Assembly (NCBI GenBank): GCA_015689685.1
Contig: WVSL01000005.1
Coordinates: 248,001-312,000, forward strand
Length of the DNA: 64,000 nt
Origin: Rhodobacterales bacterium HKCCE2091
Lineage (GTDB): Bacteria > Pseudomonadota > Alphaproteobacteria > Rhodobacterales > Rhodobacteraceae
Reading direction: 5' to 3'
The notes below the pieces were generated by a model. It searched no databases, was not told the origin of the DNA, and was given only the letters and a program-made list of their open reading frames with translations. The position numbers and the translations under genes were made by a program. How positions within the stretch are numbered: the stretch's first letter is position 1; every line of letters begins with the position of its first letter. Positions 1 through 64,000 of this stretch are shown piece after piece.

Positions 1-395
1 CCGCCAATGCCGACGCCGCCGACGCCGAACTCGAAGCCCTGGCGGCGGAGATCGGGGAGACGCTGGCCGGCGACCCGCCGCGCTACGTCACCTACCATGA
101 CGCCTACCAGTATTTCGAACGGCGCTTCGGTCTCGCCGCGCTCGGCAGCATCGCGTCGCTCGATGCGGGGGCGCCGTCCGCTGGCCGCCTCGCCGGCCTT
201 CGCGACGGGCTCTCGGACGCGCCGCCCGCCTGTTTCCTGGCCGAGCCGCAATTCGACCCGCGACTGGCCGAGACCCTCGCCGAGGGGGCCGAGATCCACG
301 TCGCCGACCCGCTCGGCGCGGGGCTGGAACCGGGGCCGGGGCTCTACCCCGCGCTCCTGCGCGGGCTCGCCGGGGTGCTGGCGACATGCCGCTGA
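1..395 (+). CDS. znuA: Zinc ABC transporter substrate-binding protein, C-terminal part (5' truncated by window edge)
   Basis: The frame is open from the left edge (first whole codon at base 3) to TGA at 393-395, giving about 130 C-terminal residues. The segment YHDAYQYFERRFGL is the conserved histidine region of ZnuA/cluster 9 metal-binding proteins; its His normally ligates zinc. The end, GLYPALLRGLAGVLATCR, matches the last helix of the family. The protein would be periplasmic and deliver Zn2+ to ZnuBC. The N-terminus and signal peptide lie outside the window. ClpP starts 149 bases downstream and is probably a separate transcript. Family identity is fairly sure; metal preference (zinc rather than manganese) is inferred. 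Confidence 0.8.
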   Translation, partial: ANADAADAELEALAAEIGETLAGDPPRYVTYHDAYQYFERRFGLAALGSIASLDAGAPSAGRLAGLRDGLSDAPPACFLAEPQFDPRLAETLAEGAEIHVADPLGAGLEPGPGLYPALLRGLAGVLATCR

Positions 396-442
396 CCCCG
401 CCCGCCGGTTTCACGTTTCGCTAACCGGTTTCGCCCTAGGCT

Positions 443-466
443 GCCCGCGGGGGACGTCCCGCGGGC
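443..466. terminator. GC hairpin between znuA and clpP
   Basis: GCCCGCGGG (443-451) and CCCGCGGGC (458-466) form a perfect 9-bp stem with a 6-base loop, 48 bases after the znuA stop. There is no T-tract, so it may be a Rho-assisted 3' end or only an RNA-stabilising hairpin. Confidence 0.4.
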
Positions 467-474
467 CGTCGGCC

Positions 475-503
475 CCTTGCAGCCGCCCCGACCGGACCAT
501 AAG
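475..503 (+). promoter_or_regulatory. Putative heat-shock (RpoH-type) promoter of clpP
   Basis: CCTTGCAG at 475-482 resembles an RpoH -35 element (CTTG core), and CCATAAG at 497-503 resembles the -10, with suitable spacing. It lies about 40 bases upstream of the clpP start. clpP is a classical heat-shock gene, which agrees, but the match is by eye only. Confidence 0.3.
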
Positions 504-544
504 ACTCTGGACCAATCCAAACGATCGCGCGCGAGGCAGGCGAG

Positions 545-1177
545 ATGAACGATCCCCACGAATTCTACATGAACACCCTCGTGCCGATGGTCGTCGAACA
601 GACCAGCCGGGGCGAACGCGCCTACGACATCTTCTCGCGGCTGCTGAAGGAACGGATCATCTTCGTGTCCGGGCCGGTGCATGACGGCATGTCGAGCCTG
701 ATCGTCGCGCAGCTCCTGCACCTGGAGGCCGAGAACCCGTCGAAGGAAATTTCGATGTACATCAACAGCCCCGGCGGCGTCGTGACCTCGGGGCTCTCGA
801 TCTACGACACGATGCAGTACATCAAGCCAAAGGTCTCGACGCTGGTGGTGGGGCAGGCGGCCTCGATGGGCTCGCTGCTGCTCGCCGCGGGCGCGCCGGG
901 GATGCGGTTCTCGCTGCCGAACAGCCGGATCATGGTCCACCAGCCCTCGGGCGGCTACCAGGGCCAGGCGACCGACATCATGATCCATGCCGCCGAGACG
1001 CAGAAGCTCAAGGGCCGGCTGAACGAGATCTACGTGAAACACACCGGGCAATCGCTGGAAACAGTCCAGGAAGCGCTGGAGCGGGACAATTTCATGGACC
1101 CGGAACAGGCCAAGGCCTGGGGCCTGATCGATGAAATAGTCGAGAACCGCGACACGCCCGAAGCCCCCTCCGCGTAA
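545..1177 (+). CDS. clpP: ATP-dependent Clp protease proteolytic subunit ClpP
   Basis: This 210-aa serine peptidase forms the double-heptamer chamber that degrades proteins fed by ClpX or ClpA in the cytoplasm. The catalytic triad is visible: Ser107 in GQAASMGS, His132 in MVHQPSGG and Asp181 in [11 protein letters not shown]. The spacing is identical to E. coli ClpP (Ser-His 25, His-Asp 49 residues). The oligomerisation and substrate-binding stretch [20 protein letters not shown] is intact. Length is normal for the family. The start ATG at 545 is preceded by GAGGCAGGCGAG. clpX follows after 139 bases, the usual partner order. A heat-shock-like promoter lies just upstream. Confidence 0.97.
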
Positions 1178-1211
1178 CCCGCAGGGGCCCCCGCGGCGGG
1201 GAATTTTGACA

Positions 1212-1240
1212 TTGTGACCGGTCCGCCGGTGCACTAGGCT
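1212..1240 (+). promoter_or_regulatory. Putative sigma-70-type promoter of clpX
   Basis: TTGTGA (1212-1217), a 17-base spacer and TAGGCT (1235-1240) lie 76 bases upstream of clpX. The -35 is identical to that of the putative bamD promoter in this window (57285). This suggests clpX can be transcribed independently of clpP. Confidence 0.3.
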
Positions 1241-1316
1241 GATCCGAAAGCGCACGGCACGGGGGTCGGCAACGGTCGGGCCGGGACATCCGGTCCAGAG
1301 GTTCGAGGTAGGTGAC

Positions 1317-2582
<1,266 letters not shown>

Positions 2583-2637
2583 GCCGCACAGTAGAGCCTG
2601 GGTCTTACGCGTCAGCAGGTCTCCTGTTCACAGCGTT

Positions 2638-2677
2638 CGGTTTGTTCGTTTCCGCGCAGGGTTCACCGAACAAGCCG
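2638..2677. terminator. Inverted repeat 3' of clpX
   Basis: CGGTTTGTTCG (2638-2648) and CGAACAAGCCG (2667-2677) form an 11-bp stem with one mismatch or G-U pair and an 18-base loop, 55 bases after the clpX stop. No T-tract follows. It is a plausible 3' stabilising hairpin or terminator. Confidence 0.35.
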
Positions 2678-3151
2678 CTGAATACTCGATAATGTCGTCG
2701 GAGCACGACGCGCGAGCGGTGTTCGGCCCGATCCTAGGCGACCGACCAATTCGTCCTTTCGGGTGGCCACCGCCGCGGCCACCGCGCTCTTCCTGTCCGG
2801 TTCCGCATCCCCGACCAGTGCTCTTCAGCGTGCGTCTCCCACGATCTCGTCCCCTGCGCGGTCGTGATTGCGTTGCGCTGATGGAACTGCATGGGCGCGT
2901 CCGGAAAACCTCCGCTGCCATCGGGACATTCTCGCCCGATGCGCCGCCTGTCCCGGCCGGTGCCGGGCGCAACAGGCACCCCCGACCCTTCACATCCCGC
3001 GGCAACGCCAACCCGACCCCGCCGCCCCCCTTGGGCATACCACACGCGACCCCATCGGCGAGTACGCCCGCCCCCGCTCAAGGGACATCACTGCCCGCCG
3101 CCCGGGCGCTCTTGCCGAATACGCTCCCGCCCCGAACCCTTCGCCGCCCCG
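2678..3151. other. Non-coding, C-rich stretch between convergent genes
   Basis: No open frame here has a ribosome-binding site, a recognisable domain or plausible amino-acid composition; the translations are Pro/Arg-rich in every frame. Part of the stretch is strikingly C-rich on the plus strand (about 2985-3160). It separates clpX (plus) from the hydrolase gene (minus). I see nothing else in it. Confidence 0.5.
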
Positions 3152-3172
3152 GTCTTTGTCTTCCAAATACCT
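3152..3172 (-). repeat. Dispersed 3'-flanking motif, copy A
   Basis: Minus-strand GAGGTATTTGGAAGACAAAGA lies 77 bases beyond the stop of the hydrolase gene, in that gene's reading direction. A GC hairpin (GCGGGGC-CA-GCCCCGC) lies just before it. Copies B (14518-14539) and C (45117-45137) have the same orientation and position relative to a gene end. Confidence 0.6.
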
Positions 3173-3248
3173 CGGGGTGCGGGGCTGGCCCCGCTGGCCG
3201 GGCGAGGCGGGCCAACGGCTCGTCGAGCCCGGCCACCCCCACGGAAGA

Positions 3249-4088
3249 TCAGTCCGCGAAGCTCCGGATCTCCGCGGCATAGGTCCCCGGGTTCTGGAAC
3301 GCCGCGAAGTGGCTGACGTCGTCCAGCAGGAGGTAGTCCGCCCCCGGGATCGTCTCCGCGATCCGCTCCGCGTGCTCCGCCAGGATCGCCTCGTCATGCT
3401 CGCTCTGCACCACCAGCGTCCGCACCGGCACCGTTTCCAGCGCCTCCCAGGCGTCCGGCTTCTCGCTCGACCACATTTCCACGATCGCGCCGAGGAACGC
3501 CTCGAACCCCTCCGGCGTCGGTGACATCCCGGCGTAATCCTCCGCCATCATCTCGATATAGCTGCCGAAGACCGGGTCGCCGTCGACGGCCGGGTCGATC
3601 CCGTCGAGCGTCACGTTGCCGGCATGGGCGAAGTGGCTGGCGAGCCTCAGCGGTGCCTCCTGCGAGATCGCGTAGCCGATGTTCGCGCCGTCGGACCATC
3701 CGACGAGGTGCACCTGGTCCAGCTCCAGGTAGTCCATCAGCGCGAGGTAGTCCTGCGCCAGCAGATCGTAGGAATAGGCGCTGCCGTCGTTCGTCGACCG
3801 TCCGTGGCCGCGCGTGTCCGCGACGATCACCCGGTGGTCGGACATGAGCGAGGCGACGACATCGCCCCAGATGTCGCCATGCGCCAGCCCGCCGTGGATC
3901 AGCAGGATCGGGATGCCCTCGTCGGCACCGTAGGCCGCGTAGTACATCTCGATCCCGTTCACCGGCGCCATGCCGGTCTCGGCGGGGTCAGGCATCGGGG
4001 CGGGGGCGGGGACGGTCTCCCAGGTTTCCTGGGCGGCGAGGGGCGTCGCGGCGAGCATGACGGCGGTGGCGAGAAGGGCGCGGATCAT
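3249..4088 (-). CDS. Secreted alpha/beta-hydrolase fold protein
   Basis: This 279-aa protein begins with a signal peptide (MIRALLATAVMLAATPLAAQ), so it is probably periplasmic. The start at 4088 is chosen because GGAGG lies 5-6 bases upstream; an in-frame ATG 30 bases earlier lacks a good site. Alpha/beta-hydrolase landmarks are present in order: oxyanion motif HGGLAHGDIW, nucleophile elbow GWSDGANIG, acid in SEHDEAI, and histidine in DDVSHFAAF. The family includes esterases, lactonases and haloalkane hydrolases. The substrate cannot be told from the sequence. It converges on clpX across a 670-base non-coding gap. Confidence 0.8.
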   Translation of the reverse strand: MIRALLATAVMLAATPLAAQETWETVPAPAPMPDPAETGMAPVNGIEMYYAAYGADEGIPILLIHGGLAHGDIWGDVVASLMSDHRVIVADTRGHGRSTNDGSAYSYDLLAQDYLALMDYLELDQVHLVGWSDGANIGYAISQEAPLRLASHFAHAGNVTLDGIDPAVDGDPVFGSYIEMMAEDYAGMSPTPEGFEAFLGAIVEMWSSEKPDAWEALETVPVRTLVVQSEHDEAILAEHAERIAETIPGADYLLLDDVSHFAAFQNPGTYAAEIRSFAD

Positions 4089-4190
4089 CGGGGCCTCCGG
4101 GCTGTGCGTTGCGGGCAAGCCTGCTGCCGCGCCCGGACCCCTGTCAACCGGCGTCGCTGCGCTGCGGCAGGATCCGGCCGCCGGCCGCTC

Positions 4191-5189
4191 TCACCGAACC
4201 CAGAGCTTCTCCCGCTTCAGCGTGTTGCGGATCGCCTGTTCCCGCCGCGGCAGGTTGTCCCGGTCGAACAGCGCCCGCGCCTTCGCCCCGCGGCCCTGGT
4301 AGATCATCCGCTTCGCGGGCTCCCACGCCTTCAGCACCTTCTTCAGCCAGTTCGGCGCCGCGACCTCCTCCAGCGCCGCCACCACGGCGTCGTCCTCGCG
4401 CGCGTAAAGCAGCGGCAGGGTCCGGTAGTGGCAGGTGGTGCGGCCGTCGAGCCAGCCGGGCGGCAGCGTGTCCCGCCCCCCGCCGAGCGAATGGATCACC
4501 AGCGGCAGCGCCACCTGGTCGAGCCACGGGTCGAGCGACTGGCAGGCGAGTTCCTCGGGCGGGTCGTCGCGGATCGACACCGCGTAGTCGCGGAACCGCT
4601 GACCGAACACCGCGGGGTCGGAATGGTAGAAGTAACCGGCGTTGAAATAGAGGTAGCGGCGCCAGTACTCGTCGGGATGCGACGGGTCGAGCGAGCTTTC
4701 GAAATCCAGGCCGAAACGGTCGTAGAGGCTTCGCCAGATCGCGGAATAGCCCGGCCCGTAAAGCGCGATCTCGGGCCAGGTGCCCTCGCGCCGGAGCGAC
4801 GCGGAGGGCCGGTCGAAATCGAACGGCACCTCGGTCAGCTCGCCGGTCACCAGCGTGTCGCTGTCGAAGAACACGAAGGGCTCGCCCGCGGGCAGGGCGG
4901 CCAGGGCCTCGATCTTGTTGCCGTGCGGGTAGGCCGCGCCGAAGTCGCGGTTCTCGAAGGGCAGGATCTCGGCATCGAGCCGGTCGAGCACCTCGCGCAC
5001 CCCGTCGTCGTCCATCCGCGGATCGCGCGGCCAGAGCGGTCCGGGCTGCGGCTCGGCCACGAAGAGCCGCCCCGTGAAGCCCGGCGAAAACGCCCGGAGC
5101 GAGGCCGCGAACAGCGCGGCCTCGTATTGCAGCCGCCCCTTCTGGCCGACGATCATGACGTTGAAGATCCGGCTCACCACCCGAGGCAC
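4191..5189 (-). CDS. Glycosyltransferase-like protein of unknown substrate (GT-A type DSD motif)
   Basis: About 332 aa, cytoplasmic, with no signal peptide. An N-terminal Rossmann-like opening (VSRIFNVMIVGQKGRLQYEA) is followed by VFFDSDTLV, which resembles the DxD metal/nucleotide-sugar motif of GT-A glycosyltransferases. Later conserved-looking parts include YLYFNAGYFYHSD and CQSLDPWLDQVALP, in positions comparable to the acceptor-site region of GT8-like folds. The start is a GTG at 5189; two further GTG codons 9 and 12 bases downstream are equally possible. It lies 28 bases after the NYN gene and may be cotranscribed with it. The glycosyltransferase assignment is by motif only. Confidence 0.55.
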   Translation of the reverse strand: MPRVVSRIFNVMIVGQKGRLQYEAALFAASLRAFSPGFTGRLFVAEPQPGPLWPRDPRMDDDGVREVLDRLDAEILPFENRDFGAAYPHGNKIEALAALPAGEPFVFFDSDTLVTGELTEVPFDFDRPSASLRREGTWPEIALYGPGYSAIWRSLYDRFGLDFESSLDPSHPDEYWRRYLYFNAGYFYHSDPAVFGQRFRDYAVSIRDDPPEELACQSLDPWLDQVALPLVIHSLGGGRDTLPPGWLDGRTTCHYRTLPLLYAREDDAVVAALEEVAAPNWLKKVLKAWEPAKRMIYQGRGAKARALFDRDNLPRREQAIRNTLKREKLWVR

Positions 5190-5217
5190 CCCGTTCCCGT
5201 ATCCAGCCGGGCCGAGC

Positions 5218-5814
5218 CTAGCGCCCCGGTCCGCTCCCCGCCAGCGGCGGATCCCCGGGCAGGGCGAGCCGCAGCGCGCCGTCGCGAAACCCGCCGCGGA
5301 TCAGGTGGCCGCGATCCCGCACCTCGGGGAACTGCTCCGCCCAGTCCCGGAAGCGGTCGTTGGTCACGATGACCGCGCCCATGTCCCGGGCGGCGGTCAG
5401 GATGTAGGAATCCGCCTGCGTGCCCTTCGGCACCACCATGACCCGGTCGCGCGGCAGGCCCAGCAGCCCGGCGAAGTCGCGGTCGCGGAGGTAGCGGCCG
5501 CGCAACAGGTAGCCCGCGTTGGCGTCGAACATCACGCCGGGCGCGTAACCCGCCGCCGTCAGCCGCTCCACCACCGCGCGGACGGGCGCGAGGTCCGGCG
5601 TCCCGTCGTCCCAATGCATGACGTTGGACCCGTCGACCACCACCGGTCGCGGCGCATCGGCGGGCCGTGACCGGCCCCGCCGGCGAAGGACGAGAAAGGC
5701 GAGCACCAGCCAGGCCGCCAGCGCGGCGGCCGGAAGCCACGCCAGGTCGGGCACCGTGCCGGCCAGGACGGTGAGGGCGATGGCAAGGATAGCGGCGGTC
5801 AGGATCGCGATCAT
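5218..5814 (-). CDS. Membrane-anchored NYN/Zc3h12a-like (Regnase-type) ribonuclease domain protein
   Basis: 198 aa. Two hydrophobic segments at the N-terminus (about residues 1-23 and 25-45) are followed by a basic RRRGR stop-transfer, which places the rest in the cytoplasm. The soluble part has VVVDGSNVMHWDD, then VVPKGTQADSYILTAARD and VIVTNDRFRDW: the Asp-rich acidic active site of the NYN/PIN superfamily, in the arrangement of Zc3h12a/Regnase. Such domains cleave RNA with Mg2+. tRNA-Tyr begins just upstream (about 60 bases) on the same strand. Substrate and biological role are unknown. Domain call is fairly firm; catalytic activity is inferred. Confidence 0.7.
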   Translation of the reverse strand: MIAILTAAILAIALTVLAGTVPDLAWLPAAALAAWLVLAFLVLRRRGRSRPADAPRPVVVDGSNVMHWDDGTPDLAPVRAVVERLTAAGYAPGVMFDANAGYLLRGRYLRDRDFAGLLGLPRDRVMVVPKGTQADSYILTAARDMGAVIVTNDRFRDWAEQFPEVRDRGHLIRGGFRDGALRLALPGDPPLAGSGPGR

Positions 5815-5876
5815 GCGCGGACGCTAATCGAGCCGCCGAGCGACGCCAAGACCCTGAACCAACACATGGGGGGAAG

Positions 5877-5960
5877 TGGTGGGCGACCCTGGAATCGAAC
5901 CAGGCGTGGGTCTCCCCGGCGGAGTTACAGTCCGCTGCCGCACCTTGCAGCCCGTCGCCC
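5877..5960 (-). tRNA. tRNA-Tyr (anticodon GUA), CCA encoded
   Basis: On the minus strand a 7-bp acceptor stem GGGCGAC/GTCGCCC encloses a D-arm, an anticodon stem with loop CTGTAAC (anticodon GTA), a long class II variable arm and a T-arm with loop TTCGATT. Discriminator A and CCA are encoded (TGG at 5877-5879 on the plus strand). At 84 bases with an extended variable arm it fits bacterial tRNA-Tyr. Confidence 0.93.
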
Positions 5961-6101
5961 TAGCGCCGGGACCTGCCCGGCGTGCGGCGTGGGATAGCCA
6001 CCGGCCGGGAGGAGGTCAACAGGAAATGCGGGCGGCGCGGTGCGGGTTGGCAAGCGGGCGCGCGGGGCTTAAGTCGCGGGCTGAAGATCGGAGACGGCGA
6101 C

Positions 6102-6884
6102 GTGGCGAAGAAACCGGCCTGGGTGGTCGACAAGGAACGGGACCGGCGGCGCGCCGGGGCGGAAACGGTCTGGCTGTTCGGCCTCCACGCCGTGCGCGAC
6201 GCGCTGTCCAACCCGCGGCGGCAGAAGCTGCGGCTGATCCTGACCCGGAACGCCGCCGACCGGATCGGGGCCGAGGTCATCGCCGCGGCCGGGATCGAGC
6301 CCGAGATCGCGGACCCCCGCAAGTTCCCCGCGCCGCTCGACCCCGGATCGGTCCACCAGGGTGCCGCGATGGAGGTGAAGCCGCTCGACTGGGGCCGGCT
6401 CCGCGATCTCGATCCGGGGCAGGGGGCGCCGCGCCTGGTGCTGCTCGACCGGGTGACCGATCCGCACAACGTCGGCGCCATCCTGCGCTCGGCCGAGGTG
6501 TTCGGCGCCCGCGCCGTGATCGCGCCCGCCCGCCATTCCGCCCCCGAAACCGGGGCGCTGGCCAAGACCGCCTCGGGCGCGCTCGAACGCCAGCCCTACC
6601 TGCGTGTCGGCAATCTCGGCGACGCGATGCAGGACCTGAAGAAGATGGGTTACGTCATGCTCGGTCTCGACGGAGAGGCCGGGACCGAGATCGGCGACGC
6701 CGTCGCGGAACATGCCGGCATGCCCATCGGGCTCGTGCTCGGGGCCGAGGGGCCGGGCCTGCGGGAGCGGACGCGGGACCTGTGCGACCGGCTGGTCCGG
6801 ATCCCCTTTGCGGCCGATTTCGGCTCGCTCAACGTCTCCAACGCCGCCGCGGTCGCCCTCTACGCCGCCCGGAAGGACGCCTGA
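6102..6884 (+). CDS. rlmB: 23S rRNA (guanosine-2'-O-)-methyltransferase RlmB (TrmH/SpoU family)
   Basis: A 260-aa SPOUT enzyme that 2'-O-methylates a guanosine of 23S rRNA (G2251 in E. coli) using S-adenosylmethionine. The N-terminal L30e-like RNA-binding region contains WLFGLHAVRDALSNPRR. The three SpoU motifs follow: LLDRVTDPHNVGAILRSAEV with the conserved Asn and Arg, GLVLGAEGPGLRERT, and IPFAADFGSLNVSNAAAVAL. GTG at 6102, preceded by GGAGACGGC, gives the usual length; a longer reading toward 5982 would run almost into the divergent tRNA gene. The zinc-ribbon gene starts directly after the stop, so the two are likely cotranscribed. Confidence 0.88.
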   Translation: MAKKPAWVVDKERDRRRAGAETVWLFGLHAVRDALSNPRRQKLRLILTRNAADRIGAEVIAAAGIEPEIADPRKFPAPLDPGSVHQGAAMEVKPLDWGRLRDLDPGQGAPRLVLLDRVTDPHNVGAILRSAEVFGARAVIAPARHSAPETGALAKTASGALERQPYLRVGNLGDAMQDLKKMGYVMLGLDGEAGTEIGDAVAEHAGMPIGLVLGAEGPGLRERTRDLCDRLVRIPFAADFGSLNVSNAAAVALYAARKDA

Positions 6885-7157
6885 ATGGATACCAAGATCG
6901 CCACCTGCTGCTATTGCGGCAAGCGGACCATGCTGAAGCTGACCGCGCGGGGCGGGCACGAACTGGCCTGCGGGTCCTGCGGCGCGCCGATCCACGAGAT
7001 GAAGGCTCTGAAACAGGAACGCCCCCACAAGGTGAAACACGCGCCCTACGGGCAGGGGCCCGACCGGCCGCGCAGGGAACGCCGCAAGCGCCGGAAACCC
7101 ACGTGGAAACGGGCACTTGGCGAGGTCGCGGACCTGCTCGACGACATCTTCGACTAG
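6885..7157 (+). CDS. Small zinc-ribbon protein of unknown function
   Basis: A 90-aa protein that abuts rlmB without spacing (TGA then ATG). Two Cys pairs, CYCGK (9-12 region) and CGSCG (about 29-32), make a four-Cys zinc ribbon. A strongly basic middle (RPRRERRKRRKPTWKR) could bind nucleic acid, and the tail is acidic (LLDDIFD). Its place after an rRNA methyltransferase suggests, but does not prove, an RNA- or ribosome-related role. I do not recognise a named family. Confidence 0.7.
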   Translation: MDTKIATCCYCGKRTMLKLTARGGHELACGSCGAPIHEMKALKQERPHKVKHAPYGQGPDRPRRERRKRRKPTWKRALGEVADLLDDIFD

Positions 7158-7264
7158 GCGCACGGCGGCTCACATCCGCTTGATCGGGATTTGCGCGGCG
7201 GGGCGTCGGGGCGCATGTTCGGCCCACGCCATTCTCGACGCATTCACGACAGGGAGAGATTTCG

Positions 7265-7735
7265 ATGCTGACCCGCCGCGCCACCCTCGGCCTTTTCGCC
7301 GCCACCCCGCTCCTCGCCGCGCCGCTGGTGCTGTCCGCCGCGCGCCCGGCGCTCGCCTCCGAGCCGCCGGTCTTCACCCGCGACGGCATCGCGATTTCCG
7401 GAGCCGACCCCGTCGCCTATTTCACCGAGGGTGAGCCGGTGATCGGCTCGGCCGAGTTCGCCGCCGACTGGATGGGCGCGCCGTGGCACTTCGCCAGCGC
7501 CGCGAACCGCGACACCTTCCTCGCCGACCCGGAGGCCTACGCGCCCGCGTTCGGCGGCTACTGCGCCTTCGCGGCATCCCGCGGCGCGCTCGCCGCGACC
7601 CGGCCCGAGGCCTGGACGGTCTACGAGGACCGGCTCTACCTCAACGCCAACCTCCACGCCCGCGAACTGTGGCTGTCGGAACTGCCCGACGTCATCGCGG
7701 CGGGCGAGGCGAACTGGCCCGCGATCCTCGGCTGA
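7265..7735 (+). CDS. Tat-exported YHS-domain protein
   Basis: 156 aa. The N-terminus MLTRRATLGLFAATPLLAAPL carries a twin-arginine signal ending at ALASEP, so the protein is probably periplasmic. The mature part is one YHS-type domain: ISGADPVAYF, WHFASAANRDTFLADPEAYAPAFGGYCAFA, EDRLYLN. YHS domains are often metal-associated; proteins of this size and layout are widespread in Rhodobacterales, and their role is not established. GGGAGAGATTTCG precedes the ATG. A T-rich terminator at 7860 could end this transcript. Confidence 0.8.
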   Translation: MLTRRATLGLFAATPLLAAPLVLSAARPALASEPPVFTRDGIAISGADPVAYFTEGEPVIGSAEFAADWMGAPWHFASAANRDTFLADPEAYAPAFGGYCAFAASRGALAATRPEAWTVYEDRLYLNANLHARELWLSELPDVIAAGEANWPAILG

Positions 7736-7799
7736 CACCCGCCAATCGATCACGTTTTCGAGACCGGCTCTTTTTCCGCGGCCGTTGCAGCCTAGATAC

Positions 7800-7892
7800 A
7801 CCTCATGACGCTGCGGTTCGGAACACCGCAGGTCCATCACTGTCCCTCGTTCCGTAACTTGCCCGCAGCCTCTGGCCGCGGGCAGTTTTTTT
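7800..7892 (+). ncRNA. Candidate small RNA or 3'-UTR RNA ending in a strong terminator
   Basis: TAGATAC at 7793-7799 resembles a -10 element; no convincing -35 is seen. Downstream come a hairpin CTGCGG/CCGCAG (7811-7831), about 28 unpaired bases, and a terminator hairpin with eight Ts. This hairpin, linker, terminator layout is typical of a bacterial sRNA. It could instead be the 3' UTR of the YHS gene. Confidence 0.35.
7860..7892 (+). terminator. Rho-independent terminator
   Basis: TGCCCGC (7860-7866) pairs with GCGGGCA (7878-7884), with inner GCC/GGC pairs and loop TCT, followed by G and a run of eight T (7885-7892). It ends just upstream of the CoA-binding protein gene. Confidence 0.75.
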
Positions 7893-7906
7893 GGCAAGGG
7901 TGCGGC

Positions 7907-8380
7907 ATGGCCGGCGAATACCCCGACGAGATGCTAAGAACCCTGCTGCGCGAGGTGAAAAGCTTCGCGGTCGTCGGCGTGTCCGCGAACCCGGTGAGGC
8001 CGAGCCATTACGTCGCCCGCTACCTCGGGCTCAAGGGCTACCGCGTGATCCCGGTCAATCCCGGCCTCGCGGGCCAGACCCTGTTCGGCGAGACCGTGGT
8101 CGGCTCCGTCGCCGACCTCGAAGGACCCGTCGACGTGATCGACATCTTCCGCCGCCCCGAGGCGGTGCCGGACATCGTCGACGCCGCGCTCGCGCTCGAC
8201 CCGCTGCCGAAGGTGATCTGGATGCAGATCGGTGTCCGCCATGCCGGGGCCGCGGCCAGGGCCCGCGCCGCCGGTCTGACGGTGATCGAGGACCGCTGCC
8301 CGAAGATGGAATACCAGCGCCTGTTCGGGGAGCTTGCGAAGGCCGGGTTCGCCACCGGCCACATCGGCTCCCGTCTCTGA
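7907..8380 (+). CDS. CoA-binding domain protein (YccU type)
   Basis: 157 aa. A Rossmann-like CoA_binding domain fills the protein: SFAVVGVSANPVRPSHYVARYL, GYRVIPVNPGLAGQTLFGE, VDVIDIFRRPEAVPDIVD, WMQIGVRH, and the end VIEDRCPKMEYQRLFGEL. These are signatures of the YccU family (succinyl-CoA synthetase-like fold). Function is not known; CoA or nucleotide binding is expected. ATG at 7907 with AAGGG upstream is preferred. An upstream alternative would translate through the terminator at 7860-7892 and is rejected. Confidence 0.82.
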   Translation: MAGEYPDEMLRTLLREVKSFAVVGVSANPVRPSHYVARYLGLKGYRVIPVNPGLAGQTLFGETVVGSVADLEGPVDVIDIFRRPEAVPDIVDAALALDPLPKVIWMQIGVRHAGAAARARAAGLTVIEDRCPKMEYQRLFGELAKAGFATGHIGSRL

Positions 8381-8434
8381 AATTTTCCCGAGATCCGTCC
8401 AAGTCTTGCCGGATTGCGCGCCGAGGTTGCCCCC

Positions 8435-8869
8435 ATGACCGAGGCCGAGACCATATCTTCCCCCACCGATGCCGACTACGCGCGGATCGCGGAACTGCTG
8501 CTCGTGGCCGATGATCTCGGCACCGAGATCTGCGGCCGCCAGGTCGAGGAGGGGATGGAGGACCTGCTCACCCTCGACGAGATCGTGCGCTCGGGCCGTG
8601 TCGACCATGCCGATACCGATGCCTGGCAGGCGCTTGGCCTCGCGCTCGGCCGGGTCATGGTGTCCGAACTCGACGGGTTCGACTGGTGCGTCATCGACGA
8701 TGACGACGGGCGGGACATCTGCCTGCGCTACGAGACCACCTCGCTGATGATCTTCCCGGTCACCATGCTGTCCAAGCGCGTCGAGGCCGGGGCACCGGTC
8801 GACGTCATGCGCATCTTCGGCGCAATCGAGGCCGAGGTCGCCCGCGCCGTGACCGAAGGCGTCGACTAG
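8435..8869 (+). CDS. DUF3806-like protein of unknown function
   Basis: 144 aa, acidic and cytoplasmic. The central part WQALGLALGRVMVSELDGFDWCVIDDDDGRDICLRY resembles the DUF3806 family (immunity-like or general hypothetical proteins). GAGG lies eight bases before the ATG at 8435; a TTG in frame at 8414 is less likely. The stop overlaps the convergent hisE stop by four bases. No role can be assigned. Confidence 0.65.
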   Translation: MTEAETISSPTDADYARIAELLLVADDLGTEICGRQVEEGMEDLLTLDEIVRSGRVDHADTDAWQALGLALGRVMVSELDGFDWCVIDDDDGRDICLRYETTSLMIFPVTMLSKRVEAGAPVDVMRIFGAIEAEVARAVTEGVD

Positions 8870-9183
8870 GCCCCGCGCGCCGACTTCTCGTCGATGCCAG
8901 ACACGCCCTCGCGGCGTTCGAGCTCCGCCAGCACGTCGGCCCAGGCCACTTCTCGCGCGGCCAGCATGACCAGGAGGTGATACAGCACGTCCGCGGCCTC
9001 GGATGTGAGCCGCGTGCGGTCGCCCTTAACCGCCTCCACGATCGCCTCCACCGCCTCCTCGCCGAACTTCCCGGCGCACGTCTCCGGTCCCTTCGCCAGC
9101 AGCCGCGCGGTCCAGGAACTGTCGGGGTCGGCGCCGCGGCGGGCGTCGATGGTGGCGGCGAGGCGGGCGAGCGTATCGGACAT
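8866..9183 (-). CDS. hisE: Phosphoribosyl-ATP pyrophosphatase HisE
   Basis: A 105-aa enzyme of the MazG-like all-alpha pyrophosphatase fold. It hydrolyses PR-ATP to PR-AMP, the second step of histidine synthesis. Seen: WTARLLAKGPETCAGKFGEEAVEAIVEA with the metal-binding E-x-x-E, then EAADVLYHLLVML. Length fits free-standing HisE. hisF lies 1.2 kb upstream on the same strand, the usual hisF-hisE neighbour, but two plus-strand genes are inserted between them here. Confidence 0.93.
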   Translation of the reverse strand: MSDTLARLAATIDARRGADPDSSWTARLLAKGPETCAGKFGEEAVEAIVEAVKGDRTRLTSEAADVLYHLLVMLAAREVAWADVLAELERREGVSGIDEKSARGA

Positions 9184-9282
9184 GGCGTTTCCCTCGCGCG
9201 CGGACACGATCCTGTCAAGCCGCTTGCCCCGACGCCCGCGGCGCGTCACGTTCCGATCATTGATGACAAGGGGAATTACGGC

Positions 9283-9753
9283 ATGACGGGACGATACGCA
9301 GTTGCGCTGCTGCTGGCCTGCGCGGGCGCGCCGGCGATGGCGCAGGACACCTATCTCGACGACCGCTCCACCCCCGACGCGGTGATCCGGTCGCTCTACA
9401 ACGCGGTCAACACGCAGCAATATCCCCGCGCCTGGAGCTACTTCGAGGACGGCCACAGGCCCGAGTTCGGGCCCTTCGCGGACGGCTACGGCGACACCGT
9501 CCATGTCGAGGTCCGCACCGGGGAGGTCTTCGCCGAGGGCGCCGCCGGGACGACCTACTGGCAGGTGCCGACAGTGATCGAGGCGCGGCGCACCGACGGA
9601 TCGGTCGTGGTGTTCGCCGGCTGCTACACCCTGACCCAGGCCAGCCCCTACGCCTACGACCGGCCGCCCTACGACCCGATCGCCATTCGCGACGGCACGC
9701 TGGTGCAAAGCGATAAGCATTTCGCGGACGCCTCGGGGGATTGCCCGGGGTAG
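9283..9753 (+). CDS. Periplasmic protein of unknown function
   Basis: 156 aa. A clear signal peptide, MTGRYAVALLLACAGAPAMAQ, is followed by DTYLDDRSTPDAVIRSLYNAVNTQQYPRAWSYF. That pattern resembles NTF2-like or lumazine-fold proteins with a long N-terminal helix, but no catalytic signature is visible. ATG at 9283 follows AAGGGG. It is divergent from hisE and lies between hisE and hisF. Confidence 0.65.
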   Translation: MTGRYAVALLLACAGAPAMAQDTYLDDRSTPDAVIRSLYNAVNTQQYPRAWSYFEDGHRPEFGPFADGYGDTVHVEVRTGEVFAEGAAGTTYWQVPTVIEARRTDGSVVVFAGCYTLTQASPYAYDRPPYDPIAIRDGTLVQSDKHFADASGDCPG

Positions 9754-9792
9754 GGGGCCGCCCGCTCCAATTCAGCCTAACCCATTACCGGA

Positions 9793-9837
9793 CCCGCAAT
9801 TTGCCGAATTGCGGGAATCGGGTCGTTGCGTTATATT
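9793..9837 (+). promoter_or_regulatory. Promoter with overlapping palindromic operator for the 122-aa gene
   Basis: A perfect palindrome CCCGCAATT-N5-AATTGCGGG spans 9793-9815. Its right arm overlaps a -35 element TTGCGG (9809-9814), which is 17 bases from a -10 TATATT (9832-9837). The arrangement is that of a repressor or activator site on a sigma-70 promoter. The regulator is not identifiable. Confidence 0.5.
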
Positions 9838-9917
9838 GAATATCGGGCGCCCCTATTTCGGGACCCGTCCGTGTCTTGAATGGTAATTTTTCAACTGTTT
9901 TTTTCAGGAGGTCGATT

Positions 9918-10286
9918 ATGACCGAGTTTCACAAGTTCGACGACGACGCGATCAACAAGACTATCCAGTCCGCCCGTGCCTTCCACGCGGAACAGGCCGC
10001 CCCCGCGCTGGAATCGCTGGACAGCTCCTCGGCCCTCGCCGATTCCGGCGAGCTGTCGATCCTGGCGCAGTGCATCTCGCTGAAGGTGGCGAACCACAAG
10101 GTCTGTCTCGACCTTCCGCTCGGCATCGGCAAGGTCTGCCTTCCGATCCCGTTCAACATCCCCGACGGCGAGGCCGCCAAGGCGTGCTTGAAGATCTGCA
10201 CCACCTGGGGGATCCCGCACGGGGTCCGGGTGACGATCTCGGTCGCCGGGGTGGAAGTCGTTTCGAAAACCTTCGGCAAGTGCTGA
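9918..10286 (+). CDS. Small cysteine-containing orphan protein of unknown function
   Basis: 122 aa, with a very strong ribosome-binding site (AGGAGG, six bases before ATG). No Sec or Tat signal. An acidic helical N-terminus (MTEFHKFDDDAINKTIQSARAF) leads to a compact region with six Cys in CISLKV, KVCLDLP, KVCLPIP, ACLKICTTW and the C-terminal FGKC. The repeated pattern K-V-C-L-x-(L/I)-P suggests paired beta strands. It sits in AT-richer DNA, has its own promoter and operator-like palindrome, and a GC hairpin follows. A secreted or modified peptide precursor, or a metal-binding protein, are possibilities only. Confidence 0.65.
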   Translation: MTEFHKFDDDAINKTIQSARAFHAEQAAPALESLDSSSALADSGELSILAQCISLKVANHKVCLDLPLGIGKVCLPIPFNIPDGEAAKACLKICTTWGIPHGVRVTISVAGVEVVSKTFGKC

Positions 10287-10303
10287 CGCGATGACCCGGG
10301 CGG

Positions 10304-10326
10304 CGCGCGCGGTGCGCCCGCGCGCG
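10304..10326 (+). terminator. GC-rich hairpin after the 122-aa gene
   Basis: CGCGCGCGG (10304-10312) and CCGCGCGCG (10318-10326) form a 9-bp stem with a 5-base loop, 18 bases after the stop. There is no T-tract. Confidence 0.45.
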
Positions 10327-10406
10327 TCTCCGCATATTCGCAATTCCGGCATCGTCGTATTCGGATCGGGAATTCCCGCCGGGGATCGGCCGAATTGATC
10401 CGCCGG

Positions 10407-11165
10407 TCAGAGCCGCACGGGAATTCCCGCCGCGGCCATATGCGCTTTTGCCTCGGCAATCGTGAAATGCCCGAAATGGAAGATCGACGCCGCCAGCACA
10501 GCGCTCGCGTGGCCCTCGGTCACGCCTTCCACGAGGTGATCGAGCGTGCCGACCCCGCCCGAGGCGATCACCGGCACCGTCACCGCGTCCGCGATGGCGC
10601 GGGTCAGCGGGATGTTGAAGCCCGCGCGCGTTCCGTCCCGGTCCATCGAGGTCAGGAGGATCTCCCCCGCGCCCTTCGCGACCACCGTCCGCGCGAATTC
10701 CACCGCGTCGATCCCCGTGGGCTTGCGCCCGCCGTGGGTGAAGATCTCCCACTTTCCGGGGGCGACGGTCTTGGCGTCGATGGCCACCACGATGCACTGG
10801 CTGCCGAACCGGTCCGCGGCCCGCGCCACCACGTCGGGGTCGGCCACGGCGGCGGAGTTGAACGACACCTTGTCGGCCCCGGCCAGCAGCAGGTTCCGCA
10901 CGTCCTCCACCGTCCGGACCCCGCCGCCGATGGTCAGCGGCATGAAGCATTGCTCCGCCGTCCGCGTCGCGAGGTCGTACATCGTGCCGCGGTTCTCGTG
11001 GGTCGCGTGGATGTCGAGAAAGCACAGCTCGTCCGCGCCCGCGGCGTCGTAGGCCTGCGCCTGCTCCACCGGGTCGCCGGCGTCGACCAGGTCGACGAAG
11101 TTCACGCCCTTGACCACGCGGCCGTCGGCCACGTCGAGACAGGGGATGATGCGGGTCTTCAGCAT
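10407..11165 (-). CDS. hisF: Imidazole glycerol phosphate synthase cyclase subunit HisF
   Basis: A 252-aa (beta/alpha)8 barrel that, with HisH, turns PRFAR and ammonia into imidazole glycerol phosphate and AICAR. Catalytic Asp11 is in [16 protein letters not shown], and the second catalytic Asp (near 130) is in VVAIDAKTV. Phosphate-binding loops are [14 protein letters not shown] and [13 protein letters not shown]. Full length, with the start ATG at 11165. It is separated from hisA by a small membrane-protein gene and a terminator, so it probably has its own transcription unit. Confidence 0.97.
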
Positions 11166-11215
11166 GGCAGCGGACTAGGCGGAAACGCGACCGGGTGCAA
11201 TCGCGGAGCTGCGGC

Positions 11216-11530
11216 TCAGCCCTGCCGCCCGATCCGTCGCAGCCACAGTACGCCGGCCAGCGCGATCGGCCAGGTGAAGATGACGTACATCCCCGACATC
11301 AGCAGCAGCGTGGGCACCATCACCCGCGGATCGTCGAGGTCGCCGCAAAAGTCCGCCTCGCGGCCGTAGGTGCAGGGGTCGAAAAGGCCCAGGACCCCGC
11401 CGAGCAGCAGGAGCGCCAGCGGGAACAGTCCGACCGCGATCAGCACGCGGGCGAGCCTGCGGCGCATGCGGTTCCGCGTCGCCTCGTCGACCGGGTCGGC
11501 CTTCAGCGGATCGGTCCAGTCGTCGTCCAT
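11216..11530 (-). CDS. Small membrane protein, two transmembrane helices
   Basis: 104 aa. A charged N-terminus (MDDDWTDPLKADPVDEATRNRMRRRLAR) is followed by TM1 (about 29-49), a loop with two Cys (CTYGREADFCGD), and TM2 (about 73-96). The Arg-rich ends fit cytoplasmic termini with a periplasmic loop that could hold a disulfide. It lies 50 bases upstream of hisF on the same strand and may be cotranscribed. Not recognised; similar small genes are common near his genes in Rhodobacterales. Confidence 0.6.
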   Translation of the reverse strand: MDDDWTDPLKADPVDEATRNRMRRRLARVLIAVGLFPLALLLLGGVLGLFDPCTYGREADFCGDLDDPRVMVPTLLLMSGMYVIFTWPIALAGVLWLRRIGRQG

Positions 11531-12167
11531 GTCGTGATGCGGTGCCCCTCCGGTCTGCTCCGGTGCAGGTGTCGCACGGAACCGGGTCCTGTCGCCAGCG
11601 CCCGGTCCGGCGACCGGCCGCCGCGGGTCAGGTCTGCGGCGGCCGGTTCACCATCCGGCATGGCGTTCCGCGGGCCTCACCCCGCGTGGCGCCTGATAGC
11701 GGCGCGCGAGCGCGTCACCCTTGCCCGTGCCAGTCCGACCGCTTCCGGCCAGGCCCTCGCATCGGGACGCTGCAAAGGGGGCAAGCAGCGCGGGATGCCG
11801 TCGGGCGATCCGGAACCCCTCGGGGTGGGTCCGGTCCGGTAAGTCGGTGTCATGGCAGCCTCCATCATGTCGGATGGCGACGGAAAATCGTCACTCGTTA
11901 AGAACCACTCGGGCAATGCCGATGGGTAAGTGTTACCCATACGTCAACTTTTCGAAAGTCAGGTTTCTGCGCCCCCCGACACGACCCCGCGGGTTCCGAG
12001 CCGGGTTGAGGCTGAACCCACGTCACCCCCGTTCCCCGGTGTGCCACGCCCCCGGCAGAACACCCCCGCAAGCCCCGCAGTCACCAGCACGCCTTCGCCA
12101 CCCGACGCGACGTCGATGCCACAAGCAGGGACCAAGCGAAGACCTTGAAATCACCTTCGACTTTCCG
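11531..12167. other. Long non-coding stretch containing a perfect palindrome
   Basis: No convincing gene. A minus-strand frame from ATG 11853 to 11677 (58 aa) has GGAGG five bases upstream, but its product is low-complexity Pro/Arg and resembles nothing, so I leave it uncalled. The segment is C-rich from about 11980 to 12120. ATGGGTAA-GTG-TTACCCAT at 11922-11940 is a perfect 8-bp inverted repeat and looks like an operator. Confidence 0.45.
11922..11940. promoter_or_regulatory. Operator-like palindrome
   Basis: ATGGGTAA (11922-11929), GTG, TTACCCAT (11933-11940): a perfect inverted repeat in AT-richer DNA, about 390 bases upstream of the 104-aa membrane gene. Possible binding site of an unidentified dimeric regulator. 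Confidence 0.35.
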
Positions 12168-12201
12168 AAAAAAACCCTCGTACCCGGCGCCTTACGCCAG
12201 G
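12168..12201 (-). terminator. Terminator-like hairpin after hisA
   Basis: Read on the minus strand, CCTGGCG (12201-12195) pairs with CGCCGGG (12189-12183) through seven pairs including one U-G, with loop TAAGG. After eight more bases comes a run of seven T (12174-12168). The gap before the T-run makes it less than ideal. Confidence 0.45.
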
Positions 12202-12205
12202 AAGC

Positions 12206-12922
12206 TCACGCCAGCGCCGCCAGCGCCTCGCCCAGGTCCAGCGCCCCGTCATAGAGCGCCCGTCCCGAGATCGCCCCCGCGATCACGCCGGTCGCCTTCA
12301 GCGCCAGCAGGTCCGCCATCGACGACACCCCGCCCGACGCGATCACCGGGATCGACACCGCGCGGGCCAGCGCCTCGGTCGCGGCCACGTTCGGGCCGCC
12401 CATCGCGCCGTCCCGGTCGATGTCGGTGTAGACGATCGCCGCCACGCCCGCGTCCTCGAACGACCGGGCGAGGTCGGTCACCATCACGTCGGTCTCCTCC
12501 GCCCATCCCCGCGTCGCCACCCGCCCGTTCCGCGCGTCGAGCCCCACGGCGACCTTGCCCGGGAACGCCCGCGCGGCCACCCGCACCAGGTCCGGGTTCT
12601 CCACCGCCACGGTCCCGAGGATCACCCGCGCGATCCCCTTGCCGATCCATGTTTCCACCGTCGACATGTCGCGGATCCCGCCGCCGAGCTGCACCGGCAC
12701 CCCGACCGCGGCCAGGATCGCCTCCACCGCCGCGCCGTTCACCGGCTCGCCCGCGAAGGCGCCGTTCAGGTCCACCAGGTGCAGCCAGTCCGCCCCGGCA
12801 TCCGCGAAGGCCCGCGCCTGCGCGGCCGGGTCGTCGTTGAACACCGTCGCCGCCGACATTTCCCCGCGCAGGAGCCGCACGGCCTGGCCGTCCTTGAGGT
12901 CGATGGCGGGGTAGAGGATCAT
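12206..12922 (-). CDS. hisA: ProFAR isomerase HisA
   Basis: A 238-aa barrel enzyme that isomerises 5'-ProFAR to PRFAR, the substrate of HisF/HisH. Seen: [20 protein letters not shown] with the catalytic Asp8, [15 protein letters not shown], the second catalytic Asp in [16 protein letters not shown], and [14 protein letters not shown]. Full length, ATG at 12922. The upstream neighbour is a glutaminase gene rather than hisH, which is unusual for a his run. Confidence 0.96.
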
Positions 12923-13014
12923 GGGCCGGTCTCCGTCATTCCGGCGGTTCCTTGGCACGGGGCGTCCCGGATTGCCAGCGAAACGGGCCACCGGACTTCC
13001 GCGGGAAACCCCGC

Positions 13015-13929
13015 TCAGCCCAGCACCGACCACCCGGTCGCGGCCACCAGCTCCTCCAGCGCCCGACTGCCGAGCTTCGAGTTGCCGGTCTCGTCCAGCC
13101 CCGGCGACCAGACCGCGATCGAGGCGCGGCCCGGCACCACCATCAGGATGCCGCCGCCGACCCCGGATTTCCCCGGCAGGCCGACGCGGTAGGCGAAGTC
13201 CCCGCTGGCGTCGTAATGCCCGCAGGTCATCATCAGCGCGTTGATCCGCCGGATCCGCTGCGCCGACACCAGCGCGGGCGTGCCCTCCGCCCCGGTCAGG
13301 AACAGCCCGGCACGGGCCAGTTGGCGGCACGTCATCTCGACCGCGCACTGGTGGACGTAGGTCCCGATCACGAGGTCGACGGGATGCTCCAGGTTGCCCC
13401 AGGATCGCATGAACTCCGCCAGCGCCCGGTTCCGCGCGCCCCACTCGGCCTCCGACGCCGCCACCGCCCGGTTAATGTGAATGTCTTCGTCGCCCGCCGC
13501 CTCGCGCACGAAATCGAGGATCTCGCCCAACAGATCGCGCGGCTTGTGCCCGGCGAGAATCGCGTCGGTCACGACAAGCGCGCCGGCGTTGATGAACGGG
13601 TTGCGCGGGATGCCGTGCTCGGTCTCCAGTTGCAGGATGGAGTTGAACGGCTGGCCCGATGGCTCCCGCCCGACCCGGCGCCACAGCCCGTCGCCCAGCC
13701 GCCCGAGCGCGATGGCCAGCGTGAACACCTTGGAAATCGACTGGATCGAGAAGGCGACATCGGCATCGCCCGCGCTCAGCACCGCGCCCGAGGGCAGGGC
13801 GACCGCGATCCCGAAGCGCAGCGGATCGACGCGGGCCAGTTCCGGGATGTAGTCGGCCACCCGCCCGCGGTCCTCGTCCGAGGCCGCGCGGGCGGCGATC
13901 GCATCCAGGCTGGCCTGCAACTCCGTCAT
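13015..13929 (-). CDS. glsA: Glutaminase A
   Basis: A 304-aa serine-dependent beta-lactamase-like enzyme that hydrolyses L-glutamine to glutamate and ammonia. The catalytic Ser-x-x-Lys is in [15 protein letters not shown]. Other family parts are [27 protein letters not shown], and the end [30 protein letters not shown]. The start at 13929 gives the standard length; an upstream extension would read into the divergent DUF2147 region. It sits inside the his region, 92 bases before hisA on the same strand. HisH also uses glutamine, but GlsA is not a known partner of it. Confidence 0.93.
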
Positions 13930-14044
13930 CGCCGCGCATCTAGCGGCCCGCCGCCGGTCTCCGCAACCCGCCGCCACGTCAGCCTTGCCGCGCCGCCCCG
14001 GCTTGCAGCACGGTTTCCCGCAGGGAGACACGGGAGGAACAGGC

Positions 14045-14440
14045 ATGAAACGCATCGTGATCGCGATGGCACTCGCGCTGGCGGCGGGCGCGGCATCGGC
14101 GCAGGACATCCGCGGCGACTGGCGAACGGCCGCGGACGACAACGGCAATTCCGGCATCGTCAGGGTGGAACAATGCGGCGGCTCCTATTGCGGCACGCTG
14201 GTCACCGCCTTCGACGCGGCCGGCGCGGCGATGGAGTCGGAAAACGTCGGCCGCCGGATCATCTGGGACACCAACCCGACCACCACGCCGGGCGAGTTCC
14301 GCGGCATGATCTACTCGCCCGACCGCGACCAGGACTACGTCTCGCGCCTCACGCTCGAAGGCAACACGCTCATCGTCCGGGGCTGCCTCTCCGCCGGCTG
14401 GCCCTGCCGCGAAGGCGGCCGCTGGCAGCGCGTGAACTGA
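14045..14440 (+). CDS. DUF2147 secreted protein
   Basis: 131 aa with a signal peptide [20 protein letters not shown]. The mature sequence starts [33 protein letters not shown], the hallmark of DUF2147 (small periplasmic beta-sheet proteins with two conserved Cys). GGGAGGAAC precedes the ATG. It is inserted between glsA and hisH on the opposite strand and converges on hisH. Function unknown. Confidence 0.85.
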
Positions 14441-14517
14441 CGCCGGGCACACCGGAGCTAACACACCGGGCCGCTCATCCGGACCCACGACCGCGCCGCC
14501 ACCCCGCGGCGCCCATC

Positions 14518-14539
14518 TCTTTGCCTTCCGAAATACCTC
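14518..14539 (-). repeat. Dispersed 3'-flanking motif, copy B
   Basis: Minus-strand GAGGTATTTCGGAAGGCAAAGA (22 bases; one more than copies A and C) lies 110 bases past the hisH stop in hisH's direction. A GCGGC-GCA-GCCGC hairpin comes just before it. See copies A (3152) and C (45117). Confidence 0.6.
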
Positions 14540-14648
14540 GGGGGGAGCGGCGCAGCCGCGGCGGGGGTGGAACCCCCGGCGCCGGCCGAGGGCTCCCCGC
14601 GCCAGCGGGGGGCGCGAGGTCGGCGCGGCACGGCCCCGGAACGCCCCC

Positions 14649-15287
14649 TCAGGGGCGCCAGCGCAGGAAATTCGCCAACAGCCTCAGGCCCGGGCCCTGG
14701 CTCTTCTCGGGGTGAAACTGGGTGCCGACGCGGTTGCCCGTCGCCACCACCGCGGTGACCGCCCCGCCGTAATCGACATGGGCGAGCCGGTCCGCCGGGT
14801 CCGCGACCGCCATGTGGTAGGAATGGACGAAATAGGCGTGGTCGCCGGTCGCGATGCCGTCCAGGACCGGGTGCGCCCGCTCCACCACGAGATCGTTCCA
14901 GCCCATGTGCGGCACCTTCAGGGCGGGGTCCGACGGCGCGATCCGCACCACCTCCCCGGCGATCCAGCCGAATCCTGCCACGTCCTCGTATTCCCGGCCG
15001 ACCGTGGCCATCATCTGCATGCCGACGCAGATGCCGAGGAACGGCACGCCGCGCCGCTCGACCGCCTCCAGCAGCGCCTCTTCCAGCCCGGCGATCGCCT
15101 GCAATCCCCGGCGGCAGGCCGGGAAGGCGCCGTCGCCGGGCAGCACGACGCGATCCGCCCACGCAACCACGTCCGGATCGGCGGTCTGCACGACCGCGCC
15201 CGCGCCGACCTCGGCAGCCATGCGCTTCAGGGCCTTCTCGGCGGAATGCAGGTTGCCGCTATCGTAATCGACGAGAACGGTGGTCAT
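14649..15287 (-). CDS. hisH: Imidazole glycerol phosphate synthase glutaminase subunit HisH
   Basis: A 212-aa class I glutamine amidotransferase that supplies ammonia to HisF. The nucleophile Cys is in [14 protein letters not shown], and the His and Glu of the triad are in [12 protein letters not shown]. The N-terminus is [20 protein letters not shown] 15287 overlaps the hisB stop (15284) by four bases, so the two are translationally coupled. Its partner HisF lies 3.5 kb away. Confidence 0.96.
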
Positions 15288-15877
15288 CCCGCCAGCGATC
15301 CCTTCGTCGACGGCACCGCGCCGCCCGCCCGCGGGTCCGGCTCCACCGCCTCGCGCAGCGCGCGGGCGACGGCCTTGAACGCGGCCTCGGCGATATGGTG
15401 GGCGTTGATCCCGTGCAGCGCGTCGACGTGCAGGGTGATGCCGCCGTGGCTCGACAGCGCCTGGAAGAACTCGCGCACCAGCTCGGTGTCGAAGGTGCCG
15501 ATCTTCGGCGCCGGCAGGTCGACGTTCCACACCAGGTACGGCCGGCCCGACAGGTCCAGCGCCGCGCGCACCAGCGCGTCGTCCATCGGCAGGAGGCACG
15601 ACCCGTAGCGCCGGATCCCGGCCTTGTCGCCCAGCGCCTTGGCCAGCGCCTGGCCCAGCGCGATGCCGCAATCCTCGACCGTGTGGTGATCGTCGATATG
15701 CAGGTCGCCGCGGGCGGAGACCTCCATGTCGATCAGCGAATGCCGGGCAAGCTGGTCGAGCATGTGGTCGAAGAACCCCACGCCCGTCGCCATCCGGCGC
15801 TGGCCGGTGCCGTCGAGGTCGACCCGGACCTCGATCTCCGTCTCTGCGGTCTTCCGCGCGATCTCCGCCTTGCGCAT
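15284..15877 (-). CDS. hisB: Imidazoleglycerol-phosphate dehydratase HisB
   Basis: A 197-aa Mn-dependent dehydratase converting imidazole glycerol phosphate to imidazole acetol phosphate. The metal ligands are in [46 protein letters not shown] and [12 protein letters not shown]. It is the mono-functional form (no phosphatase domain), as usual in alphaproteobacteria. ATG 15877 has GAAGGG nine bases upstream; an ATG nine bases earlier is too close to that site. Confidence 0.96.
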
Positions 15878-15941
15878 CGCAATCATCCCTTCACGTCCAC
15901 GGGACCCCATAGCGCCCGTGCGCGAACGGCTCAAGCGCGGG

Positions 15942-16739
15942 TCAGAGCCGGGACAGAAGCTCGGCCTTCTTCGTGGCAAACTCGTCGTCGGTCAGGATCC
16001 CGGCGTCGCGCAGCGATCCGAGCTTCTCCAGCGCCGCGAACACGTCGCCCTGGCCCGCCTCCGCCGCCGGCATCGGGGCCGGATCGGCCGCGGGGGCCGG
16101 GGCCGGGTTGCTTTCCCAGGACGGCGCCGAGGGGGCAGGGGCCGCGCCCGCGCCCGACACCACCGGCAGCTGGTTCAGGTAGACGGTCCCGAACTGGCTG
16201 GTGAAGGTCCAGCTCGCGTCGCCCGACTGCTGCTGGCCGACGCCCCCGATCAGGTGCTCGCCGGTGTCGTAGACCGTGACCTGCCCGCCGAGATTGACGG
16301 CAAGCCGCGCCTTGTCGGGGAAGATCGCGTAGCTGAGGTTGTTCTGCGAGCCCGCCGAGGAGGGATGCCCCAGCTCCGCCGGCCACCACGATCCGAACGA
16401 CCCGCCCTGCACCTGGAACGACGGCCCGCCCTGGTGCTGCATCGCCGGCGACTGCGGCGGCGGGGGGAAGAACGCGCCCTGGAAATAGGCGTTGGAAATC
16501 TCGGTGCAGAGGTTGTTCACGAGGTTCTGCAACCCGGTGTTGAACATGTCCCCCACCATCGTCATCCCGCCCTGCGACCATTGCCCCATGCCGCCGAGCT
16601 CGGGGTGGCTGAACTGCGCCTGGGTGCCGCCGCCGCGCACGATCGCGCCCATCAGCGTGCGCACCGCGTCGGGGCTGACCCCGTAGCGCTGGCTCAGGTC
16701 GCTTTCCACGGCCGCGCCGTGGCTCGTCAGCATGCTCAT
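15942..16739 (-). CDS. SHOCT-domain protein
   Basis: 265 aa, apparently soluble. The N-terminal half is Gly/Gln-rich with a hydrophobic stretch near 60-95. A Pro/Ala linker (about 205-230) leads to a C-terminal SHOCT motif, [34 protein letters not shown] split over about 231-265. SHOCT domains are short helical-turn oligomerisation modules found at the ends of membrane and stress proteins. The N-terminal domain is not recognised. Two ATG codons (16739, 16733) are possible starts. It lies upstream of hisB but 64 bases away and probably independent. Confidence 0.65.
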
Positions 16740-16899
16740 CTCGGTGCCCCCCTTCGGGCCAATGCGCCGGCCATCTCGCCGGTCGCGGGGGCCGTATCAC
16801 ATCGTCCCGGCCCCGGCCACACATGAAGCGCGGGGAAAACCCCGGCGCCCGGCCCCGCGTCCGGTGCGACCCGCCTCGAACCAGGACTCAGACCGGCGA

Positions 16900-17955
16900 T
16901 CAGACCGGGAAGACGCGGCCGTCGAACAGCTTCCGCGCGGTCCTGAGCGTGCCCGCCCCGGTCACCGTCCCGTCCGCGCCGGTCTCGATCAGCACCTCCG
17001 CCGCCCCGGTCGGGTGCTCCACCGCGAACCGCCCGTCGCCCGGCAGCACGGCGAGATCGGCGGCGGGTCCGGCGGGCAGGGTGCAGGCCGTCGCCACGCA
17101 GACGGCGGCGAAGACCCCGATGGTGGCGTGGCAGCGGTGCGGGATGAAGGACCGCGTGTTGATCGCCCCGCCATGCGCGGGCGCCGACACCAGCGTCATC
17201 TTCGGCACCGAGGCCTCGGCCACGTCGCCAAGCCCCATCATCGGCCCCGCGATCAGCCGGATCGCCTCGATCCGTGCCTTCAAGGCGCCATCCCCGTCCA
17301 GCGCCTCGCGGCTTTCCTGGCCGGTCAGCCCGAAGTCGCTCGCGGCCATCACCACGATCGGCATCCCGTTGTCGATCAGCGTGCAGGCGACCCCCTCGAT
17401 CTCGTCGACCGCGTTGCCCGTCGGCAGGAGCTTTCCGCCCGTCATCGACCCGGCGATGTTCTGGAACATCAGGGGCACCGGCGCGGCCCCGTTCGGCACC
17501 CCGTCGATCCGCGCCTCGCCCGTGTAGCTGACCTTGCCGCCCGGCGTCTGCACGCGGGCCGTCGCGACCTCGCCCGTGTTCAGCATGTGGATCCGCACCG
17601 GCGTCTCGTCGCCCGTGGCCGAGACCAGCCCGCGCTCGATCGCCGCCGGGCCGACGCCCGCGAGGATGTTGCCGCAGCCCTGCTTGTCGCTCACCAGCGC
17701 CTCGTCGACGAAGACCTGGAGGAACAGGTAATCCACGTCGGCATCGTCGCGCGACGGCGGGGACAGGATCGCCACCTTCGATGTCAGCGGGTCCGCGCCG
17801 CCGATCCCGTCGATCTGGCGCGGGTCGGGCGATCCCATGATCCGCAGCAGGAGCGGGTCGAGGACGTCGCGGCCCTCGGGCAGGTCGGAGGCGAGGAAAT
17901 AGGCCCCCTTCGAGGTGCCGCCGCGCATCCAGAGACAGGGGATGCCGTCAGACAT
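16900..17955 (-). CDS. galD: 4-oxalomesaconate tautomerase (GalD/PrpF family)
   Basis: A 351-aa protein of the PrpF fold (diaminopimelate-epimerase-like). MSDGIPCLWMRGGTSKGAYFL with its conserved Cys/Arg region, DGIGGADPLTSKVAI, QGCGNILAGVGPAA and DFGLTG are PrpF/GalD hallmarks. GalD interconverts keto and enol forms of 4-oxalomesaconate in gallate degradation. Family members also act on aconitate isomers, but the nearby galB and galC genes support the GalD reading. It is 160 bases after galC on the same strand, and a strict 11-base repeat fills part of that gap. Confidence 0.82.
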   Translation of the reverse strand: MSDGIPCLWMRGGTSKGAYFLASDLPEGRDVLDPLLLRIMGSPDPRQIDGIGGADPLTSKVAILSPPSRDDADVDYLFLQVFVDEALVSDKQGCGNILAGVGPAAIERGLVSATGDETPVRIHMLNTGEVATARVQTPGGKVSYTGEARIDGVPNGAAPVPLMFQNIAGSMTGGKLLPTGNAVDEIEGVACTLIDNGMPIVVMAASDFGLTGQESREALDGDGALKARIEAIRLIAGPMMGLGDVAEASVPKMTLVSAPAHGGAINTRSFIPHRCHATIGVFAAVCVATACTLPAGPAADLAVLPGDGRFAVEHPTGAAEVLIETGADGTVTGAGTLRTARKLFDGRVFPV

Positions 17956-17978
17956 CGGCGTGCCGCCGGCCGCTGGAA

Positions 17979-18030
17979 AGATACCCGGTTTCTACCCGCT
18001 TTCTACCCATGTTCTACCCGCTTTCTACCT
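17979..18030 (-). repeat. 11-base tandem repeat upstream of galD
   Basis: TTCTACCC occurs at 17990, 18001, 18012 and (as TTCTACCT) 18023, exactly 11 bases apart; a degenerate fifth copy (AGATACCC) is at 17979. On the minus strand the unit is GGGTAGAA plus three spacer bases. It begins 34 bases upstream of the galD start. The period is close to one helical turn and is not a multiple of three. Confidence 0.75.
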
Positions 18031-18115
18031 GGCGATTTTCGCACGTTTCTGGGGTGTTGCGGCCCGTTCTTCCTGCATCCATGCAGGGCCGGGGCAGGGG
18101 CGGTCGCGATAAGCA

Positions 18116-18787
18116 TCAGCTATAGCGCAGCCCCTTCGCCTCCAGCTTCCCGCGCATGGAATAGATGTCGAGCCCAAGCTCCCCGGCTGCCAGCCGCCTG
18201 CGCTTCTCCTCCTCCGCGACCAGCCGTTTCTCGGCCCCGGCAAGGGCGGTCTCCGCGCTTTCGCGCGGCACCACGCAGACGCCGTCGTCGTCGGCCACGA
18301 TCACGTCGCCCGGGTTCACCGCCGCGCCCGCGCAGACCACCGGCACGTTCACCGATCCCGGCGTTTCCTTCACCGTGCCCTGGGCGCTGACCGCCGTGGA
18401 CCACACGAGGAACCCCATCGCCCGCAGGTCGCGCGTGTCGCGCACGCCCGCGTCGATCACCAGCGCCCGGCAGCCCCGCGCCATCGCCGAGGTGGCCAGC
18501 AGGTCGCCGAAATAGCCCATGTCGCAGGGCGCGGTCGGCGCCAGCACCATGATGTCGCCCTCCTGCAACTGCTCGATGGCGACGTGGATCATCCAGTTGT
18601 CCCCCGGCGGGGCCGAGATCGTGACGGCGCTGCCCGCGATCCCCTTGTCCATCTGGATCGGCCGCATCCGCGACGACATCAGCCCGGTGCGCCCCTGCGC
18701 CTCGTGAACCGTCGCCACGCCCGCCGCGCCGAGCTTCTCGATCACGCCCTTGTCGGCGCGTTCGATGTTGCGAACCACTTCGGCCAT
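18116..18787 (-). CDS. galC: 4-carboxy-4-hydroxy-2-oxoadipate aldolase (GalC/LigK, RraA fold)
   Basis: A 223-aa class II-like pyruvate aldolase of the RraA fold. It splits 4-carboxy-4-hydroxy-2-oxoadipate to pyruvate and oxaloacetate and often also decarboxylates oxaloacetate. Seen: [59 protein letters not shown], and [14 protein letters not shown], which holds the Arg/Asp of the active site. The ATG is one base from the stop of the dioxygenase gene, with GGAGAG upstream, so the genes are one operon. Confidence 0.85.
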
Positions 18788-18788
18788 G

Positions 18789-19754
18789 TCAGCTCTCCTT
18801 CACAGGGGGGGTGCCGTGGGTGTGGAAGGTCTCGATCGTCTTGAGCCCCCAGGCCTGCCCCTTCTTGCGATCCGCCTCGGTCCATTCCACCGGCTGCCAG
18901 TCCGGCGCGAGGATCAGCCGCGCGCCCGCGTTCGCCAGTTCCACCCGGTTGCCCGCGGGCTCCCAGACGTACAGGAAGAACGACCCCTGGATCGCGTGCT
19001 TGTGCGGCCCGGTCTCGATATGCACGCCGTTCTGAAGGAAGATGTCCGCCGCGCGCAGGATGTCCTCGCGCTGGTCGGTGGCATAGGTGACGTGGTGCAG
19101 GCGGCCATGCCCGCGCCCGCGCTCTTCGGAACAGACCGTGTCGTAGGTCTTGTTGTTGCAGGAAAACCAGACGCCGCCGATCCGCCCGTTGTCGAGCTGG
19201 ATGTATTCCGTCACCCGGCTGCCGAGGCAGACTTCCATGAAGGTCTTGAACGCGGTCACGTCCTCGCCAAGCAGGTTGACGTGGTCGATCCGCCGCGGCG
19301 GGGCGCCGGTATAGGCGCTTGCCGTGTTCTTCAGCGCCGCCCGCTCGGCCTCAACCTGCGGCTCGAACCAGTTGGTATCCCAGTAGATTTCGAAGACGTG
19401 GCCGAACGGGTCCTCGAACCGGTAGGACCGCCCGTGGCCGGCGTCGCCATCGGTCCAGCCATGGGTCTTGTAGCCCGAGGCCTCGATGATCGCGACGCGC
19501 CGTTCCAGCGCCTCGGGGCTCGCGACGCGGTAGCCGACATGGCCGACGCCGGTGGACCCGGCGCGGGTCAGCTTCAGCGAGTGGTACTCGTAGTCGTCCC
19601 AGGCCCGCAGGTAGGCGCTGTCGCCGTCGATCCCCGACAGCTTCAGCCCGTAGATGCGGGTGAAGAAGTCGAGGCTCTCGTCGAACTTGTCGGTGAGCAT
19701 CTCGACATGGCCGAGATGGGCGATGTCGAAGGCGGGGTTGGTGGGATCCGCCAT
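18789..19754 (-). CDS. Type I (VOC) extradiol ring-cleavage dioxygenase
   Basis: 321 aa, two VOC modules in tandem (about 10-130 and 155-285), the layout of catechol 2,3-dioxygenases. The iron facial triad of the second module is visible: His in [12 protein letters not shown], His in [11 protein letters not shown] and Glu in [10 protein letters not shown]. It probably cleaves a catechol-type ring next to a hydroxyl. Its operon (galB before, galC after, 4 and 1 bases apart) predicts a product of the 4-oxalomesaconate type. Known gallate and protocatechuate 4,5-dioxygenases belong to a different, type II family, so the substrate is uncertain. Confidence 0.8.
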
Positions 19755-19758
19755 CGCC

Positions 19759-20490
19759 TTACAGCTCGTCCACGGTGCGCGGGAAGATCGACTGGAAGCC
19801 TTCCGCGTACTTGCAGTCTCGGCCGCCGGACTGGCCGCCGGAATTGCGCTTGAAGTGGTTCGCGCGCTGCTGCGCGACGCGGGTGTAGTAGTCCCACAGG
19901 TGGACCTGCCCATTCATGTGCTCCATCGCCGCGCGTTTCTTGTCCCAGACCGGGGTGATGTCGAGGAAGGTGTCGGGCTTCCATTCCATCTGCTCGGTCT
20001 GGTGCGGCTCGAACAGGTAGAGCTGCGGCGCGCCGAGCACCTTCTGGCCGGGGTTGTGGCCCCAGGCCTGCGCGACCATGCGGGCCTCCAGCGCGACCTG
20101 GGTCGTGTACATGTGGTCGGTGTTGTAAGGATCCCATTTCGAGTGGGACATCATGAACGCGGGCTGGACCTCGCGGATCAGGTCGACGAGCCGGAACTTG
20201 TCGTCGCGCGACAGCTCCAGCGGGTAGTCGCCGAGGTCGAAGCACTCCAGCCGCTTGACGCCCAGGACCTCGGCCGCGGCCTCGGCCTCGGCGCGGCGGA
20301 TGTCCTTGACCTCCTGCAGGGCCTTGCCCTCCTTCCACAGCCGCGCGCTCTCGCCGCGCTCGCCGAAGGACAGGCAGGCGACGGTGACCTCGTAGCCCTT
20401 CTCCGCGTGCAGCGCGATGGCGCCGCCGCAGCGCCAGACGAAGTCGGCGGCATGCGCGGAAATGACGAGCGCAGTCTTGGGACTGGACAT
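19759..20490 (-). CDS. galB: 4-oxalomesaconate hydratase (GalB, PIG-L superfamily)
   Basis: 243 aa. PIG-L deacetylases open with AHPDDE; here the motif is VISAHAADFVWRCGGAIALH, the altered form typical of GalB. Further family stretches are CLSFGERGESARLWKEGK, FDLGDYPLELSRDDKF, SHSKWDPYNTDH with the zinc-ligand His, and FEPHQTEQMEWKPDTFLDITPVWDKK. GalB hydrates 4-oxalomesaconate to 4-carboxy-4-hydroxy-2-oxoadipate. ATG 20490 is preceded by GGAGG. First gene of the operon, divergent from the dehydrogenase gene. Confidence 0.85.
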   Translation of the reverse strand: MSSPKTALVISAHAADFVWRCGGAIALHAEKGYEVTVACLSFGERGESARLWKEGKALQEVKDIRRAEAEAAAEVLGVKRLECFDLGDYPLELSRDDKFRLVDLIREVQPAFMMSHSKWDPYNTDHMYTTQVALEARMVAQAWGHNPGQKVLGAPQLYLFEPHQTEQMEWKPDTFLDITPVWDKKRAAMEHMNGQVHLWDYYTRVAQQRANHFKRNSGGQSGGRDCKYAEGFQSIFPRTVDEL

Positions 20491-20574
20491 TCGGGGGGTC
20501 CTCCGGGTGATCTCTCCTCGGCCCGACCGTCCCACGAAAGCGCCCGCCGCACAAATTTGAATCGCATCCTCCAG

Positions 20575-20591
20575 CATAAGTTCCGGCTATG
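20575..20591. promoter_or_regulatory. Candidate LysR-type operator between galB and the dehydrogenase gene
   Basis: CATA-N9-TATG at 20575-20591 is a perfect inverted repeat containing the T-N11-A core of LysR-family sites. It lies in the 162-base divergent intergenic region, 62 bases from the dehydrogenase start and 85 from galB. A CAAATTTG palindrome (20552-20559) lies nearby. The adjacent dual-HTH LysR regulator is the obvious candidate. Confidence 0.45.
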
Positions 20592-20652
20592 AGGCATGGG
20601 CAAACACGCGCCGCCATGTCACCCTGCCCGGGCCCGAAGGAGGAGCCCCCGA

Positions 20653-21540
20653 ATGCCCGAAACCCCCGCCAAACCGTCCAGAATAGCCTTCATAGGCTTC
20701 GGCGAAGCCGCCACCGCCTTCGTCTCCGGGTGGGGCGAGGGGCGGCCGGAGGAGATCGCCGCCTATGACGTGAAGACCGACCATGCCGTCACCCGCGACG
20801 CGATGCGGGACCGGTACCGGGACCACCGCGTGGCGGGGTCCGACGACCCGGCCGGGGCGCTGGCGGGGGCGGAGGCGGTGTTCTGCGTCGTTACCGCCGA
20901 CCGGGCGGTCGAGGCCGCACGGGCCGCGGCGGGCTGGATCCCCGAAGGCGCGTTCTGGTTCGACTGCAACTCCTGCTCGCCCGGCAGCAAGCGGGCGGCG
21001 GCGGAGGTGCTGGAGGACGTGGGCGCGCGCTACGTCGATGTCGCGGTGATGGCGCCGGTGCATCCGAAGAAGCACAAGGTCCCGCTGCTGGTGTCCGGGC
21101 CTCACGCCGCGGAGGCATGCGCCGTCCTGCAGGCGCTCGACATGTCGCCGAAGGAAGCCGGCACCGCCGTGGGCGAGGCGTCGTCGGTGAAGATGCTGCG
21201 GTCGGTCATGATCAAGGGGCTGGAGGCGCTGATGGCCGAATGCTTCCTCGCCGCCCGGCGGGCCGGGGTGGAGGAACGGGTGCTGGCCTCGCTCATGGCG
21301 TCCGACCCGGAGGTGGAATGGGCGCGGCGGGCCACCTACAACCTCGAACGCATGATGGTCCACGGAACCCGCCGCGCCGCCGAGATGCGGGAGGTCGCGG
21401 TGACGGTGACGGAACTCGGCCTGCCGAACCTGATGGCCGAAGCGACGTCGCGCTGGCAGGACATCGTCGCGGATACCGGCGCCGAGCCGGGGGAGGCGGA
21501 GTTCATCGGGCGGCTCGACCGGGTGCTGTCGAAGCTGTGA
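20653..21540 (+). CDS. NAD(P)-dependent beta-hydroxyacid dehydrogenase-like protein with DUF1932 C-terminus
   Basis: 295 aa. The N-terminal Rossmann motif is SRIAFIGFGEAATAFVSGW. The catalytic region contains FWFDCNSCSPGSKR, equivalent to the D-x-S-T/C segment of 3-hydroxyisobutyrate dehydrogenases, and the conserved Lys lies in GEASSVKMLRSVMIKGLEAL. The C-terminal half (about 200-275) matches DUF1932. The start is set by GAAGGAGGA upstream of ATG 20653. Its gene is divergent from galB and overlaps the LysR gene by four bases. A dehydrogenase in the same aromatic pathway is likely; substrate unknown. Confidence 0.78.
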   Translation: MPETPAKPSRIAFIGFGEAATAFVSGWGEGRPEEIAAYDVKTDHAVTRDAMRDRYRDHRVAGSDDPAGALAGAEAVFCVVTADRAVEAARAAAGWIPEGAFWFDCNSCSPGSKRAAAEVLEDVGARYVDVAVMAPVHPKKHKVPLLVSGPHAAEACAVLQALDMSPKEAGTAVGEASSVKMLRSVMIKGLEALMAECFLAARRAGVEERVLASLMASDPEVEWARRATYNLERMMVHGTRRAAEMREVAVTVTELGLPNLMAEATSRWQDIVADTGAEPGEAEFIGRLDRVLSKL

Positions 21541-22721
21541 TTTCGCGCAGTCTCAGGCACTTCCGGGTCTTTCTTTCAGTGGCCGCGACGGGGTCGCCGA
21601 GCCATGCCGCGGAGATCTGCAGGGTGTCGCAGCCGGCGGTGACGCAGGCGATCGGCAAGCTGGAGCGCGAGGCCGGCGGGCCGCTGTTCGAACGGACGCG
21701 GAAGGGGTTCTTCCTGGCCGACCGAGGCCGCCTGCTGGAGGCCCGGCTGAGGCGCGCGATGGACCGGCTCGACATCGCGCTGGCCGAGGTCTCGCCACGA
21801 CTGACGGTGACCGCGACGGTGCCGCAGCTCCAGGCGCTGATCGCGGTGGCGGAGGCGCAGAGCTTCACGCTCGCCGCCCGCGCGCTCGGGCTGGCGCAAC
21901 CCACGGTTCACCGGGCGATCACGCAGCTGGAACAGGAAGCCGCGCGTGCGTTGTTCGAACGGACCTCGTTCGGGATCGTCGCGACCCGCCCGTGCCGCGA
22001 TCTCGCGCAGGCCGCACGGCTCGCGTTCTCGGAGATCGAGCAGGCGGAGGCGGATCTCGCGGAGGCCGAGGGGCGGGAGGCCGGGCGCATCGTCGTGGGC
22101 GCGCTGCCGCTGTCGCGCTCGGTCGTCCTGCCGGAGGCGCTGGCCCGGTTCCGCGCGATCCGGCCGCGTCAGCCGGTGACGGTGCTGGATGGCCCCTACG
22201 ACGAGATGCTGACCGGGCTCAGGCGCGGCGACATCGACGTGATCCTCGGCGCGCTCCGCGACCCGGCGCCGGTGCCCGACGTGCGGCAGGAGCCGTTGTT
22301 CGTGGATCACCTCACCGTGCTCGCCCGGCCCGGCCACCCGCTTGCGGGCGGCGGCGATGTCACAGTCGCCGAATTGCAGCGCCGCGCCTGGTGCGTTCCG
22401 CGCCCCGGAACGCCCGCCCGCGTGCAGTTCGATGCGCTGTTCGCGGGGGCGGGGCTGGACCTGCCGGAAAGCATCGTGGAATGCGGGTCGATCCTGTTGA
22501 TGCGGGAGCTGCTGGCGCGAAGCGACCTGCTCGGCTGCATCTCGGACCGGCAGGCGGAGGCGGAGGTGGCGAAGGGGCTGCTGGTGCGCCTGTCGACCGG
22601 ACTGACCTGGAGCGGGCGGCCGATCGGGCTGACCACGCGGGCGGGATGGGTGCCGACACGGGGGCAGGCGCTGCTGCTGGACGGTATCCGCGCGGTGGCC
22701 GCGGAGATGGCGGAGGCGTGA
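21537..22721 (+). CDS. LysR-family transcriptional regulator with two tandem HTH domains
   Basis: 394 aa, about 90 longer than usual. GTG 21537 overlaps the preceding stop (GTGA). Residues 6-62 form one LysR HTH (LRHFRVFLSVAATGSPSHAA, SQPAVTQAIGKLEREAGGPL, FERTRKGFFL). Residues 96-152 form a second complete one (VPQLQALIAVAEAQSFTLAA, AQPTVHRAITQLEQEA, LFERTSFGIVAT). A normal effector domain follows from about 185. Both HTHs look intact. It likely senses an aromatic compound or a pathway intermediate and controls the divergent gal operon; a T-N11-A site lies between them. Followed by a clear terminator. Confidence 0.85.
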   Translation: MISRSLRHFRVFLSVAATGSPSHAAEICRVSQPAVTQAIGKLEREAGGPLFERTRKGFFLADRGRLLEARLRRAMDRLDIALAEVSPRLTVTATVPQLQALIAVAEAQSFTLAARALGLAQPTVHRAITQLEQEAARALFERTSFGIVATRPCRDLAQAARLAFSEIEQAEADLAEAEGREAGRIVVGALPLSRSVVLPEALARFRAIRPRQPVTVLDGPYDEMLTGLRRGDIDVILGALRDPAPVPDVRQEPLFVDHLTVLARPGHPLAGGGDVTVAELQRRAWCVPRPGTPARVQFDALFAGAGLDLPESIVECGSILLMRELLARSDLLGCISDRQAEAEVAKGLLVRLSTGLTWSGRPIGLTTRAGWVPTRGQALLLDGIRAVAAEMAEA

Positions 22722-22734
22722 GCCCGAAAAGCAG

Positions 22735-22759
22735 AAAGGCCACCCGGGGGCGGCCTTTT
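22735..22759. terminator. Rho-independent terminator after the LysR gene
   Basis: AAAGGCC (22735-22741) and GGCCTTT (22752-22758) pair around a 10-base loop, with T and A tracts on both sides. It can serve the LysR gene and, on the other strand, the tRNA-Gly transcript. Confidence 0.7.
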
Positions 22760-22788
22760 CGCGAACCTGCGACCCGGTCGGGTCACTA

Positions 22789-22863
22789 TGGAGCGGGCGA
22801 TGAGATTCGAACTCACGACCCTTACCTTGGCAAGGTAATGCTCTACCCCTGAGCTACGCCCGC
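22789..22863 (-). tRNA. tRNA-Gly (anticodon GCC), CCA encoded
   Basis: On the minus strand the acceptor stem GCGGGCG/CGCCCGC, D-arm (GTAGCTCAGGGGTAGAGC), anticodon loop TTGCCAA (GCC), and T-arm with TTCGAAT are all paired. Length 75 with encoded CCA (TGG at 22789-22791 on the plus strand). Confidence 0.95.
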
Positions 22864-22946
22864 TCACTGTGAGGCCGCTGTTTAGGCGGGGCCGAAGCGC
22901 GCTGCAAGAGGAAAATGCGGGGCCGCGGAAAATCCGCGCGCACGGG

Positions 22947-23636
22947 TCAGCGCGCCGTCACCGAGACGTCGTCGAGGGCGAAGAACTCGTTGCTCACGCC
23001 CGCGCTCGCGTCGGAGTGAACGCCGACGGTCAGGCTGGTGCCGGGGTCGTCGATGGTGATCGTGTAGGTCGCGCGGCTGTCGGCGCCGTGGCTGCCCGCG
23101 CCGACGTTGTTGTTGGTGTATTGCTGCTGCACCGAGACGGTCATGCCGGCGGGCGCGTTCTCGCTCGTGGTGATGTTGCCGTGGTTGTCGACGTAGACCG
23201 CGACGGCCTGGCCGTTGATGAAGATGGTCGCCGGGTCGCCGTCGAAGTCGTCGGCCGCGATCAGGTCGAAGGTCACCGTCGCCTGAGACGACCCCGGCGG
23301 GACGTTGAGCGAAAGCTCCGCCATCTCCTGGGGCCCGATCTGGAGCACGTCGCCGAACCCGGCGACCGAGGTCACGGTGCCGCCGAGCCAGCCGCCGGCG
23401 CCGTTTGAGAAGTCGCCGGAGAAGAGCGAGGTGACCGTGGCGAAGCGGGTCCGGATCGGGGTGTCCGCGATCGTGTCCGACGTGTCGGAGGCAAGGCTCG
23501 CCATGCCGCCGGAAACCACGGTGATGACCGCGAGGCCGAGCGCCACGATGCCGGAGGTCAGGACCACCCAGTCCACCGTCACCGCGCCGGTCTCGGCGCG
23601 GGCGAAGCTGTGGATATGTGCGGCCAGTGTTTTCAT
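22947..23636 (-). CDS. Pilin-like N-terminus fused to a beta-rich secreted domain
   Basis: 229 aa. The N-terminus ARAETGAVTVDWVVLTSGIVALGLAVITVVSGG has the Glu and long hydrophobic helix of Flp/TadE-type pilins. The remaining 170 residues are quite different: acidic, Asn/Asp-rich and beta-predicted (GDFSNGAGGWLGGTVTS, DLIAADDFDGDPATIFINGQ, TYTITIDDPGTS), ending FALDDVSVTAR. That ending is typical of carbohydrate-binding-like or PEP-CTERM-associated beta-sandwich domains. No prepilin peptidase or tad genes are nearby. Likely a surface or periplasmic protein anchored by its N-terminal helix. Confidence 0.65.
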   Translation of the reverse strand: MKTLAAHIHSFARAETGAVTVDWVVLTSGIVALGLAVITVVSGGMASLASDTSDTIADTPIRTRFATVTSLFSGDFSNGAGGWLGGTVTSVAGFGDVLQIGPQEMAELSLNVPPGSSQATVTFDLIAADDFDGDPATIFINGQAVAVYVDNHGNITTSENAPAGMTVSVQQQYTNNNVGAGSHGADSRATYTITIDDPGTSLTVGVHSDASAGVSNEFFALDDVSVTAR

Positions 23637-23869
23637 GGGCTAATCATCTCGAATAAATCGGGCGGCGGTGTGGCAAAGCCATGCCCGCGCGGTGGTCGCA
23701 GGCCCGCCGGACCGGCACGGCGGCGACGAAACGGCTACAAGCAGCGGCTGCCGGCCGGATTGTTCCGGAACCGTCGCCAGATGGCCGTCAGGCGAGAATC
23801 CGCCGTGGAATCAGGCGATTCGCTCCGCGGCACGCGCCGTGGGGCCGGGGCAGGGCGCGGGCGCCGGGG

Positions 23870-26800
23870 TCAGTCGAGTTCGACCAGCAGGTCCTTCGCG
23901 TCGATCTGGGCGCCGGGCGTGACGTGGACGGCCCACACCGTCGCATCCCTGTCGGCGTGAATACCGGTCTCCATCTTCATCGCCTCGATGGTCAGGAGCA
24001 GGTCGCCCTGCTTCACCTTCTTTCCCGCCTGTGCCGCCACCGAGGCGACCACGCCGGGCATCGGCGCGCCGATGTGATTGGGGTTGCCGAGTTCCGCCTT
24101 CGGTCGCTTGGCGGAGGTCGCCGCGACCTTGCGGTTCGGCACCCGGACCGTGCGCGGCTGTCCGTTCAGCTCGAAGAACACGCGCTGCTCGCCCTCGGCG
24201 TTGGTGTCGCCGACCGCGGAGAGCCGGATCACCAGCGTCACGCCCGGATCGATCTCGGCCTCGATCTCCTCGCCCGGTTCCATGCCGTAGAAGAAGGTGT
24301 GGGTGGGCAGGGTGCGGACCGGCCCGTAGTCGGCGTGGCGGGCCATGTAGTCGGTGAAGACCTTGGGATACATGAGGTATCCGTTTAGGTCTTCGTCGTC
24401 GATCTCCTCGCCGATGGCGTCGGACAGTTCGGCCCGCGTCGCCTCGATGTCGACGGGCTTCAGGTGTTTGCCGGGGCGTTCGAGATTGGGCTTCTCGCCC
24501 TTCAGCACCTTCTTCACGATCGCGGGCGGAAAGCCCCCCGGCGGCTGGCCGAGGTCGCCCCGCATCATGCCGACGACGCTGTCGGGGAAGGCGACGTCGA
24601 CCGCCGGATCCTCGACCTGCGCGCGGGTCAGGCCCTGGCTGACCATCATCAGCGCCATGTCCCCCACGACCTTCGACGATGGCGTGACCTTCACGATATC
24701 GCCGAACATCCGGTTCACGTCGGCGTACATCTGGGCGACTTCGTGCCAGCGTTCTTCCAGCCCCATGGACCGCGCCTGCGCCTTGAGGTTGGTGAACTGC
24801 CCGCCCGGCATCTCGTGCAGGTAGACCTCGGACGCCGGGGCCTGCATCCCGCTTTCGAAGGCCGCGTAGTTGCCGCGCACCGCTTCCCAGTAGTCGGAGA
24901 TCGCGCGGATGGCCGCGATGTCGAGCCCGGTGTCGCGCTCGGTGTGCATCAGCGCCTCGACCACGGTGCCGAGCGTCGCCTGGCTGGTATTGCCCGATAG
25001 CGCGTCCATCGCGCAGTCCACCGCGTCGACGCCGGCATCGGACGCCGCGAGGATGGTGCCGCAGGCGATGCCCGCCGTGTCGTGGGTGTGGAAATGGATC
25101 GGCAGGTCGACCGCGTCCTTCAGCGCGCGGATCAGGACCGTCGCGCCCGCGGGCTTCAGGAGCCCGGCCATGTCCTTCAGCCCGAGGACATGCGCGCCGG
25201 CCTTCTCCATCTCCTTCGCCATGTCGACGTAGTACTTCACGTCGTACTTCGCCCGGTCGGAGTCGAGGATGTTGCCGGTGTAGCAGATCGTCCCCTCGCA
25301 GATCTTTCCACTGGCAACAACGGCGTCCATCGCGACGCGCATGTTCTCGACCCAGTTGAGACTGTCGAAGACGCGGAACACGTCGACGCCGCTTTCGGCC
25401 GCCTGCGCCACGAAGCTCTGCACCACGTTGTCGGGATAGTTGGTGTAGCCGACCCCGTTCGACGCCCGCAACAGCATCTGGGTCAGGATGTTTGGCATCT
25501 TCGCGCGGATGTCGCGCAGGCGCTGCCACGGGCATTCCTGGAGGAACCGGTAGGCGACATCGAACGTCGCGCCGCCCCAACACTCGACCGAGAACAGCTC
25601 GGGCAGGTTGGCGGCGTAGGCGGGGGCGACGCGGATCATGTCGAAGGACCGCATCCGCGTGGCCAGCAGCGACTGGTGCCCGTCGCGCATCGTGGTGTCG
25701 GTGATGAGAAGCCTGCCCTGGTCCTTCATCCAGTCCGCGACCGCCTTCGGCCCCTGTTCCTCGAGAAGCTGGCGGGTGCCCGGCGCCGGCGTATCGACAC
25801 GTGCCACGGGCGGTTTCGGCAGCCGGATCTCGGCCGAGGGGCGGGGCCGGCCCTCGGTCTCTGGGTGGCCGTTCACAGTGATGTCGGCGATGTAGCGCAG
25901 GATCTTCGTCGCCCGGTCGCGCCGCGGCTTGAAGTCGAACAGCTCCGGCGTCTGGTCGATGAACTTGGTGTGGTACTGGTAGTTCAGGAAGGTCGGATGC
26001 TTCAGAAGGTTCTCGACGAAGGCGATGTTGGTGCTGACCCCGCGGATGCGGAACTCGCGCAGGGCCCGGTCCATCCGCGCGATCGCGGCCTCGGGCGTCG
26101 GCGCCCAGGCCGTGACCTTCTCCAGCAGGCTGTCGTAGTAGCGGGTGATGACCGCGCCGGAATAGGCCGTGCCGCCGTCCAGCCGGATGCCCATGCCGGT
26201 CGCGCCGCGATAGGCGGTGATGCGGCCGTAATCGGGGATGAAGTTGTTGGTCGGATCCTCGGTGGTGATCCGGCACTGGATCGCGTGGCCGGACAGCTCC
26301 ACGTCATACTGGCTGGCGACGCCCGTGGCCTCCATCAGGCTCTTGCCCTCTGCAATGAGGATCTGCGCGCGCACGATGTCGATGCCGGTGACTTCCTCGG
26401 TCACCGTGTGTTCCACCTGCACGCGCGGATTGACCTCGATGAAGTAGAAGGCGCCGGTCTCCATATCCATCAGGAACTCGATGGTGCCGGCGCATTCGTA
26501 GCCGACATGCTCCGCGATCTTCTTGCCGAGCAGGCAGATCTCCTCGCGCTGCGCCGCGGACAGGTAGGGGGCGGGGGCGCGTTCCACGACCTTCTGGTTC
26601 CGGCGCTGGACCGAGCAGTCGCGTTCGTAGAGGTGGTAGATGTTGCCCTGGCTGTCGCCGAGGATCTGGACCTCGACGTGGCGGGCGCGGGTAATCATCT
26701 TCTCGAGGTAGCCCTCGCCGTTGCCGAAGGCGGCCTCGGCCTCGCGCCGGCCCTCGCGGACCTTCTCCTCCAGCTCCTCCGGCCCGTTGATCGGCCGCAT

Positions 26801-27310
26801 CCCCCGGCCTCCGCCGCCCCAGGATGCCTTCAGCATCAGCGGGTAGCCGATCTCCCCGGCCTGTTCGGCGATCTTGCCCATGTCGTCGCCGAGCACGTCG
26901 GTCGCCGGGATGACCGGAACTCCCGCCGCGATCGCCACCTGCCGGGCGCTGGCCTTGTCGCCGAGCGCACGCATCGTGTCGGACTTCGGGCCGATGAAGG
27001 TGATCCCGGCGGCGGTGCAGGCATCGACGAATTCGGGGTTCTCGGACAGGAGCCCGTAGCCCGGATGGATAGCGTCGGCACCGCATTCCTTGGCCACGCG
27101 GATGATTTCGGGGATCGACAGGTAGGCCGCGACGGGGCCGAGGCCCTCGCCGATCTTGTACGCCTCGTCCGCCTTGAAGCGGTGGAGGCAGAGCTTGTCC
27201 TCCTCCGCGTAGACCGCGACAGTGCGTTTGCCGAGCTCGTTGGCAGCCCGCATCACCCGGATCGCGATTTCCCCGCGGTTGGCGATGAGGATCTTCTTGA
27301 ACTCGGCCAT
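23870..27310 (-). CDS. pyc: Pyruvate carboxylase
   Basis: A 1146-aa biotin enzyme making oxaloacetate from pyruvate, bicarbonate and ATP. Domains in order: biotin carboxylase (ILIANRGEIAIRVMRAANEL, ATP loop KASWGGGGRGMR, PRVQVEHTVTEEVTG), carboxyltransferase (TDTTMRDGHQSLLATRMR, VECWGGATFDVAYRF, HFHTHDTAG), the PYC oligomerisation region, and a biotinyl domain with IEAMKMETG (biotin Lys1112). It is the single-chain form. The start at 27310 has GGGAGG upstream. It replenishes oxaloacetate for the TCA cycle. The upstream minus-strand gene is 78 bases away. Confidence 0.97.
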   Translation of the reverse strand: MAEFKKILIANRGEIAIRVMRAANELGKRTVAVYAEEDKLCLHRFKADEAYKIGEGLGPVAAYLSIPEIIRVAKECGADAIHPGYGLLSENPEFVDACTAAGITFIGPKSDTMRALGDKASARQVAIAAGVPVIPATDVLGDDMGKIAEQAGEIGYPLMLKASWGGGGRGMRPINGPEELEEKVREGRREAEAAFGNGEGYLEKMITRARHVEVQILGDSQGNIYHLYERDCSVQRRNQKVVERAPAPYLSAAQREEICLLGKKIAEHVGYECAGTIEFLMDMETGAFYFIEVNPRVQVEHTVTEEVTGIDIVRAQILIAEGKSLMEATGVASQYDVELSGHAIQCRITTEDPTNNFIPDYGRITAYRGATGMGIRLDGGTAYSGAVITRYYDSLLEKVTAWAPTPEAAIARMDRALREFRIRGVSTNIAFVENLLKHPTFLNYQYHTKFIDQTPELFDFKPRRDRATKILRYIADITVNGHPETEGRPRPSAEIRLPKPPVARVDTPAPGTRQLLEEQGPKAVADWMKDQGRLLITDTTMRDGHQSLLATRMRSFDMIRVAPAYAANLPELFSVECWGGATFDVAYRFLQECPWQRLRDIRAKMPNILTQMLLRASNGVGYTNYPDNVVQSFVAQAAESGVDVFRVFDSLNWVENMRVAMDAVVASGKICEGTICYTGNILDSDRAKYDVKYYVDMAKEMEKAGAHVLGLKDMAGLLKPAGATVLIRALKDAVDLPIHFHTHDTAGIACGTILAASDAGVDAVDCAMDALSGNTSQATLGTVVEALMHTERDTGLDIAAIRAISDYWEAVRGNYAAFESGMQAPASEVYLHEMPGGQFTNLKAQARSMGLEERWHEVAQMYADVNRMFGDIVKVTPSSKVVGDMALMMVSQGLTRAQVEDPAVDVAFPDSVVGMMRGDLGQPPGGFPPAIVKKVLKGEKPNLERPGKHLKPVDIEATRAELSDAIGEEIDDEDLNGYLMYPKVFTDYMARHADYGPVRTLPTHTFFYGMEPGEEIEAEIDPGVTLVIRLSAVGDTNAEGEQRVFFELNGQPRTVRVPNRKVAATSAKRPKAELGNPNHIGAPMPGVVASVAAQAGKKVKQGDLLLTIEAMKMETGIHADRDATVWAVHVTPGAQIDAKDLLVELD

Positions 27311-27388
27311 GTCGGGCCTCCCGTGATTGTGCACACGCAGCAAACACCGAGCGGCAGGCGGGACGCAAGGGTCTCCGGCGGGTGCGGT

Positions 27389-27796
27389 CTAGTGAGAGGC
27401 GGCAGGTGTAACGGGATGTGACAGGCGCAGGCGCGAACGGAAGGGTTCGGTCATCTGGACGCGCAGGAGGTAGTCGCGGTCGTAGACCCGATACTCCACC
27501 CCGGCGAGCCGCGCGACGGTCTCGACCTGGTACTCGGCGGCGTCCTCGATCCCGTTCGTGTCGATGATCACCACCATCGGCTCGCGCCCGGTCAGGTGCG
27601 CCGCGAAGATCGCCTGGTGCACGCTGTCGTAGCTCGACCGCCGGTCGTCGAGGCCGATCTCGACGGCATGGGTTTCGGTCACGCAATCGGCGCGGATGCG
27701 GTGGTCGCCCGCGTGAATGCCGTAGGCCTCGGTCTGCTCCCACGCGCCGCCGAGGATCAGGCCGCAGACGATCGGGATGAACTCGAACTCGAACAT
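27389..27796 (-). CDS. Conserved protein of unknown function
   Basis: 135 aa. A hydrophobic N-terminus (MFEFEFIPIVCGLILGGAWEQ) could be a membrane segment or a buried strand. The rest is soluble: AVEIGLDDRRSSYDSVHQAIFAAHL, EPMVVIIDTNGIEDAAEY, VEYRVYDRDYLLRVQMTEPF. No catalytic motif is recognised. It lies just upstream of pyc on the same strand and is divergent from the helicase gene. Confidence 0.6.
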   Translation of the reverse strand: MFEFEFIPIVCGLILGGAWEQTEAYGIHAGDHRIRADCVTETHAVEIGLDDRRSSYDSVHQAIFAAHLTGREPMVVIIDTNGIEDAAEYQVETVARLAGVEYRVYDRDYLLRVQMTEPFRSRLRLSHPVTPAASH

Positions 27797-27881
27797 GAGG
27801 CGAACATTAACCCATCGTTAACGAATCGCCTCGCAGAAAAACATGGAACAATAGCAGAACAAAGCTTTAAGTGAGGCAGGA

Positions 27882-30338
27882 ATGGGATTAGGCTCCGCGG
27901 TCATGAGCAGTTATGACGAATCCGACGCATTCGAGGCCGCGTCGCTGTCCGCCCGCGCCGTCGCGGCCCGGCCGGCGCCCTATCTCGACGGGCTGAACGA
28001 GGCGCAGCGCGAGGCCGTTCTGGCGCTCGACGGGCCGGTCCTGATGCTGGCGGGCGCGGGCACCGGCAAGACCCGCGCGCTGACCGCGCGTATCGCGCAT
28101 CTCCTGTCGACCGGCACCGCGCGCCCGAACGAGATCCTCGCCGTCACCTTCACCAACAAAGCCGCGCGGGAAATGCGCAACCGCGTCGGGCGGTTCCTGG
28201 GCGAGGCGGTGGAGGGGATGCCGTGGCTCGGCACCTTCCACGCGATCTGCGTCAAGCTCCTCCGCCGTCACGCCGAACTGGTGGAGCTGAAATCGAACTT
28301 CACCATCCTCGACACAGACGACCAGCAGCGGCTGATGAAGCAGCTCATCGTCGCTGCCAACATCGACGAGAAACGCTGGCCCGCGCGGATGCTGGCCGGG
28401 ATCATCGACAACTGGAAGAACCGCGCCTGGACGCCCGACAAGGTGCCCGCCGCCGAGGCCGGGGCCTTCGACCGCAAGGGCGTGATGCTCTACGTCGAGT
28501 ACCAGGACCGCCTGAAGACGCTGAACGCGGTCGACTTCGGCGACCTGCTTCTGCACGTCATCCGCATTTTCCAGGAGAACCCCGACCTGCTGGAGCAATA
28601 CCAGCGCTGGTTCCGCTACATCCTCGTGGACGAATACCAGGACACGAACGTCGCCCAGTATCTCTGGCTGCGGCTGCTCGCCCAGGGGCATCGCAACATC
28701 TGCTGCGTCGGCGACGACGACCAGTCGATCTACGGCTGGCGCGGGGCCGAGGTGGGCAACATCCTGCGGTTCGAGAAGGATTTCCCGGGCGCGAAGGTGA
28801 TCCGGCTGGAACAGAACTACCGCTCCACCGGGCATATCCTCGCCGCCGCGTCGGGCGTGATCTCCTCCAACAAGGGGCGGCTCGGCAAGACGCTCTGGAC
28901 CGACGGCGAGGACGGAGAGAAGGTCCGGCTGATCGGCCACTGGGACGGCGACGAGGAAGCCCGGTGGGTCGGCGAGGAAATCGAGGCTATGGAACGCGGC
29001 ACGCGCGGCATGGACCCGATCCGCGCCGACGGCATGGCGATCCTCGTCCGCGCCTCGCACCAGATGCGCGCCTTCGAGGACCGGTTCCTGACCATCGGGC
29101 TGCCCTACCGCGTCATCGGCGGCCCGCGCTTCTACGAGCGGATGGAGATCCGCGACGCGATGGCCTACTTCCGCCTCGTCGTCAGCCCCGACGACGACCT
29201 CGCCTTCGAGCGGATCGTGAACACGCCGAAGCGCGGACTGGGCGAGAAGGCGCAGGCGACGATCCAGCAGACGGCGCGGGCGAACGGCGTGTCGCTGACC
29301 GAGGGGGCGCAGATCCTGCTAGATGAAGGCGGGCTCGGAGGGAAGGGTGCGAAGGAGCTTCAGAAGCTGCTCGACCAGTTGCAGCGCTGGCAGCGCATGG
29401 CGCACGGCCCGCTCCGGCAGGTCGGCCCCGCGGACGACCTGATCGAGGACGACATTCCCGCGCCGGGCGGGGTCAGCCACATCGAACTCGCCGAGATCGT
29501 CCTGGACGAGAGCGGCTACACGGAAATGTGGCAAAATGTCAAGACGCCCGAAGCGCCGGGCCGCCTGGAGAACCTGAAGGAGCTGGTGAAGGCGCTGGAA
29601 GGGTTCGATAACCTGCAGGGCTTTCTCGAACACGTCAGCCTCATCATGGACAACGAAAGCGACGACGCGGAGCCGAAGGTGACGCTGATGACGCTGCACG
29701 CGGCCAAGGGGCTCGAATTCCCCGCGGTGTTCCTGCCGGGGTGGGAAGACGGGTTGTTCCCGAGCCAGCGGGCGATGGACGAGGAGGGGCTGAAGGGACT
29801 CGAGGAGGAACGCCGCCTCGCCTATGTCGGCATCACGCGGGCCGAGGAGGTCTGCACGATCTCCTTCGCCGGCAACCGACGCGTCTACGGCCAGTGGCAG
29901 AGCCAGATGCCGTCCCGCTTCATCGACGAGCTGCCGGCCGAGCATGTCGAGGTGCTGACGCCGCCGGGACTCTACGGCCACGGCGGGTCGATGTCCGCCT
30001 CCGCCTCGCCGGTCGACGCGATGATGCGCGGGTCCGACCTGCACGACCGGGCAAGCCGCGCCGATGTCTACAACTCGCCGGGCTGGCGGCGGCTGCAGCA
30101 GCGGCAGGGCGCGCGGCCCATGCGCCAGCCGCAGGAAGCGAAGAACATGGTCATCGACGCGGAGGCGATTCCCGCCTTCGAGACCGGCACGCGGGTTTTC
30201 CACCAGAAATTCGGCTATGGCCGAGTCGCGGGGTCGGAGGGCGACAAGCTCGATATCGAGTTCGAAAAGGCGGGCAAAAAGAAGGTCGTGGCGCGCTTCG
30301 TCGTGGCCGCGGATGCCGCCGGTGACGTGCCGTTCTGA
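27882..30338 (+). CDS. uvrD: UvrD/PcrA-type DNA helicase (superfamily 1A)
   Basis: An 818-aa 3'-5' helicase of nucleotide excision and mismatch repair. Motifs in order: Q-motif LNEAQREAVLALDGP, Walker A AGAGTGKTRAL, motif Ia LAVTFTNKAAREMRNRV, Walker B ILVDEYQDTNVAQ, motif III DDDQSIYGWRGAE, motif IV RLEQNYRSTGHIL, motif V LMTLHAAKGLEFPAVFLPGWE, motif VI EERRLAYVGITRAEE. The C-terminus ends in a Tudor-like segment (TRVFHQKFGYGRVAG) that binds RNA polymerase in UvrD/PcrA. ATG 27882 has GAGG five bases from its site; ATG 27903 has none. Divergent from the 135-aa gene. Confidence 0.95.
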   Translation: MGLGSAVMSSYDESDAFEAASLSARAVAARPAPYLDGLNEAQREAVLALDGPVLMLAGAGTGKTRALTARIAHLLSTGTARPNEILAVTFTNKAAREMRNRVGRFLGEAVEGMPWLGTFHAICVKLLRRHAELVELKSNFTILDTDDQQRLMKQLIVAANIDEKRWPARMLAGIIDNWKNRAWTPDKVPAAEAGAFDRKGVMLYVEYQDRLKTLNAVDFGDLLLHVIRIFQENPDLLEQYQRWFRYILVDEYQDTNVAQYLWLRLLAQGHRNICCVGDDDQSIYGWRGAEVGNILRFEKDFPGAKVIRLEQNYRSTGHILAAASGVISSNKGRLGKTLWTDGEDGEKVRLIGHWDGDEEARWVGEEIEAMERGTRGMDPIRADGMAILVRASHQMRAFEDRFLTIGLPYRVIGGPRFYERMEIRDAMAYFRLVVSPDDDLAFERIVNTPKRGLGEKAQATIQQTARANGVSLTEGAQILLDEGGLGGKGAKELQKLLDQLQRWQRMAHGPLRQVGPADDLIEDDIPAPGGVSHIELAEIVLDESGYTEMWQNVKTPEAPGRLENLKELVKALEGFDNLQGFLEHVSLIMDNESDDAEPKVTLMTLHAAKGLEFPAVFLPGWEDGLFPSQRAMDEEGLKGLEEERRLAYVGITRAEEVCTISFAGNRRVYGQWQSQMPSRFIDELPAEHVEVLTPPGLYGHGGSMSASASPVDAMMRGSDLHDRASRADVYNSPGWRRLQQRQGARPMRQPQEAKNMVIDAEAIPAFETGTRVFHQKFGYGRVAGSEGDKLDIEFEKAGKKKVVARFVVAADAAGDVPF

Positions 30339-30575
30339 CTTAGCGGCAGGCGGTCTCGCGCCGGTCTTTCGGATGCCTGAAAAGTCAATGTTGATTTTCA
30401 AAGGCCCCCCGCCAATTATGCCAGCGGGGAGTGCTGCCGTTTCCGATTTTCCGGTGGGCGTGGATTGCAGGGCCCGAAGACCGAAGGTGTGAAACCGGAC
30501 GTTCGAACGGCGGTCGCGCACCACGACGTCAGCGTGGCGAGTGCGGGCTGTTGGCCCCCTAGGGAGGACGCGCCG

Positions 30576-30893
30576 ATGAAGACCCTGATTCTGGAACCCG
30601 ATCCCGCACGTGCAAGGGCCTGGATCGCCCGCTACGGCGGCGACGAGGGCCGCTGCGATCTCGCGCGGAGCCCGGCCCAGGCCCGGCTGATGCTGATCGG
30701 GCAAAGCTACGACCGGTTCTGCCTGCGGTTCGGAACGCTGATGGGGGCGAGCCATTCGCTGCTGTCGGTGGCGCGGGCGACCAACCCCGAATGCGAGATC
30801 GTCGATCTTGCCTCCAAGACCCGCAGGCCGGTATCCGGGCCATCGCTCGGCGCTGTGCTGCGGCAGGAAGCGCCCGACCGGCTCAGCGCGTGA
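30576..30893 (+). CDS. Small protein of unknown function, possibly receiver-like
   Basis: 105 aa. AGGGAGG lies nine bases before ATG 30576. The opening MKTLILEPDPARARAWIARYGG and the following helix/strand pattern (ARLMLIGQSYDRFCLRF) resemble the first half of a response-regulator receiver, but no phosphorylatable Asp, Thr or Lys set is clear. Its 3' end overlaps the convergent LysE gene by 11 bases. The 237-base gap before it holds a short CCCCGC/GCGGGG hairpin (near 30405-30430) and nothing else I recognise. Confidence 0.55.
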   Translation: MKTLILEPDPARARAWIARYGGDEGRCDLARSPAQARLMLIGQSYDRFCLRFGTLMGASHSLLSVARATNPECEIVDLASKTRRPVSGPSLGAVLRQEAPDRLSA

Positions 30894-31476
30894 GCGCGGG
30901 GTAGAGCGAGGCCACCAGCAGAAGCGCCATCGTGATGTTGAACACGCGTAGCCGCGCGTGTGTCGACAGGATGCGCCGTACTTGCACGCCGCCCCAGGCC
31001 CAGATCGTGGTGCAGGGCACCGAGCAGATCGCGAAGACGGCCCCGACCAGGAGCGCGCCGGCCAGCACGGGGCCGTCGGGGGCGAAGGTGGTCTGCGCGT
31101 AGATCGCCATGTACCAGGCCTTGGGGTTCACCCACTGGAACGCGGCGGCCTGCAGGAACGTGAGCGGCCGCGCCTCCGCTTCGGCTTCCTTCGGCGGGGC
31201 GGCATTGGCGACCTTCCACGCGAGGTAGAGTAGGTAGACCGCCGACAGCGCGAGGATCACGGTCCTGAGCCCCGGCACCAGTTCGAACACGTTCAGCAGC
31301 GCGAAGCCGATCAGCGCGATCATCCCCCCGAAGCCGAGCGCGATGCCGGCGAGATGCGGGATCGTGCGGCGTAGCCCGAAATTCGCGCCCGAGGCGAGCA
31401 ACATGATGTTGTTCGGCCCCGGCGTGATGGTCGCGGCGATGGCGAAGAGGGCGAGGGCGGGCAATGTGGCGATCAT
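30883..31476 (-). CDS. LysE/RhtB-family amino-acid exporter
   Basis: A 197-aa inner-membrane protein with about five or six TM helices. The family start FAIAATITPGPNNIMLLASGANFGLRRTIPH contains the TPGPN signature; QAAAFQWVNPKAWYMAIYAQT holds the second conserved NPKAW. ATG 31476 has AAGGA upstream. It is divergent from an Lrp-family regulator gene with a palindrome between them. This is the classical LysE/Lrp pair in which excess amino acid switches on its own export. Substrate not predictable. Confidence 0.88.
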   Translation of the reverse strand: MIATLPALALFAIAATITPGPNNIMLLASGANFGLRRTIPHLAGIALGFGGMIALIGFALLNVFELVPGLRTVILALSAVYLLYLAWKVANAAPPKEAEAEARPLTFLQAAAFQWVNPKAWYMAIYAQTTFAPDGPVLAGALLVGAVFAICSVPCTTIWAWGGVQVRRILSTHARLRVFNITMALLLVASLYPALTR

Positions 31477-31529
31477 GCCGGGATCCTTACGCATTCCGGC
31501 CCGCAATGTCGTTGCAATCTGCGGCGTTC

Positions 31530-31545
31530 TGCGAAAGATTTCGCA
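31530..31545. promoter_or_regulatory. Operator-like palindrome in the LysE/Lrp divergent promoter
   Basis: TGCGAAA-GA-TTTCGCA is a perfect 7-bp inverted repeat in the 73-base gap between lysE-like and lrp-like genes, ending four bases before the regulator's start codon. A site for autoregulation by the Lrp-type protein is likely. Confidence 0.45.
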
Positions 31546-31549
31546 AGGA

Positions 31550-32002
31550 ATGACGGTTCTGGATCAGAAAGACAGGCAGATATTGCGCGTGCTTGAGCGT
31601 GACGCGCGGATCTCCAACCTCGACCTCGCCGCAGCGGTGGCGTTGTCGCCTTCCGCGACGTCGCGCCGGGTCGCGGCGCTGGAGGCCGCGGGCGTCCTGC
31701 GCGGATACCGCGCGGTCACGGATCCGGCGAAGGTGGGGCTCGGATTCCTCGCCTACGTCACGGTCGGCCTGTCGGAACACACCAAGGCTGCGCAGGAAGG
31801 GTTCGAGGCCGCCGTGGCGGAGGCACCCGAGGTGCGCGAGTGCCACAACGTGACCGGGCTCGTGGAATACATCCTCCGGGTCGAGGTGGCGGACCTCGTG
31901 GCCTACAAGCGCTTCCACACCGACACGCTCGGCGCGCTGCCGCATATCGCGACGATCACGACCTACGTCGTGATGGGATCGCCCAAGGATTTGCGGGGGT
32001 AG
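31550..32002 (+). CDS. Lrp/AsnC-family transcriptional regulator
   Basis: 150 aa. The N-terminal HTH (LDQKDRQILRVLERDARISNLDLAAAVALSPSATSRRVAALE) is followed by an AsnC/Lrp ligand-binding ACT-like RAM domain (FLAYVTVGL, VRECHNVTGLVEYILRVEV, ITTYVVMG). ATG 31550 has AAGG directly upstream, within the palindrome's edge. It is divergent from the LysE exporter and so probably controls it and itself. Standard length. Confidence 0.9.
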   Translation: MTVLDQKDRQILRVLERDARISNLDLAAAVALSPSATSRRVAALEAAGVLRGYRAVTDPAKVGLGFLAYVTVGLSEHTKAAQEGFEAAVAEAPEVRECHNVTGLVEYILRVEVADLVAYKRFHTDTLGALPHIATITTYVVMGSPKDLRG

Positions 32003-32003
32003 G

Positions 32004-32050
32004 AAATAAAACGGCGGCGGCGCCCAGGGAGGAGGAAGGGCACCGCCGCC
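32004..32050 (-). terminator. Rho-independent terminator of the CcsR-type array
   Basis: On the minus strand GGCGGCGGTGCCC (32050-32038) pairs with GGGCGCCGCCGCC (32025-32013) through 13 pairs with one G-U, and TTTTATTT (32011-32004) follows. The loop carries the CCTCCTCCC motif itself. It also lies two bases after the lrp-type gene stop and may end that transcript from the other side. Confidence 0.75.
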
Positions 32051-32264
32051 TAGTCATCAGCCCCTCGAGGGAGGAGGGAGGGACCGAACCGGAGCTAGGC
32101 TCCGGAGAAATCGGCGACCCAAGGGAGGAGGAGGGCCGCCGTATGCACCGATCCAAAGGGAGGAGGAGGGTCGGTGCATATTCCGTGTCTTAAAGCGGCC
32201 CCGCCCAAGGGAGGAGGAGGGCGGGGCCGCGGTCCCACGACGCCCAAGGGAGGAGGAGGGCGCC
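32013..32264 (-). ncRNA. CcsR/cuckoo-type small RNA array with six CCUCCUCCC motifs
   Basis: Read on the minus strand, CCTCCTCCC occurs six times (plus-strand GGGAGGAGG at 32027, 32069, 32123, 32158, 32209, 32248), mostly in hairpin loops. Stems include a perfect 12-bp GCGGCCCCGCCC pair (32195-32230), a perfect 10-bp TATGCACCGA pair (32142-32180), and a 9-bp stem at 32112-32141. A separate CCGGAGC-N3-GCTCCGG hairpin is at 32089-32105. Mismatches in the stems become G-U pairs only on the minus strand. The array follows a DUF1127 gene in the same direction, as in Rhodobacter, where CcsR RNAs are processed from the mRNA of a DUF1127 gene. The loop motif can pair with Shine-Dalgarno-like sequences. 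Confidence 0.85.
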
Positions 32265-32282
32265 CTGGTAAGCGTGTCGCCG

Positions 32283-32516
32283 TCAGCGCGTGGCGTTGAT
32301 CTCTTCGCCGTAGGCTGCATCGTAGGCGATGCGGGAGATCATCGAGCGCGCGATGCCGAGATCGGCCAGCTCGCGGTCGCTGAGGGCGTTCAATTCGTTG
32401 AAGGTCTGGCGGAAAACCCGGTGGGCTTCCAGGGTTTCGCGGAAGGCCGCGACCATCTCGCCGAGACGGGCGAAGATCGTCAGGCTCTCTTTCCGGCTGC
32501 TCGCAACATATGCCAT
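32283..32516 (-). CDS. DUF1127 protein, CcaF1-like
   Basis: 77 aa, basic. The conserved C-terminal half is FNELNALSDRELADLGIARSMISRIAYDAAYG, the DUF1127 core (R-E-L-x-D-x-G-I/L-x-R). In Rhodobacter the DUF1127 protein encoded ahead of the CcsR RNAs (CcaF1) binds RNA and influences sRNA levels. The same order is present here: promoter, DUF1127 gene, then the CCUCCUCCC hairpins starting 19 bases after the stop. ATG 32516 has GAGG eight bases upstream. Confidence 0.88.
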   Translation of the reverse strand: MAYVASSRKESLTIFARLGEMVAAFRETLEAHRVFRQTFNELNALSDRELADLGIARSMISRIAYDAAYGEEINATR

Positions 32517-32613
32517 GTCACAACCTCGTTCTCGTTTACTCAACCCCGATCCCTGCGCCGTTCTGCGTCGAAGCGCTTTGGACCGTCGGGCGCTGTTGGC
32601 CCTGTCGAGAATG

Positions 32614-32641
32614 AATTTACGCCGATGCTGCACTTGCACAA
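32614..32641 (-). promoter_or_regulatory. Putative promoter of the DUF1127/CcsR-type transcript
   Basis: On the minus strand TTGTGC (32641-32636), a 16-base spacer and TAAATT (32619-32614) lie about 100 bases upstream of the DUF1127 start. CcsR operons are known to be transcribed by heat-shock sigma factors; this site could serve either sigma class. Confidence 0.35.
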
Positions 32642-32953
32642 TCCCCGGGTCCGGCAATGCCGCCATGCGGCATCCGCATACGTTACGTAGGGTTCATCCA
32701 CAGGCTGGATGTTGGCGCTAACGAGAAATGTAATAGCAAGAACAATGGCTTGATGCGCATTGAGCCGCTGCTCGAGCGCGGAGCGCGTTCTATTCTCCAA
32801 TTGTGACAGTTTTCTGAAACCTCTCCGCGCATACGGGAATCGCATGGGTGTTCGCGTGCATTCGGCACGGGATTTCGGATTTCGGGCGGGGCCGCGCGGG
32901 ACGGGGTGCAGGCCGGCGGCAAAAGGATTACATGCCGGGGGAAAGGAGACGCC

Positions 32954-34027
32954 ATGACCCTCACGCCGCAATCCGTCCGATCAGAGCTTGCCCGCATCCG
33001 CCTGCCGGACGGGCGCGATATCGTCGCCGCGGACATGGTCCGCGCGCTGACGGTCGACGGCGGCACCGTCTCCTTCGTGATCGAGGCCGAAAGCCCGGAA
33101 CAGGCGCAGCGGCTCGGCCCGGTCCGCGAGGCGGCGGAGGCGGTGGTCCGGGCGATGCCGGGGGCCGTAGAGGTTCGCGTCATCCTCACGGCCCACGGCC
33201 CCGCGCCGAAGAAGCCGGAGCCGCCGAGCCTCAAGATCGGCGGTCACCCGACGCCGCAGCAGGGGCCGATCATGCCCGCGGGGGTCGACCGCATCCTCGC
33301 GGTCGGGTCGGGCAAGGGCGGGGTGGGCAAGTCCACCGTCGCGTCGAACCTCGCCGTCGCGCTCGCGCGTGCGGGGCGGCGGGTCGGGCTGCTCGACGCG
33401 GACATATACGGCCCGTCGCAGCCCAGGATGATGGGCGTCAGCAAGCGGCCGGCCTCGCCCGATGGCAAGACGATCATCCCGCTGAAGGCCCACGGCGTCA
33501 CCATGATGTCGATCGGCCTGATGCTGCCGGAGGAAAAGGCGGTGGTCTGGCGCGGACCGATGCTGATGGGCGCGTTGCAACAGATGCTGACCCAGGTCGA
33601 ATGGGGCGAGCTCGACGCGCTGATCGTCGACCTGCCGCCCGGCACGGGCGACGTGGCGATGACGCTGTGCCAGCGCAGCAAGGTGACCGGCGCGATCGTC
33701 GTGTCCACCCCGCAGGACGTGGCGCTCCTGGATGCCCGCAAGGCGCTGGACATGTTCCAGGTGCTGAAGACCCCGGTTCTCGGACTGGTCGAGAACATGT
33801 CGAGCTACGTCTGCCCGAACTGCGGCCACGAGGCGCATATCTTCGGTGAGGGCGGGGTGCAGCGCGAGGCCGAGAAGCTCGGCCTTCCGTTCCTGGGGGC
33901 GCTGCCCCTGTCGCTGGAAACCCGCGTCGCCGGGGACAGCGGCACGCCGATCGCGGCGGGTGAAGGGCCGATGGCGGATGCCTATGCCGCGCTCGCCGCG
34001 CGATTCATCGGCGGTGGGATGGCCTGA
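32954..34027 (+). CDS. apbC: Iron-sulfur cluster carrier Mrp/ApbC (NTPase)
   Basis: 357 aa. An N-terminal MIP18/DUF59 domain (about 1-85) and a linker lead to a deviant Walker A P-loop GSGKGGVGKSTVASN, switch region LLDADIYGPSQPRM, Walker B-like LIVDLPPGTGDVAM, and the metal-binding CPNC in SSYVCPNCGHEAH. The dimer binds and transfers a 4Fe-4S cluster to apoproteins. AAGGAG precedes ATG 32954. A 10-bp hairpin follows the stop. Confidence 0.95.
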   Translation: MTLTPQSVRSELARIRLPDGRDIVAADMVRALTVDGGTVSFVIEAESPEQAQRLGPVREAAEAVVRAMPGAVEVRVILTAHGPAPKKPEPPSLKIGGHPTPQQGPIMPAGVDRILAVGSGKGGVGKSTVASNLAVALARAGRRVGLLDADIYGPSQPRMMGVSKRPASPDGKTIIPLKAHGVTMMSIGLMLPEEKAVVWRGPMLMGALQQMLTQVEWGELDALIVDLPPGTGDVAMTLCQRSKVTGAIVVSTPQDVALLDARKALDMFQVLKTPVLGLVENMSSYVCPNCGHEAHIFGEGGVQREAEKLGLPFLGALPLSLETRVAGDSGTPIAAGEGPMADAYAALAARFIGGGMA

Positions 34028-34052
34028 ATCGCGGGTGATTCGTCCCCTCTGA

Positions 34053-34078
34053 CCCCCGGAAAGCGGATTTTCCGGGGG
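34053..34078. terminator. Hairpin after apbC
   Basis: CCCCCGGAAA (34053-34062) and TTTCCGGGGG (34069-34078) make a perfect 10-bp stem with loop GCGGAT, 26 bases after the stop. There is no T-tract. Confidence 0.55.
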
Positions 34079-34566
34079 TAGTCCGGAAGAAAATGGGCCG
34101 ACACGCCACTTTCCGGCACTTTCCGACTCCCCACAAGATCTGGTGGCCCCTTCGGGCCCTTCCACAGGATCTGCCGCGAAATCGCGTCGGCGGTCGCTTT
34201 CGCCTTGCTGCCTTGGGGCCCGCTGACCCGGAAAATGGGGCGAAGTGACGAAAAAAGGGTTGGCGTGGGGGATAGTGTCGTGTCATAAAGCTTCCACGGC
34301 AGAAGCGAGATACCCCGAGGCCCACAAGCCTAGGGAAACAAACAAAAAAAGCAGGTTTCATACAGGCATCTCCAATAGCCGAACAAAGAGATCCGGCGCG
34401 CAAGCGAGCAGACATCCCCCCAGGTGGCCTGCGCGATCGGACACCCAGAGATGGGAATGAGGGCGGCGGATTGAGCAGTGGCAGCAGCTCGATCCGCCGT
34501 TTCTCCGTTAAAAGGCAATGCTTTGACGGGGGACGTTGAAGCGAACCCTGTCAGGGGATCGGGACG
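34079..34566. other. Leader region of the dcw cluster
   Basis: About 490 bases without a gene. It contains a small GGGCCCGAAGGGGCC-type hairpin near 34145-34165, several short A-runs (34250s, 34340s), and a row of TGGGG-like boxes at 34236-34270. A transcription start for the dcw operon must lie here or upstream, but I cannot pick one promoter with confidence. Confidence 0.4.
34236..34270 (+). promoter_or_regulatory. Possible MraZ-box-like repeat
   Basis: TGGGG (34236), TGACG (34246), AGGGT (34256) and TGGGG (34266) occur every 10 bases. MraZ of E. coli binds TGGGN boxes spaced by five bases upstream of mraZ. Only the outer two boxes match well, and the site is about 300 bases from mraZ. Confidence 0.2.
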
Positions 34567-35091
34567 GTGGAGCAGCGGTTTCAGGGCGAGAGCCTTGTGA
34601 AAGTCGACGGAAAGGGCCGGGTCGCGATCCCGGCCAAGTTCCGTCGCGTGCTGCAGAACTCCGACGCCCGGATGCCGCCCGGCGGCAACCCGCGCCTGTT
34701 CATCGCCTACGGCAACCCGACCGCGAATTTTCTCGACTGCCTGTCCGGCAACGCCTTCGACCAGATCGACGGGATCATCCAGAACCTGCCGCTCGGGTCC
34801 GAGGCGCGCGAGATGCTGGAGGACAACTACTACGAGAAGTGCGACGAGATGACGGTCGACGACAGCGGCCGGCTCGTCCTGTCGCCCGCTGCCCGCGCGA
34901 AGCTCGGCCTCGAGGACGAGGCGCTGTTCCGCGGGCGCGGCGACAAGTTCCGCATCCTTCGGCCCGAGAGCGGGGCGAAGGCCGACGACCGCATTCAGAA
35001 ACTGTACGAGAAACTGGGACGGGGCGATGACTTCTTCGATCCGCTTTCGCTGGTCAGCCAGCCGCAGCAGGCCGGGACAGATGGCACATGA
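34567..35091 (+). CDS. mraZ: Transcriptional regulator/division protein MraZ
   Basis: 174 aa, two AbrB/SpoVT-like halves. The first has [20 protein letters not shown] and the second [22 protein letters not shown], the repeated D-x-x-G-R-(V/L) motifs of MraZ. MraZ forms a ring and represses the dcw promoter in E. coli. The start is GTG 34567; the ribosome site is weak. A C-terminal extension of about 30 residues ([18 protein letters not shown]...) is longer than in E. coli. The stop overlaps rsmH by four bases. First gene of the cluster, as usual. Confidence 0.95.
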
Positions 35092-36083
35092 CGGAGCCGG
35101 ACCGGCGACCGCATGTCCCGGTGCTTCTTGGGCCGATCCTGCAGTCGGTGGCGCCCGTTTCCGGCGTCTGGCTCGACGCGACTTTCGGCGCTGGTGGCTA
35201 CGCCCGTGGCTTGCTTGACGGGGGCGCCGAAACCGTGATCGCCGTCGACCGCGACCCCTTGGCCTTCGAACTCGCCGCGCCCTGGGCGGCGGAGTACGGG
35301 GAACGGCTGGTCGCGGCGCCCGGCACCTTCGACCGGCTCGACGAACTGGCGGCGGCGGCGGGGCACCCCGCGCTCGATGGCGTGGTGATGGATCTCGGCG
35401 TGTCGTCCATGCAGCTCGACATGGCGGAGCGGGGGTTTTCCTTCCTGCGCGACGGCTCGCTCGACATGCGGATGGGGCAGGAGGGGCCGTCGGCCGAGGA
35501 CCTCGTGAACGACGCGCCCGAGGGGCTCCTGGCCGACATCCTGTTCCACTACGGCGAGGAACGGGCCGCGCGCCGGATCGCCCGCGCCATCGTCACCGCG
35601 CGCACCGATGGCCGCATCAGCTCCACACTGCAACTTTCCGGGATCGTTGAGAAATGCCTGCCGCGCAAGAAGCCCGGCGAAAGCCATCCGGCAACCCGCA
35701 GCTTCCAGGCGATCCGCATCGCGGTGAACGATGAACTGCGCCAGGTGGTGAACGGTCTCGCTGCGGCGGAACGGGCGCTGAAGCCCGGCGGCTGGCTGGC
35801 GGTCGTCACCTTCCACTCGCTCGAGGACCGGATCGTGAAGCGGTTCCTGCAGGATCGCGCCAGCGCGGGCGGCGGCGGGTCGCGCCACGCGCCCGAGGCC
35901 GAGGCCCGCGAGCCGTCCTTCGACCTGACGCCGCGCCGCGCCATCGCGCCCGACGCCACCGAGACCGAGGCCAACCCCCGCGCCCGGTCCGCCAAGCTCA
36001 GGCTCGCCCGCCGCACCGGGGCCGCACCCGGCGCGGCCGATCCCGCCCGACTGGGGCTTCCCGACATACCGGAGGTATTCTGA
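35088..36083 (+). CDS. rsmH: 16S rRNA m4C1402 methyltransferase RsmH
   Basis: 331 aa, SAM-dependent N4-methylation of C1402 in 16S rRNA. Seen: [13 protein letters not shown] at the start, SAM loop [27 protein letters not shown], the long helical insert, [18 protein letters not shown], and [16 protein letters not shown]. Full length. ATG 35088 overlaps mraZ by four bases. Confidence 0.96.
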
Positions 36084-36084
36084 C

Positions 36085-36429
36085 ATGCGCGGTCTCGTCA
36101 CCGTTCTCGCCACCGGCGCCGTCATCGGCCTCGGATACTGGGCCTACGACCAGAACATCGAGACGAAGGAAACCATCCGCGAGGTCGACCGGCTGCAACG
36201 CCAGATCGGCGAGGAACGCGAACGGCTGTCGATCCTGCGCGACGAATGGGCCTACCTGACCCGCCCCGACCGCCTGCGCGAGCTGGCGGAGCTGAACTTC
36301 GAGCGGCTGGAGCTGATGCCGATGACGCCGGAGCAGTTCGGCAACCCCGACCTGATCGCCTATCCGCCGGTCTTCGCGGAAACCGACCTGTTGCAGGACA
36401 GCGCCTCTGGCCCGGAGAATCGGCCGTGA
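36085..36429 (+). CDS. ftsL: Cell division protein FtsL
   Basis: 114 aa, bitopic. A short N-terminus and one TM helix (about 3-20) are followed by a coiled-coil-like periplasmic part (TKETIREVDRLQRQIGEERERLSILRDEW split across about 30-60) and YLTRPDRLRELAE, a typical FtsL segment. It links FtsQ/FtsB with FtsW/FtsI. One base separates it from rsmH; its stop overlaps the ftsI GTG. Confidence 0.85.
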   Translation: MRGLVTVLATGAVIGLGYWAYDQNIETKETIREVDRLQRQIGEERERLSILRDEWAYLTRPDRLRELAELNFERLELMPMTPEQFGNPDLIAYPPVFAETDLLQDSASGPENRP

Positions 36430-38213
36430 GCAGCGTCCGCACGCCGCTCCGTCCGCTGCCGCGGATCCTGCGTGCGCGGGAGCGGGGCGAGAACCCCGAC
36501 GCGATCGAGCGCGAGAACCTCGCCCGCCGCCACGAGGGCGAGCGCGACCGCCTGCGCCAGCGCGCCGAAAGCCGCCTGCTGATGCTGGCGCTGTGCTTTT
36601 TCGCCGCCTTCCTGACCGTGGGGATGCGGATGTCGAGCCTCGCCGCGACCGAACCAGCGGAGCCGGTGACAGCCTCCGGCGGCGCACACATCCAGTCCGC
36701 CCGCGCCGATATCGTGGATCGCAACGGGCGTGTGCTGGCGACGAACCTGACGACCCACGCGCTCTATGCGCACCCCCACGACCTCGTCGATCCCGCCGCC
36801 GCCGCGCGTGGCCTGGCCGGGATCTTCCCCGATCTCGACGAGGCGGAACTGCTGGAGGATTTCACCGGCTCCCGCCGCTTCATCTGGATCCGCCGCAACC
36901 TGTCGCCGGAGCAGGAACAGGCGGTGCACGACCTCGGCGAACCGGGCCTCCTGCTCGGCCCGCGCGAAATGCGGCTCTACCCGAATGGCGCGCTCGCGGC
37001 CCATGTGCTCGGCGGCGCGCGGTTCGGGCAGGAAGGCGTCGATGCCGCCGAGATCATCGGCGTCGCAGGGACCGAGGCCGAGTTCGACGATTTCCTCCGC
37101 GACCCCGCGCGCGAGGGCGAGCCGCTGCGCCTGTCGCTCGACCTGACCATCCAGGCCGCGGTCGAGGAAGTGCTGGCCGGCGGCATGGCGCTGATGGATT
37201 CGGTCGGCGCCTCGGCTGTGCTGATGGACGCCCGCACCGGCGAAATCGTGGCGCTGGCGAGCCTGCCCGACTTCGATCCGAACGCCCGCCCCCGTCCGCT
37301 GACCGAGGGCCGGGCCGAGGACAGCCCCGTGTTCAACCGGGCGTTGCAGGGGGTCTACGAGCTTGGCTCGGTCTACAAGACCTTCACCATCGCGCAGGCG
37401 CTGGACCTGGGGCTTGTCGGGCCGGAAACGGTCATCGACACGACCGAGCCCTACCGCCTGTCGGGCTTTTCCATTGGCGACTTCCATTACTACGGCCCGA
37501 CCCAGACGGTTCACGATGTCCTGGTCAACTCCTCCAACGTCGGCACCGCGCGGATCGCGGCGATGATCGGGATCGAGCGCCAGCGGGATTTCCTCGGCCG
37601 TCTCGGCCTGTTCGAGCCGACCGGGCTGGAACTCGTCGAGGCCTCGGGCGCAGCGCCGATCCTGCCGTGGCAATGGCGCGAGTTGGAAGCGGCGACGATC
37701 TCCTACGGTCACGGGCTGGCGATCAGCCAGGTCCACCTCGCCGCCGCCTACGCGAGCCTCACCAATGGCGGCACGCTGGTCGAACCGACCCTGGTGGCGA
37801 CGGACGAGGTACAGGCAGGCGAGCGCATCATCTCGCCGCTGACCTCGCAGGCGATACGCGGAATGTTGCGCGACGTGGTGGCCGAGGGCACGGCCTCGAT
37901 CGCGGACGTTCCGGGCTACGAAGTCGGCGGAAAGACCGGTTCGGCGGACATCCCGCGACCCGAGGGCGGCTACTACGAGGACCGGACGCGCGCCACCTTC
38001 GCGGGGATTTTCCCTGCCAGCGAACCGCGTTACGTTCTCGTCGTCACGCTGGAGGAGCCGTCGGTCGTGGCGCTGCGCGAGACCCGCCGCACGGCCGGCT
38101 GGACCGCGGTTCCGGTGGCGCGGGAACTCATCCGCCGCGTCGCGCCGCTGCTCGGGATGCCACCGGAGATTGAAACCGCCGGCGACTATCGGGTATCCGG
38201 CGGCTCGAACTGA
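36426..38213 (+). CDS. ftsI: Septal peptidoglycan transpeptidase FtsI (PBP3)
   Basis: 595 aa, bitopic class B PBP. An Arg-rich cytoplasmic tail and a TM helix (about 52-72) precede the dimerisation domain. The transpeptidase motifs are S-x-x-K with Ser315 (ELGSVYKTF), S-x-N in VNSSNVGTA, and K-T-G in GGKTGSAD. It cross-links septal peptidoglycan with FtsW. GTG 36426 overlaps the ftsL stop (GTGA) and gives the usual length; an upstream in-frame reading inside ftsL is rejected. Confidence 0.95.
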   Translation: MSSVRTPLRPLPRILRARERGENPDAIERENLARRHEGERDRLRQRAESRLLMLALCFFAAFLTVGMRMSSLAATEPAEPVTASGGAHIQSARADIVDRNGRVLATNLTTHALYAHPHDLVDPAAAARGLAGIFPDLDEAELLEDFTGSRRFIWIRRNLSPEQEQAVHDLGEPGLLLGPREMRLYPNGALAAHVLGGARFGQEGVDAAEIIGVAGTEAEFDDFLRDPAREGEPLRLSLDLTIQAAVEEVLAGGMALMDSVGASAVLMDARTGEIVALASLPDFDPNARPRPLTEGRAEDSPVFNRALQGVYELGSVYKTFTIAQALDLGLVGPETVIDTTEPYRLSGFSIGDFHYYGPTQTVHDVLVNSSNVGTARIAAMIGIERQRDFLGRLGLFEPTGLELVEASGAAPILPWQWRELEAATISYGHGLAISQVHLAAAYASLTNGGTLVEPTLVATDEVQAGERIISPLTSQAIRGMLRDVVAEGTASIADVPGYEVGGKTGSADIPRPEGGYYEDRTRATFAGIFPASEPRYVLVVTLEEPSVVALRETRRTAGWTAVPVARELIRRVAPLLGMPPEIETAGDYRVSGGSN

Positions 38214-38233
38214 GGAGAGAGGGGGCGGCCGCG

Positions 38234-39709
38234 ATGAGCCGATCCAGGGTAGCCTTGTCCGCGCTCGGCCTGACCGCGACGCGGGGGGGCGATGTCGCCG
38301 TGACTGGCCTGTCGCTCGACAGCCGGAAGGTGGAACCCGGCCACCTCTTCGCGGCGCTTCCCGGCACCCGCGCCCACGGCGCGGAATTCGTGCCCGCGGC
38401 CATCGCGCAGGGCGCGGCGGCGATCCTCACCGATCCCGAGGGCGCGCGCATCGCGTCCGGCGCGCTCGGCCAGGCCGCTCTGGTCGCGGTCGAGGACCCG
38501 CGCGCCGCCTTCGCCCAGGCCGCCGCGCTCTGGTACGGCCGCCAGCCCGGCACCGTCGTCGCCGTGACCGGGACCAACGGCAAGACCTCGGTCGCAAGCT
38601 TCACCCGCCAGATCTGGGCGCTGCTCGGCCACGAGGCCGCGAATATCGGCACGATCGGCGTGGAGGGCGCGTTCTCGGCCCCCGGCATCCACACCACGCC
38701 CGATCCGCTGACCCTGCACAGGCTCCTGTCCGACATGGCCGAGGCCGGGATCACCCATGTCGCGATGGAGGCCTCGTCCCACGGGCTCGACCAGCGGCGG
38801 ATGGAGGGCGTCCACCTCAGGGCCGCTGCCTTCACCAACCTGAGCCAGGACCACCTCGACTACCACCACACGATGGAGGAGTACGAGGCCGCCAAGCTCC
38901 GCCTGTTCTCCGAGCTTCTGCCCGAGGACGGCATCGCGGTCGCCAACCTGTCCGATCCCGTCGGGCGGCGCGCGCAGGACATCGCCGAGGATCGCGGGCT
39001 CGTCACCCTGTCGGTCGGCGAGACCGAGGACGCGGAGATCCGGATCACCGGCCGCCGCCTCGACGAAACCGGGCAGGACGTGCTGTTCCGCTTCGGCCGC
39101 AACCGCCACCAGGTTCGGCTGGACCTGATCGGCGGGTTCCAGGCGCTGAACGCGCTGCAGGCCGCGGCGCTGGCGATCGCGGCGGGCGACACGCCCGAGG
39201 CCGTGTTCGGCGCGCTGCCGAAGCTGACCGGCGTGCGCGGGCGGATGCAGCTTGCCGCGCGGCGGAAGTCTGGCGCGCCGGTCTATGTCGACTATTCCCA
39301 CACCCCCGCCTCGCTGGAGGTCGCGCTGAAGGCGCTGCGCCCGCACGTCATGGGGCGGCTCGTCGTCGTGTTCGGCGCCGGTGGCGACCGCGACCGGGGC
39401 AAGCGCCCGATGATGGGCCGGGCCGCGGCGGAGAACGCGGATATCGTCTACGTCACCGACGACAACCCGCGCAGCGAAAGTCCCGCCCTGATCCGGCAGG
39501 CCGTGCTCGAAGGCTGCCCCGAGGCGACCGAGATCGGCGACCGGGCCGAAGCGATCCTCGTGGCCGTCGACGCGCTGGAGGCCGGGGACGCGCTGCTGAT
39601 CGCGGGCAAGGGGCACGAGACCGGCCAGACCATCGGCGACGTGGTCTATCCCTTCGACGACGTGGAGCAGGCGAGCCTCGCCGTCGCGGCGCTGGAGGGG
39701 GCGGCGTGA
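38234..39709 (+). CDS. murE: UDP-MurNAc-tripeptide synthetase MurE
   Basis: 491 aa, adds meso-diaminopimelate to UDP-MurNAc-L-Ala-D-Glu. Seen: N-terminal GLSLDSRKVEPGHLFAALPG, ATP loop AVTGTNGKTSVASF, EASSHGLDQRRMEGV, and the DNPR motif in VTDDNPRSESP, which marks specificity for meso-DAP over lysine. GGAGAGAGGGGG lies upstream of the ATG. GTG of murF overlaps its stop. Confidence 0.96.
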   Translation: MSRSRVALSALGLTATRGGDVAVTGLSLDSRKVEPGHLFAALPGTRAHGAEFVPAAIAQGAAAILTDPEGARIASGALGQAALVAVEDPRAAFAQAAALWYGRQPGTVVAVTGTNGKTSVASFTRQIWALLGHEAANIGTIGVEGAFSAPGIHTTPDPLTLHRLLSDMAEAGITHVAMEASSHGLDQRRMEGVHLRAAAFTNLSQDHLDYHHTMEEYEAAKLRLFSELLPEDGIAVANLSDPVGRRAQDIAEDRGLVTLSVGETEDAEIRITGRRLDETGQDVLFRFGRNRHQVRLDLIGGFQALNALQAAALAIAAGDTPEAVFGALPKLTGVRGRMQLAARRKSGAPVYVDYSHTPASLEVALKALRPHVMGRLVVVFGAGGDRDRGKRPMMGRAAAENADIVYVTDDNPRSESPALIRQAVLEGCPEATEIGDRAEAILVAVDALEAGDALLIAGKGHETGQTIGDVVYPFDDVEQASLAVAALEGAA

Positions 39710-41124
39710 CCGCGCTCTGGAACGCGTCAGAGGCGCGCGAGGCGACCGGCGGCAGCTTGCACGGCCCGGACGGCTGGACCGCGACGGGCGTGTCCATCGA
39801 CACCCGCACGATCCGTCCGGGCGACTTGTTCATCGCATTGACCGCGGCCCGCGACGCCCATGATTTCGTCGCAGAGGCCCTGAACCGCGGGGCCGCGGCG
39901 GCGCTGGTGTCGCGCGTGCCCGAGGGCTGCGGGGACAAGCCGCTACTTGTCGTGGACGACGTGCAGGCGGGGCTGGAGGCGCTCGGCCGCGCCGGGCGGG
40001 CGCGGTCCGGGGCGAAGGTCATCGCCGTGACCGGGTCGGCGGGCAAGACCACGACCAAGGAAATGCTCCGCGCCGCGCTGTCCGACCAGGGCGAAACCCA
40101 TGCCAGCGCCGCCAGCTACAACAACCACTGGGGCGTTCCCCTGACGCTCGCGCGGCTGCCCGCGTCCGCGCGCTACGCGGTGATCGAGATCGGAATGAAC
40201 GCGCCCGGCGAGATCGCGCCGCTGTCGCGCATGGCCGCGCCCCACGTCGCCATCGTCACCAACGTCGCAGCGGCCCACCTGGAGGCCTTCGGCGGGGTCG
40301 AGGACATCGCGCGCGAGAAGGCCGCGATCTTCGACGGTCTGGCCGAGGACGGAACCGCGATCGTCAACGCCGATATCGCCACCGCCCCGATTCTCCTCGA
40401 TCACGCGCGGGCGCGCGGCGTCCGCATCCTGCGCTTCGGCAACGCGCCGGGGTCGGAGGCATGGCTCGACCGGGTGGAGGTCAGCGAGGCCGCGACCGTG
40501 GCGCGGGCGGAACTGATGGGGGCGCCGGTGCTGCTGAAGCTCGGCGTGCCGGGCCGGCACCTCGCGATGAACGCGATGGCCGCGCTGGCGGCGGTCTCGG
40601 CGGCCGGGGCGGACCCGGCGCGGGCCAACCTCGCGCTGTCGTCGTGGCGGCCGGTGTCGGGTCGGGGCACCCGCGAGCGCATCACGCTGAACCTGACCGA
40701 CGACGACGGCGTGGAACTGATCGACGACGCCTTCAACGCCAATCCCGCCTCGGTTGCGGCGAGCCTCGAGGTTCTGGCGGCCATGCAGCCCGAGGGGCGC
40801 GGCCGCCGCATCGCCGTCCTCGGCGACATGCTGGAACTCGGCCCGAGCGCGCCGCGGCTGCACGCGGGCCTCGCCACGGAACCGGCGATGGCGGCGATTG
40901 ATCTCGTCCACACCGCGGGGGCGCTGACCGCGCATCTCGACGCGGCGCTGCCGCAGGCCAAGCGCGGCCTGCACTGCGACACCGCCGACGAGCTTGCGCG
41001 GGCGATACCGTCGGAACTCAGGGCAGGGGACATCCTGCTCGTGAAGGGTTCCAAGTCTTCCAACATGTCCCGCGTCGTCGATGCCCTGCGGAAGCTCGGG
41101 CAAGCGGTCGCGGAACGGGGCTAG
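39706..41124 (+). CDS. murF: UDP-MurNAc-pentapeptide synthetase MurF
   Basis: 472 aa, adds D-Ala-D-Ala to complete the stem peptide. Seen: GVSIDTRTIRPGDLFIALTA, ATP loop AVTGSAGKTTTKEML, NNHWGVPLTLARLP, IGMNAPGEIAPLSRM, DDAFNANPASVAASLEVL and VLGDMLELG. Start GTG 39706 overlaps the murE stop (GTGA), a sign of coupling. Confidence 0.96.
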   Translation: MTALWNASEAREATGGSLHGPDGWTATGVSIDTRTIRPGDLFIALTAARDAHDFVAEALNRGAAAALVSRVPEGCGDKPLLVVDDVQAGLEALGRAGRARSGAKVIAVTGSAGKTTTKEMLRAALSDQGETHASAASYNNHWGVPLTLARLPASARYAVIEIGMNAPGEIAPLSRMAAPHVAIVTNVAAAHLEAFGGVEDIAREKAAIFDGLAEDGTAIVNADIATAPILLDHARARGVRILRFGNAPGSEAWLDRVEVSEAATVARAELMGAPVLLKLGVPGRHLAMNAMAALAAVSAAGADPARANLALSSWRPVSGRGTRERITLNLTDDDGVELIDDAFNANPASVAASLEVLAAMQPEGRGRRIAVLGDMLELGPSAPRLHAGLATEPAMAAIDLVHTAGALTAHLDAALPQAKRGLHCDTADELARAIPSELRAGDILLVKGSKSSNMSRVVDALRKLGQAVAERG

Positions 41125-41139
41125 GGGGCCCGGACACCC

Positions 41140-42225
41140 ATGCTTTACTGGCTGAGCGCGCTGTCGGACGGGGGGGATTTCTTCAACCTCTTCCGGTACA
41201 TCACCTTCCGCGCCGGGGGCGCGTTCTTCACCGCGCTGATCTTCGGCTTCATCTTCGGCCGTCCGCTCATCAACCTGTTGCGCCGGAAATACGCCAAGGG
41301 TCAGCCGATCCGCGATGACGGGCCGGAAAGCCACATCCTGACCAAGGCCGGGACGCCGACGATGGGGGGGCTCCTGATCCTCGCCGCGCTGACGCTCTCG
41401 ACCCTGCTCTGGGCGCGGCTCGACAACGCCTATGTCTGGCTCGTTCTCGGCGTGACGGTCGCCTTCGGGCTGATCGGCTTCGTCGACGACTGGGCCAAGG
41501 TCAGCCGGCAGACCACCAAAGGCGTCTCGGCCCGGACGCGGTTCGGGCTCGGCCTGCTGATCGCCGCCGTGGCGGGCGTCGTCGCCTCGATGGTGCATCC
41601 CGACGAATTGTCGATGCGGCTCGCGCTGCCGGTGTTCAAGGACGTGCTCATCAACCTGTCCTGGCTGTTCGTGCCCTTCGCGATGCTTGTGATCGTGGGC
41701 TCGGCCAACGCGGTCAACCTGACCGACGGGCTCGACGGGCTGGCGATCATGCCGGTGATGATCGCGGCCGGCACGCTCGGCGTCATCGCCTATGCCGTGG
41801 GCCGGGTCGACTTCACCGAGTATCTCGACGTCCACTACGTTCCCGGCACCGGGGAACTCCTGATCTTCGCCGCTGGCCTGATCGGCGGCGGCCTCGGGTT
41901 CCTTTGGTACAACGCGCCGCCCGCCGCCGTGTTCATGGGCGACACCGGCTCGCTCGCGCTCGGAGGCGCGCTCGGCGCCATCGCGGTCTCGACCAAGCAC
42001 GAGATCGTGCTGGCCATCGTCGGCGGCCTCTTCGTGGTGGAGGCGCTGTCGGTCATCATCCAGGTCGCCGTCTACAAGCGGACCGGCCGCCGGGTCTTCC
42101 TGATGGCGCCGATCCACCACCATTTCGAGAAGCAGGGATGGGCCGAACCGCAGATCGTGATCCGGTTCTGGATCATCTCGCTGATCCTCGCGCTGATCGG
42201 CCTCGCGACGCTGAAGGTGCGGTGA
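41140..42225 (+). CDS. mraY: Phospho-MurNAc-pentapeptide translocase MraY
   Basis: 361 aa, about ten TM helices. It attaches phospho-MurNAc-pentapeptide to undecaprenyl phosphate, giving lipid I. Active-site sequences: [16 protein letters not shown] (Asp pair), [27 protein letters not shown], and the HHHFEKQGW cluster. Full length. The next gene, a small membrane protein, starts one base after the stop. Confidence 0.96.
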
Positions 42226-42226
42226 G

Positions 42227-42622
42227 ATGGGGTTCCTCCTGCGCTGGCTCTTCGCCTTCATCCTGCTCGCGGTGACGTACAACCCGTCGGAGTGGAACTA
42301 CGTCAGGTGGGTGTCCGAGAACTGGGAGACGCGGACATCGCTCGCGGTCCTGTTCGGGCTGATCCTCGTGATCGCCTACGTCCTGTTCTTCACCGCCGTC
42401 CTGCGCGGGATCGGGACCTTCGGGGCGATCCTCGTGCTCGCGCTCGTGGCGGCGGTGGTCTGGGTCATGTTCGACTTCGGATGGATCGACCTCGACAACC
42501 CCTCCACCAACACCTGGATCGCGCTCGTCGCGCTGTCGGTCGTGCTGGCCATCGGCATGTACTGGGGCATCATGTGGCGGCGGATGTCGGGGCAGCTCGA
42601 GGTCGACGACGAGGAAGAATGA
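42227..42622 (+). CDS. Small four-helix membrane protein (DUF6524-like) inside the dcw cluster
   Basis: 131 aa, four predicted TM helices: FLLRWLFAFILLAVTY, LAVLFGLILVIAYVLFFTAV, FGAILVLALVAAVVWVMF and WIALVALSVVLAIGMYWGIM. The tail is acidic (MSGQLEVDDEEE). Genes of this kind sit near dcw loci in Rhodobacteraceae and have been placed in DUF6524; that family name is from memory. Role unknown. Tightly coupled to mraY (one base) and to the ATPase gene (ATGA overlap). Confidence 0.7.
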   Translation: MGFLLRWLFAFILLAVTYNPSEWNYVRWVSENWETRTSLAVLFGLILVIAYVLFFTAVLRGIGTFGAILVLALVAAVVWVMFDFGWIDLDNPSTNTWIALVALSVVLAIGMYWGIMWRRMSGQLEVDDEEE

Positions 42623-43149
42623 GCCTGCGCCGCATCCTCATCACGGGTTGTTCCGGCGCGGGGAAATCGTCGCTGATCGACGCGCTTGCCGCCCGCGGCC
42701 ACCAAGTCGCGCGGGAGCCGGGGCGGCGGGTGATCCGGGCGGAGACGCGGCAGGGCGGCACCGGGCTGCCCTGGGCCGACGCCGACCGGTTCGCGCGCCT
42801 CTGCGCCAGGATTGCCGCGGCGGACTGGGAGGGCGCGCGGATCGGGACGGTGTTCTTCGACCGCGGCGTGCCGGATGCGGCCTTCGCGCTCCGCCGGAGG
42901 GGTCACGGTCCCGAGGCGGAGGCGCTGCTCGCCCGCTATACCTACGACGACCCGGTGTTCCTCGCACCGCCCTGGCCCGCGCTGTTCGAGGCCGACGAGG
43001 ACAGGCGCCACGGGCTCGATGACGCGATCGCGGAATACGAGGATATCGCCGCCGGCCTTTCCGGGCTCGGCCGGAAGGTCGCGATCCTGCCGGAACTGCC
43101 GGTCGGGGAGCGGGCCGACTGGCTGGAAAGCCGGCTGCGGAGCGGCTAG
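42619..43149 (+). CDS. AAA_28-type P-loop ATPase/kinase-like protein
   Basis: 176 aa. Walker A is ILITGCSGAGKSSLIDAL, followed by GHQVAREPGRRVIRAE, characteristic of AAA_28 (NadR/adenylate-kinase-like) proteins. A Walker B-like segment is GTVFFDRGVPDAAF, and an Arg-rich region follows. Substrate unknown; members may be small-molecule or nucleotide kinases. It overlaps the preceding membrane-protein gene by four bases and lies 30 bases before murD, so it is expressed with the wall genes. That is only positional evidence for a role there. Confidence 0.75.
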   Translation: MSLRRILITGCSGAGKSSLIDALAARGHQVAREPGRRVIRAETRQGGTGLPWADADRFARLCARIAAADWEGARIGTVFFDRGVPDAAFALRRRGHGPEAEALLARYTYDDPVFLAPPWPALFEADEDRRHGLDDAIAEYEDIAAGLSGLGRKVAILPELPVGERADWLESRLRSG

Positions 43150-43179
43150 GTCTTTCGCGGTGGCGATGGGGGACGGCCG

Positions 43180-44586
43180 ATGATCCCGGTTCCGGGTTTC
43201 GAGAATGCGACGGTTGCGGTGCTCGGGCTCGGGCGGTCGGGGCTGTCGGCGGCGCGGGCGCTCAGGGCGGGGGGGGCGAAGGTCATCGCCTGGGACGACG
43301 GCGAACGCGGCCGCGCGGCGGGCGAGGCGGAGGGGTTCGAGGTCGTCGACCTCGCGCGGCCGGGCGTGCTGGCCGAGACCGCGAGCCTCGTCGTTTCTCC
43401 CGGCATCCCGCATCTCTACCCGCGGGCCCACCCGGCCATCGAGGCCGCGTGGGAGGCGCTGGTGCCGGTGGACAACGACATCGGGCTGTTCTTCCGTGCC
43501 CTCGGCCGTGACGACTGGGCGATGATGGACACGCCGCCGCGCGTGGTCGCGGTGACGGGGTCGAACGGCAAGTCCACCACCTCGGCGCTGATCCACCACA
43601 TCCTGACCGAGGCCGGGACCGCGGCGGAACTGGCCGGGAACATCGGGCGCGGCGTGCTCGATCTCGACCCGCCCGGCGACGGCGCGGTGATCGTGCTGGA
43701 ACTGTCGAGCTACCAGACCGACCTCGCCCGCGCGCTGACGCCTGACATCGCCGTCTTCACCAACCTCTCGCCCGACCATCTCGACCGCCACGGTGGCATC
43801 GGCGGCTACTTCGCGGCCAAGCGGCGGCTGTTCTCGGAGGGCGGGCCGGATCGCGCGGTGATCGGGGTGGACGAGCCCGAAGGCCGGTATCTTGCCGACC
43901 AGATGGCCGAGGGCCCCGGGGACGAACGCCTGATCCGTGTGTCGAACACCCGCAAGATCGCGGGCGAGGGCTGGAACGTGACGGCGCGCAAGGGCTGGCT
44001 GTCGGAGACCCGGAAGGGGCGGCAGGTCGCGTCCATCGACCTCCGCGCCGTGCCGGGTCTTCCGGGCGCGCATAACCACCAGAACGCCTGCGCCGCCTAT
44101 GCCGCGACCCGCGCGCTCGGCCTCGCGCCCCGCGTGATCGAGGCGGCCTTCGCGAGTTTCAGGGGCCTGCCGCACCGGAGCCAGCTGATCGCGGAACGTG
44201 GCGGCGTCGCCTTCGTCAACGACAGCAAGGCGACCAACGTGGACGCGGCGCTGATGGCGCTGGCGGCCTTCCCGCGTATCCGCTGGATCTGCGGCGGGCT
44301 GATGAAGGAGGGCGGGGTGGACCGGCTCGGACCTGCCGCCGGGGCGGTGGCGAAGGCCTACGTCATCGGGCGGGAGGCCGAGGCCTTCGCCCGCGACCTC
44401 GCCGGGGTCGAAAGCGAGATCTGCACCGACATGGCCACCGCCGTCGCCCGCGCCGCCGCCGAGGCCGAACCGGGGGACACCGTTCTGCTTGCCCCCGCCG
44501 CCGCGAGTTTCGACCAGTACGACAACTTCGAACAGCGCGGCGACGATTTCGCGGCCGAGGTGCGCAGGGTGCTCGGCCTCGCCTGA
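43180..44586 (+). CDS. murD: UDP-MurNAc-L-Ala:D-Glu ligase MurD
   Basis: 468 aa, adds D-glutamate to UDP-MurNAc-L-Ala. Seen: Rossmann [37 protein letters not shown] loop [51 protein letters not shown] and [18 protein letters not shown]. Full length. Upstream partner is the ATPase gene; a VOC gene separates it from ftsW. Confidence 0.96.
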
Positions 44587-44644
44587 CCCCGGGGCCGCCG
44601 GAAACGTGCTAGGCTGTGGCCGGTGAAACCCGGAGGGATCGGCC

Positions 44645-45028
44645 ATGGGCAAGGTGATCGGCATCGGCGGCGTCTTCATGACATGCCGCGACCCGGAGGC
44701 GACGCGGGACTGGTACGCGCGCGTCCTCGGCATCGATCCGAACGACATGTGCGGCTTCGATTTCCTCCACGCCGACAGCGCGGCGCGCTTCCCCGAGGGC
44801 GCGCGTTCGATCCTGGGGCTGTTCGGGGACGGGTCTGATTACCTCGCGCCGTCCGGGCTGCCGTTCATGCTCAACCTGATCGTCGACGACCTCGACGCCG
44901 TTCTCGCGCGGGCCGCGGGCGAAGGCGTGGCGGAGCTGCAGCCGCGGGAAAGCCACGACTACGGCGCGTTCGGATGGATCCTCGACCCCGACGGCCGCAA
45001 GCTGGAACTGTGGCAGCCGCCGGGGTGA
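44645..45028 (+). CDS. VOC/glyoxalase-family protein inside the dcw cluster
   Basis: 127 aa, one VOC module: FMTCRDPEATRDWYARVLGIDP, PFMLNLIVDDLDAVLARAAGEGV and DPDGRKLELWQPP with a terminal metal-type Glu. It is a single-domain dimeric type, as in glyoxalase I or antibiotic-resistance proteins, so the activity cannot be told. GGAGGG precedes ATG 44645. It is separated from ftsW by 227 bases holding repeat copy C. Confidence 0.8.
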   Translation: MGKVIGIGGVFMTCRDPEATRDWYARVLGIDPNDMCGFDFLHADSAARFPEGARSILGLFGDGSDYLAPSGLPFMLNLIVDDLDAVLARAAGEGVAELQPRESHDYGAFGWILDPDGRKLELWQPPG

Positions 45029-45116
45029 GCGGCCGCGTCTCCGCCTCGGGCCCCCGTTCCGGGAGCGCTCGGCGAAGCCGGTCGCCGCCCGTTCGGGCGG
45101 CTCCGCGCCTCCGGCG

Positions 45117-45137
45117 GAGGTATTTGCAAGGCAAAGA
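45117..45137 (+). repeat. Dispersed 3'-flanking motif, copy C
   Basis: GAGGTATTTGCAAGGCAAAGA lies 89 bases past the stop of the VOC gene on the same strand. CGCCCG-TT-CGGGCG and CCTCC-GGC-GGAGG hairpins lie just before or overlap it. Same orientation and distance from a stop as copies A (3152) and B (14518). Confidence 0.6.
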
Positions 45138-45255
45138 TGCGGGGGTCGGTCCCGGCGCCGGGGCGGGTTTCTCTGGCCCCGGGTGGAAAATCGCGATAAG
45201 CTTTCGGTCGAGACCCGGAAAACCGGGCAGACACGAGGCGAGACGGGCAGGCTCC

Positions 45256-46425
45256 ATGACGGAAATGGCGCATGGCACGGTGATCGTGCATTCCGGCGAG
45301 GCGGTTCTGCCGCGCTGGTGGCGGACCGTGGACCGGGTGACGATCGGCTGCGTCCTGGCGCTGTTCGCGATCGGCATCCTGCTCGGCTTCGCGGCCTCGC
45401 CGCCGCTGGCGATGCGCAACCACCTGCCGCCGTTCCACTACGTGACCCGCCAGGTGTTCTTCGGCGTGCTGGCGCTCGGGGCGATGGTGATCGTGTCGAT
45501 GCTGTCGCCGACCAGCGTGCGGCGGCTGTCGACCATCGGGTTCGCGGGGGCCTTCGTCGCGCTCGCGCTGCTGCCGTTCTTCGGCACCGATTTCGGATCC
45601 GGCGGGGTGCGGTGGTACTCGCTCGGCTTCGCCTCGGTGCAGCCGTCGGAATTCCTGAAACCGGTCTTCACCGTCACCATCGCCTGGCTCGTCGCCGCGA
45701 ACCTGGAAACCGCGGGGCCGCCGGGCAAGCTGATCTCCTTCGTGCTGACGCTGATGGTCGCGGGGCTCCTGGCGATCCAGCCCGATTTCGGGCAGACCGC
45801 GCTGATCCTGTTCGCCTGGTGCGTGATCTACTTCGTCGCCGGGGCGCCGATGCTGCTGATCCTCGTGGTCGGCACCGGCATCCTCGGCGCGGGCTTCCTG
45901 GCCTACAACTCGTCCGAGCATTTCGCCCGCCGCATCGACGGTTTCCTCGCCCCCGATCTCGACCCCTATTCGCAACTCGCCCGCGCGACCAATGCGATCC
46001 GCGAGGGCGGGGTGTTCGGCGCGGGGCTCGGCGAAGGCGCGGTGAAGTGGTCGCTGCCCGATGCGCATACAGACTTCATCATCGCCGTCGCGGCGGAGGA
46101 ATACGGGCTGATCCTCGTCCTCGTCATCATCGGGCTGTTCTGCACCATCGCGCTGCGGTCGTTCTTCCGGCTGATGCGCGAGCGTGACCCGTTCATCCGG
46201 CTGGCGGGCTCGGGCCTCGCCTCGCTCCTGGCGCTGCAGGCCTTCATCAACCTCGGCGTCGCCGTCCGGCTTCTGCCCGCGAAGGGCATGACGCTGCCCT
46301 TCGTCAGCTACGGCGGGTCGAGCCTGATCGCGACGGGCATCCTCGTCGGGATGCTTCTGTGCCTCACCCGGCAGAGACCCCAGGGCGAGATCCGCGACTA
46401 CCTACTGTCACGGCGGGGCGGATGA
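45256..46425 (+). CDS. ftsW: Septal peptidoglycan polymerase FtsW (SEDS family)
   Basis: 389 aa, about ten TM helices, polymerises lipid II at the septum with FtsI. SEDS landmarks: [54 protein letters not shown] and the catalytic-site loop [17 protein letters not shown] 45256 has a modest ribosome site; ATG 45268 is also possible. It overlaps murG by four bases. Confidence 0.94.
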
Positions 46426-47516
46426 CGGCGCCGCTCCTCCTGATCGCCGCGGGCGGCACGGCGGGGCACATGTTCCCCGCCCAGGCACTGGCCGAGACGA
46501 TGCTGCGCCGGGGCTGGCGCGTGGTCCTGTCGACCGACGAACGCGGCGCGCGCTATACCGGCGGCTTCCCCCACGTGGTCGAGGTCCGCAAGGTGGCCTC
46601 CGCCACCTTCGCGCGGGGCGGGGCGTTGGCCAAGCTCGCGGTTCCGTTCCGCATCGGCTCCGGCGTGATCGCCGCGATGGGCCAGTTCCGCCGCGACCGG
46701 CCCTCCGCCGTGGTGGGGTTCGGCGGCTATCCCTCGATCCCGGCGATGGCGGCCGCCACCCTGATGCGCCTGCCGCGGATGATCCACGAACAGAACGGGG
46801 TGCTTGGCCGGGTGAACCGCCTGTTCGCCCGCCGCGTGCCGGTGGTCGCCTGCGGCACCTGGCCGACGGACCTGCCGAAGGGCGCGAACGGGGTCCATAC
46901 CGGCAACCCGGTGCGCGGGGTGGTGCTGAAGGTCGCGGGTTCGCCCTATACCCCGCCGGGGGACTGGCCACTCAAGATCGCGCTGATCGGCGGCAGCCAG
47001 GCCGCCCGCATCCTCGCCGACCGGGTGCCCCCGGCGCTGGCGCTGTTGCCGGAGCCGCTGCGGTCGCGCGTCAGCATCACCCACCAGGCCCGCCCCGAGG
47101 ACGAGGCGCGGGTCGTCGCGGCCTATGCCGAGGCCGGCATTCGCGCCGAGGTCGCGCCGTTCATCGACGTGCCGAAGAAATTCGCCGAGGCGCAGCTTGT
47201 CATCGCGCGGGCGGGGGCGTCGACCGTCGCGGATCTCTGCGTGATCGGGCGGCCCGCGATCCTCGTGCCCTTCGCCGCCGCCACCGCGGACCACCAGACC
47301 GCGAATGCGCGCGCGCTCGTTGACGCCGGGGCAGCGATCCTGATCCCGGAAAGCAGATTGACGCCGGAAACATTATCGGAGCATATCGCCGCGATTTTGG
47401 ACGACCCCGGGGCCGCGACGCGGATGGCAGACGCCGCGCTGAGCCTCGCGGTGCCGGATGCGACGGAGCGGCTGGCCGGCATCGTGGAAGAGTTGGCGGG
47501 AAGGGGACAGGAATGA
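46422..47516 (+). CDS. murG: Lipid II synthase MurG
   Basis: 364 aa, GT-B glycosyltransferase adding GlcNAc to lipid I on the inner membrane face. Seen: [94 protein letters not shown] and [20 protein letters not shown] 46422 overlaps the ftsW stop, and its own stop overlaps murC (ATGA). Confidence 0.95.
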
Positions 47517-48943
47517 ACGCAGCGACCAAACTGCCCACGGCGCTTGGGCCGATCCATTTCGTCGGCATCGGCGGGATCGGCATGTCGGGCATCGCCGAGG
47601 TGCTTCTGAACCACGGCTACACGGTGCAGGGATCGGACCTGAAGGCGTCGAAGATCACCGACCGGCTGGCCGAGCTCGGTGCGAAGATCTTCGTCGGCCA
47701 GCGGGCCGAGAACCTGCAGGGCGCCGAAGTCATCGTGATTTCGTCCGCGATCAAGACGGGCAACCCCGAACTCGACGCGGCCCGGTCGATGGGCCTGCCG
47801 GTGGTGCGCCGCGCCGAGATGCTGGCGGAGCTGATGCGGCTCCGGTCGAACGTTGCCGTCGCGGGCACCCACGGCAAGACCACAACGACCACGCTGGTCG
47901 CCACCCTCCTGGACGCGGGCGGCATGGACCCGACGGTCATCAACGGCGGCATCATCCATGCCTACGGCTCGAACGCGCGCGTGGGGCAGGGCGAGTGGAT
48001 GGTGGTGGAGGCCGACGAGAGCGACGGCACCTTCAACCGCCTGCCCGCGACCATCGCCATCGTCACCAACATCGACCCCGAGCACATGGAGCATTGGGGC
48101 TCGATCGAGAACCTGCGCCAGGGGTTCTACGATTTCGTCTCCAACATCCCGTTCTACGGGCTCGCCGTCTGCTGCACCGACCATCCCGAGGTGCAGGCGC
48201 TCGTCGGGCGGATCACCGACCGCCGGGTGCTGACCTTCGGCTTCAACGCCCAGGCCGACGTGCGCGCGGTGAACCTGCGCTACGAACGCGGCACCGCGCA
48301 TTTCGACGTCGCGCTGCAGTCCGAGGACAAGGTGATCGAGGGCTGCGAACTGCCGATGCCGGGCGACCACAACGTGTCGAACGCGCTGGCCGCGGTCGCG
48401 GTGGCCCGTCACCTGGGGCTGAAATCGGCCGAGATCCGCGAGGCCCTGCGCACCTTCGGCGGCGTTAACCGGCGGTTTACCAAGGTTGGCGAGGTTGATG
48501 GCGTGACCATCATCGACGATTACGGCCACCACCCGGTGGAAATCGCCGCGGTCCTCAAGGCCGCGCGCCAGGCCATCGGCCCCGATGGCGGACGGGTGAT
48601 CGCGGTCCACCAGCCGCACCGCTACTCGCGCCTGCATTCGCTGTTCGACGACTTCTGCGCCTGTTTCAACGAGGCCGATGTCGTCGCCATCGCCGAGGTC
48701 TACGCCGCGGGCGAGGACCCGATCGAGGGCGCGAGCCGAGACGACCTCGTGGCCGGCCTGATCCGCCACGGCCACCGCCACGCCCGCGCCATCCTGTCCG
48801 AGGACGATCTCGAACGGCTGGTGCGTGAGCAGGCCCGGTCAGGCGACATCGTCGTCTGCCTCGGCGCCGGCACGATCTCGGCCTGGGCGCAGGGGCTGCC
48901 GGAACGGTTGTCACGCCCGCCCGCGCGGGCGGAGGCCTGTTGA
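47513..48943 (+). CDS. murC: UDP-MurNAc:L-alanine ligase MurC
   Basis: 476 aa, the first stem-peptide ligase. Seen: [22 protein letters not shown] loop [77 protein letters not shown] and [16 protein letters not shown]. Full length, four-base overlap with murG. Confidence 0.96.
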
Positions 48944-48983
48944 CCCGGGCGCGCCGAAACGCCCCCGGACGGAGGGCCGCGGC

Positions 48984-49229
48984 ATGAGCCTGTCGCTGAC
49001 GCTCGCCTGTCTCTGGGTGGTCGCCGCCGCGATCACGGCGATGCTGCCGATGCGGTTGCAATACGCGCCGGGGCTGACGCTCCTGTTCGCCTCGGTGCCG
49101 CTGGCTGTGTTCGTCGGCGTCCAGCACGGCTGGCTCGCGGTCGCCGTCGTCTTCGCGGTGCTGTCGATGTTCCGGCGCCCGCTCATCTACCTCGCCCGGC
49201 GGCTTGCCGGTCGTAAGGAAGGGACGTGA
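48984..49229 (+). CDS. Small membrane protein, DUF2484 type (copy 1)
   Basis: 81 aa, two or three TM segments: MSLSLTLACLWVVAAAITAM, YAPGLTLLFASVPLAVFVGV, and LAVAVVFAVLSMF, with an Arg-rich end (RRPLIYLARRLAGRKEGT). The opening matches the next gene (xxLSLTxACLWxV), so the two are tandem paralogues of the DUF2484 family. GGAGGG precedes the ATG. Located between murC and murB, as in other Rhodobacteraceae. Function unknown. Confidence 0.75.
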   Translation: MSLSLTLACLWVVAAAITAMLPMRLQYAPGLTLLFASVPLAVFVGVQHGWLAVAVVFAVLSMFRRPLIYLARRLAGRKEGT

Positions 49230-49492
49230 TGCCCCTGTCGCTCACAATGGCCTGTCTCTGGGCCGTCACCGGCTGCGTCATCAGCCTCGGCCCGCAACGC
49301 TTTCACTGGCCCGCGGCCTGGGCCCTGATCGCGGTCGGCATCCCGATCCTCGGCTACGTCACGCTGCAACTCGGGCCCTGGTGGGGGATCGCCGTGCTGG
49401 TGGCCGGTGCGTCGATCCTGCGCTGGCCGGTATTCTACTTCGGCCGCTGGATCCGCAGCGTGTTCGGGGGCCGTTTCGGAGGCCAGCCGTGA
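49229..49492 (+). CDS. Small membrane protein, DUF2484 type (copy 2)
   Basis: 87 aa, three TM segments; the start MPLSLTMACLWAVTGCVISL is clearly related to copy 1, and the end FYFGRWIRSVFGG is again basic. ATG 49229 overlaps the previous stop by one base (TGATG); a GTG at 49226 is the alternative. Probably arose by tandem duplication and has diverged since. Confidence 0.75.
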   Translation: MPLSLTMACLWAVTGCVISLGPQRFHWPAAWALIAVGIPILGYVTLQLGPWWGIAVLVAGASILRWPVFYFGRWIRSVFGGRFGGQP

Positions 49493-49761
49493 TCGACCCG
49501 GTGATCGCGAAGATGGCGCTCCTGACGCTCGCGCTCGGGCTCGGCATCGGCTACCCCGCCGGCTGGTACATCGGCTGGCGCGGCATCTCTGTCATCGCCG
49601 GTCTCGGCCTCGCCGCCATCGTCGCGCTCGCGGCCTGGGGTGCGGTGCAGGGGGGATGGCTGCGGATCCTCGCGTTCCACATCGCCTTCTTCGCCGGGAC
49701 GCCGATGCTGGCGGGCGGGCTCTTCGGCGCGGCGGTCGCCCGCCGTTCGCGCGTGGCCTGA
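49489..49761 (+). CDS. Small three-helix membrane protein
   Basis: 90 aa, hydrophobic throughout: [40 protein letters not shown] and [20 protein letters not shown]. Start GTG 49489 overlaps the preceding stop (GTGA). Not obviously related to the two DUF2484 copies. Lies just before murB. Function unknown. Confidence 0.6.
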
Positions 49762-49783
49762 CCCGGTGTCCGGCCCGGCCGAC

Positions 49784-50698
49784 ATGCCGCCAGTTCGCGG
49801 CCGCCTAACCCCGGACCGCCCGCTTGCCGACCTGACATGGCTCCGCGTCGGCGGCCCGGCGGACTGGCTGTTCCAGCCCGAGGACGCGGATGACCTTTCG
49901 ACTTTCCTTGCCGCGCTCGATCCCGCCGTGCCGGTGTTCCCGATGGGCGTCGGGTCCAACCTGATCGTCCGTGACGGCGGCATCCGTGCGGTCGTCATCC
50001 GGCTCGGCCGCGGGTTCAACGGGATCGAGACGGGGGAGAGGACCGTCACCGCCGGAGCCGCCGCGCTCGATGCCCATGTCGCGCGGAAGGCCGCGGCGGC
50101 GGGGCTGGACCTCACCTTCCTGCGCACTATCCCCGGCGCCATCGGCGGGGCGCTGAAGATGAATGCCGGCTGCTACGGCAGCTACATGGCCGATCAGGTC
50201 GTCGAGGCGACGGCGATCCTGCGCGACGGAACCCGCGTCACGATCCCGGCATCGGAGATCGGGTTCGCCTATCGCCAGACCGACCTGCCGGAGGGCGCGG
50301 TCGTCATCTCGGTCACTTTGCGCGCCGATCCCGGCGACCCGGAGGCGCTGGAGGCGAAGATGGCCGAGCAGCTCGCGCGGCGCGACGCCAGCCAGCCGAC
50401 GAAGGAGCGCACCGCGGGCTCCACCTTCCGCAACCCGGCCGGATTCTCCTCCACCGGGCGGGCCGACGACACGCACGATCTCAAGGCCTGGAAACTCATC
50501 GACGATGCCGGGATGCGCGGCGCGCGGCAGGGCGGCGCGATGATGTCCGAGAAGCACTCGAACTTCCTTCTGAACGCGGGCGGGGCGACGGCGGCGGAGC
50601 TCGAGGGACTGGGCGAGGAGGTCCGAAAAAGGGTTTTCCAAGCCACCGGGATCACGCTAGAGTGGGAAATCATGCGCGTGGGTGAGCCCGCGGCGTGA
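49784..50698 (+). CDS. murB: UDP-N-acetylenolpyruvoylglucosamine reductase MurB
   Basis: 304 aa, FAD enzyme that reduces UDP-GlcNAc-enolpyruvate to UDP-MurNAc. Seen: [58 protein letters not shown], the substrate-binding [14 protein letters not shown], and the C-terminal [15 protein letters not shown]. Start ATG 49784 fits family length; GTG 49766 is an alternative, and neither has a good ribosome site. Confidence 0.94.
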
Positions 50699-50768
50699 AA
50701 CCTGCCGCAAGGCGGTATGAACTTTGACCGAAACGGGCTGCCAAAAGGCCCGGCGGAAGAGGCAGATA

Positions 50769-51692
50769 GTGGGTGAGCGTTCGAGCAGGGCGTCCCCCCG
50801 TATCGCGGTCCTGATGGGCGGCATCTCGGCCGAGCGCGAGGTGTCATTGTCCACCGGTCGCGAGTGCGCAACCGCGCTGCGGGGCGAGGGCTATGACGTG
50901 ATCGAGGTCGATGCCGGCCGCGATCTCGCGTCGCGCCTTGCCGACCTGTCCCCCGACGTCTGCTTCAACGCGCTGCATGGCCGGTTCGGAGAGGATGGCT
51001 GCGTGCAGGGCATCCTCGAATGGCTGCGCATTCCCTACACCCATTCCGGCGTGCTGGCCTCGGCGCTGGCGATGGACAAGGCACGGTCGAAGGCCGCCTT
51101 CCGCGCCGCCGGCCTGCCGGTCGCCGAAAGCATGATCGCGCCGAAGTCCGAGATCGCGGCGGCCCATGTCCTGCCGCCGCCCTACGTCGTGAAGCCGAAC
51201 CGCGAGGGATCGTCGGTCGGCATCTACATCGTCCACGAGGATGCCAACGGGCCGCCGGTCCTGGCCGACGACCTGCCGGACGACCTGATGGTGGAGACCT
51301 ACCTGCCGGGCCGCGAACTCACGGTCTCCGTCATGGGCGACCGCGCCCTCGCCGTGACCGAGATCCTGACCGACGGCTGGTACGACTACGACGCCAAGTA
51401 CAAGCCCGGCGGCTCGCGCCATGTCGTCCCCGCCGAGATCCCCGACGAGATCACCGAGGCCTGTCTGTCGATGGCCGCGCGGTGCCACGACATCGTCGGC
51501 TGCCGCGGCGTGTCGCGCACGGATTTCCGGTGGGACGACACCCGTGGCCTCGACGGCCTGAAGATACTCGAGATCAACACCCAACCCGGCATGACGCCCA
51601 CCTCGCTGACGCCCGAGCACGCGGCGGCGGTCGGGATGAGCTTCGGGGCGCTTTGCCGGTGGATCGTGGAGGACGCGTCATGCGACAGGTGA
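50769..51692 (+). CDS. ddl: D-alanine--D-alanine ligase
   Basis: 307 aa, ATP-grasp enzyme making D-Ala-D-Ala for MurF. Seen: [39 protein letters not shown], the ATP-binding [24 protein letters not shown] and the metal site [17 protein letters not shown]. Start GTG 50769 is preceded by GGAAGAGG; a TTG at 50724 is possible but less likely. The 3' end overlaps the 62-aa gene by 13 bases. Confidence 0.95.
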
Positions 51693-51868
51693 TGGACGGA
51701 ATGCGCCGGCTGCGGGGCGCGCGGCTGCTCAGGGTCGGCCTGCCCGCTGCATCGGTGGCGCTGGCCGTCGTGATCTCCATCCTGCACCCCGAGACCCGCG
51801 CCGCGATGGGCGACACGATCGGTGCGCTCTGCGGGCTGGTGGTCGAGGGCGGATCGTGCGGCCTCTGA
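51680..51868 (+). CDS. Small single-pass membrane protein between ddl and ftsQ
   Basis: 62 aa: a basic N-terminus ([18 protein letters not shown]), one TM helix (about 20-37, [15 protein letters not shown]) and a short C-terminus with two Cys ([12 protein letters not shown]). GGAGG lies 8 bases before ATG 51680, inside ddl. The gene overlaps ddl by 13 bases and ftsQ by 13 bases, each in another frame. An alternative start is ATG 51692. Not recognised; its position suggests a divisome-related role but proves nothing. Confidence 0.55.
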
Positions 51869-52791
51869 TCGCCGAACGCGGACCCGTGGCGCAGCCGCGC
51901 CCGCAGCGGCCCGGCCGCCGCGACCCCGCGCCCTCGCGATGGGCCTACCGGATCGAGCGGATGTGGCTGGTGCCGCGGTTCCGCCGTCTCTGCCGCGTCG
52001 GTCTGCCGGTCTTCGCCGTGTTCATGGCCGCGGGCTTCTGGTTCTCCGACCCCGCCAACATGCGCAGGATCACCGACACGGTCGGCGAGATCCGGCGCGA
52101 GATCGAGAGCCGGCCGGAGTTCCAGGTCAACGTGGTCGGCATCGAGGGCGCGAGCCCGGCGCTGGCAGACGAGATCCGCGTCGTGCTCGGCATCGACCTG
52201 CCGGTGTCGTCGTTCGAACTCGACCTCGACATGCTGCGCGCCCGGATCTCGGGGCTGCCCGGGGTGGCCGGGGCGGAGCTGCGCATCCGCGGCAGCGGCT
52301 ACCTCGCCGTCCTGATCGAGGAACGCCAGCCCGCGATGGTCTGGCAGACGCGCGGCGGGGCGGTTCTGATCGACGAGACCGGGACCTTCGTCGCGGCGCT
52401 GTCCGACCGGCCCGACACGCCGCCCCTGCCGCAGATCGCGGGCGAGGGCGCGGACCTCGCCGCGGCGGAGGCGATCGAGTTGTTCGAGGCCGCTTCGCCG
52501 CTTGGCGACCGGCTGCGCGGGCTCGTCCGGGTGGGCGAGCGCCGGTGGGACGTGGTGCTGACCGATGGTCGCCGCATCCTCCTGCCCGCCCACGGCGCGC
52601 GGGCGGAACTGGACCGGCTGATCGCGCTCGACGACCTGCAGGACCTTCTGGCGCGGGATGTCGTCCGCGTCGACATGCGCAACCCCGAGCGCCTCACGCT
52701 CCAGCTCACGCCCCACGCGCTGGAGGAGATGCGCCGGATGCAGGACTTCATCAGGCAGGGGCAGCAGGGGCAGGGGGACAACCGGGGATGA
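51856..52791 (+). CDS. ftsQ: Cell division protein FtsQ
   Basis: 311 aa, bitopic. A basic cytoplasmic tail of about 50 residues, a TM helix (about 48-66), then a POTRA domain (EFQVNVVGIEGASPALADEIRVVLG) and the FtsQ beta domain (GVAGAELRIRGSGYLAVLIEERQPAMVWQ). It recruits FtsB/FtsL. Start GTG 51856; its stop overlaps ftsA. Confidence 0.92.
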   Translation: MRPLIAERGPVAQPRPQRPGRRDPAPSRWAYRIERMWLVPRFRRLCRVGLPVFAVFMAAGFWFSDPANMRRITDTVGEIRREIESRPEFQVNVVGIEGASPALADEIRVVLGIDLPVSSFELDLDMLRARISGLPGVAGAELRIRGSGYLAVLIEERQPAMVWQTRGGAVLIDETGTFVAALSDRPDTPPLPQIAGEGADLAAAEAIELFEAASPLGDRLRGLVRVGERRWDVVLTDGRRILLPAHGARAELDRLIALDDLQDLLARDVVRVDMRNPERLTLQLTPHALEEMRRMQDFIRQGQQGQGDNRG

Positions 52792-54116
52792 GAACGCTCT
52801 ACCAGTCGCAGCGGGCAATGCGGGCGAAACGTCAGGACGCGCTGCGGCGCGGGGTCATCGCGGTGCTCGACATCGGCAGCTACAAGATCTCCGCCCTCGT
52901 GCTGCGGTTCGACGGCACGCCGGATCTCGCCGACGGTGTCGGGCCGATGGCGGGGCAGGCGGGGTTCCGGGTGATCGGCGCCGCCACGACCCGGTCCCGC
53001 GGCGTCCGCTTCGGCGAAATAGACACGGTGCAGGAAACCGAACGCGCGATCCGCACCGCGATCCAGGGTGCGCAGAAGATGGCGGCAATGCGCGTCGACC
53101 ACGTCATCGTCAGCCTCGCCGGCGGCCGCCCCAGGTCCTACGGCCTGGCGGGCGACGTGGCGCTCGGCGACAGCGCGGTGTCCGAGGCCGACGTGGCCCG
53201 CGTGCTGGCCGCCTGCGACCTGCCCGACATCGGCGAGGGGCGCGAGGTGCTGCACGCGCAACCGGTGAACTTCGCGCTCGACCATCGCACCGGGCTCGGC
53301 GATCCGCGCGGGCAGGTCGGCAACCGGCTGTCCTGCGACATCCACCTCCTGTCCGTCGACGGCCCCGCGGTCGAGGCGCTGCTCTACTGCGTCAAGCGCT
53401 GCGATCTCGAGATCGCGGGAATCGCCGCCGCGCCCTACGCCGCCGGGATTTCCAGCCTGGTGGAGGACGAGCAGGAGCTTGGCGCGGCCTGTATCGACAT
53501 GGGCGGCGGGACCACCGGCATCTCGATTTTCATCAAGAAACACATGATCTTCTCGGACACGGTTCGCATGGGCGGGCACCATGTCACCGCCGACGTGAGC
53601 CAGGCCCTGCACATCCCGCTGTCTGCCGCCGAGCGTCTCAAGACCCGGTACGGCGGCGTCGTCGCGACCGGCATGGACGACCGCGAGATGATCGAACTCG
53701 AAAGCGATACCGGCGACTGGCACCACGACCGCCGCCGGGTCAGCCGGGCGGAGCTGATCGGGGTGATCCGGCCCCGCGTCGAGGAGATCCTCGAGGACGT
53801 CCGCGCGCGGCTCGACGCGGCCGGGTTCGAACACCTGCCGTCGCAGCGGATCGTCCTGACCGGCGGCGCGAGCCAGATGCCCGGGCTCGACGGGCTCGCC
53901 AGCCGCATCCTCGGCAACCAGGTCCGGCTCGGCCGTCCGCTGCGGGTGCAGGGGCTTCCGCAATCGGCCTGCGGGCCGGCGTTCTCGGCCTGCGTCGGGC
54001 TTGCGCTCTTCGCCGCGCACCCGCAGGACGAGTGGTGGGACTTCGAGGTTCCCGCCGAGCGCACCCCCGCGCGGTCTATCCGCCGTGCCGTCCGCTGGTT
54101 CCGCGACAACTGGTAG
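52788..54116 (+). CDS. ftsA: Cell division protein FtsA (actin-like)
   Basis: 442 aa, actin-like ATPase that tethers FtsZ to the membrane. Seen: IAVLDIGSYKISALVLRFDG (phosphate 1), SHS2/1C region, CIDMGGGTTGISIFIKK (phosphate 2), IVLTGGASQMPGLDGLA (adenosine), and a C-terminal amphipathic helix SIRRAVRWFRDNW for membrane binding. Four-base overlap with ftsQ. The 351-base gap to ftsZ carries DnaA-type sites. Confidence 0.95.
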   Translation: MRTLYQSQRAMRAKRQDALRRGVIAVLDIGSYKISALVLRFDGTPDLADGVGPMAGQAGFRVIGAATTRSRGVRFGEIDTVQETERAIRTAIQGAQKMAAMRVDHVIVSLAGGRPRSYGLAGDVALGDSAVSEADVARVLAACDLPDIGEGREVLHAQPVNFALDHRTGLGDPRGQVGNRLSCDIHLLSVDGPAVEALLYCVKRCDLEIAGIAAAPYAAGISSLVEDEQELGAACIDMGGGTTGISIFIKKHMIFSDTVRMGGHHVTADVSQALHIPLSAAERLKTRYGGVVATGMDDREMIELESDTGDWHHDRRRVSRAELIGVIRPRVEEILEDVRARLDAAGFEHLPSQRIVLTGGASQMPGLDGLASRILGNQVRLGRPLRVQGLPQSACGPAFSACVGLALFAAHPQDEWWDFEVPAERTPARSIRRAVRWFRDNW

Positions 54117-54157
54117 GGCGAAAAAGGACCGTGACGCGGAGGCAACGGCCTGATAGG

Positions 54158-54181
54158 TTATTCACAGGCACCTGTGGAAAA
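54158..54181. promoter_or_regulatory. Pair of inverted DnaA boxes upstream of ftsZ
   Basis: TTATTCACA (54158-54166) is a perfect DnaA box on the plus strand. TGTGGAAAA (54173-54181) is TTTTCCACA on the minus strand, matching TTWTNCACA. They are six bases apart, about 290 bases before ftsZ. DnaA is a known regulator of ftsZ in Caulobacter. Confidence 0.5.
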
Positions 54182-54221
54182 GGTGTGGACGGAGGCCGAG
54201 CAGCGCCGTCGTGAACATTTC

Positions 54222-54374
54222 GACTCGAACCGGGCCCGAGTGGCCCGGTCCTTTTCGTGGCTTGGCCCTGTCTTTCCGCTATATCCGGTGTTCACCGGCG
54301 ATATCCTGCCAACCGCCCACGGTTACCCCCAAGATTTGCGCCAAATTCGCCACAATTCGCGTGACGGCGGAGTC
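54222..54374. promoter_or_regulatory. Two GANTC (CcrM) sites in the ftsA-ftsZ gap
   Basis: GACTC at 54222-54226 and GAGTC at 54370-54374. CcrM methylation of GANTC affects ftsZ transcription in Caulobacter. The 5-base motif is common by chance, so this is suggestive only. No TTAA-N7-TTAA CtrA site was seen in the gap. Confidence 0.3.
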
Positions 54375-54467
54375 CAAAACGTCTAGTTTCTAGCAAAATC
54401 AGAGGCAAAAGACGGCCGAAGCGGCATCAGACCGGGGGCCACCACCAGTTAACAGGCGGACAAGCGA

Positions 54468-56060
54468 ATGACATTGAACCTGACGATGCCGGATAGCGAA
54501 CCGGACCTGCGCCCCCGTATCACCGTCTTCGGCGTCGGCGGCGCTGGCGGCAACGCGGTCAACAACATGATCGACCAGCAGCTCGAAGGTTGCGAGTTCG
54601 TGGTCGCCAACACCGACGCGCAGGCGCTGGCGCAGTCCAAGGCCACCAGCCGGATCCAGATGGGCGCCCGCGTGACCGAGGGGCTCGGGGCAGGGGCGCG
54701 GCCCGCCGTCGGCGCCAGCGCCGCCGAGGAGTCGATCGAGGACATCGTCGATCACCTGGCCGGCGCGCACATGTGCTTCATCACCGCCGGCATGGGCGGC
54801 GGCACCGGCACCGGCGCGGCCCCGATCATCGCGCAGGCCGCGCGGGAGCTCGGCGTGCTGACCGTTGGCGTCGTGACCAAGCCGTTCCAGTTCGAGGGCG
54901 CCAAGCGGATGCGCCAGGCCGATGACGGCATCGAGGCCCTGCAGAAGGTCGTCGATACGCTCATCATCATCCCGAACCAGAACCTGTTCCGGCTGGCGAA
55001 CGAGAAGACCACCTTCACCGAAGCCTTCGCGATGGCCGACGACGTGCTCTACCAGGGCGTCAAGGGCGTGACCGACCTGATGGTCCGTCCGGGCCTCATC
55101 AACCTCGACTTCGCCGACGTCCGCGCGGTGATGAACGAGATGGGCAAGGCGATGATGGGCACCGGCGAGGCCGAGGGCGAGGCCCGCGCCGTGCAGGCCG
55201 CGGAGAAGGCGATTGCCAACCCGCTTCTCGACGAGATCAGCCTCAAGGGCGCCAAGGGCGTTCTCATCAACATCACCGGCGGCTACGACCTCACCCTGTT
55301 CGAACTGGACGAGGCCGCGAACCGTATCCGCGAGGAAGTCGACCCGGAGGCGAACATCATCGTCGGCTCCACCCTCGACACCGCGATGGAAGGCCAGATG
55401 CGCGTCAGCGTCGTGGCGACCGGCATCGACGTGATGCTGGAGGCCGTCGAGCCCGAACCGGCATCGCGCCCGGCGGCTGCCGCCGTCGCGGCACCGGCCG
55501 CCGCCCGCCCGGCCCCCGCGCCGGCGCCGGAACCGGCCTACGAGGAAGCCGCGCAGGAACCGTCGCTGTTCGAGGGCATCGAGGAGCCGGCCGAAGACGC
55601 CGCCTACTACGCCTCGGACGAGGTGCCGCCGCCGGCCTATCGCCCGGAGCCCGAGCAGGTGCGCCAGACGCAGCAGCCGTCGATCGCCGCGCAGGCCGCC
55701 GCCCGCCGTGCCGCCGCGGCGCAGGCCGCGCATCACGATGACGACCAGTTCGTCGCGCCGCGCGCCCAGTCCCGCCATTCGCCGGAAAGCCTCGCCCGTC
55801 TCCGGGCAGCGATCCAGCGGACCCCCGGCACCCCGGCGGAGCCGCAGAAGGCCGAGGAGCATCACGCCCGCGGCCCGCGGTTCGGGATCAACACGCTCAT
55901 CAACCGGATGACCGGGCATAACGAGGATCTCGGCGCGCCGACCGAGCGGCGGCAGCCGACGATGGCCTCGCACCGCCCCGCGCCGGTCGAGCACGACGCC
56001 GTGGACCCGGACCAGGAGCGGATCGAGATCCCCGCCTTCCTGCGTCGCCAGGCGAATTGA
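54468..56060 (+). CDS. ftsZ: Cell division GTPase FtsZ
   Basis: 530 aa, tubulin-like GTPase forming the Z-ring. Seen: [30 protein letters not shown], tubulin signature [12 protein letters not shown] (T4 loop), the T7 catalytic loop [11 protein letters not shown]. The folded core ends near residue 320. A long Ala/Pro/Glu/Gln-rich linker (about 325-510) leads to the C-terminal peptide [11 protein letters not shown] that binds FtsA. The linker is long, as in other alphaproteobacteria. The coding start ATG 54468 lies after AACAGGCGGACAAGCG. A strong terminator follows. Confidence 0.97.
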
Positions 56061-56080
56061 GCGAATCAAATATGTGACGG

Positions 56081-56110
56081 AAAGGCCGGCCTCGTGCCGG
56101 CCTTTTTATT
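56081..56110 (+). terminator. Rho-independent terminator after ftsZ
   Basis: AAAGGCCGGC (56081-56090) pairs with GCCGGCCTTT (56096-56105) around CTCGT, followed by TTATTATTT. It ends the dcw transcript 20 bases after ftsZ. Confidence 0.9.
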
Positions 56111-56311
56111 ATTTAAAACAACGGCCTGTGATGCTTTCTGCGCTGCGGCAGCGGAGTTTCGCCCATTATCCCCGGCAATGTTGCAAACGGTTACAAAGCT
56201 TGAATTGTATCGACCCCGCGCTCGCGCATATCCCATCCTTGAACCACTGGGCCCGTCCGCAACGACGGACGTGAGATGGGCCCGCAGGACGGCAAGGCTA
56301 GGGTTAGACAC

Positions 56312-57238
56312 GTGCAGGCGACGATCAGGTCAGCAGCGGCATTCACCGGGGTGGGTCTCCACTCCGGCCGCCCCGTGCGGATGACCATCCGCCCGGCCGC
56401 CGCGCATTTCGGCATCTGGTTCCGCCGCGTCGACATCGCCGGGTTCGGCCGCGACGCGCTCGTCCCCGCCCGCTACGACGCCGTGCCCGACGCCCGGCTC
56501 TGCACGCGGCTGCGGAACGCCGACGGTGTCGAGGTATCGACGGTCGAGCACGTCATGGCCGCCCTGGCCGGCACCGGCATCCACAACGCGCTGATCGAGA
56601 TCGACGCCCCCGAGGTCCCGATCCTCGACGGCTCCGCCGCGCCCTTCGTGCGCGCCATCCTCGCCCGCGGCGTGATGCAGCAGGATGCCGCGATCCACGC
56701 GATCGAGGTTCTGAAGCCGGTGCGGGTCGAGGACGGCGAGGCCTGGGCCGAGCTGCGCCCGGGCGACGGCCTGACCATGCGCTTCTCGATCGAGTTCGAC
56801 GATGCCGCGATCGGCCGCCAGACCCGCGAGGCCAACCTCGCCAACGGCCGCTTCGTGCGGGAGCTTTGCGACAGCCGCACCTTCTGCCGCGCCTCGGATA
56901 TCGACGCGATGCGCGCCAACGGCCTCGCGCTCGGCGGGACCTACGAGAACGCCGTGGTGGTCGACGGCTCGGCCGTGCTCAGCCCCGGCGGGCTGCGCCA
57001 CGCCGACGAGGCCGTGCGCCACAAGATGCTCGACGCGCTCGGCGACCTCGCGCTCGCGGGCGCACCGCTGATCGCGCATTACGAAGGCAACCGGGCCGGA
57101 CACGCGCTGACCAACAGGCTCCTCCGGGCGCTGTTCGCCACGCCGGGCGCGGTCCGCTTCGTCGAGTGTTCCGAGGCCCAGGCGGCACGGCTGCCCGGGG
57201 CGGGGCTCTGCGCCCGGGATCTGGCCGACGTCGCCTGA
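56312..57238 (+). CDS. lpxC: UDP-3-O-acyl-GlcNAc deacetylase LpxC
   Basis: 308 aa, zinc enzyme committing UDP-GlcNAc derivatives to lipid A. Seen: AAFTGVGLHSGRPVRMTIRPA, zinc His in STVEHVMAALAGTGI, NALIEIDAPEVPILDGSAAPF, and the HKMLDALGDL zinc/catalytic stretch. GTG 56312, with AGGG eight bases upstream, aligns with the usual N-terminus; an ATG 36 bases earlier gives an unusual extension. The dcw terminator lies before it, so it has its own promoter. Confidence 0.93.
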   Translation: MQATIRSAAAFTGVGLHSGRPVRMTIRPAAAHFGIWFRRVDIAGFGRDALVPARYDAVPDARLCTRLRNADGVEVSTVEHVMAALAGTGIHNALIEIDAPEVPILDGSAAPFVRAILARGVMQQDAAIHAIEVLKPVRVEDGEAWAELRPGDGLTMRFSIEFDDAAIGRQTREANLANGRFVRELCDSRTFCRASDIDAMRANGLALGGTYENAVVVDGSAVLSPGGLRHADEAVRHKMLDALGDLALAGAPLIAHYEGNRAGHALTNRLLRALFATPGAVRFVECSEAQAARLPGAGLCARDLADVA

Positions 57239-57284
57239 GCCCGTTGTCGCGCATGCGCCCGGCCTGCAACTCCGACAGCCTTCG

Positions 57285-57313
57285 TTGTGACCCGCTCGCC
57301 GTTTGTGCTAGAC
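57285..57313 (+). promoter_or_regulatory. Putative promoter of bamD
   Basis: TTGTGA (57285-57290), 17 bases, CTAGAC (57308-57313), 55 bases upstream of bamD. Same -35 as the putative clpX promoter. Confidence 0.4.
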
Positions 57314-57368
57314 CCCGGTCCGAACGGGGATTAATTCCCCTAGGGTGGTGTGTCGAAGGGATCATCGG

Positions 57369-58256
57369 ATGAGCCGTCGGGGCGGTTTCACGCGGATCGC
57401 GACAGTTCTCGCGCTCACGGCGCTCGTCGCCGGGTGCAGCGGCGGGGGCAATCGCGGCGGGCTGTTCGGCACCGGCCTGTTCTCCGGCGCGAGCCGGAGT
57501 GCATCGAGCCCGCTGGACCAGCTCGACGCCGAGACGATCTACAACCAGGCCGAGTTCGAGCTCGAGAACGGCCGCCCGGACGACGCGGCGGAGCTGTTTT
57601 CCGAGGTCGAGCGCCTGCATCCCTATTCCGACTGGGCCCGGCGCGCGCTCATCATGGCGGCCTTCGCCTATTACAGCGACCAGGATTACGAGGCCGCGCG
57701 CCTGTCCGCGCAGCGGTTCCTCGATTTCTACCCGGGCGACGAGGATGCGGCCTACGCGCAGTACCTGCTGGCGCTCAGCTACTACGACCAGATCGACCAG
57801 GTCGGCCGTGACCAGGGTCTCACCTACCAGGCGCTCCAGGCGCTGCGCGAAGTGATCGAGCGTTACCCCGACAGCCCCTACGCCGCCTCCGCGATCCTGA
57901 AGTTCGAGCTCGCCTTCGACCAGCTCGCGTCGAAGGAAATGGAGATCGGCCGTTATTACCTGCGCCGGGGGCACTACACCGCCGCGATCAACCGCTTCCG
58001 TGTCGTGGTCGAGGAATTCCAGACCACGAGCCACACGCCCGAGGCGCTGATGCGGCTGGTGGAGGCGTATCTCTCGCTCGGCCTGACCGACGAGGCCCAG
58101 ACCGCCGGTGCGATCCTCGGCTACAACTTCGAGGCCTCGCCCTTCTACGACGACGCCTACCGGCAGCTGACCGGCCAGAACCTCGCGCCCGAAGCCGCGG
58201 GCGAGGGCTGGCTGCGGGACATCTGGCGGCAGACAGTGCGGGGCGACTGGCTCTGA
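57369..58256 (+). CDS. bamD: Outer-membrane assembly lipoprotein BamD
   Basis: 295 aa. Lipoprotein signal with lipobox LVAGC at about residue 24. TPR repeats follow: AETIYNQAEFELENGRPDDAAELF, YPYSDWARRALIMAAFAYY-like and DQDYEAARLSAQRFLDFYPG segments, ending ARNTRF-like NRFRVVVEEFQTTSHTPEAL. BamD works with BamA to insert outer-membrane beta-barrels. It lies between lpxC and recN, as in other alphaproteobacteria. AAGGGA lies upstream of the ATG. Confidence 0.93.
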   Translation: MSRRGGFTRIATVLALTALVAGCSGGGNRGGLFGTGLFSGASRSASSPLDQLDAETIYNQAEFELENGRPDDAAELFSEVERLHPYSDWARRALIMAAFAYYSDQDYEAARLSAQRFLDFYPGDEDAAYAQYLLALSYYDQIDQVGRDQGLTYQALQALREVIERYPDSPYAASAILKFELAFDQLASKEMEIGRYYLRRGHYTAAINRFRVVVEEFQTTSHTPEALMRLVEAYLSLGLTDEAQTAGAILGYNFEASPFYDDAYRQLTGQNLAPEAAGEGWLRDIWRQTVRGDWL

Positions 58257-58283
58257 CGCGCCAGCGCCGCTAGGTATCGGCCC

Positions 58284-59936
58284 ATGCTGCGTGCGCTCGA
58301 CATCCGCGACATGCTGATCATCGACCGGTTGGAACTGGATTTCCGGCCGGGTCTCAACGTGCTGACCGGCGAGACCGGGGCGGGCAAGTCGATCCTGCTC
58401 GATTCGCTCGGCTTCGTGCTCGGCTGGCGGGGCCGTGCCGACCTCGTGCGGGAAGGGGCGGAGCAGGGCGAGGTGTCGGCAGTGTTCGACCTGCCCCCGG
58501 GCCATCCCGCCCGCGCGGTTCTGGCCGAGGCCGGCCTGCCGGACGGGGACGAACTGATCCTGCGCCGGGTCAATTCGCGCGAGGGCCGAAAGACCGCCTG
58601 GGTGAACGACCGGCGGGTGTCCGGCGAAGTCCTGCGCGCGCTGTCGGATACGCTGGTGGAACTGCACGGGCAGCAGGACGACCGTGGCCTTCTCGACCCG
58701 CGCGGGCACCGGGCGATGCTGGACGACTTCGCGGGCCTCGCCGCCGAGAAGGCCGCCGTCGCAGCGGCCTGGGCCGACCGACGCCGTGCCGCGCAGGCGC
58801 TGGACGCCGCCGAGGCCGCGCTTGCCGAGATGCGGGCGGAAGAGGATTTCCTGCGTCACGCGGTCGCCGAGCTCGACGATCTCGACCCCGAGCCCGGGGA
58901 GGAAGCGACGCTCGATTCCCGCCGCCGGGTCATGCAGGGGGCGGAGCGGATGCGACTCGACGTCGCCCGCGCGGCGCAGGGGCTCGGAACCGACGGCGCC
59001 GAGGGCGCGATGGCCGAAGCGATGCGCTGGCTCGACGGTCTCGCCGCGGGGGCGGAGGGCGCGCTCGACGGCGCGATGGCGGCGCTGGAACGGGCGATGG
59101 TGGAACTGGGCGAGGCGCAGGATGGCGTCGCGCGCTTCGCCGATGCGCTGGATTTCGATCCCGGCGAGCTGGAACGGGTCGAGGAGCGGCTCTTCGCGAT
59201 CCGCGCGCTGGCGCGGAAGCACGGTGTCCTGCCCGACGATCTCGGCGGTTTCGCGGAGGAACTGCGTAGGCGGCTGTCGGATCTCGACGGCGGCGAGGGG
59301 CGGATCGGGGAACTGGGATCGGAGCTGTCGGCCGCGGAGGCGCGCTACGCGGAGGCGGCAGGCGCATTGCGGGCCGCGCGCGAGGCGGCTGCCGGGCGAC
59401 TCGATGCCGCGATGGCGGCGGAACTGCCGCCCCTGAAGCTCAACCGCGCGGTGTTCCGGACCGAGATCGGCGCGGCGGAGCCGGGGCCGGAGGGCAACGA
59501 GACCGTCACCTTCGAGGTCGCGACCAACCCCGGCGCCCCGGCGGGGCCGCTCAACCGGATCGCCTCGGGCGGGGAACTGTCGCGCTTCCTGCTGGCGCTG
59601 AAGGTCTGCCTGACCCGCGGGGCGGAGGGCCTGACGCTGATCTTCGACGAGATCGACCGTGGCGTCGGCGGGGCGACGGCCGACGCGGTGGGCAAGCGGC
59701 TGGAGGCGCTGGCGGGCGACGGGCAGGTGCTGGTGGTGACCCATTCGCCGCAGGTGGCGGCGCGGGGCGGCCATCACTGGCGGGTGTCGAAGGACGTCGA
59801 CGGTGGCGCGACCCTGTCCCGCGTGGTGCCCCTGTCGGCCGAGGACCGGATCGACGAACTGGCGCGGATGCTGGCGGGCGATACCGTGACCGAAGCCGCG
59901 CGGGAGGCCGCACGGGCGCTCCTCGCGGCCGGGTGA
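58284..59936 (+). CDS. recN: DNA repair protein RecN (SMC-like)
   Basis: 550 aa, ABC-type ATPase with coiled coils used in double-strand break repair. Seen: LDIRDMLIIDRLELDFRPGL, Walker A LTGETGAGKSILLDSL, a long helical middle (about 155-370), ABC signature RIASGGELSRFLLALK, Walker B LIFDEIDRGVGG and VTHSPQVAARGGHHW. Starts 28 bases after bamD. Followed by a gene-free stretch with a nested inverted repeat. Confidence 0.95.
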   Translation: MLRALDIRDMLIIDRLELDFRPGLNVLTGETGAGKSILLDSLGFVLGWRGRADLVREGAEQGEVSAVFDLPPGHPARAVLAEAGLPDGDELILRRVNSREGRKTAWVNDRRVSGEVLRALSDTLVELHGQQDDRGLLDPRGHRAMLDDFAGLAAEKAAVAAAWADRRRAAQALDAAEAALAEMRAEEDFLRHAVAELDDLDPEPGEEATLDSRRRVMQGAERMRLDVARAAQGLGTDGAEGAMAEAMRWLDGLAAGAEGALDGAMAALERAMVELGEAQDGVARFADALDFDPGELERVEERLFAIRALARKHGVLPDDLGGFAEELRRRLSDLDGGEGRIGELGSELSAAEARYAEAAGALRAAREAAAGRLDAAMAAELPPLKLNRAVFRTEIGAAEPGPEGNETVTFEVATNPGAPAGPLNRIASGGELSRFLLALKVCLTRGAEGLTLIFDEIDRGVGGATADAVGKRLEALAGDGQVLVVTHSPQVAARGGHHWRVSKDVDGGATLSRVVPLSAEDRIDELARMLAGDTVTEAAREAARALLAAG

Positions 59937-60048
59937 CGCGCCGCCTCAAGCCCGCCTTGCGGCGAGCCGTCGTCGGCCCGGCGCGCCCGGGGGCGCGCGG
60001 CGCGGTACCAAGCGTGGCAAGAGGGCTCAGGCTCACCAAAGCGAAACC

Positions 60049-60226
60049 GGGGTTCCGCCGCGGAGCCGCCGTCGCCCGGGCCCTGCCTTGGCGCATCGCC
60101 GTCCGCCGCTCAAGAGGAATAGCGGTTTCCACGCCTTCGGCGCGGAGCCACCGCGATTCCTCCTGACCTTCAGCCGCCGACGCGCCCGTCCGGTCCCAGG
60201 CGACGGCGGCTCCGAAGCGAAACCCC
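60049..60226 (-). repeat. Nested inverted-repeat element between recN and the ClC gene
   Basis: Two 32-base arms (60049-60080 and 60195-60226) are inverted copies, 28 of 32 matching, with a perfect 16-base core CGGAGCCGCCGTCGCC. Between them is a second hairpin (60116-60165): a 7-bp GAGGAAT/ATTCCTC stem, a 5-bp GCGGT/ACCGC stem and a TTCG tip. Three of the four arm mismatches become G-U pairs on the minus strand only, so if it acts as RNA the minus strand is favoured. Could be a MITE-like element or a structured RNA. Confidence 0.6.
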
Positions 60227-60389
60227 TCCGGGATCGCCATTGCCCTGCGAGGGATCGGTCGGGGTGCGTGGAGACAGGAGCATTCGGTTCGAGTCAGGCG
60301 TCCTGGTGGCCCGGGCGCGGGTTTCCCTTCCGTCCGATTGCCCGCGGCGATACACCTGAGGCCACTCTTTGCCGCACGAGCCCGACGCG

Positions 60390-62078
60390 ATGTCCGATGC
60401 CAGCCGCCCCACCCTGAAGGACCGGTTCGATACCGGGCTTCGGGATGCGCGCGCGGCCTGGGGCGGGGTCGTCGCGAAGACGCGCTGGCAGATCAGGTTC
60501 TGGTTCATCGCGCTGGCGATCGGGATCGCCGCGGGGTTCGCCTCGCTCCTGTTCCGGCGCGGGATCGAGGGCCTGCAGACCCTGCTCTACGGGGTCGAGG
60601 ACGTGCGGATGCTCAATTCCTTCGCGGAGAGCCTGCCGTGGTACTGGATCCTGCTGATCCCGGCGGTCGGAGGGCTGGTGGTGGGCCTGATCCTGCACCG
60701 GTTCACGCCCGACGGGCGGGTGCGGGCGGTGGCCGACGTGATCGAGGGCGCGGCGCTGGCAGAGGGACGGGTCGAGACCCGCGCGGGGATCGCATCGGCG
60801 CTCGCCTCGCTGATCACGCTCGGCTCCGGCGGATCGTCGGGGCGGGAAGGTCCGGTCGTCCACCTCGCCGCGCTGATCTCCAGCCGGGTTTCGGACTGGA
60901 TCAAGGCCGACGGAATCACCGGGCGCGACCTGCTCGGCTGCGCGGTCGCCGCCGCCGTGTCGGCCTCGTTCAACGCGCCGATCGCGGGCGCCCTGTTCGC
61001 ACTGGAGGTGGTGCTGCGCCATTTCGCCGTCCACGCCTTCGCACCGATCGTCATCGCCTCGGCCGCGGGCACGGTCATCAACCGGCTGGAATTCGGCGAC
61101 ATGACCGAGTTCATGCTCGGCGACGGCACCGCGCTCGAATTCTACCAGGAGATGCCGGCCTTCCTCATCCTCGGGATCCTGAGCGGGCTGATCGCGGTGG
61201 TGTTCATCCGCGCGACCTTCATCTCGGAACGGGTGGCGGGGAAGATCCAGCGCCGTCTCGGGGTGCCGCGCTGGATCAGGCCCGCGGCCGCCGGGCTGAT
61301 CCTCGGCGCCATCGCGATCCGGTTCCCGCATATCATCGGCGTCGGCTACGAGACCACGTCGGACGCCCTGACCGGACAGCTTGTCCTGCACGAGGCCATC
61401 GTCTTCGCGATGGTCAAGACCGCGGCGGCGGCGATCACGCTCGGCGGGCGCATGGGCGGCGGCGTGTTCTCGCCCTCGCTGATGATCGGGGCGCTGACCG
61501 GGCTCGCCTTCGGGCTGATCGCGACCGAGATCTTTCCCGACATCTCGGGGTCCGAGACGCTCTACGCGCTGGCCGGGATGGGGGCGGTGGCGGCCGCGGT
61601 CCTGGGGGCGCCGATCTCGACCACGCTGATCGTGTTCGAGCTGACCGGCGACTGGCAGACCGGGCTGGCGGTGATGGTGGCGGTGTCGATGTCCACCGCC
61701 GTCACCTCGAAGCTCGTCCACCGATCGTTCTTCCTGACGCAGCTCGAACACCGCAACATCCACCTCGCGGCCGGGCCGCAGGCCTACCTCCTGTGCATGT
61801 TCCGCGTCAGCCGGGTGATGCGGCCGATGGACAGCGACGCCGCGCCGCCGGCCGAGAAGCTGCTGACGCTGGTGGAGCAGGGGGTCTACGTGGAGGGCCG
61901 CTCGACCCTGGAACGGGCGATGCCGATCTTCGAACGCACCGGGCTCGACTTCGTGCCGGTGGTCGCCTTGTCGCCGTCCGACGGACCGCCGGCCCTGGAA
62001 GGCGCGCTGTACCACGTCGACGCGCTGAAGGCCTACAACCGCGCCCTCGCCGCGACCGCGGCGGAGGAGCACAGCTGA
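60390..62078 (+). CDS. ClC-family chloride channel/antiporter
   Basis: 562 aa, multi-pass membrane protein. ClC landmarks: GSGGSSGREGPVVHLAALI (selectivity-filter region with the gating Glu in GREGP), FNAPIAGALFALEVVLRHF, GGRMGGGVFSPSLMIGAL, and GAPISTTLIVFELTGDW. The C-terminal ~110 residues (LCMFRVSRVMRPMDSD..., ERTGLDFVPVVAL) look like CBS-type regulatory sequence. ATG 60390 chosen over an upstream TTG. Channel versus H+/Cl- exchanger cannot be decided. Confidence 0.88.
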   Translation: MSDASRPTLKDRFDTGLRDARAAWGGVVAKTRWQIRFWFIALAIGIAAGFASLLFRRGIEGLQTLLYGVEDVRMLNSFAESLPWYWILLIPAVGGLVVGLILHRFTPDGRVRAVADVIEGAALAEGRVETRAGIASALASLITLGSGGSSGREGPVVHLAALISSRVSDWIKADGITGRDLLGCAVAAAVSASFNAPIAGALFALEVVLRHFAVHAFAPIVIASAAGTVINRLEFGDMTEFMLGDGTALEFYQEMPAFLILGILSGLIAVVFIRATFISERVAGKIQRRLGVPRWIRPAAAGLILGAIAIRFPHIIGVGYETTSDALTGQLVLHEAIVFAMVKTAAAAITLGGRMGGGVFSPSLMIGALTGLAFGLIATEIFPDISGSETLYALAGMGAVAAAVLGAPISTTLIVFELTGDWQTGLAVMVAVSMSTAVTSKLVHRSFFLTQLEHRNIHLAAGPQAYLLCMFRVSRVMRPMDSDAAPPAEKLLTLVEQGVYVEGRSTLERAMPIFERTGLDFVPVVALSPSDGPPALEGALYHVDALKAYNRALAATAAEEHS

Positions 62079-62100
62079 AACAGGCGCTTGCGGGCGGTTC

Positions 62101-62442
62101 CTAAAGTTTCTCGACGTTGACCCGGTTGGTGTAGAACGCGATGTGCCCGGCGATGGCCTCCATTCCTGGAAGCGGGCTTTCGTAGCTCCAGGCCGCGTCC
62201 GGCAGGGTCTCGCCCGGCGAGGACACGGTGTAGTAGCTTGCATCCCCCATGTAGGGGCTATGACTGCCCGACGCGCTGCGTTCGAGGAACGCCATCGCGA
62301 CGTCACCGCGAGGGAAATAGATCGCCGGGGCGTAGTCGCCCTCGGACAATTCCAGCGCGGCGCTGCTTTCCGCGATGACGGCGCCGCCGGTGCGGACGAC
62401 CCAGAGGCCCTCGGCCGGCCGGATCCGGATGTGATCGGTCAT
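62101..62442 (-). CDS. DUF427 protein
   Basis: 113 aa. VRTGGAVIAESSAALELSEGDYAPAIYFPRGDVAMAFLERS, then SYYTVSSPGETLPDAAWSYESP and IAGHIAFYTNRVNVE are the DUF427 pattern, a small beta-tent fold with no known activity. It lies 85 bases after the aminopeptidase gene on the same strand and may be cotranscribed. Confidence 0.85.
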   Translation of the reverse strand: MTDHIRIRPAEGLWVVRTGGAVIAESSAALELSEGDYAPAIYFPRGDVAMAFLERSASGSHSPYMGDASYYTVSSPGETLPDAAWSYESPLPGMEAIAGHIAFYTNRVNVEKL

Positions 62443-62527
62443 GGGGCTGTCCCTCCCTCGTTGAGGCCAGTTTTCTGATATTCGGCGATCCGGGCAAGGT
62501 CTGCCCGGTGCAGGTAACGGTTTTGCG

Positions 62528-64000
62528 TCACAATGGCGCGGTCGCCCGGGCCAGCCACTCCGCCGCGCCGCCGTCCAGATGCGGGCCGATCCGGGCCGCG
62601 ACCTCGGCGTGGTAGCCGTCGATCCAGGCGCGTTCGCCGTGGTCGAGCAGGGCGGTGTCGACCAGGCGGCGGTCGATCGGGGCGAATGTCAGGGTCTCGA
62701 ACGACAGGAACTCGCGGCCCTCGTCGGCACCGGGGATCGCGGGCGCCCCGTTGACGGCGACGAGGTTCTCGATCCGGATGCCGAATGCGCCTTCGCGGTA
62801 GTAGCCGGGTTCGTTCGACAGGATCATGCCCGGTTCCAGCGGTACGCCGGACACGCGCGAAATGCGCTGCGGCCCCTCGTGTACGGACAGGTAGACGCCG
62901 ACGCCGTGACCGGTGCCGTGGTCGAAATCCTGCCCCGCGGACCAGAGCGGCGCGCGGGCGAGCGCGTCGATGTCGCGTCCCGAGAGGCCCTTGGGAAACC
63001 GCAGGCGGCTGATCGCGACCATGCCCTTGAGGACGCGGGTGAAGGCGGCCCGTTCTTCCGCCCCGGCGGGGCCGACGGCGAGGGTGCGGGTGATGTCGGT
63101 GGTGCCATCCTCGTACTGTGCGCCCGAGTCGATCAGGAACAGCTGGCCGGGCAGGACGGGCGCGTTGGTTTCGGCGGTGACGCGGTAATGGACGATGGCC
63201 CCGTGCGGACCCGCACCGGCGATGGTGTCGAAGCTGACATCCTTCAGCGCCCCGGTTTCGGCGCGGAAGCTTTCCAGCGCGCGGACGCAATCGATCTCGG
63301 TCAGCTTGCCCGAGGGCGCGGCGCCGTCGAACCAGTGCAGGAACCGCGCGACCGCTGCCCCGTCGCGCAGGTGCGCGCCGCGGGTGGCGGCAAGCTCGGC
63401 CGGCGTCTTGACCGCTTTCGGCAGCTTGCAGGGATCGTCGCCCTTCGCGACCTCGACCCCGGCCTCCGCCAGCGCGGCGCGGATCGCCTCGGGCGTCGTC
63501 GCCGGGTCGAGCCGGACCGGGCCGGACAGCGCGGCGAGCGCGTCGGCGAAGGCCTCGGGCGGTTCCACCCGCACCTTGGCGGGCAGGTCGATGCCGTCGA
63601 GCTTCGCCTCGTCCGCGAACAGGTCGAGGCCCCCGTCGGAATGCAGGATGGCGAAGCCGTGCATCACCGGCGTATGGGCGATGTCGCCGCCCCGGATGTT
63701 CAGGAGCCAGGCGAGGCTGTCCGGCTGCGTCAGGACGAAGGCGGCCTCCCCGGCCTCGGCCAGCGGTTTGGAGACCAGCGCGATCTTCTCCGCCGCGCTC
63801 CGGCCCGCGTGGGCCTCGGGCCAGCTTCGGGCCTCGGCCGCCGGGGGATCTGGCTGGTCGTCCCAGATCGCGTCGACGAGGTTCTCGGTCGGCCGCAGGG
63901 ACACCTGTTTCGGCCCGAGCGCTTTTTCCAGCCGCGCGATCTCCTCCATCGTGTGGACCCACGGGTCATAGGCCACGGTCCCGCCACGGGGCAGGGCCTC
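62528..64000 (-). CDS. Xaa-Pro aminopeptidase (M24B), N-terminus beyond the window
   Basis: 491 codons in the window, frame open to the right edge (the last full codon is GAG at 63998-64000), so this is a partial gene; full-length members have about 600 aa. It lacks the first N-terminal domain here. The second N-terminal domain and the C-terminal pita-bread catalytic domain are present. The five metal ligands are Asp in LFLIDSGAQYEDGTTDITRT (two), His in FDHGTGHGVG, Glu in LSNEPGYY and Glu in RIENLVAV. It cleaves N-terminal residues before proline. Confidence 0.9.
   Translation of the reverse strand, partial: EALPRGGTVAYDPWVHTMEEIARLEKALGPKQVSLRPTENLVDAIWDDQPDPPAAEARSWPEAHAGRSAAEKIALVSKPLAEAGEAAFVLTQPDSLAWLLNIRGGDIAHTPVMHGFAILHSDGGLDLFADEAKLDGIDLPAKVRVEPPEAFADALAALSGPVRLDPATTPEAIRAALAEAGVEVAKGDDPCKLPKAVKTPAELAATRGAHLRDGAAVARFLHWFDGAAPSGKLTEIDCVRALESFRAETGALKDVSFDTIAGAGPHGAIVHYRVTAETNAPVLPGQLFLIDSGAQYEDGTTDITRTLAVGPAGAEERAAFTRVLKGMVAISRLRFPKGLSGRDIDALARAPLWSAGQDFDHGTGHGVGVYLSVHEGPQRISRVSGVPLEPGMILSNEPGYYREGAFGIRIENLVAVNGAPAIPGADEGREFLSFETLTFAPIDRRLVDTALLDHGERAWIDGYHAEVAARIGPHLDGGAAEWLARATAPL

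Follow-up and report, generated by a model that had tools for sequence, protein, structure and literature searches.

A CcsR-type RNA array behind a DUF1127 gene in Rhodobacterales bacterium HKCCE2091 and a predicted LsrB/VtlR-type LysR site in its promoter

The DUF1127 gene and its six-motif array

The window analysed here, a stretch of 64,000 nucleotides from the genome of Rhodobacterales bacterium HKCCE2091, carries on its minus strand a gene for a CcaF1-like DUF1127 protein of 77 amino acids (32283-32516; Pfam PF06568, 49.1 bits; cut-off 23.3). Directly behind this Pfam-confirmed gene, as the preliminary description had held, lie six exact minus-strand copies of CCTCCTCCC (32248-32256, 32209-32217, 32158-32166, 32123-32131, 32069-32077 and 32027-32035), the first of which is separated from the stop codon by 26 nt. 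A seventh exact match in the window, at 6007, is distant from the array; the seven matches compare with a mean of 1.2 in dinucleotide shuffles (n = 100), none of which reaches seven. The RNA of the minus strand between 32000 and 32287 folds with a z-score of -7.8, with none of 200 shuffles being equally stable, and all six CCUCCUCCC motifs are fully unpaired, each in the loop of its own predicted hairpin, which bears out the earlier placing of the six motifs in hairpin loops.

The last hairpin (32050-32013) holds its motif in the loop, is followed by the T-rich GTTTTATTT, and the two end just short of the 3′ end of a convergent AsnC/Lrp-type gene (31343-32002). A terminator with a motif-bearing loop had been proposed before, and the hairpin and T-run together (32004-32050, minus strand) indeed form a candidate transcription terminator, which was missed by a simple terminator scan that considers loops of 3-8 bases only. 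A second structural feature, evident from both fold and sequence, is a perfect short stem-loop without the motif (32089-32105, minus strand), located between the second and third of the units described below and overlapping the 5′ end of the model fit of the third; it is perhaps a processing element.

At curated cut-offs, Rfam yields no match in the array, a tRNA being the sole match in the window. In a permissive search the CcsR1 model RF02791 fits the array three times side by side, in each case over model positions 1-83 of 83 and with two motif hairpins, although all three fits remain below the gathering cut-off of 65.3 bits. On the minus strand, the first CcsR-like unit spans 32190-32273 with the motifs at 32248-32256 and 32209-32217 (32.6 bits, E 6.1e-6, fold z -4.95), the second 32106-32181 with those at 32158-32166 and 32123-32131 (29.1 bits, E 6.9e-5, fold z -7.41), and the third, which gives the best fit, 32009-32095 with those at 32069-32077 and 32027-32035 (43.4 bits, E 3.8e-9, fold z -4.73). 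Since the 83-position model comprises two hairpins and fits three times, the six motifs represent three ordinary CcsR-type units, and the spacing of the motif starts (39, 51, 35, 54 and 42) pairs the motifs in the same way. The alpha-r14 model RF02344 also fits 32145-32273, with 39.3 bits and thus below its cut-off of 58.8; we take alpha-r14 and the NfeR1 RNA of Sinorhizobium meliloti to be one family.

The locus belongs with the published CcsR/cuckoo arrays of ccaF1-CcsR (CIN1) type, as had been recognised from the letters, although the covariance-model search then suggested as a check gives a divided answer, with three adjacent full-length RF02791 fits, none of which reaches the cut-off. The accompanying notion of an expanded or differently divided version has to be dropped, as the six motifs amount to three units and more than six are found in 43 of the 69 arrays of relatives described below; the array itself is ordinary for its bacterial order and adds one member to the published family. 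CIN1 or cuckoo RNA loci are reportedly the subject of a 2015 study by Reinkensmeier and Giegerich. Pairing of the loops with Shine-Dalgarno sequences is plausible; within the window, the sole match to GGAGGAGG-N3-9-ATG is the opposite strand of the array itself.

In Rhodobacter sphaeroides, ccaF1 and CcsR1-4 are cotranscribed from an RpoHI/RpoHII promoter and matured by RNase E and CcaF1 (PMC10253847, in excerpt). The CcaF1 protein binds RNA and affects CcsR maturation (excerpts of PMC10253847 and PMC8307010), the flhR mRNA is a CcsR target (PMC8307010, same excerpt), and CcsR as well as Sor RNAs have been followed on Northern blots (PMC8625941 and PMC8307010, both in excerpt). The window locus resembles this operon (RF02791) in the order of a DUF1127 gene followed by two-hairpin RNAs with CCUCCUCCC loops, in the terminator-like 3′ end and in a TTG-type -35 element, and differs from it in having three units instead of four and in Rfam scores below the cut-off. 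With four RNAs of a two-hairpin model, about eight motifs would be expected in R. sphaeroides.

Arrays behind DUF1127 genes in related bacteria

The genome of HKCCE2091 contains a single array and six DUF1127 genes, one of which is associated with it. For a wider comparison, a DUF1127 profile was built from array-linked proteins and the best 80 of its 417 hits, mostly from Rhodobacteraceae or other Rhodobacterales, were taken; exact motifs alone were counted, leaving out degenerate copies at the array ends. Behind the DUF1127 gene, CCTCCTCCC is present in 72 of these 80 loci and occurs at least twice in 69, although, given a profile made from array-linked proteins and the choice of the best 80 of 417 hits, 72 of 80 is no frequency for DUF1127 genes at large. 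The 69 arrays from this selection hold 2-14 motifs (median 7) with spacings that peak at 35-45 and 65-70 bases, and in 41 of them a T-rich stretch follows within 32 bases of the last exact motif. In 73 arrays, the window's included, predicted hairpin loops hold 482 of the 505 motifs, compared with 108 of 505 when the flanks are shuffled; as the copies were picked by exact match, it is the stems and not the loop that are probed by this comparison.

Searches of the own genome and those of 40 relatives revealed CcsR1 matches at E <= 0.01 in 22 of the 41, with a single genome exceeding the cut-off, and up to 15 exact motifs per locus among the relatives. The largest arrays observed, with 15 and 14 exact motifs, each lie behind a single DUF1127 gene (L018 in genome G007 and L013 in G019, respectively), and in another locus (L006 in G008, 847-3008) four DUF1127-like reading frames are interleaved with CCTCCTCCC motifs.

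The promoter block

A near-invariant promoter block (32625-32679, minus strand) with little-conserved flanks precedes the DUF1127 start. It was examined in 81 upstream regions, 80 of them anchored on TTGTGC; L112 has no such anchor, while L080 is misanchored and lacks the box. The distal element E1, ATGC-N7-GCATGGCGGCATTG (32655-32679, minus strand), is predicted to be an LsrB/VtlR-type LysR box serving as the recognition site. Searching the 28 positions ahead of the anchor for the best match places its GCATRGC portion in 79 of the 80 anchored regions, beginning 26 or 27 bases from TTGTGC (25 and 54 loci, respectively), and the consensus across the loci reads ATGC-N7-GCATRGCRGCATTG with a nearly invariant ATGC. 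The proximal element E2, ATTGTGCANNYGCAGCAT (32625-32642, minus strand), overlaps the -35 region and is a predicted activation site. Having served as the anchor, the TTGTGC columns are bound to be invariant and carry no weight, and the GCAGC columns, occupied in 79-80 of the 80 anchored regions, were favoured by the choice of the anchor followed by GCAG wherever several TTGTGC were present; when the 300-base upstream regions are left unanchored, 77 of 81 contain ATTGTGC and 70 of 81 GCAGCAT.

The promoter-like site noted earlier upstream of the gene corresponds to TTGTGC at 32641-32636, the first of these positions being where the preliminary description ended. Together with a -10-like AAATT it makes up a promoter core (32613-32641, minus strand) that, judging from the column counts, is a candidate for an RpoH-type promoter, in agreement with the conserved TTG in the -35 element of RpoHI/RpoHII promoters (PMC3441632, in excerpt). 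In the aligned upstream regions a -10-like CATNTT follows E2; of the RpoH-type features, TTGTGC is present and the -10 columns are weak. A sigma-70 scan found no promoter between 31900 and 33000. Recognition sites of LysR proteins usually lie some 60 bases upstream of the transcription start, and E1 appears to be placed at roughly that distance from the likely start.

In pattern searches, the 14-base box GCATRGCNGCATTG occurs 42 times in 41 genomes, compared with three occurrences of the reversed pattern, and only once in the own genome, at 32655-32668; among 30 box loci that were fetched, 13 have a DUF1127 gene behind the box together with one or more array motifs, and 17 do not. For E2, 27 matches were found and all were fetched, 15 of them with array motifs within the next 1.5 kb, and the reversed pattern gave no match. 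The other three matches to the 16-base E2 pattern in the own genome have no E1 in the preceding 45 bases and no CCTCCTCCC within 1.5 kb behind them.

A matrix built from 78 of the 80 ccaF1 promoters, with the regulator loci discussed below left out, scores 35.4 at E1 and at most 0.25 elsewhere in the window outside 32501-32800. Over 38 control loci, 30 of which are PhaR loci, the maximum is 14.8, compared with a training median of 39.6, and the control median is -4.5. In the own genome, the five DUF1127 loci that lack an array all score below 0. When applied to the CcsR1 loci of relatives, a test that overlaps the training set (G022 is L044 and G001 is L096), the matrix places its best site 343-449 nt before the first motif in 16 of the 17 arrays of the family, with scores of 23.4-43.7; in five loci without such an array or from outside the family it does not exceed 5.1. 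In the exception among the 17, G024, the array is accompanied by E2, whereas a good E1 is missing and a DUF1127 frame was not found. At the lower end of the range, the array of G004 (L021) follows an E1-like site (23.4) and has neither E2 nor CTGCN3GCAG.

Two further loci were seen alongside these. The promoter stretch of G001, of the same genus, and of HKCCE3408 (L096) is identical over the letters compared, and the HKCCE3408 / G001 array has four exact motifs; G014 carries, in addition to another array, a second DUF1127 and array locus with E1 (L270, C1:708911).

The block closely resembles the box that in Rhizobiales drives DUF1127 genes, AbcR1 and NfeR1 under VtlR/LsrB. The Brucella VtlR motif is given as CAATGCAGCCATGCA, the reverse complement of TGCATGGCTGCATTG (PMC12595884, in excerpt), which differs from the E1 consensus by one base and from the window's copy by two. 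The final T of the VtlR/LsrB consensus GCAT-N3-TG-N3-T (excerpts of PMC7486931 and PMC8844928) is present in only 2 of 79 ccaF1 boxes, the others carrying A or G. VtlR itself, of which LsrB is the orthologue, activates DUF1127 genes and an AbcR sRNA (same excerpt of PMC12595884). The window resembles the VtlR regulon of Brucella and Agrobacterium in that a box close to TGCATGGCTGCATTG precedes a DUF1127 gene; the excerpts on that regulon describe no anti-Shine-Dalgarno array behind its DUF1127 genes. The predicted LysR site in the ccaF1-CcsR promoter is, to us, the new part of the locus and the one that carries most interest. Among the papers found by full-text literature searches, none tells in its title or the start of its abstract of LsrB/VtlR control of CcsR, but the main papers on CcsR, CcaF1, cuckoo RNAs and VtlR were outside its reach, so an earlier mention is possible; in PMC12501420, where LsrB and CcaF1 both occur, LsrB appears in the reference list only.

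A candidate LysR activator and its possible regulon

The own genome encodes, at C12:350358-351233, a LysR regulator that in sequence searches comes closest to LsrB among LysR proteins, matching PDB 9HH1 with E 4.9e-72 and the next LysR structure with 6.7e-30; 9HH1 is the cryo-EM structure of Agrobacterium tumefaciens LsrB (PMC11975290, in excerpt). With a trxB-linked LysR protein (L210) as the query, a match at E <= 1e-40 is found in 34 of 41 genomes. Within the window's family 24 of 25 genomes possess a relative (E 8e-83 to 5e-99), and 22 of these have no other match at E <= 1e-40; in the own genome the C12 gene is the only one. The remaining genome, G023, which is 85% complete, gave no regulator, though an array and box are present. 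Conversely, in eight of the 25 family genomes a clear array was not found by a search that may lose weak matches, and the regulator is present in all eight. The excerpt of PMC11975290 places lsrB in an operon with trxB. Among 41 genomes drawn from the class, trxB was found in 38 and 30 trxB loci were fetched, in 16 of which a relative of the C12 LysR gene adjoins trxB (E 8e-93 to 9e-25), while the 9 kb around trxB in the own genome contain no such relative.

The DNA-binding domain of the regulator is almost unchanged. The redox cysteines C144 and C273, on the other hand, are not conserved, with V and A at the places aligned by eye in the own protein, and the sole column with at least four cysteines lies elsewhere (9 of the 22 family proteins). 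In their absence, the regulator would not be expected to sense H2O2 in the way of its Agrobacterium counterpart, and its signal in Rhodobacterales would probably differ.

The locus most likely represents a ccaF1-CcsR (CIN1-type) stress operon for which both an RpoH-type sigma factor and an activator of the LsrB/VtlR kind, with predicted binding at E1 and E2, are needed to switch it on. In such a model, the LysR protein of C12:350358-351233 would bind E1 for recognition and E2, over the -35 element, for activation, and would act jointly with the RpoH-type sigma factor suggested by the relatives. Leftward transcription from about 32610 would first cross the DUF1127 gene, then the three two-hairpin anti-Shine-Dalgarno sRNAs, and end at the last hairpin. 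The precursor would probably be cut between the units by RNase E with the DUF1127 protein, and the released RNAs, with CCUCCUCCC exposed in the loops, would keep ribosomes from binding at G-rich Shine-Dalgarno sequences; the cotranscription, processing, sigma factor and mode of action of the window array are all drawn from the better-studied relatives. If this reading of the promoter is right, a well-studied stress operon has an activator that had gone unrecognised.

A precedent is found in S. meliloti, where, in the available excerpts, LsrB is indispensable for the anti-Shine-Dalgarno sRNA NfeR1 and has a T-N11-A box upstream of it, and where NfeR1, described as a single sRNA bearing three anti-Shine-Dalgarno motifs, uses such motifs to act on specific mRNAs; the loops of SmelA075 and SmelA099 also carry CCUCCUCCC (PMC3927594, in excerpt). 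The window shares with NfeR1/alpha-r14 the CCUCCUCCC hairpins and the LsrB-type box upstream, whereas it has three two-motif units behind a DUF1127 gene, and control by LsrB is shown for NfeR1 but predicted for the window array.

The promoter could also be read without the LysR protein, the same operon being bound at E1/E2 by a different protein, for example PhaR (CTGCN3GCAG), or simply having an unusual RpoH promoter. CTGCN3GCAG, which the excerpt of PMC12542648 cites as the PhaR site of R. sphaeroides, is indeed found in 49 of the 80 upstream regions, PhaR occurs in 24 of 25 family genomes, and the R. sphaeroides operon is RpoHI/RpoHII-dependent (PMC10253847, in excerpt). However, the PhaR-type operators near phaR in the own genome are paired CTGC-RNY-GCAG palindromes, whereas the centre of the ccaF1 sites reads AT[AG], and YGCRNYGCR is matched by no more than 6 of 80; the ccaF1 matrix stays, as given above, far from its training median over the controls, PhaR loci included; and the conserved block reaches ATGC-N7-GCAT, past the PhaR site. 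G004, the sole family genome without a PhaR match, yet keeps its array behind the E1-like site. Due to the different centre and pairing of its operators, their low matrix scores and the case of G004, PhaR was set aside as the regulator, and we regard a promoter that does not involve the LsrB-like regulator as unlikely. Doubts of another kind concern the hairpins, which might act as a decoy, either titrating the DUF1127 protein or, as an anti-Shine-Dalgarno mimic, competing for many messages at once, and not as separate trans-acting sRNAs with few targets. The RNA binding by CcaF1 and its effect on CcsR maturation fit such a role, as does the CCUCCU core in the loops, and a copy number varying from 0 to 14 per locus in the best 80 of 417 hits would suit a dose effect. 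The flhR target of CcsR in R. sphaeroides and the specific mRNAs hit by NfeR1 argue against it, as do the two spacing peaks, which are those expected of two-hairpin units, and a decoy seems rather improbable. Strong 3′ hairpins can protect an mRNA, and the array might do no more than stabilise the DUF1127 messenger at its 3′ end, or might consist of non-functional repeats, but with stems kept in 482 of 505 motif copies despite variable flanking bases, and the same nine loop bases recurring 505 times (in copies chosen by the exact motif), this can be given very little credence.

As a separate observation, two CTGC-RNY-GCAG operators near phaR (L124, about 1500-1543, contig C3 of the own genome) lie upstream of what appears by eye to be a phasin gene.

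Returning to the proposed LysR-activated operon, the regulator's own locus suggests a wider set of targets. In the excerpt of PMC11975290, LsrB is called unique to Rhizobiales on the basis of a tree of three LsrB and nine OxyR proteins. With somewhat less assurance than for the operon itself, we favour the view that control of anti-Shine-Dalgarno sRNAs and DUF1127 genes by LsrB/VtlR-kind LysR proteins is an old alphaproteobacterial regulon and not a Rhizobiales invention, and that its targets in Rhodobacterales include ccaF1-CcsR and a Sor-type sRNA, driven in response to a signal other than one sensed by the redox cysteines. If the promoter reading is right, this would correct the statement on LsrB and join the SorX/SorY, AbcR, NfeR1 and CcsR sRNAs in one regulon.

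Both strands of the 22 regulator loci that were fetched, out of 24 in the family, were scanned with the matrix. In 14 of the 22 the best site lies 0-120 nt after the regulator stop on the same strand, a placement expected by chance in about 1.5% of loci by our estimate from the positions scanned, and in the other eight it lies elsewhere than beside the regulator. The 17-base core of the Sor-type sRNA, ACCTCCCTGTTGGACTT, resembling SorX/SorY of R. sphaeroides (RF02784, RF02651), follows the LysR gene in 18 of the 22 family loci, a box-like sequence by a loose pattern in 17 and both in 14, the own genome being among the 18 and among the 14. The Sor-type sRNA would be a separate target of the same LysR regulator, predicted outside the CcsR array. 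This arrangement of regulator, box and Sor-type sRNA mirrors lsrB-abcR1 of Rhizobiales (PMC8844928, in excerpt). The Sor sRNAs may be related to the AbcR sRNAs; a literature search on SorY together with AbcR returned no relevant paper. Among 20 regulator loci searched, SorX is at or over its cut-off in nine, and in the own genome SorY (of the RF02651/RF02784 pair) scores 51.4 bits against a cut-off of 111 and SorX 40.9 against 46.6. The SorY/SorX-type sRNA of HKCCE2091 is located at 1307-1380 of L001 (contig C12), behind the LysR gene, the place that is occupied by AbcR1/2 in Rhizobiales.
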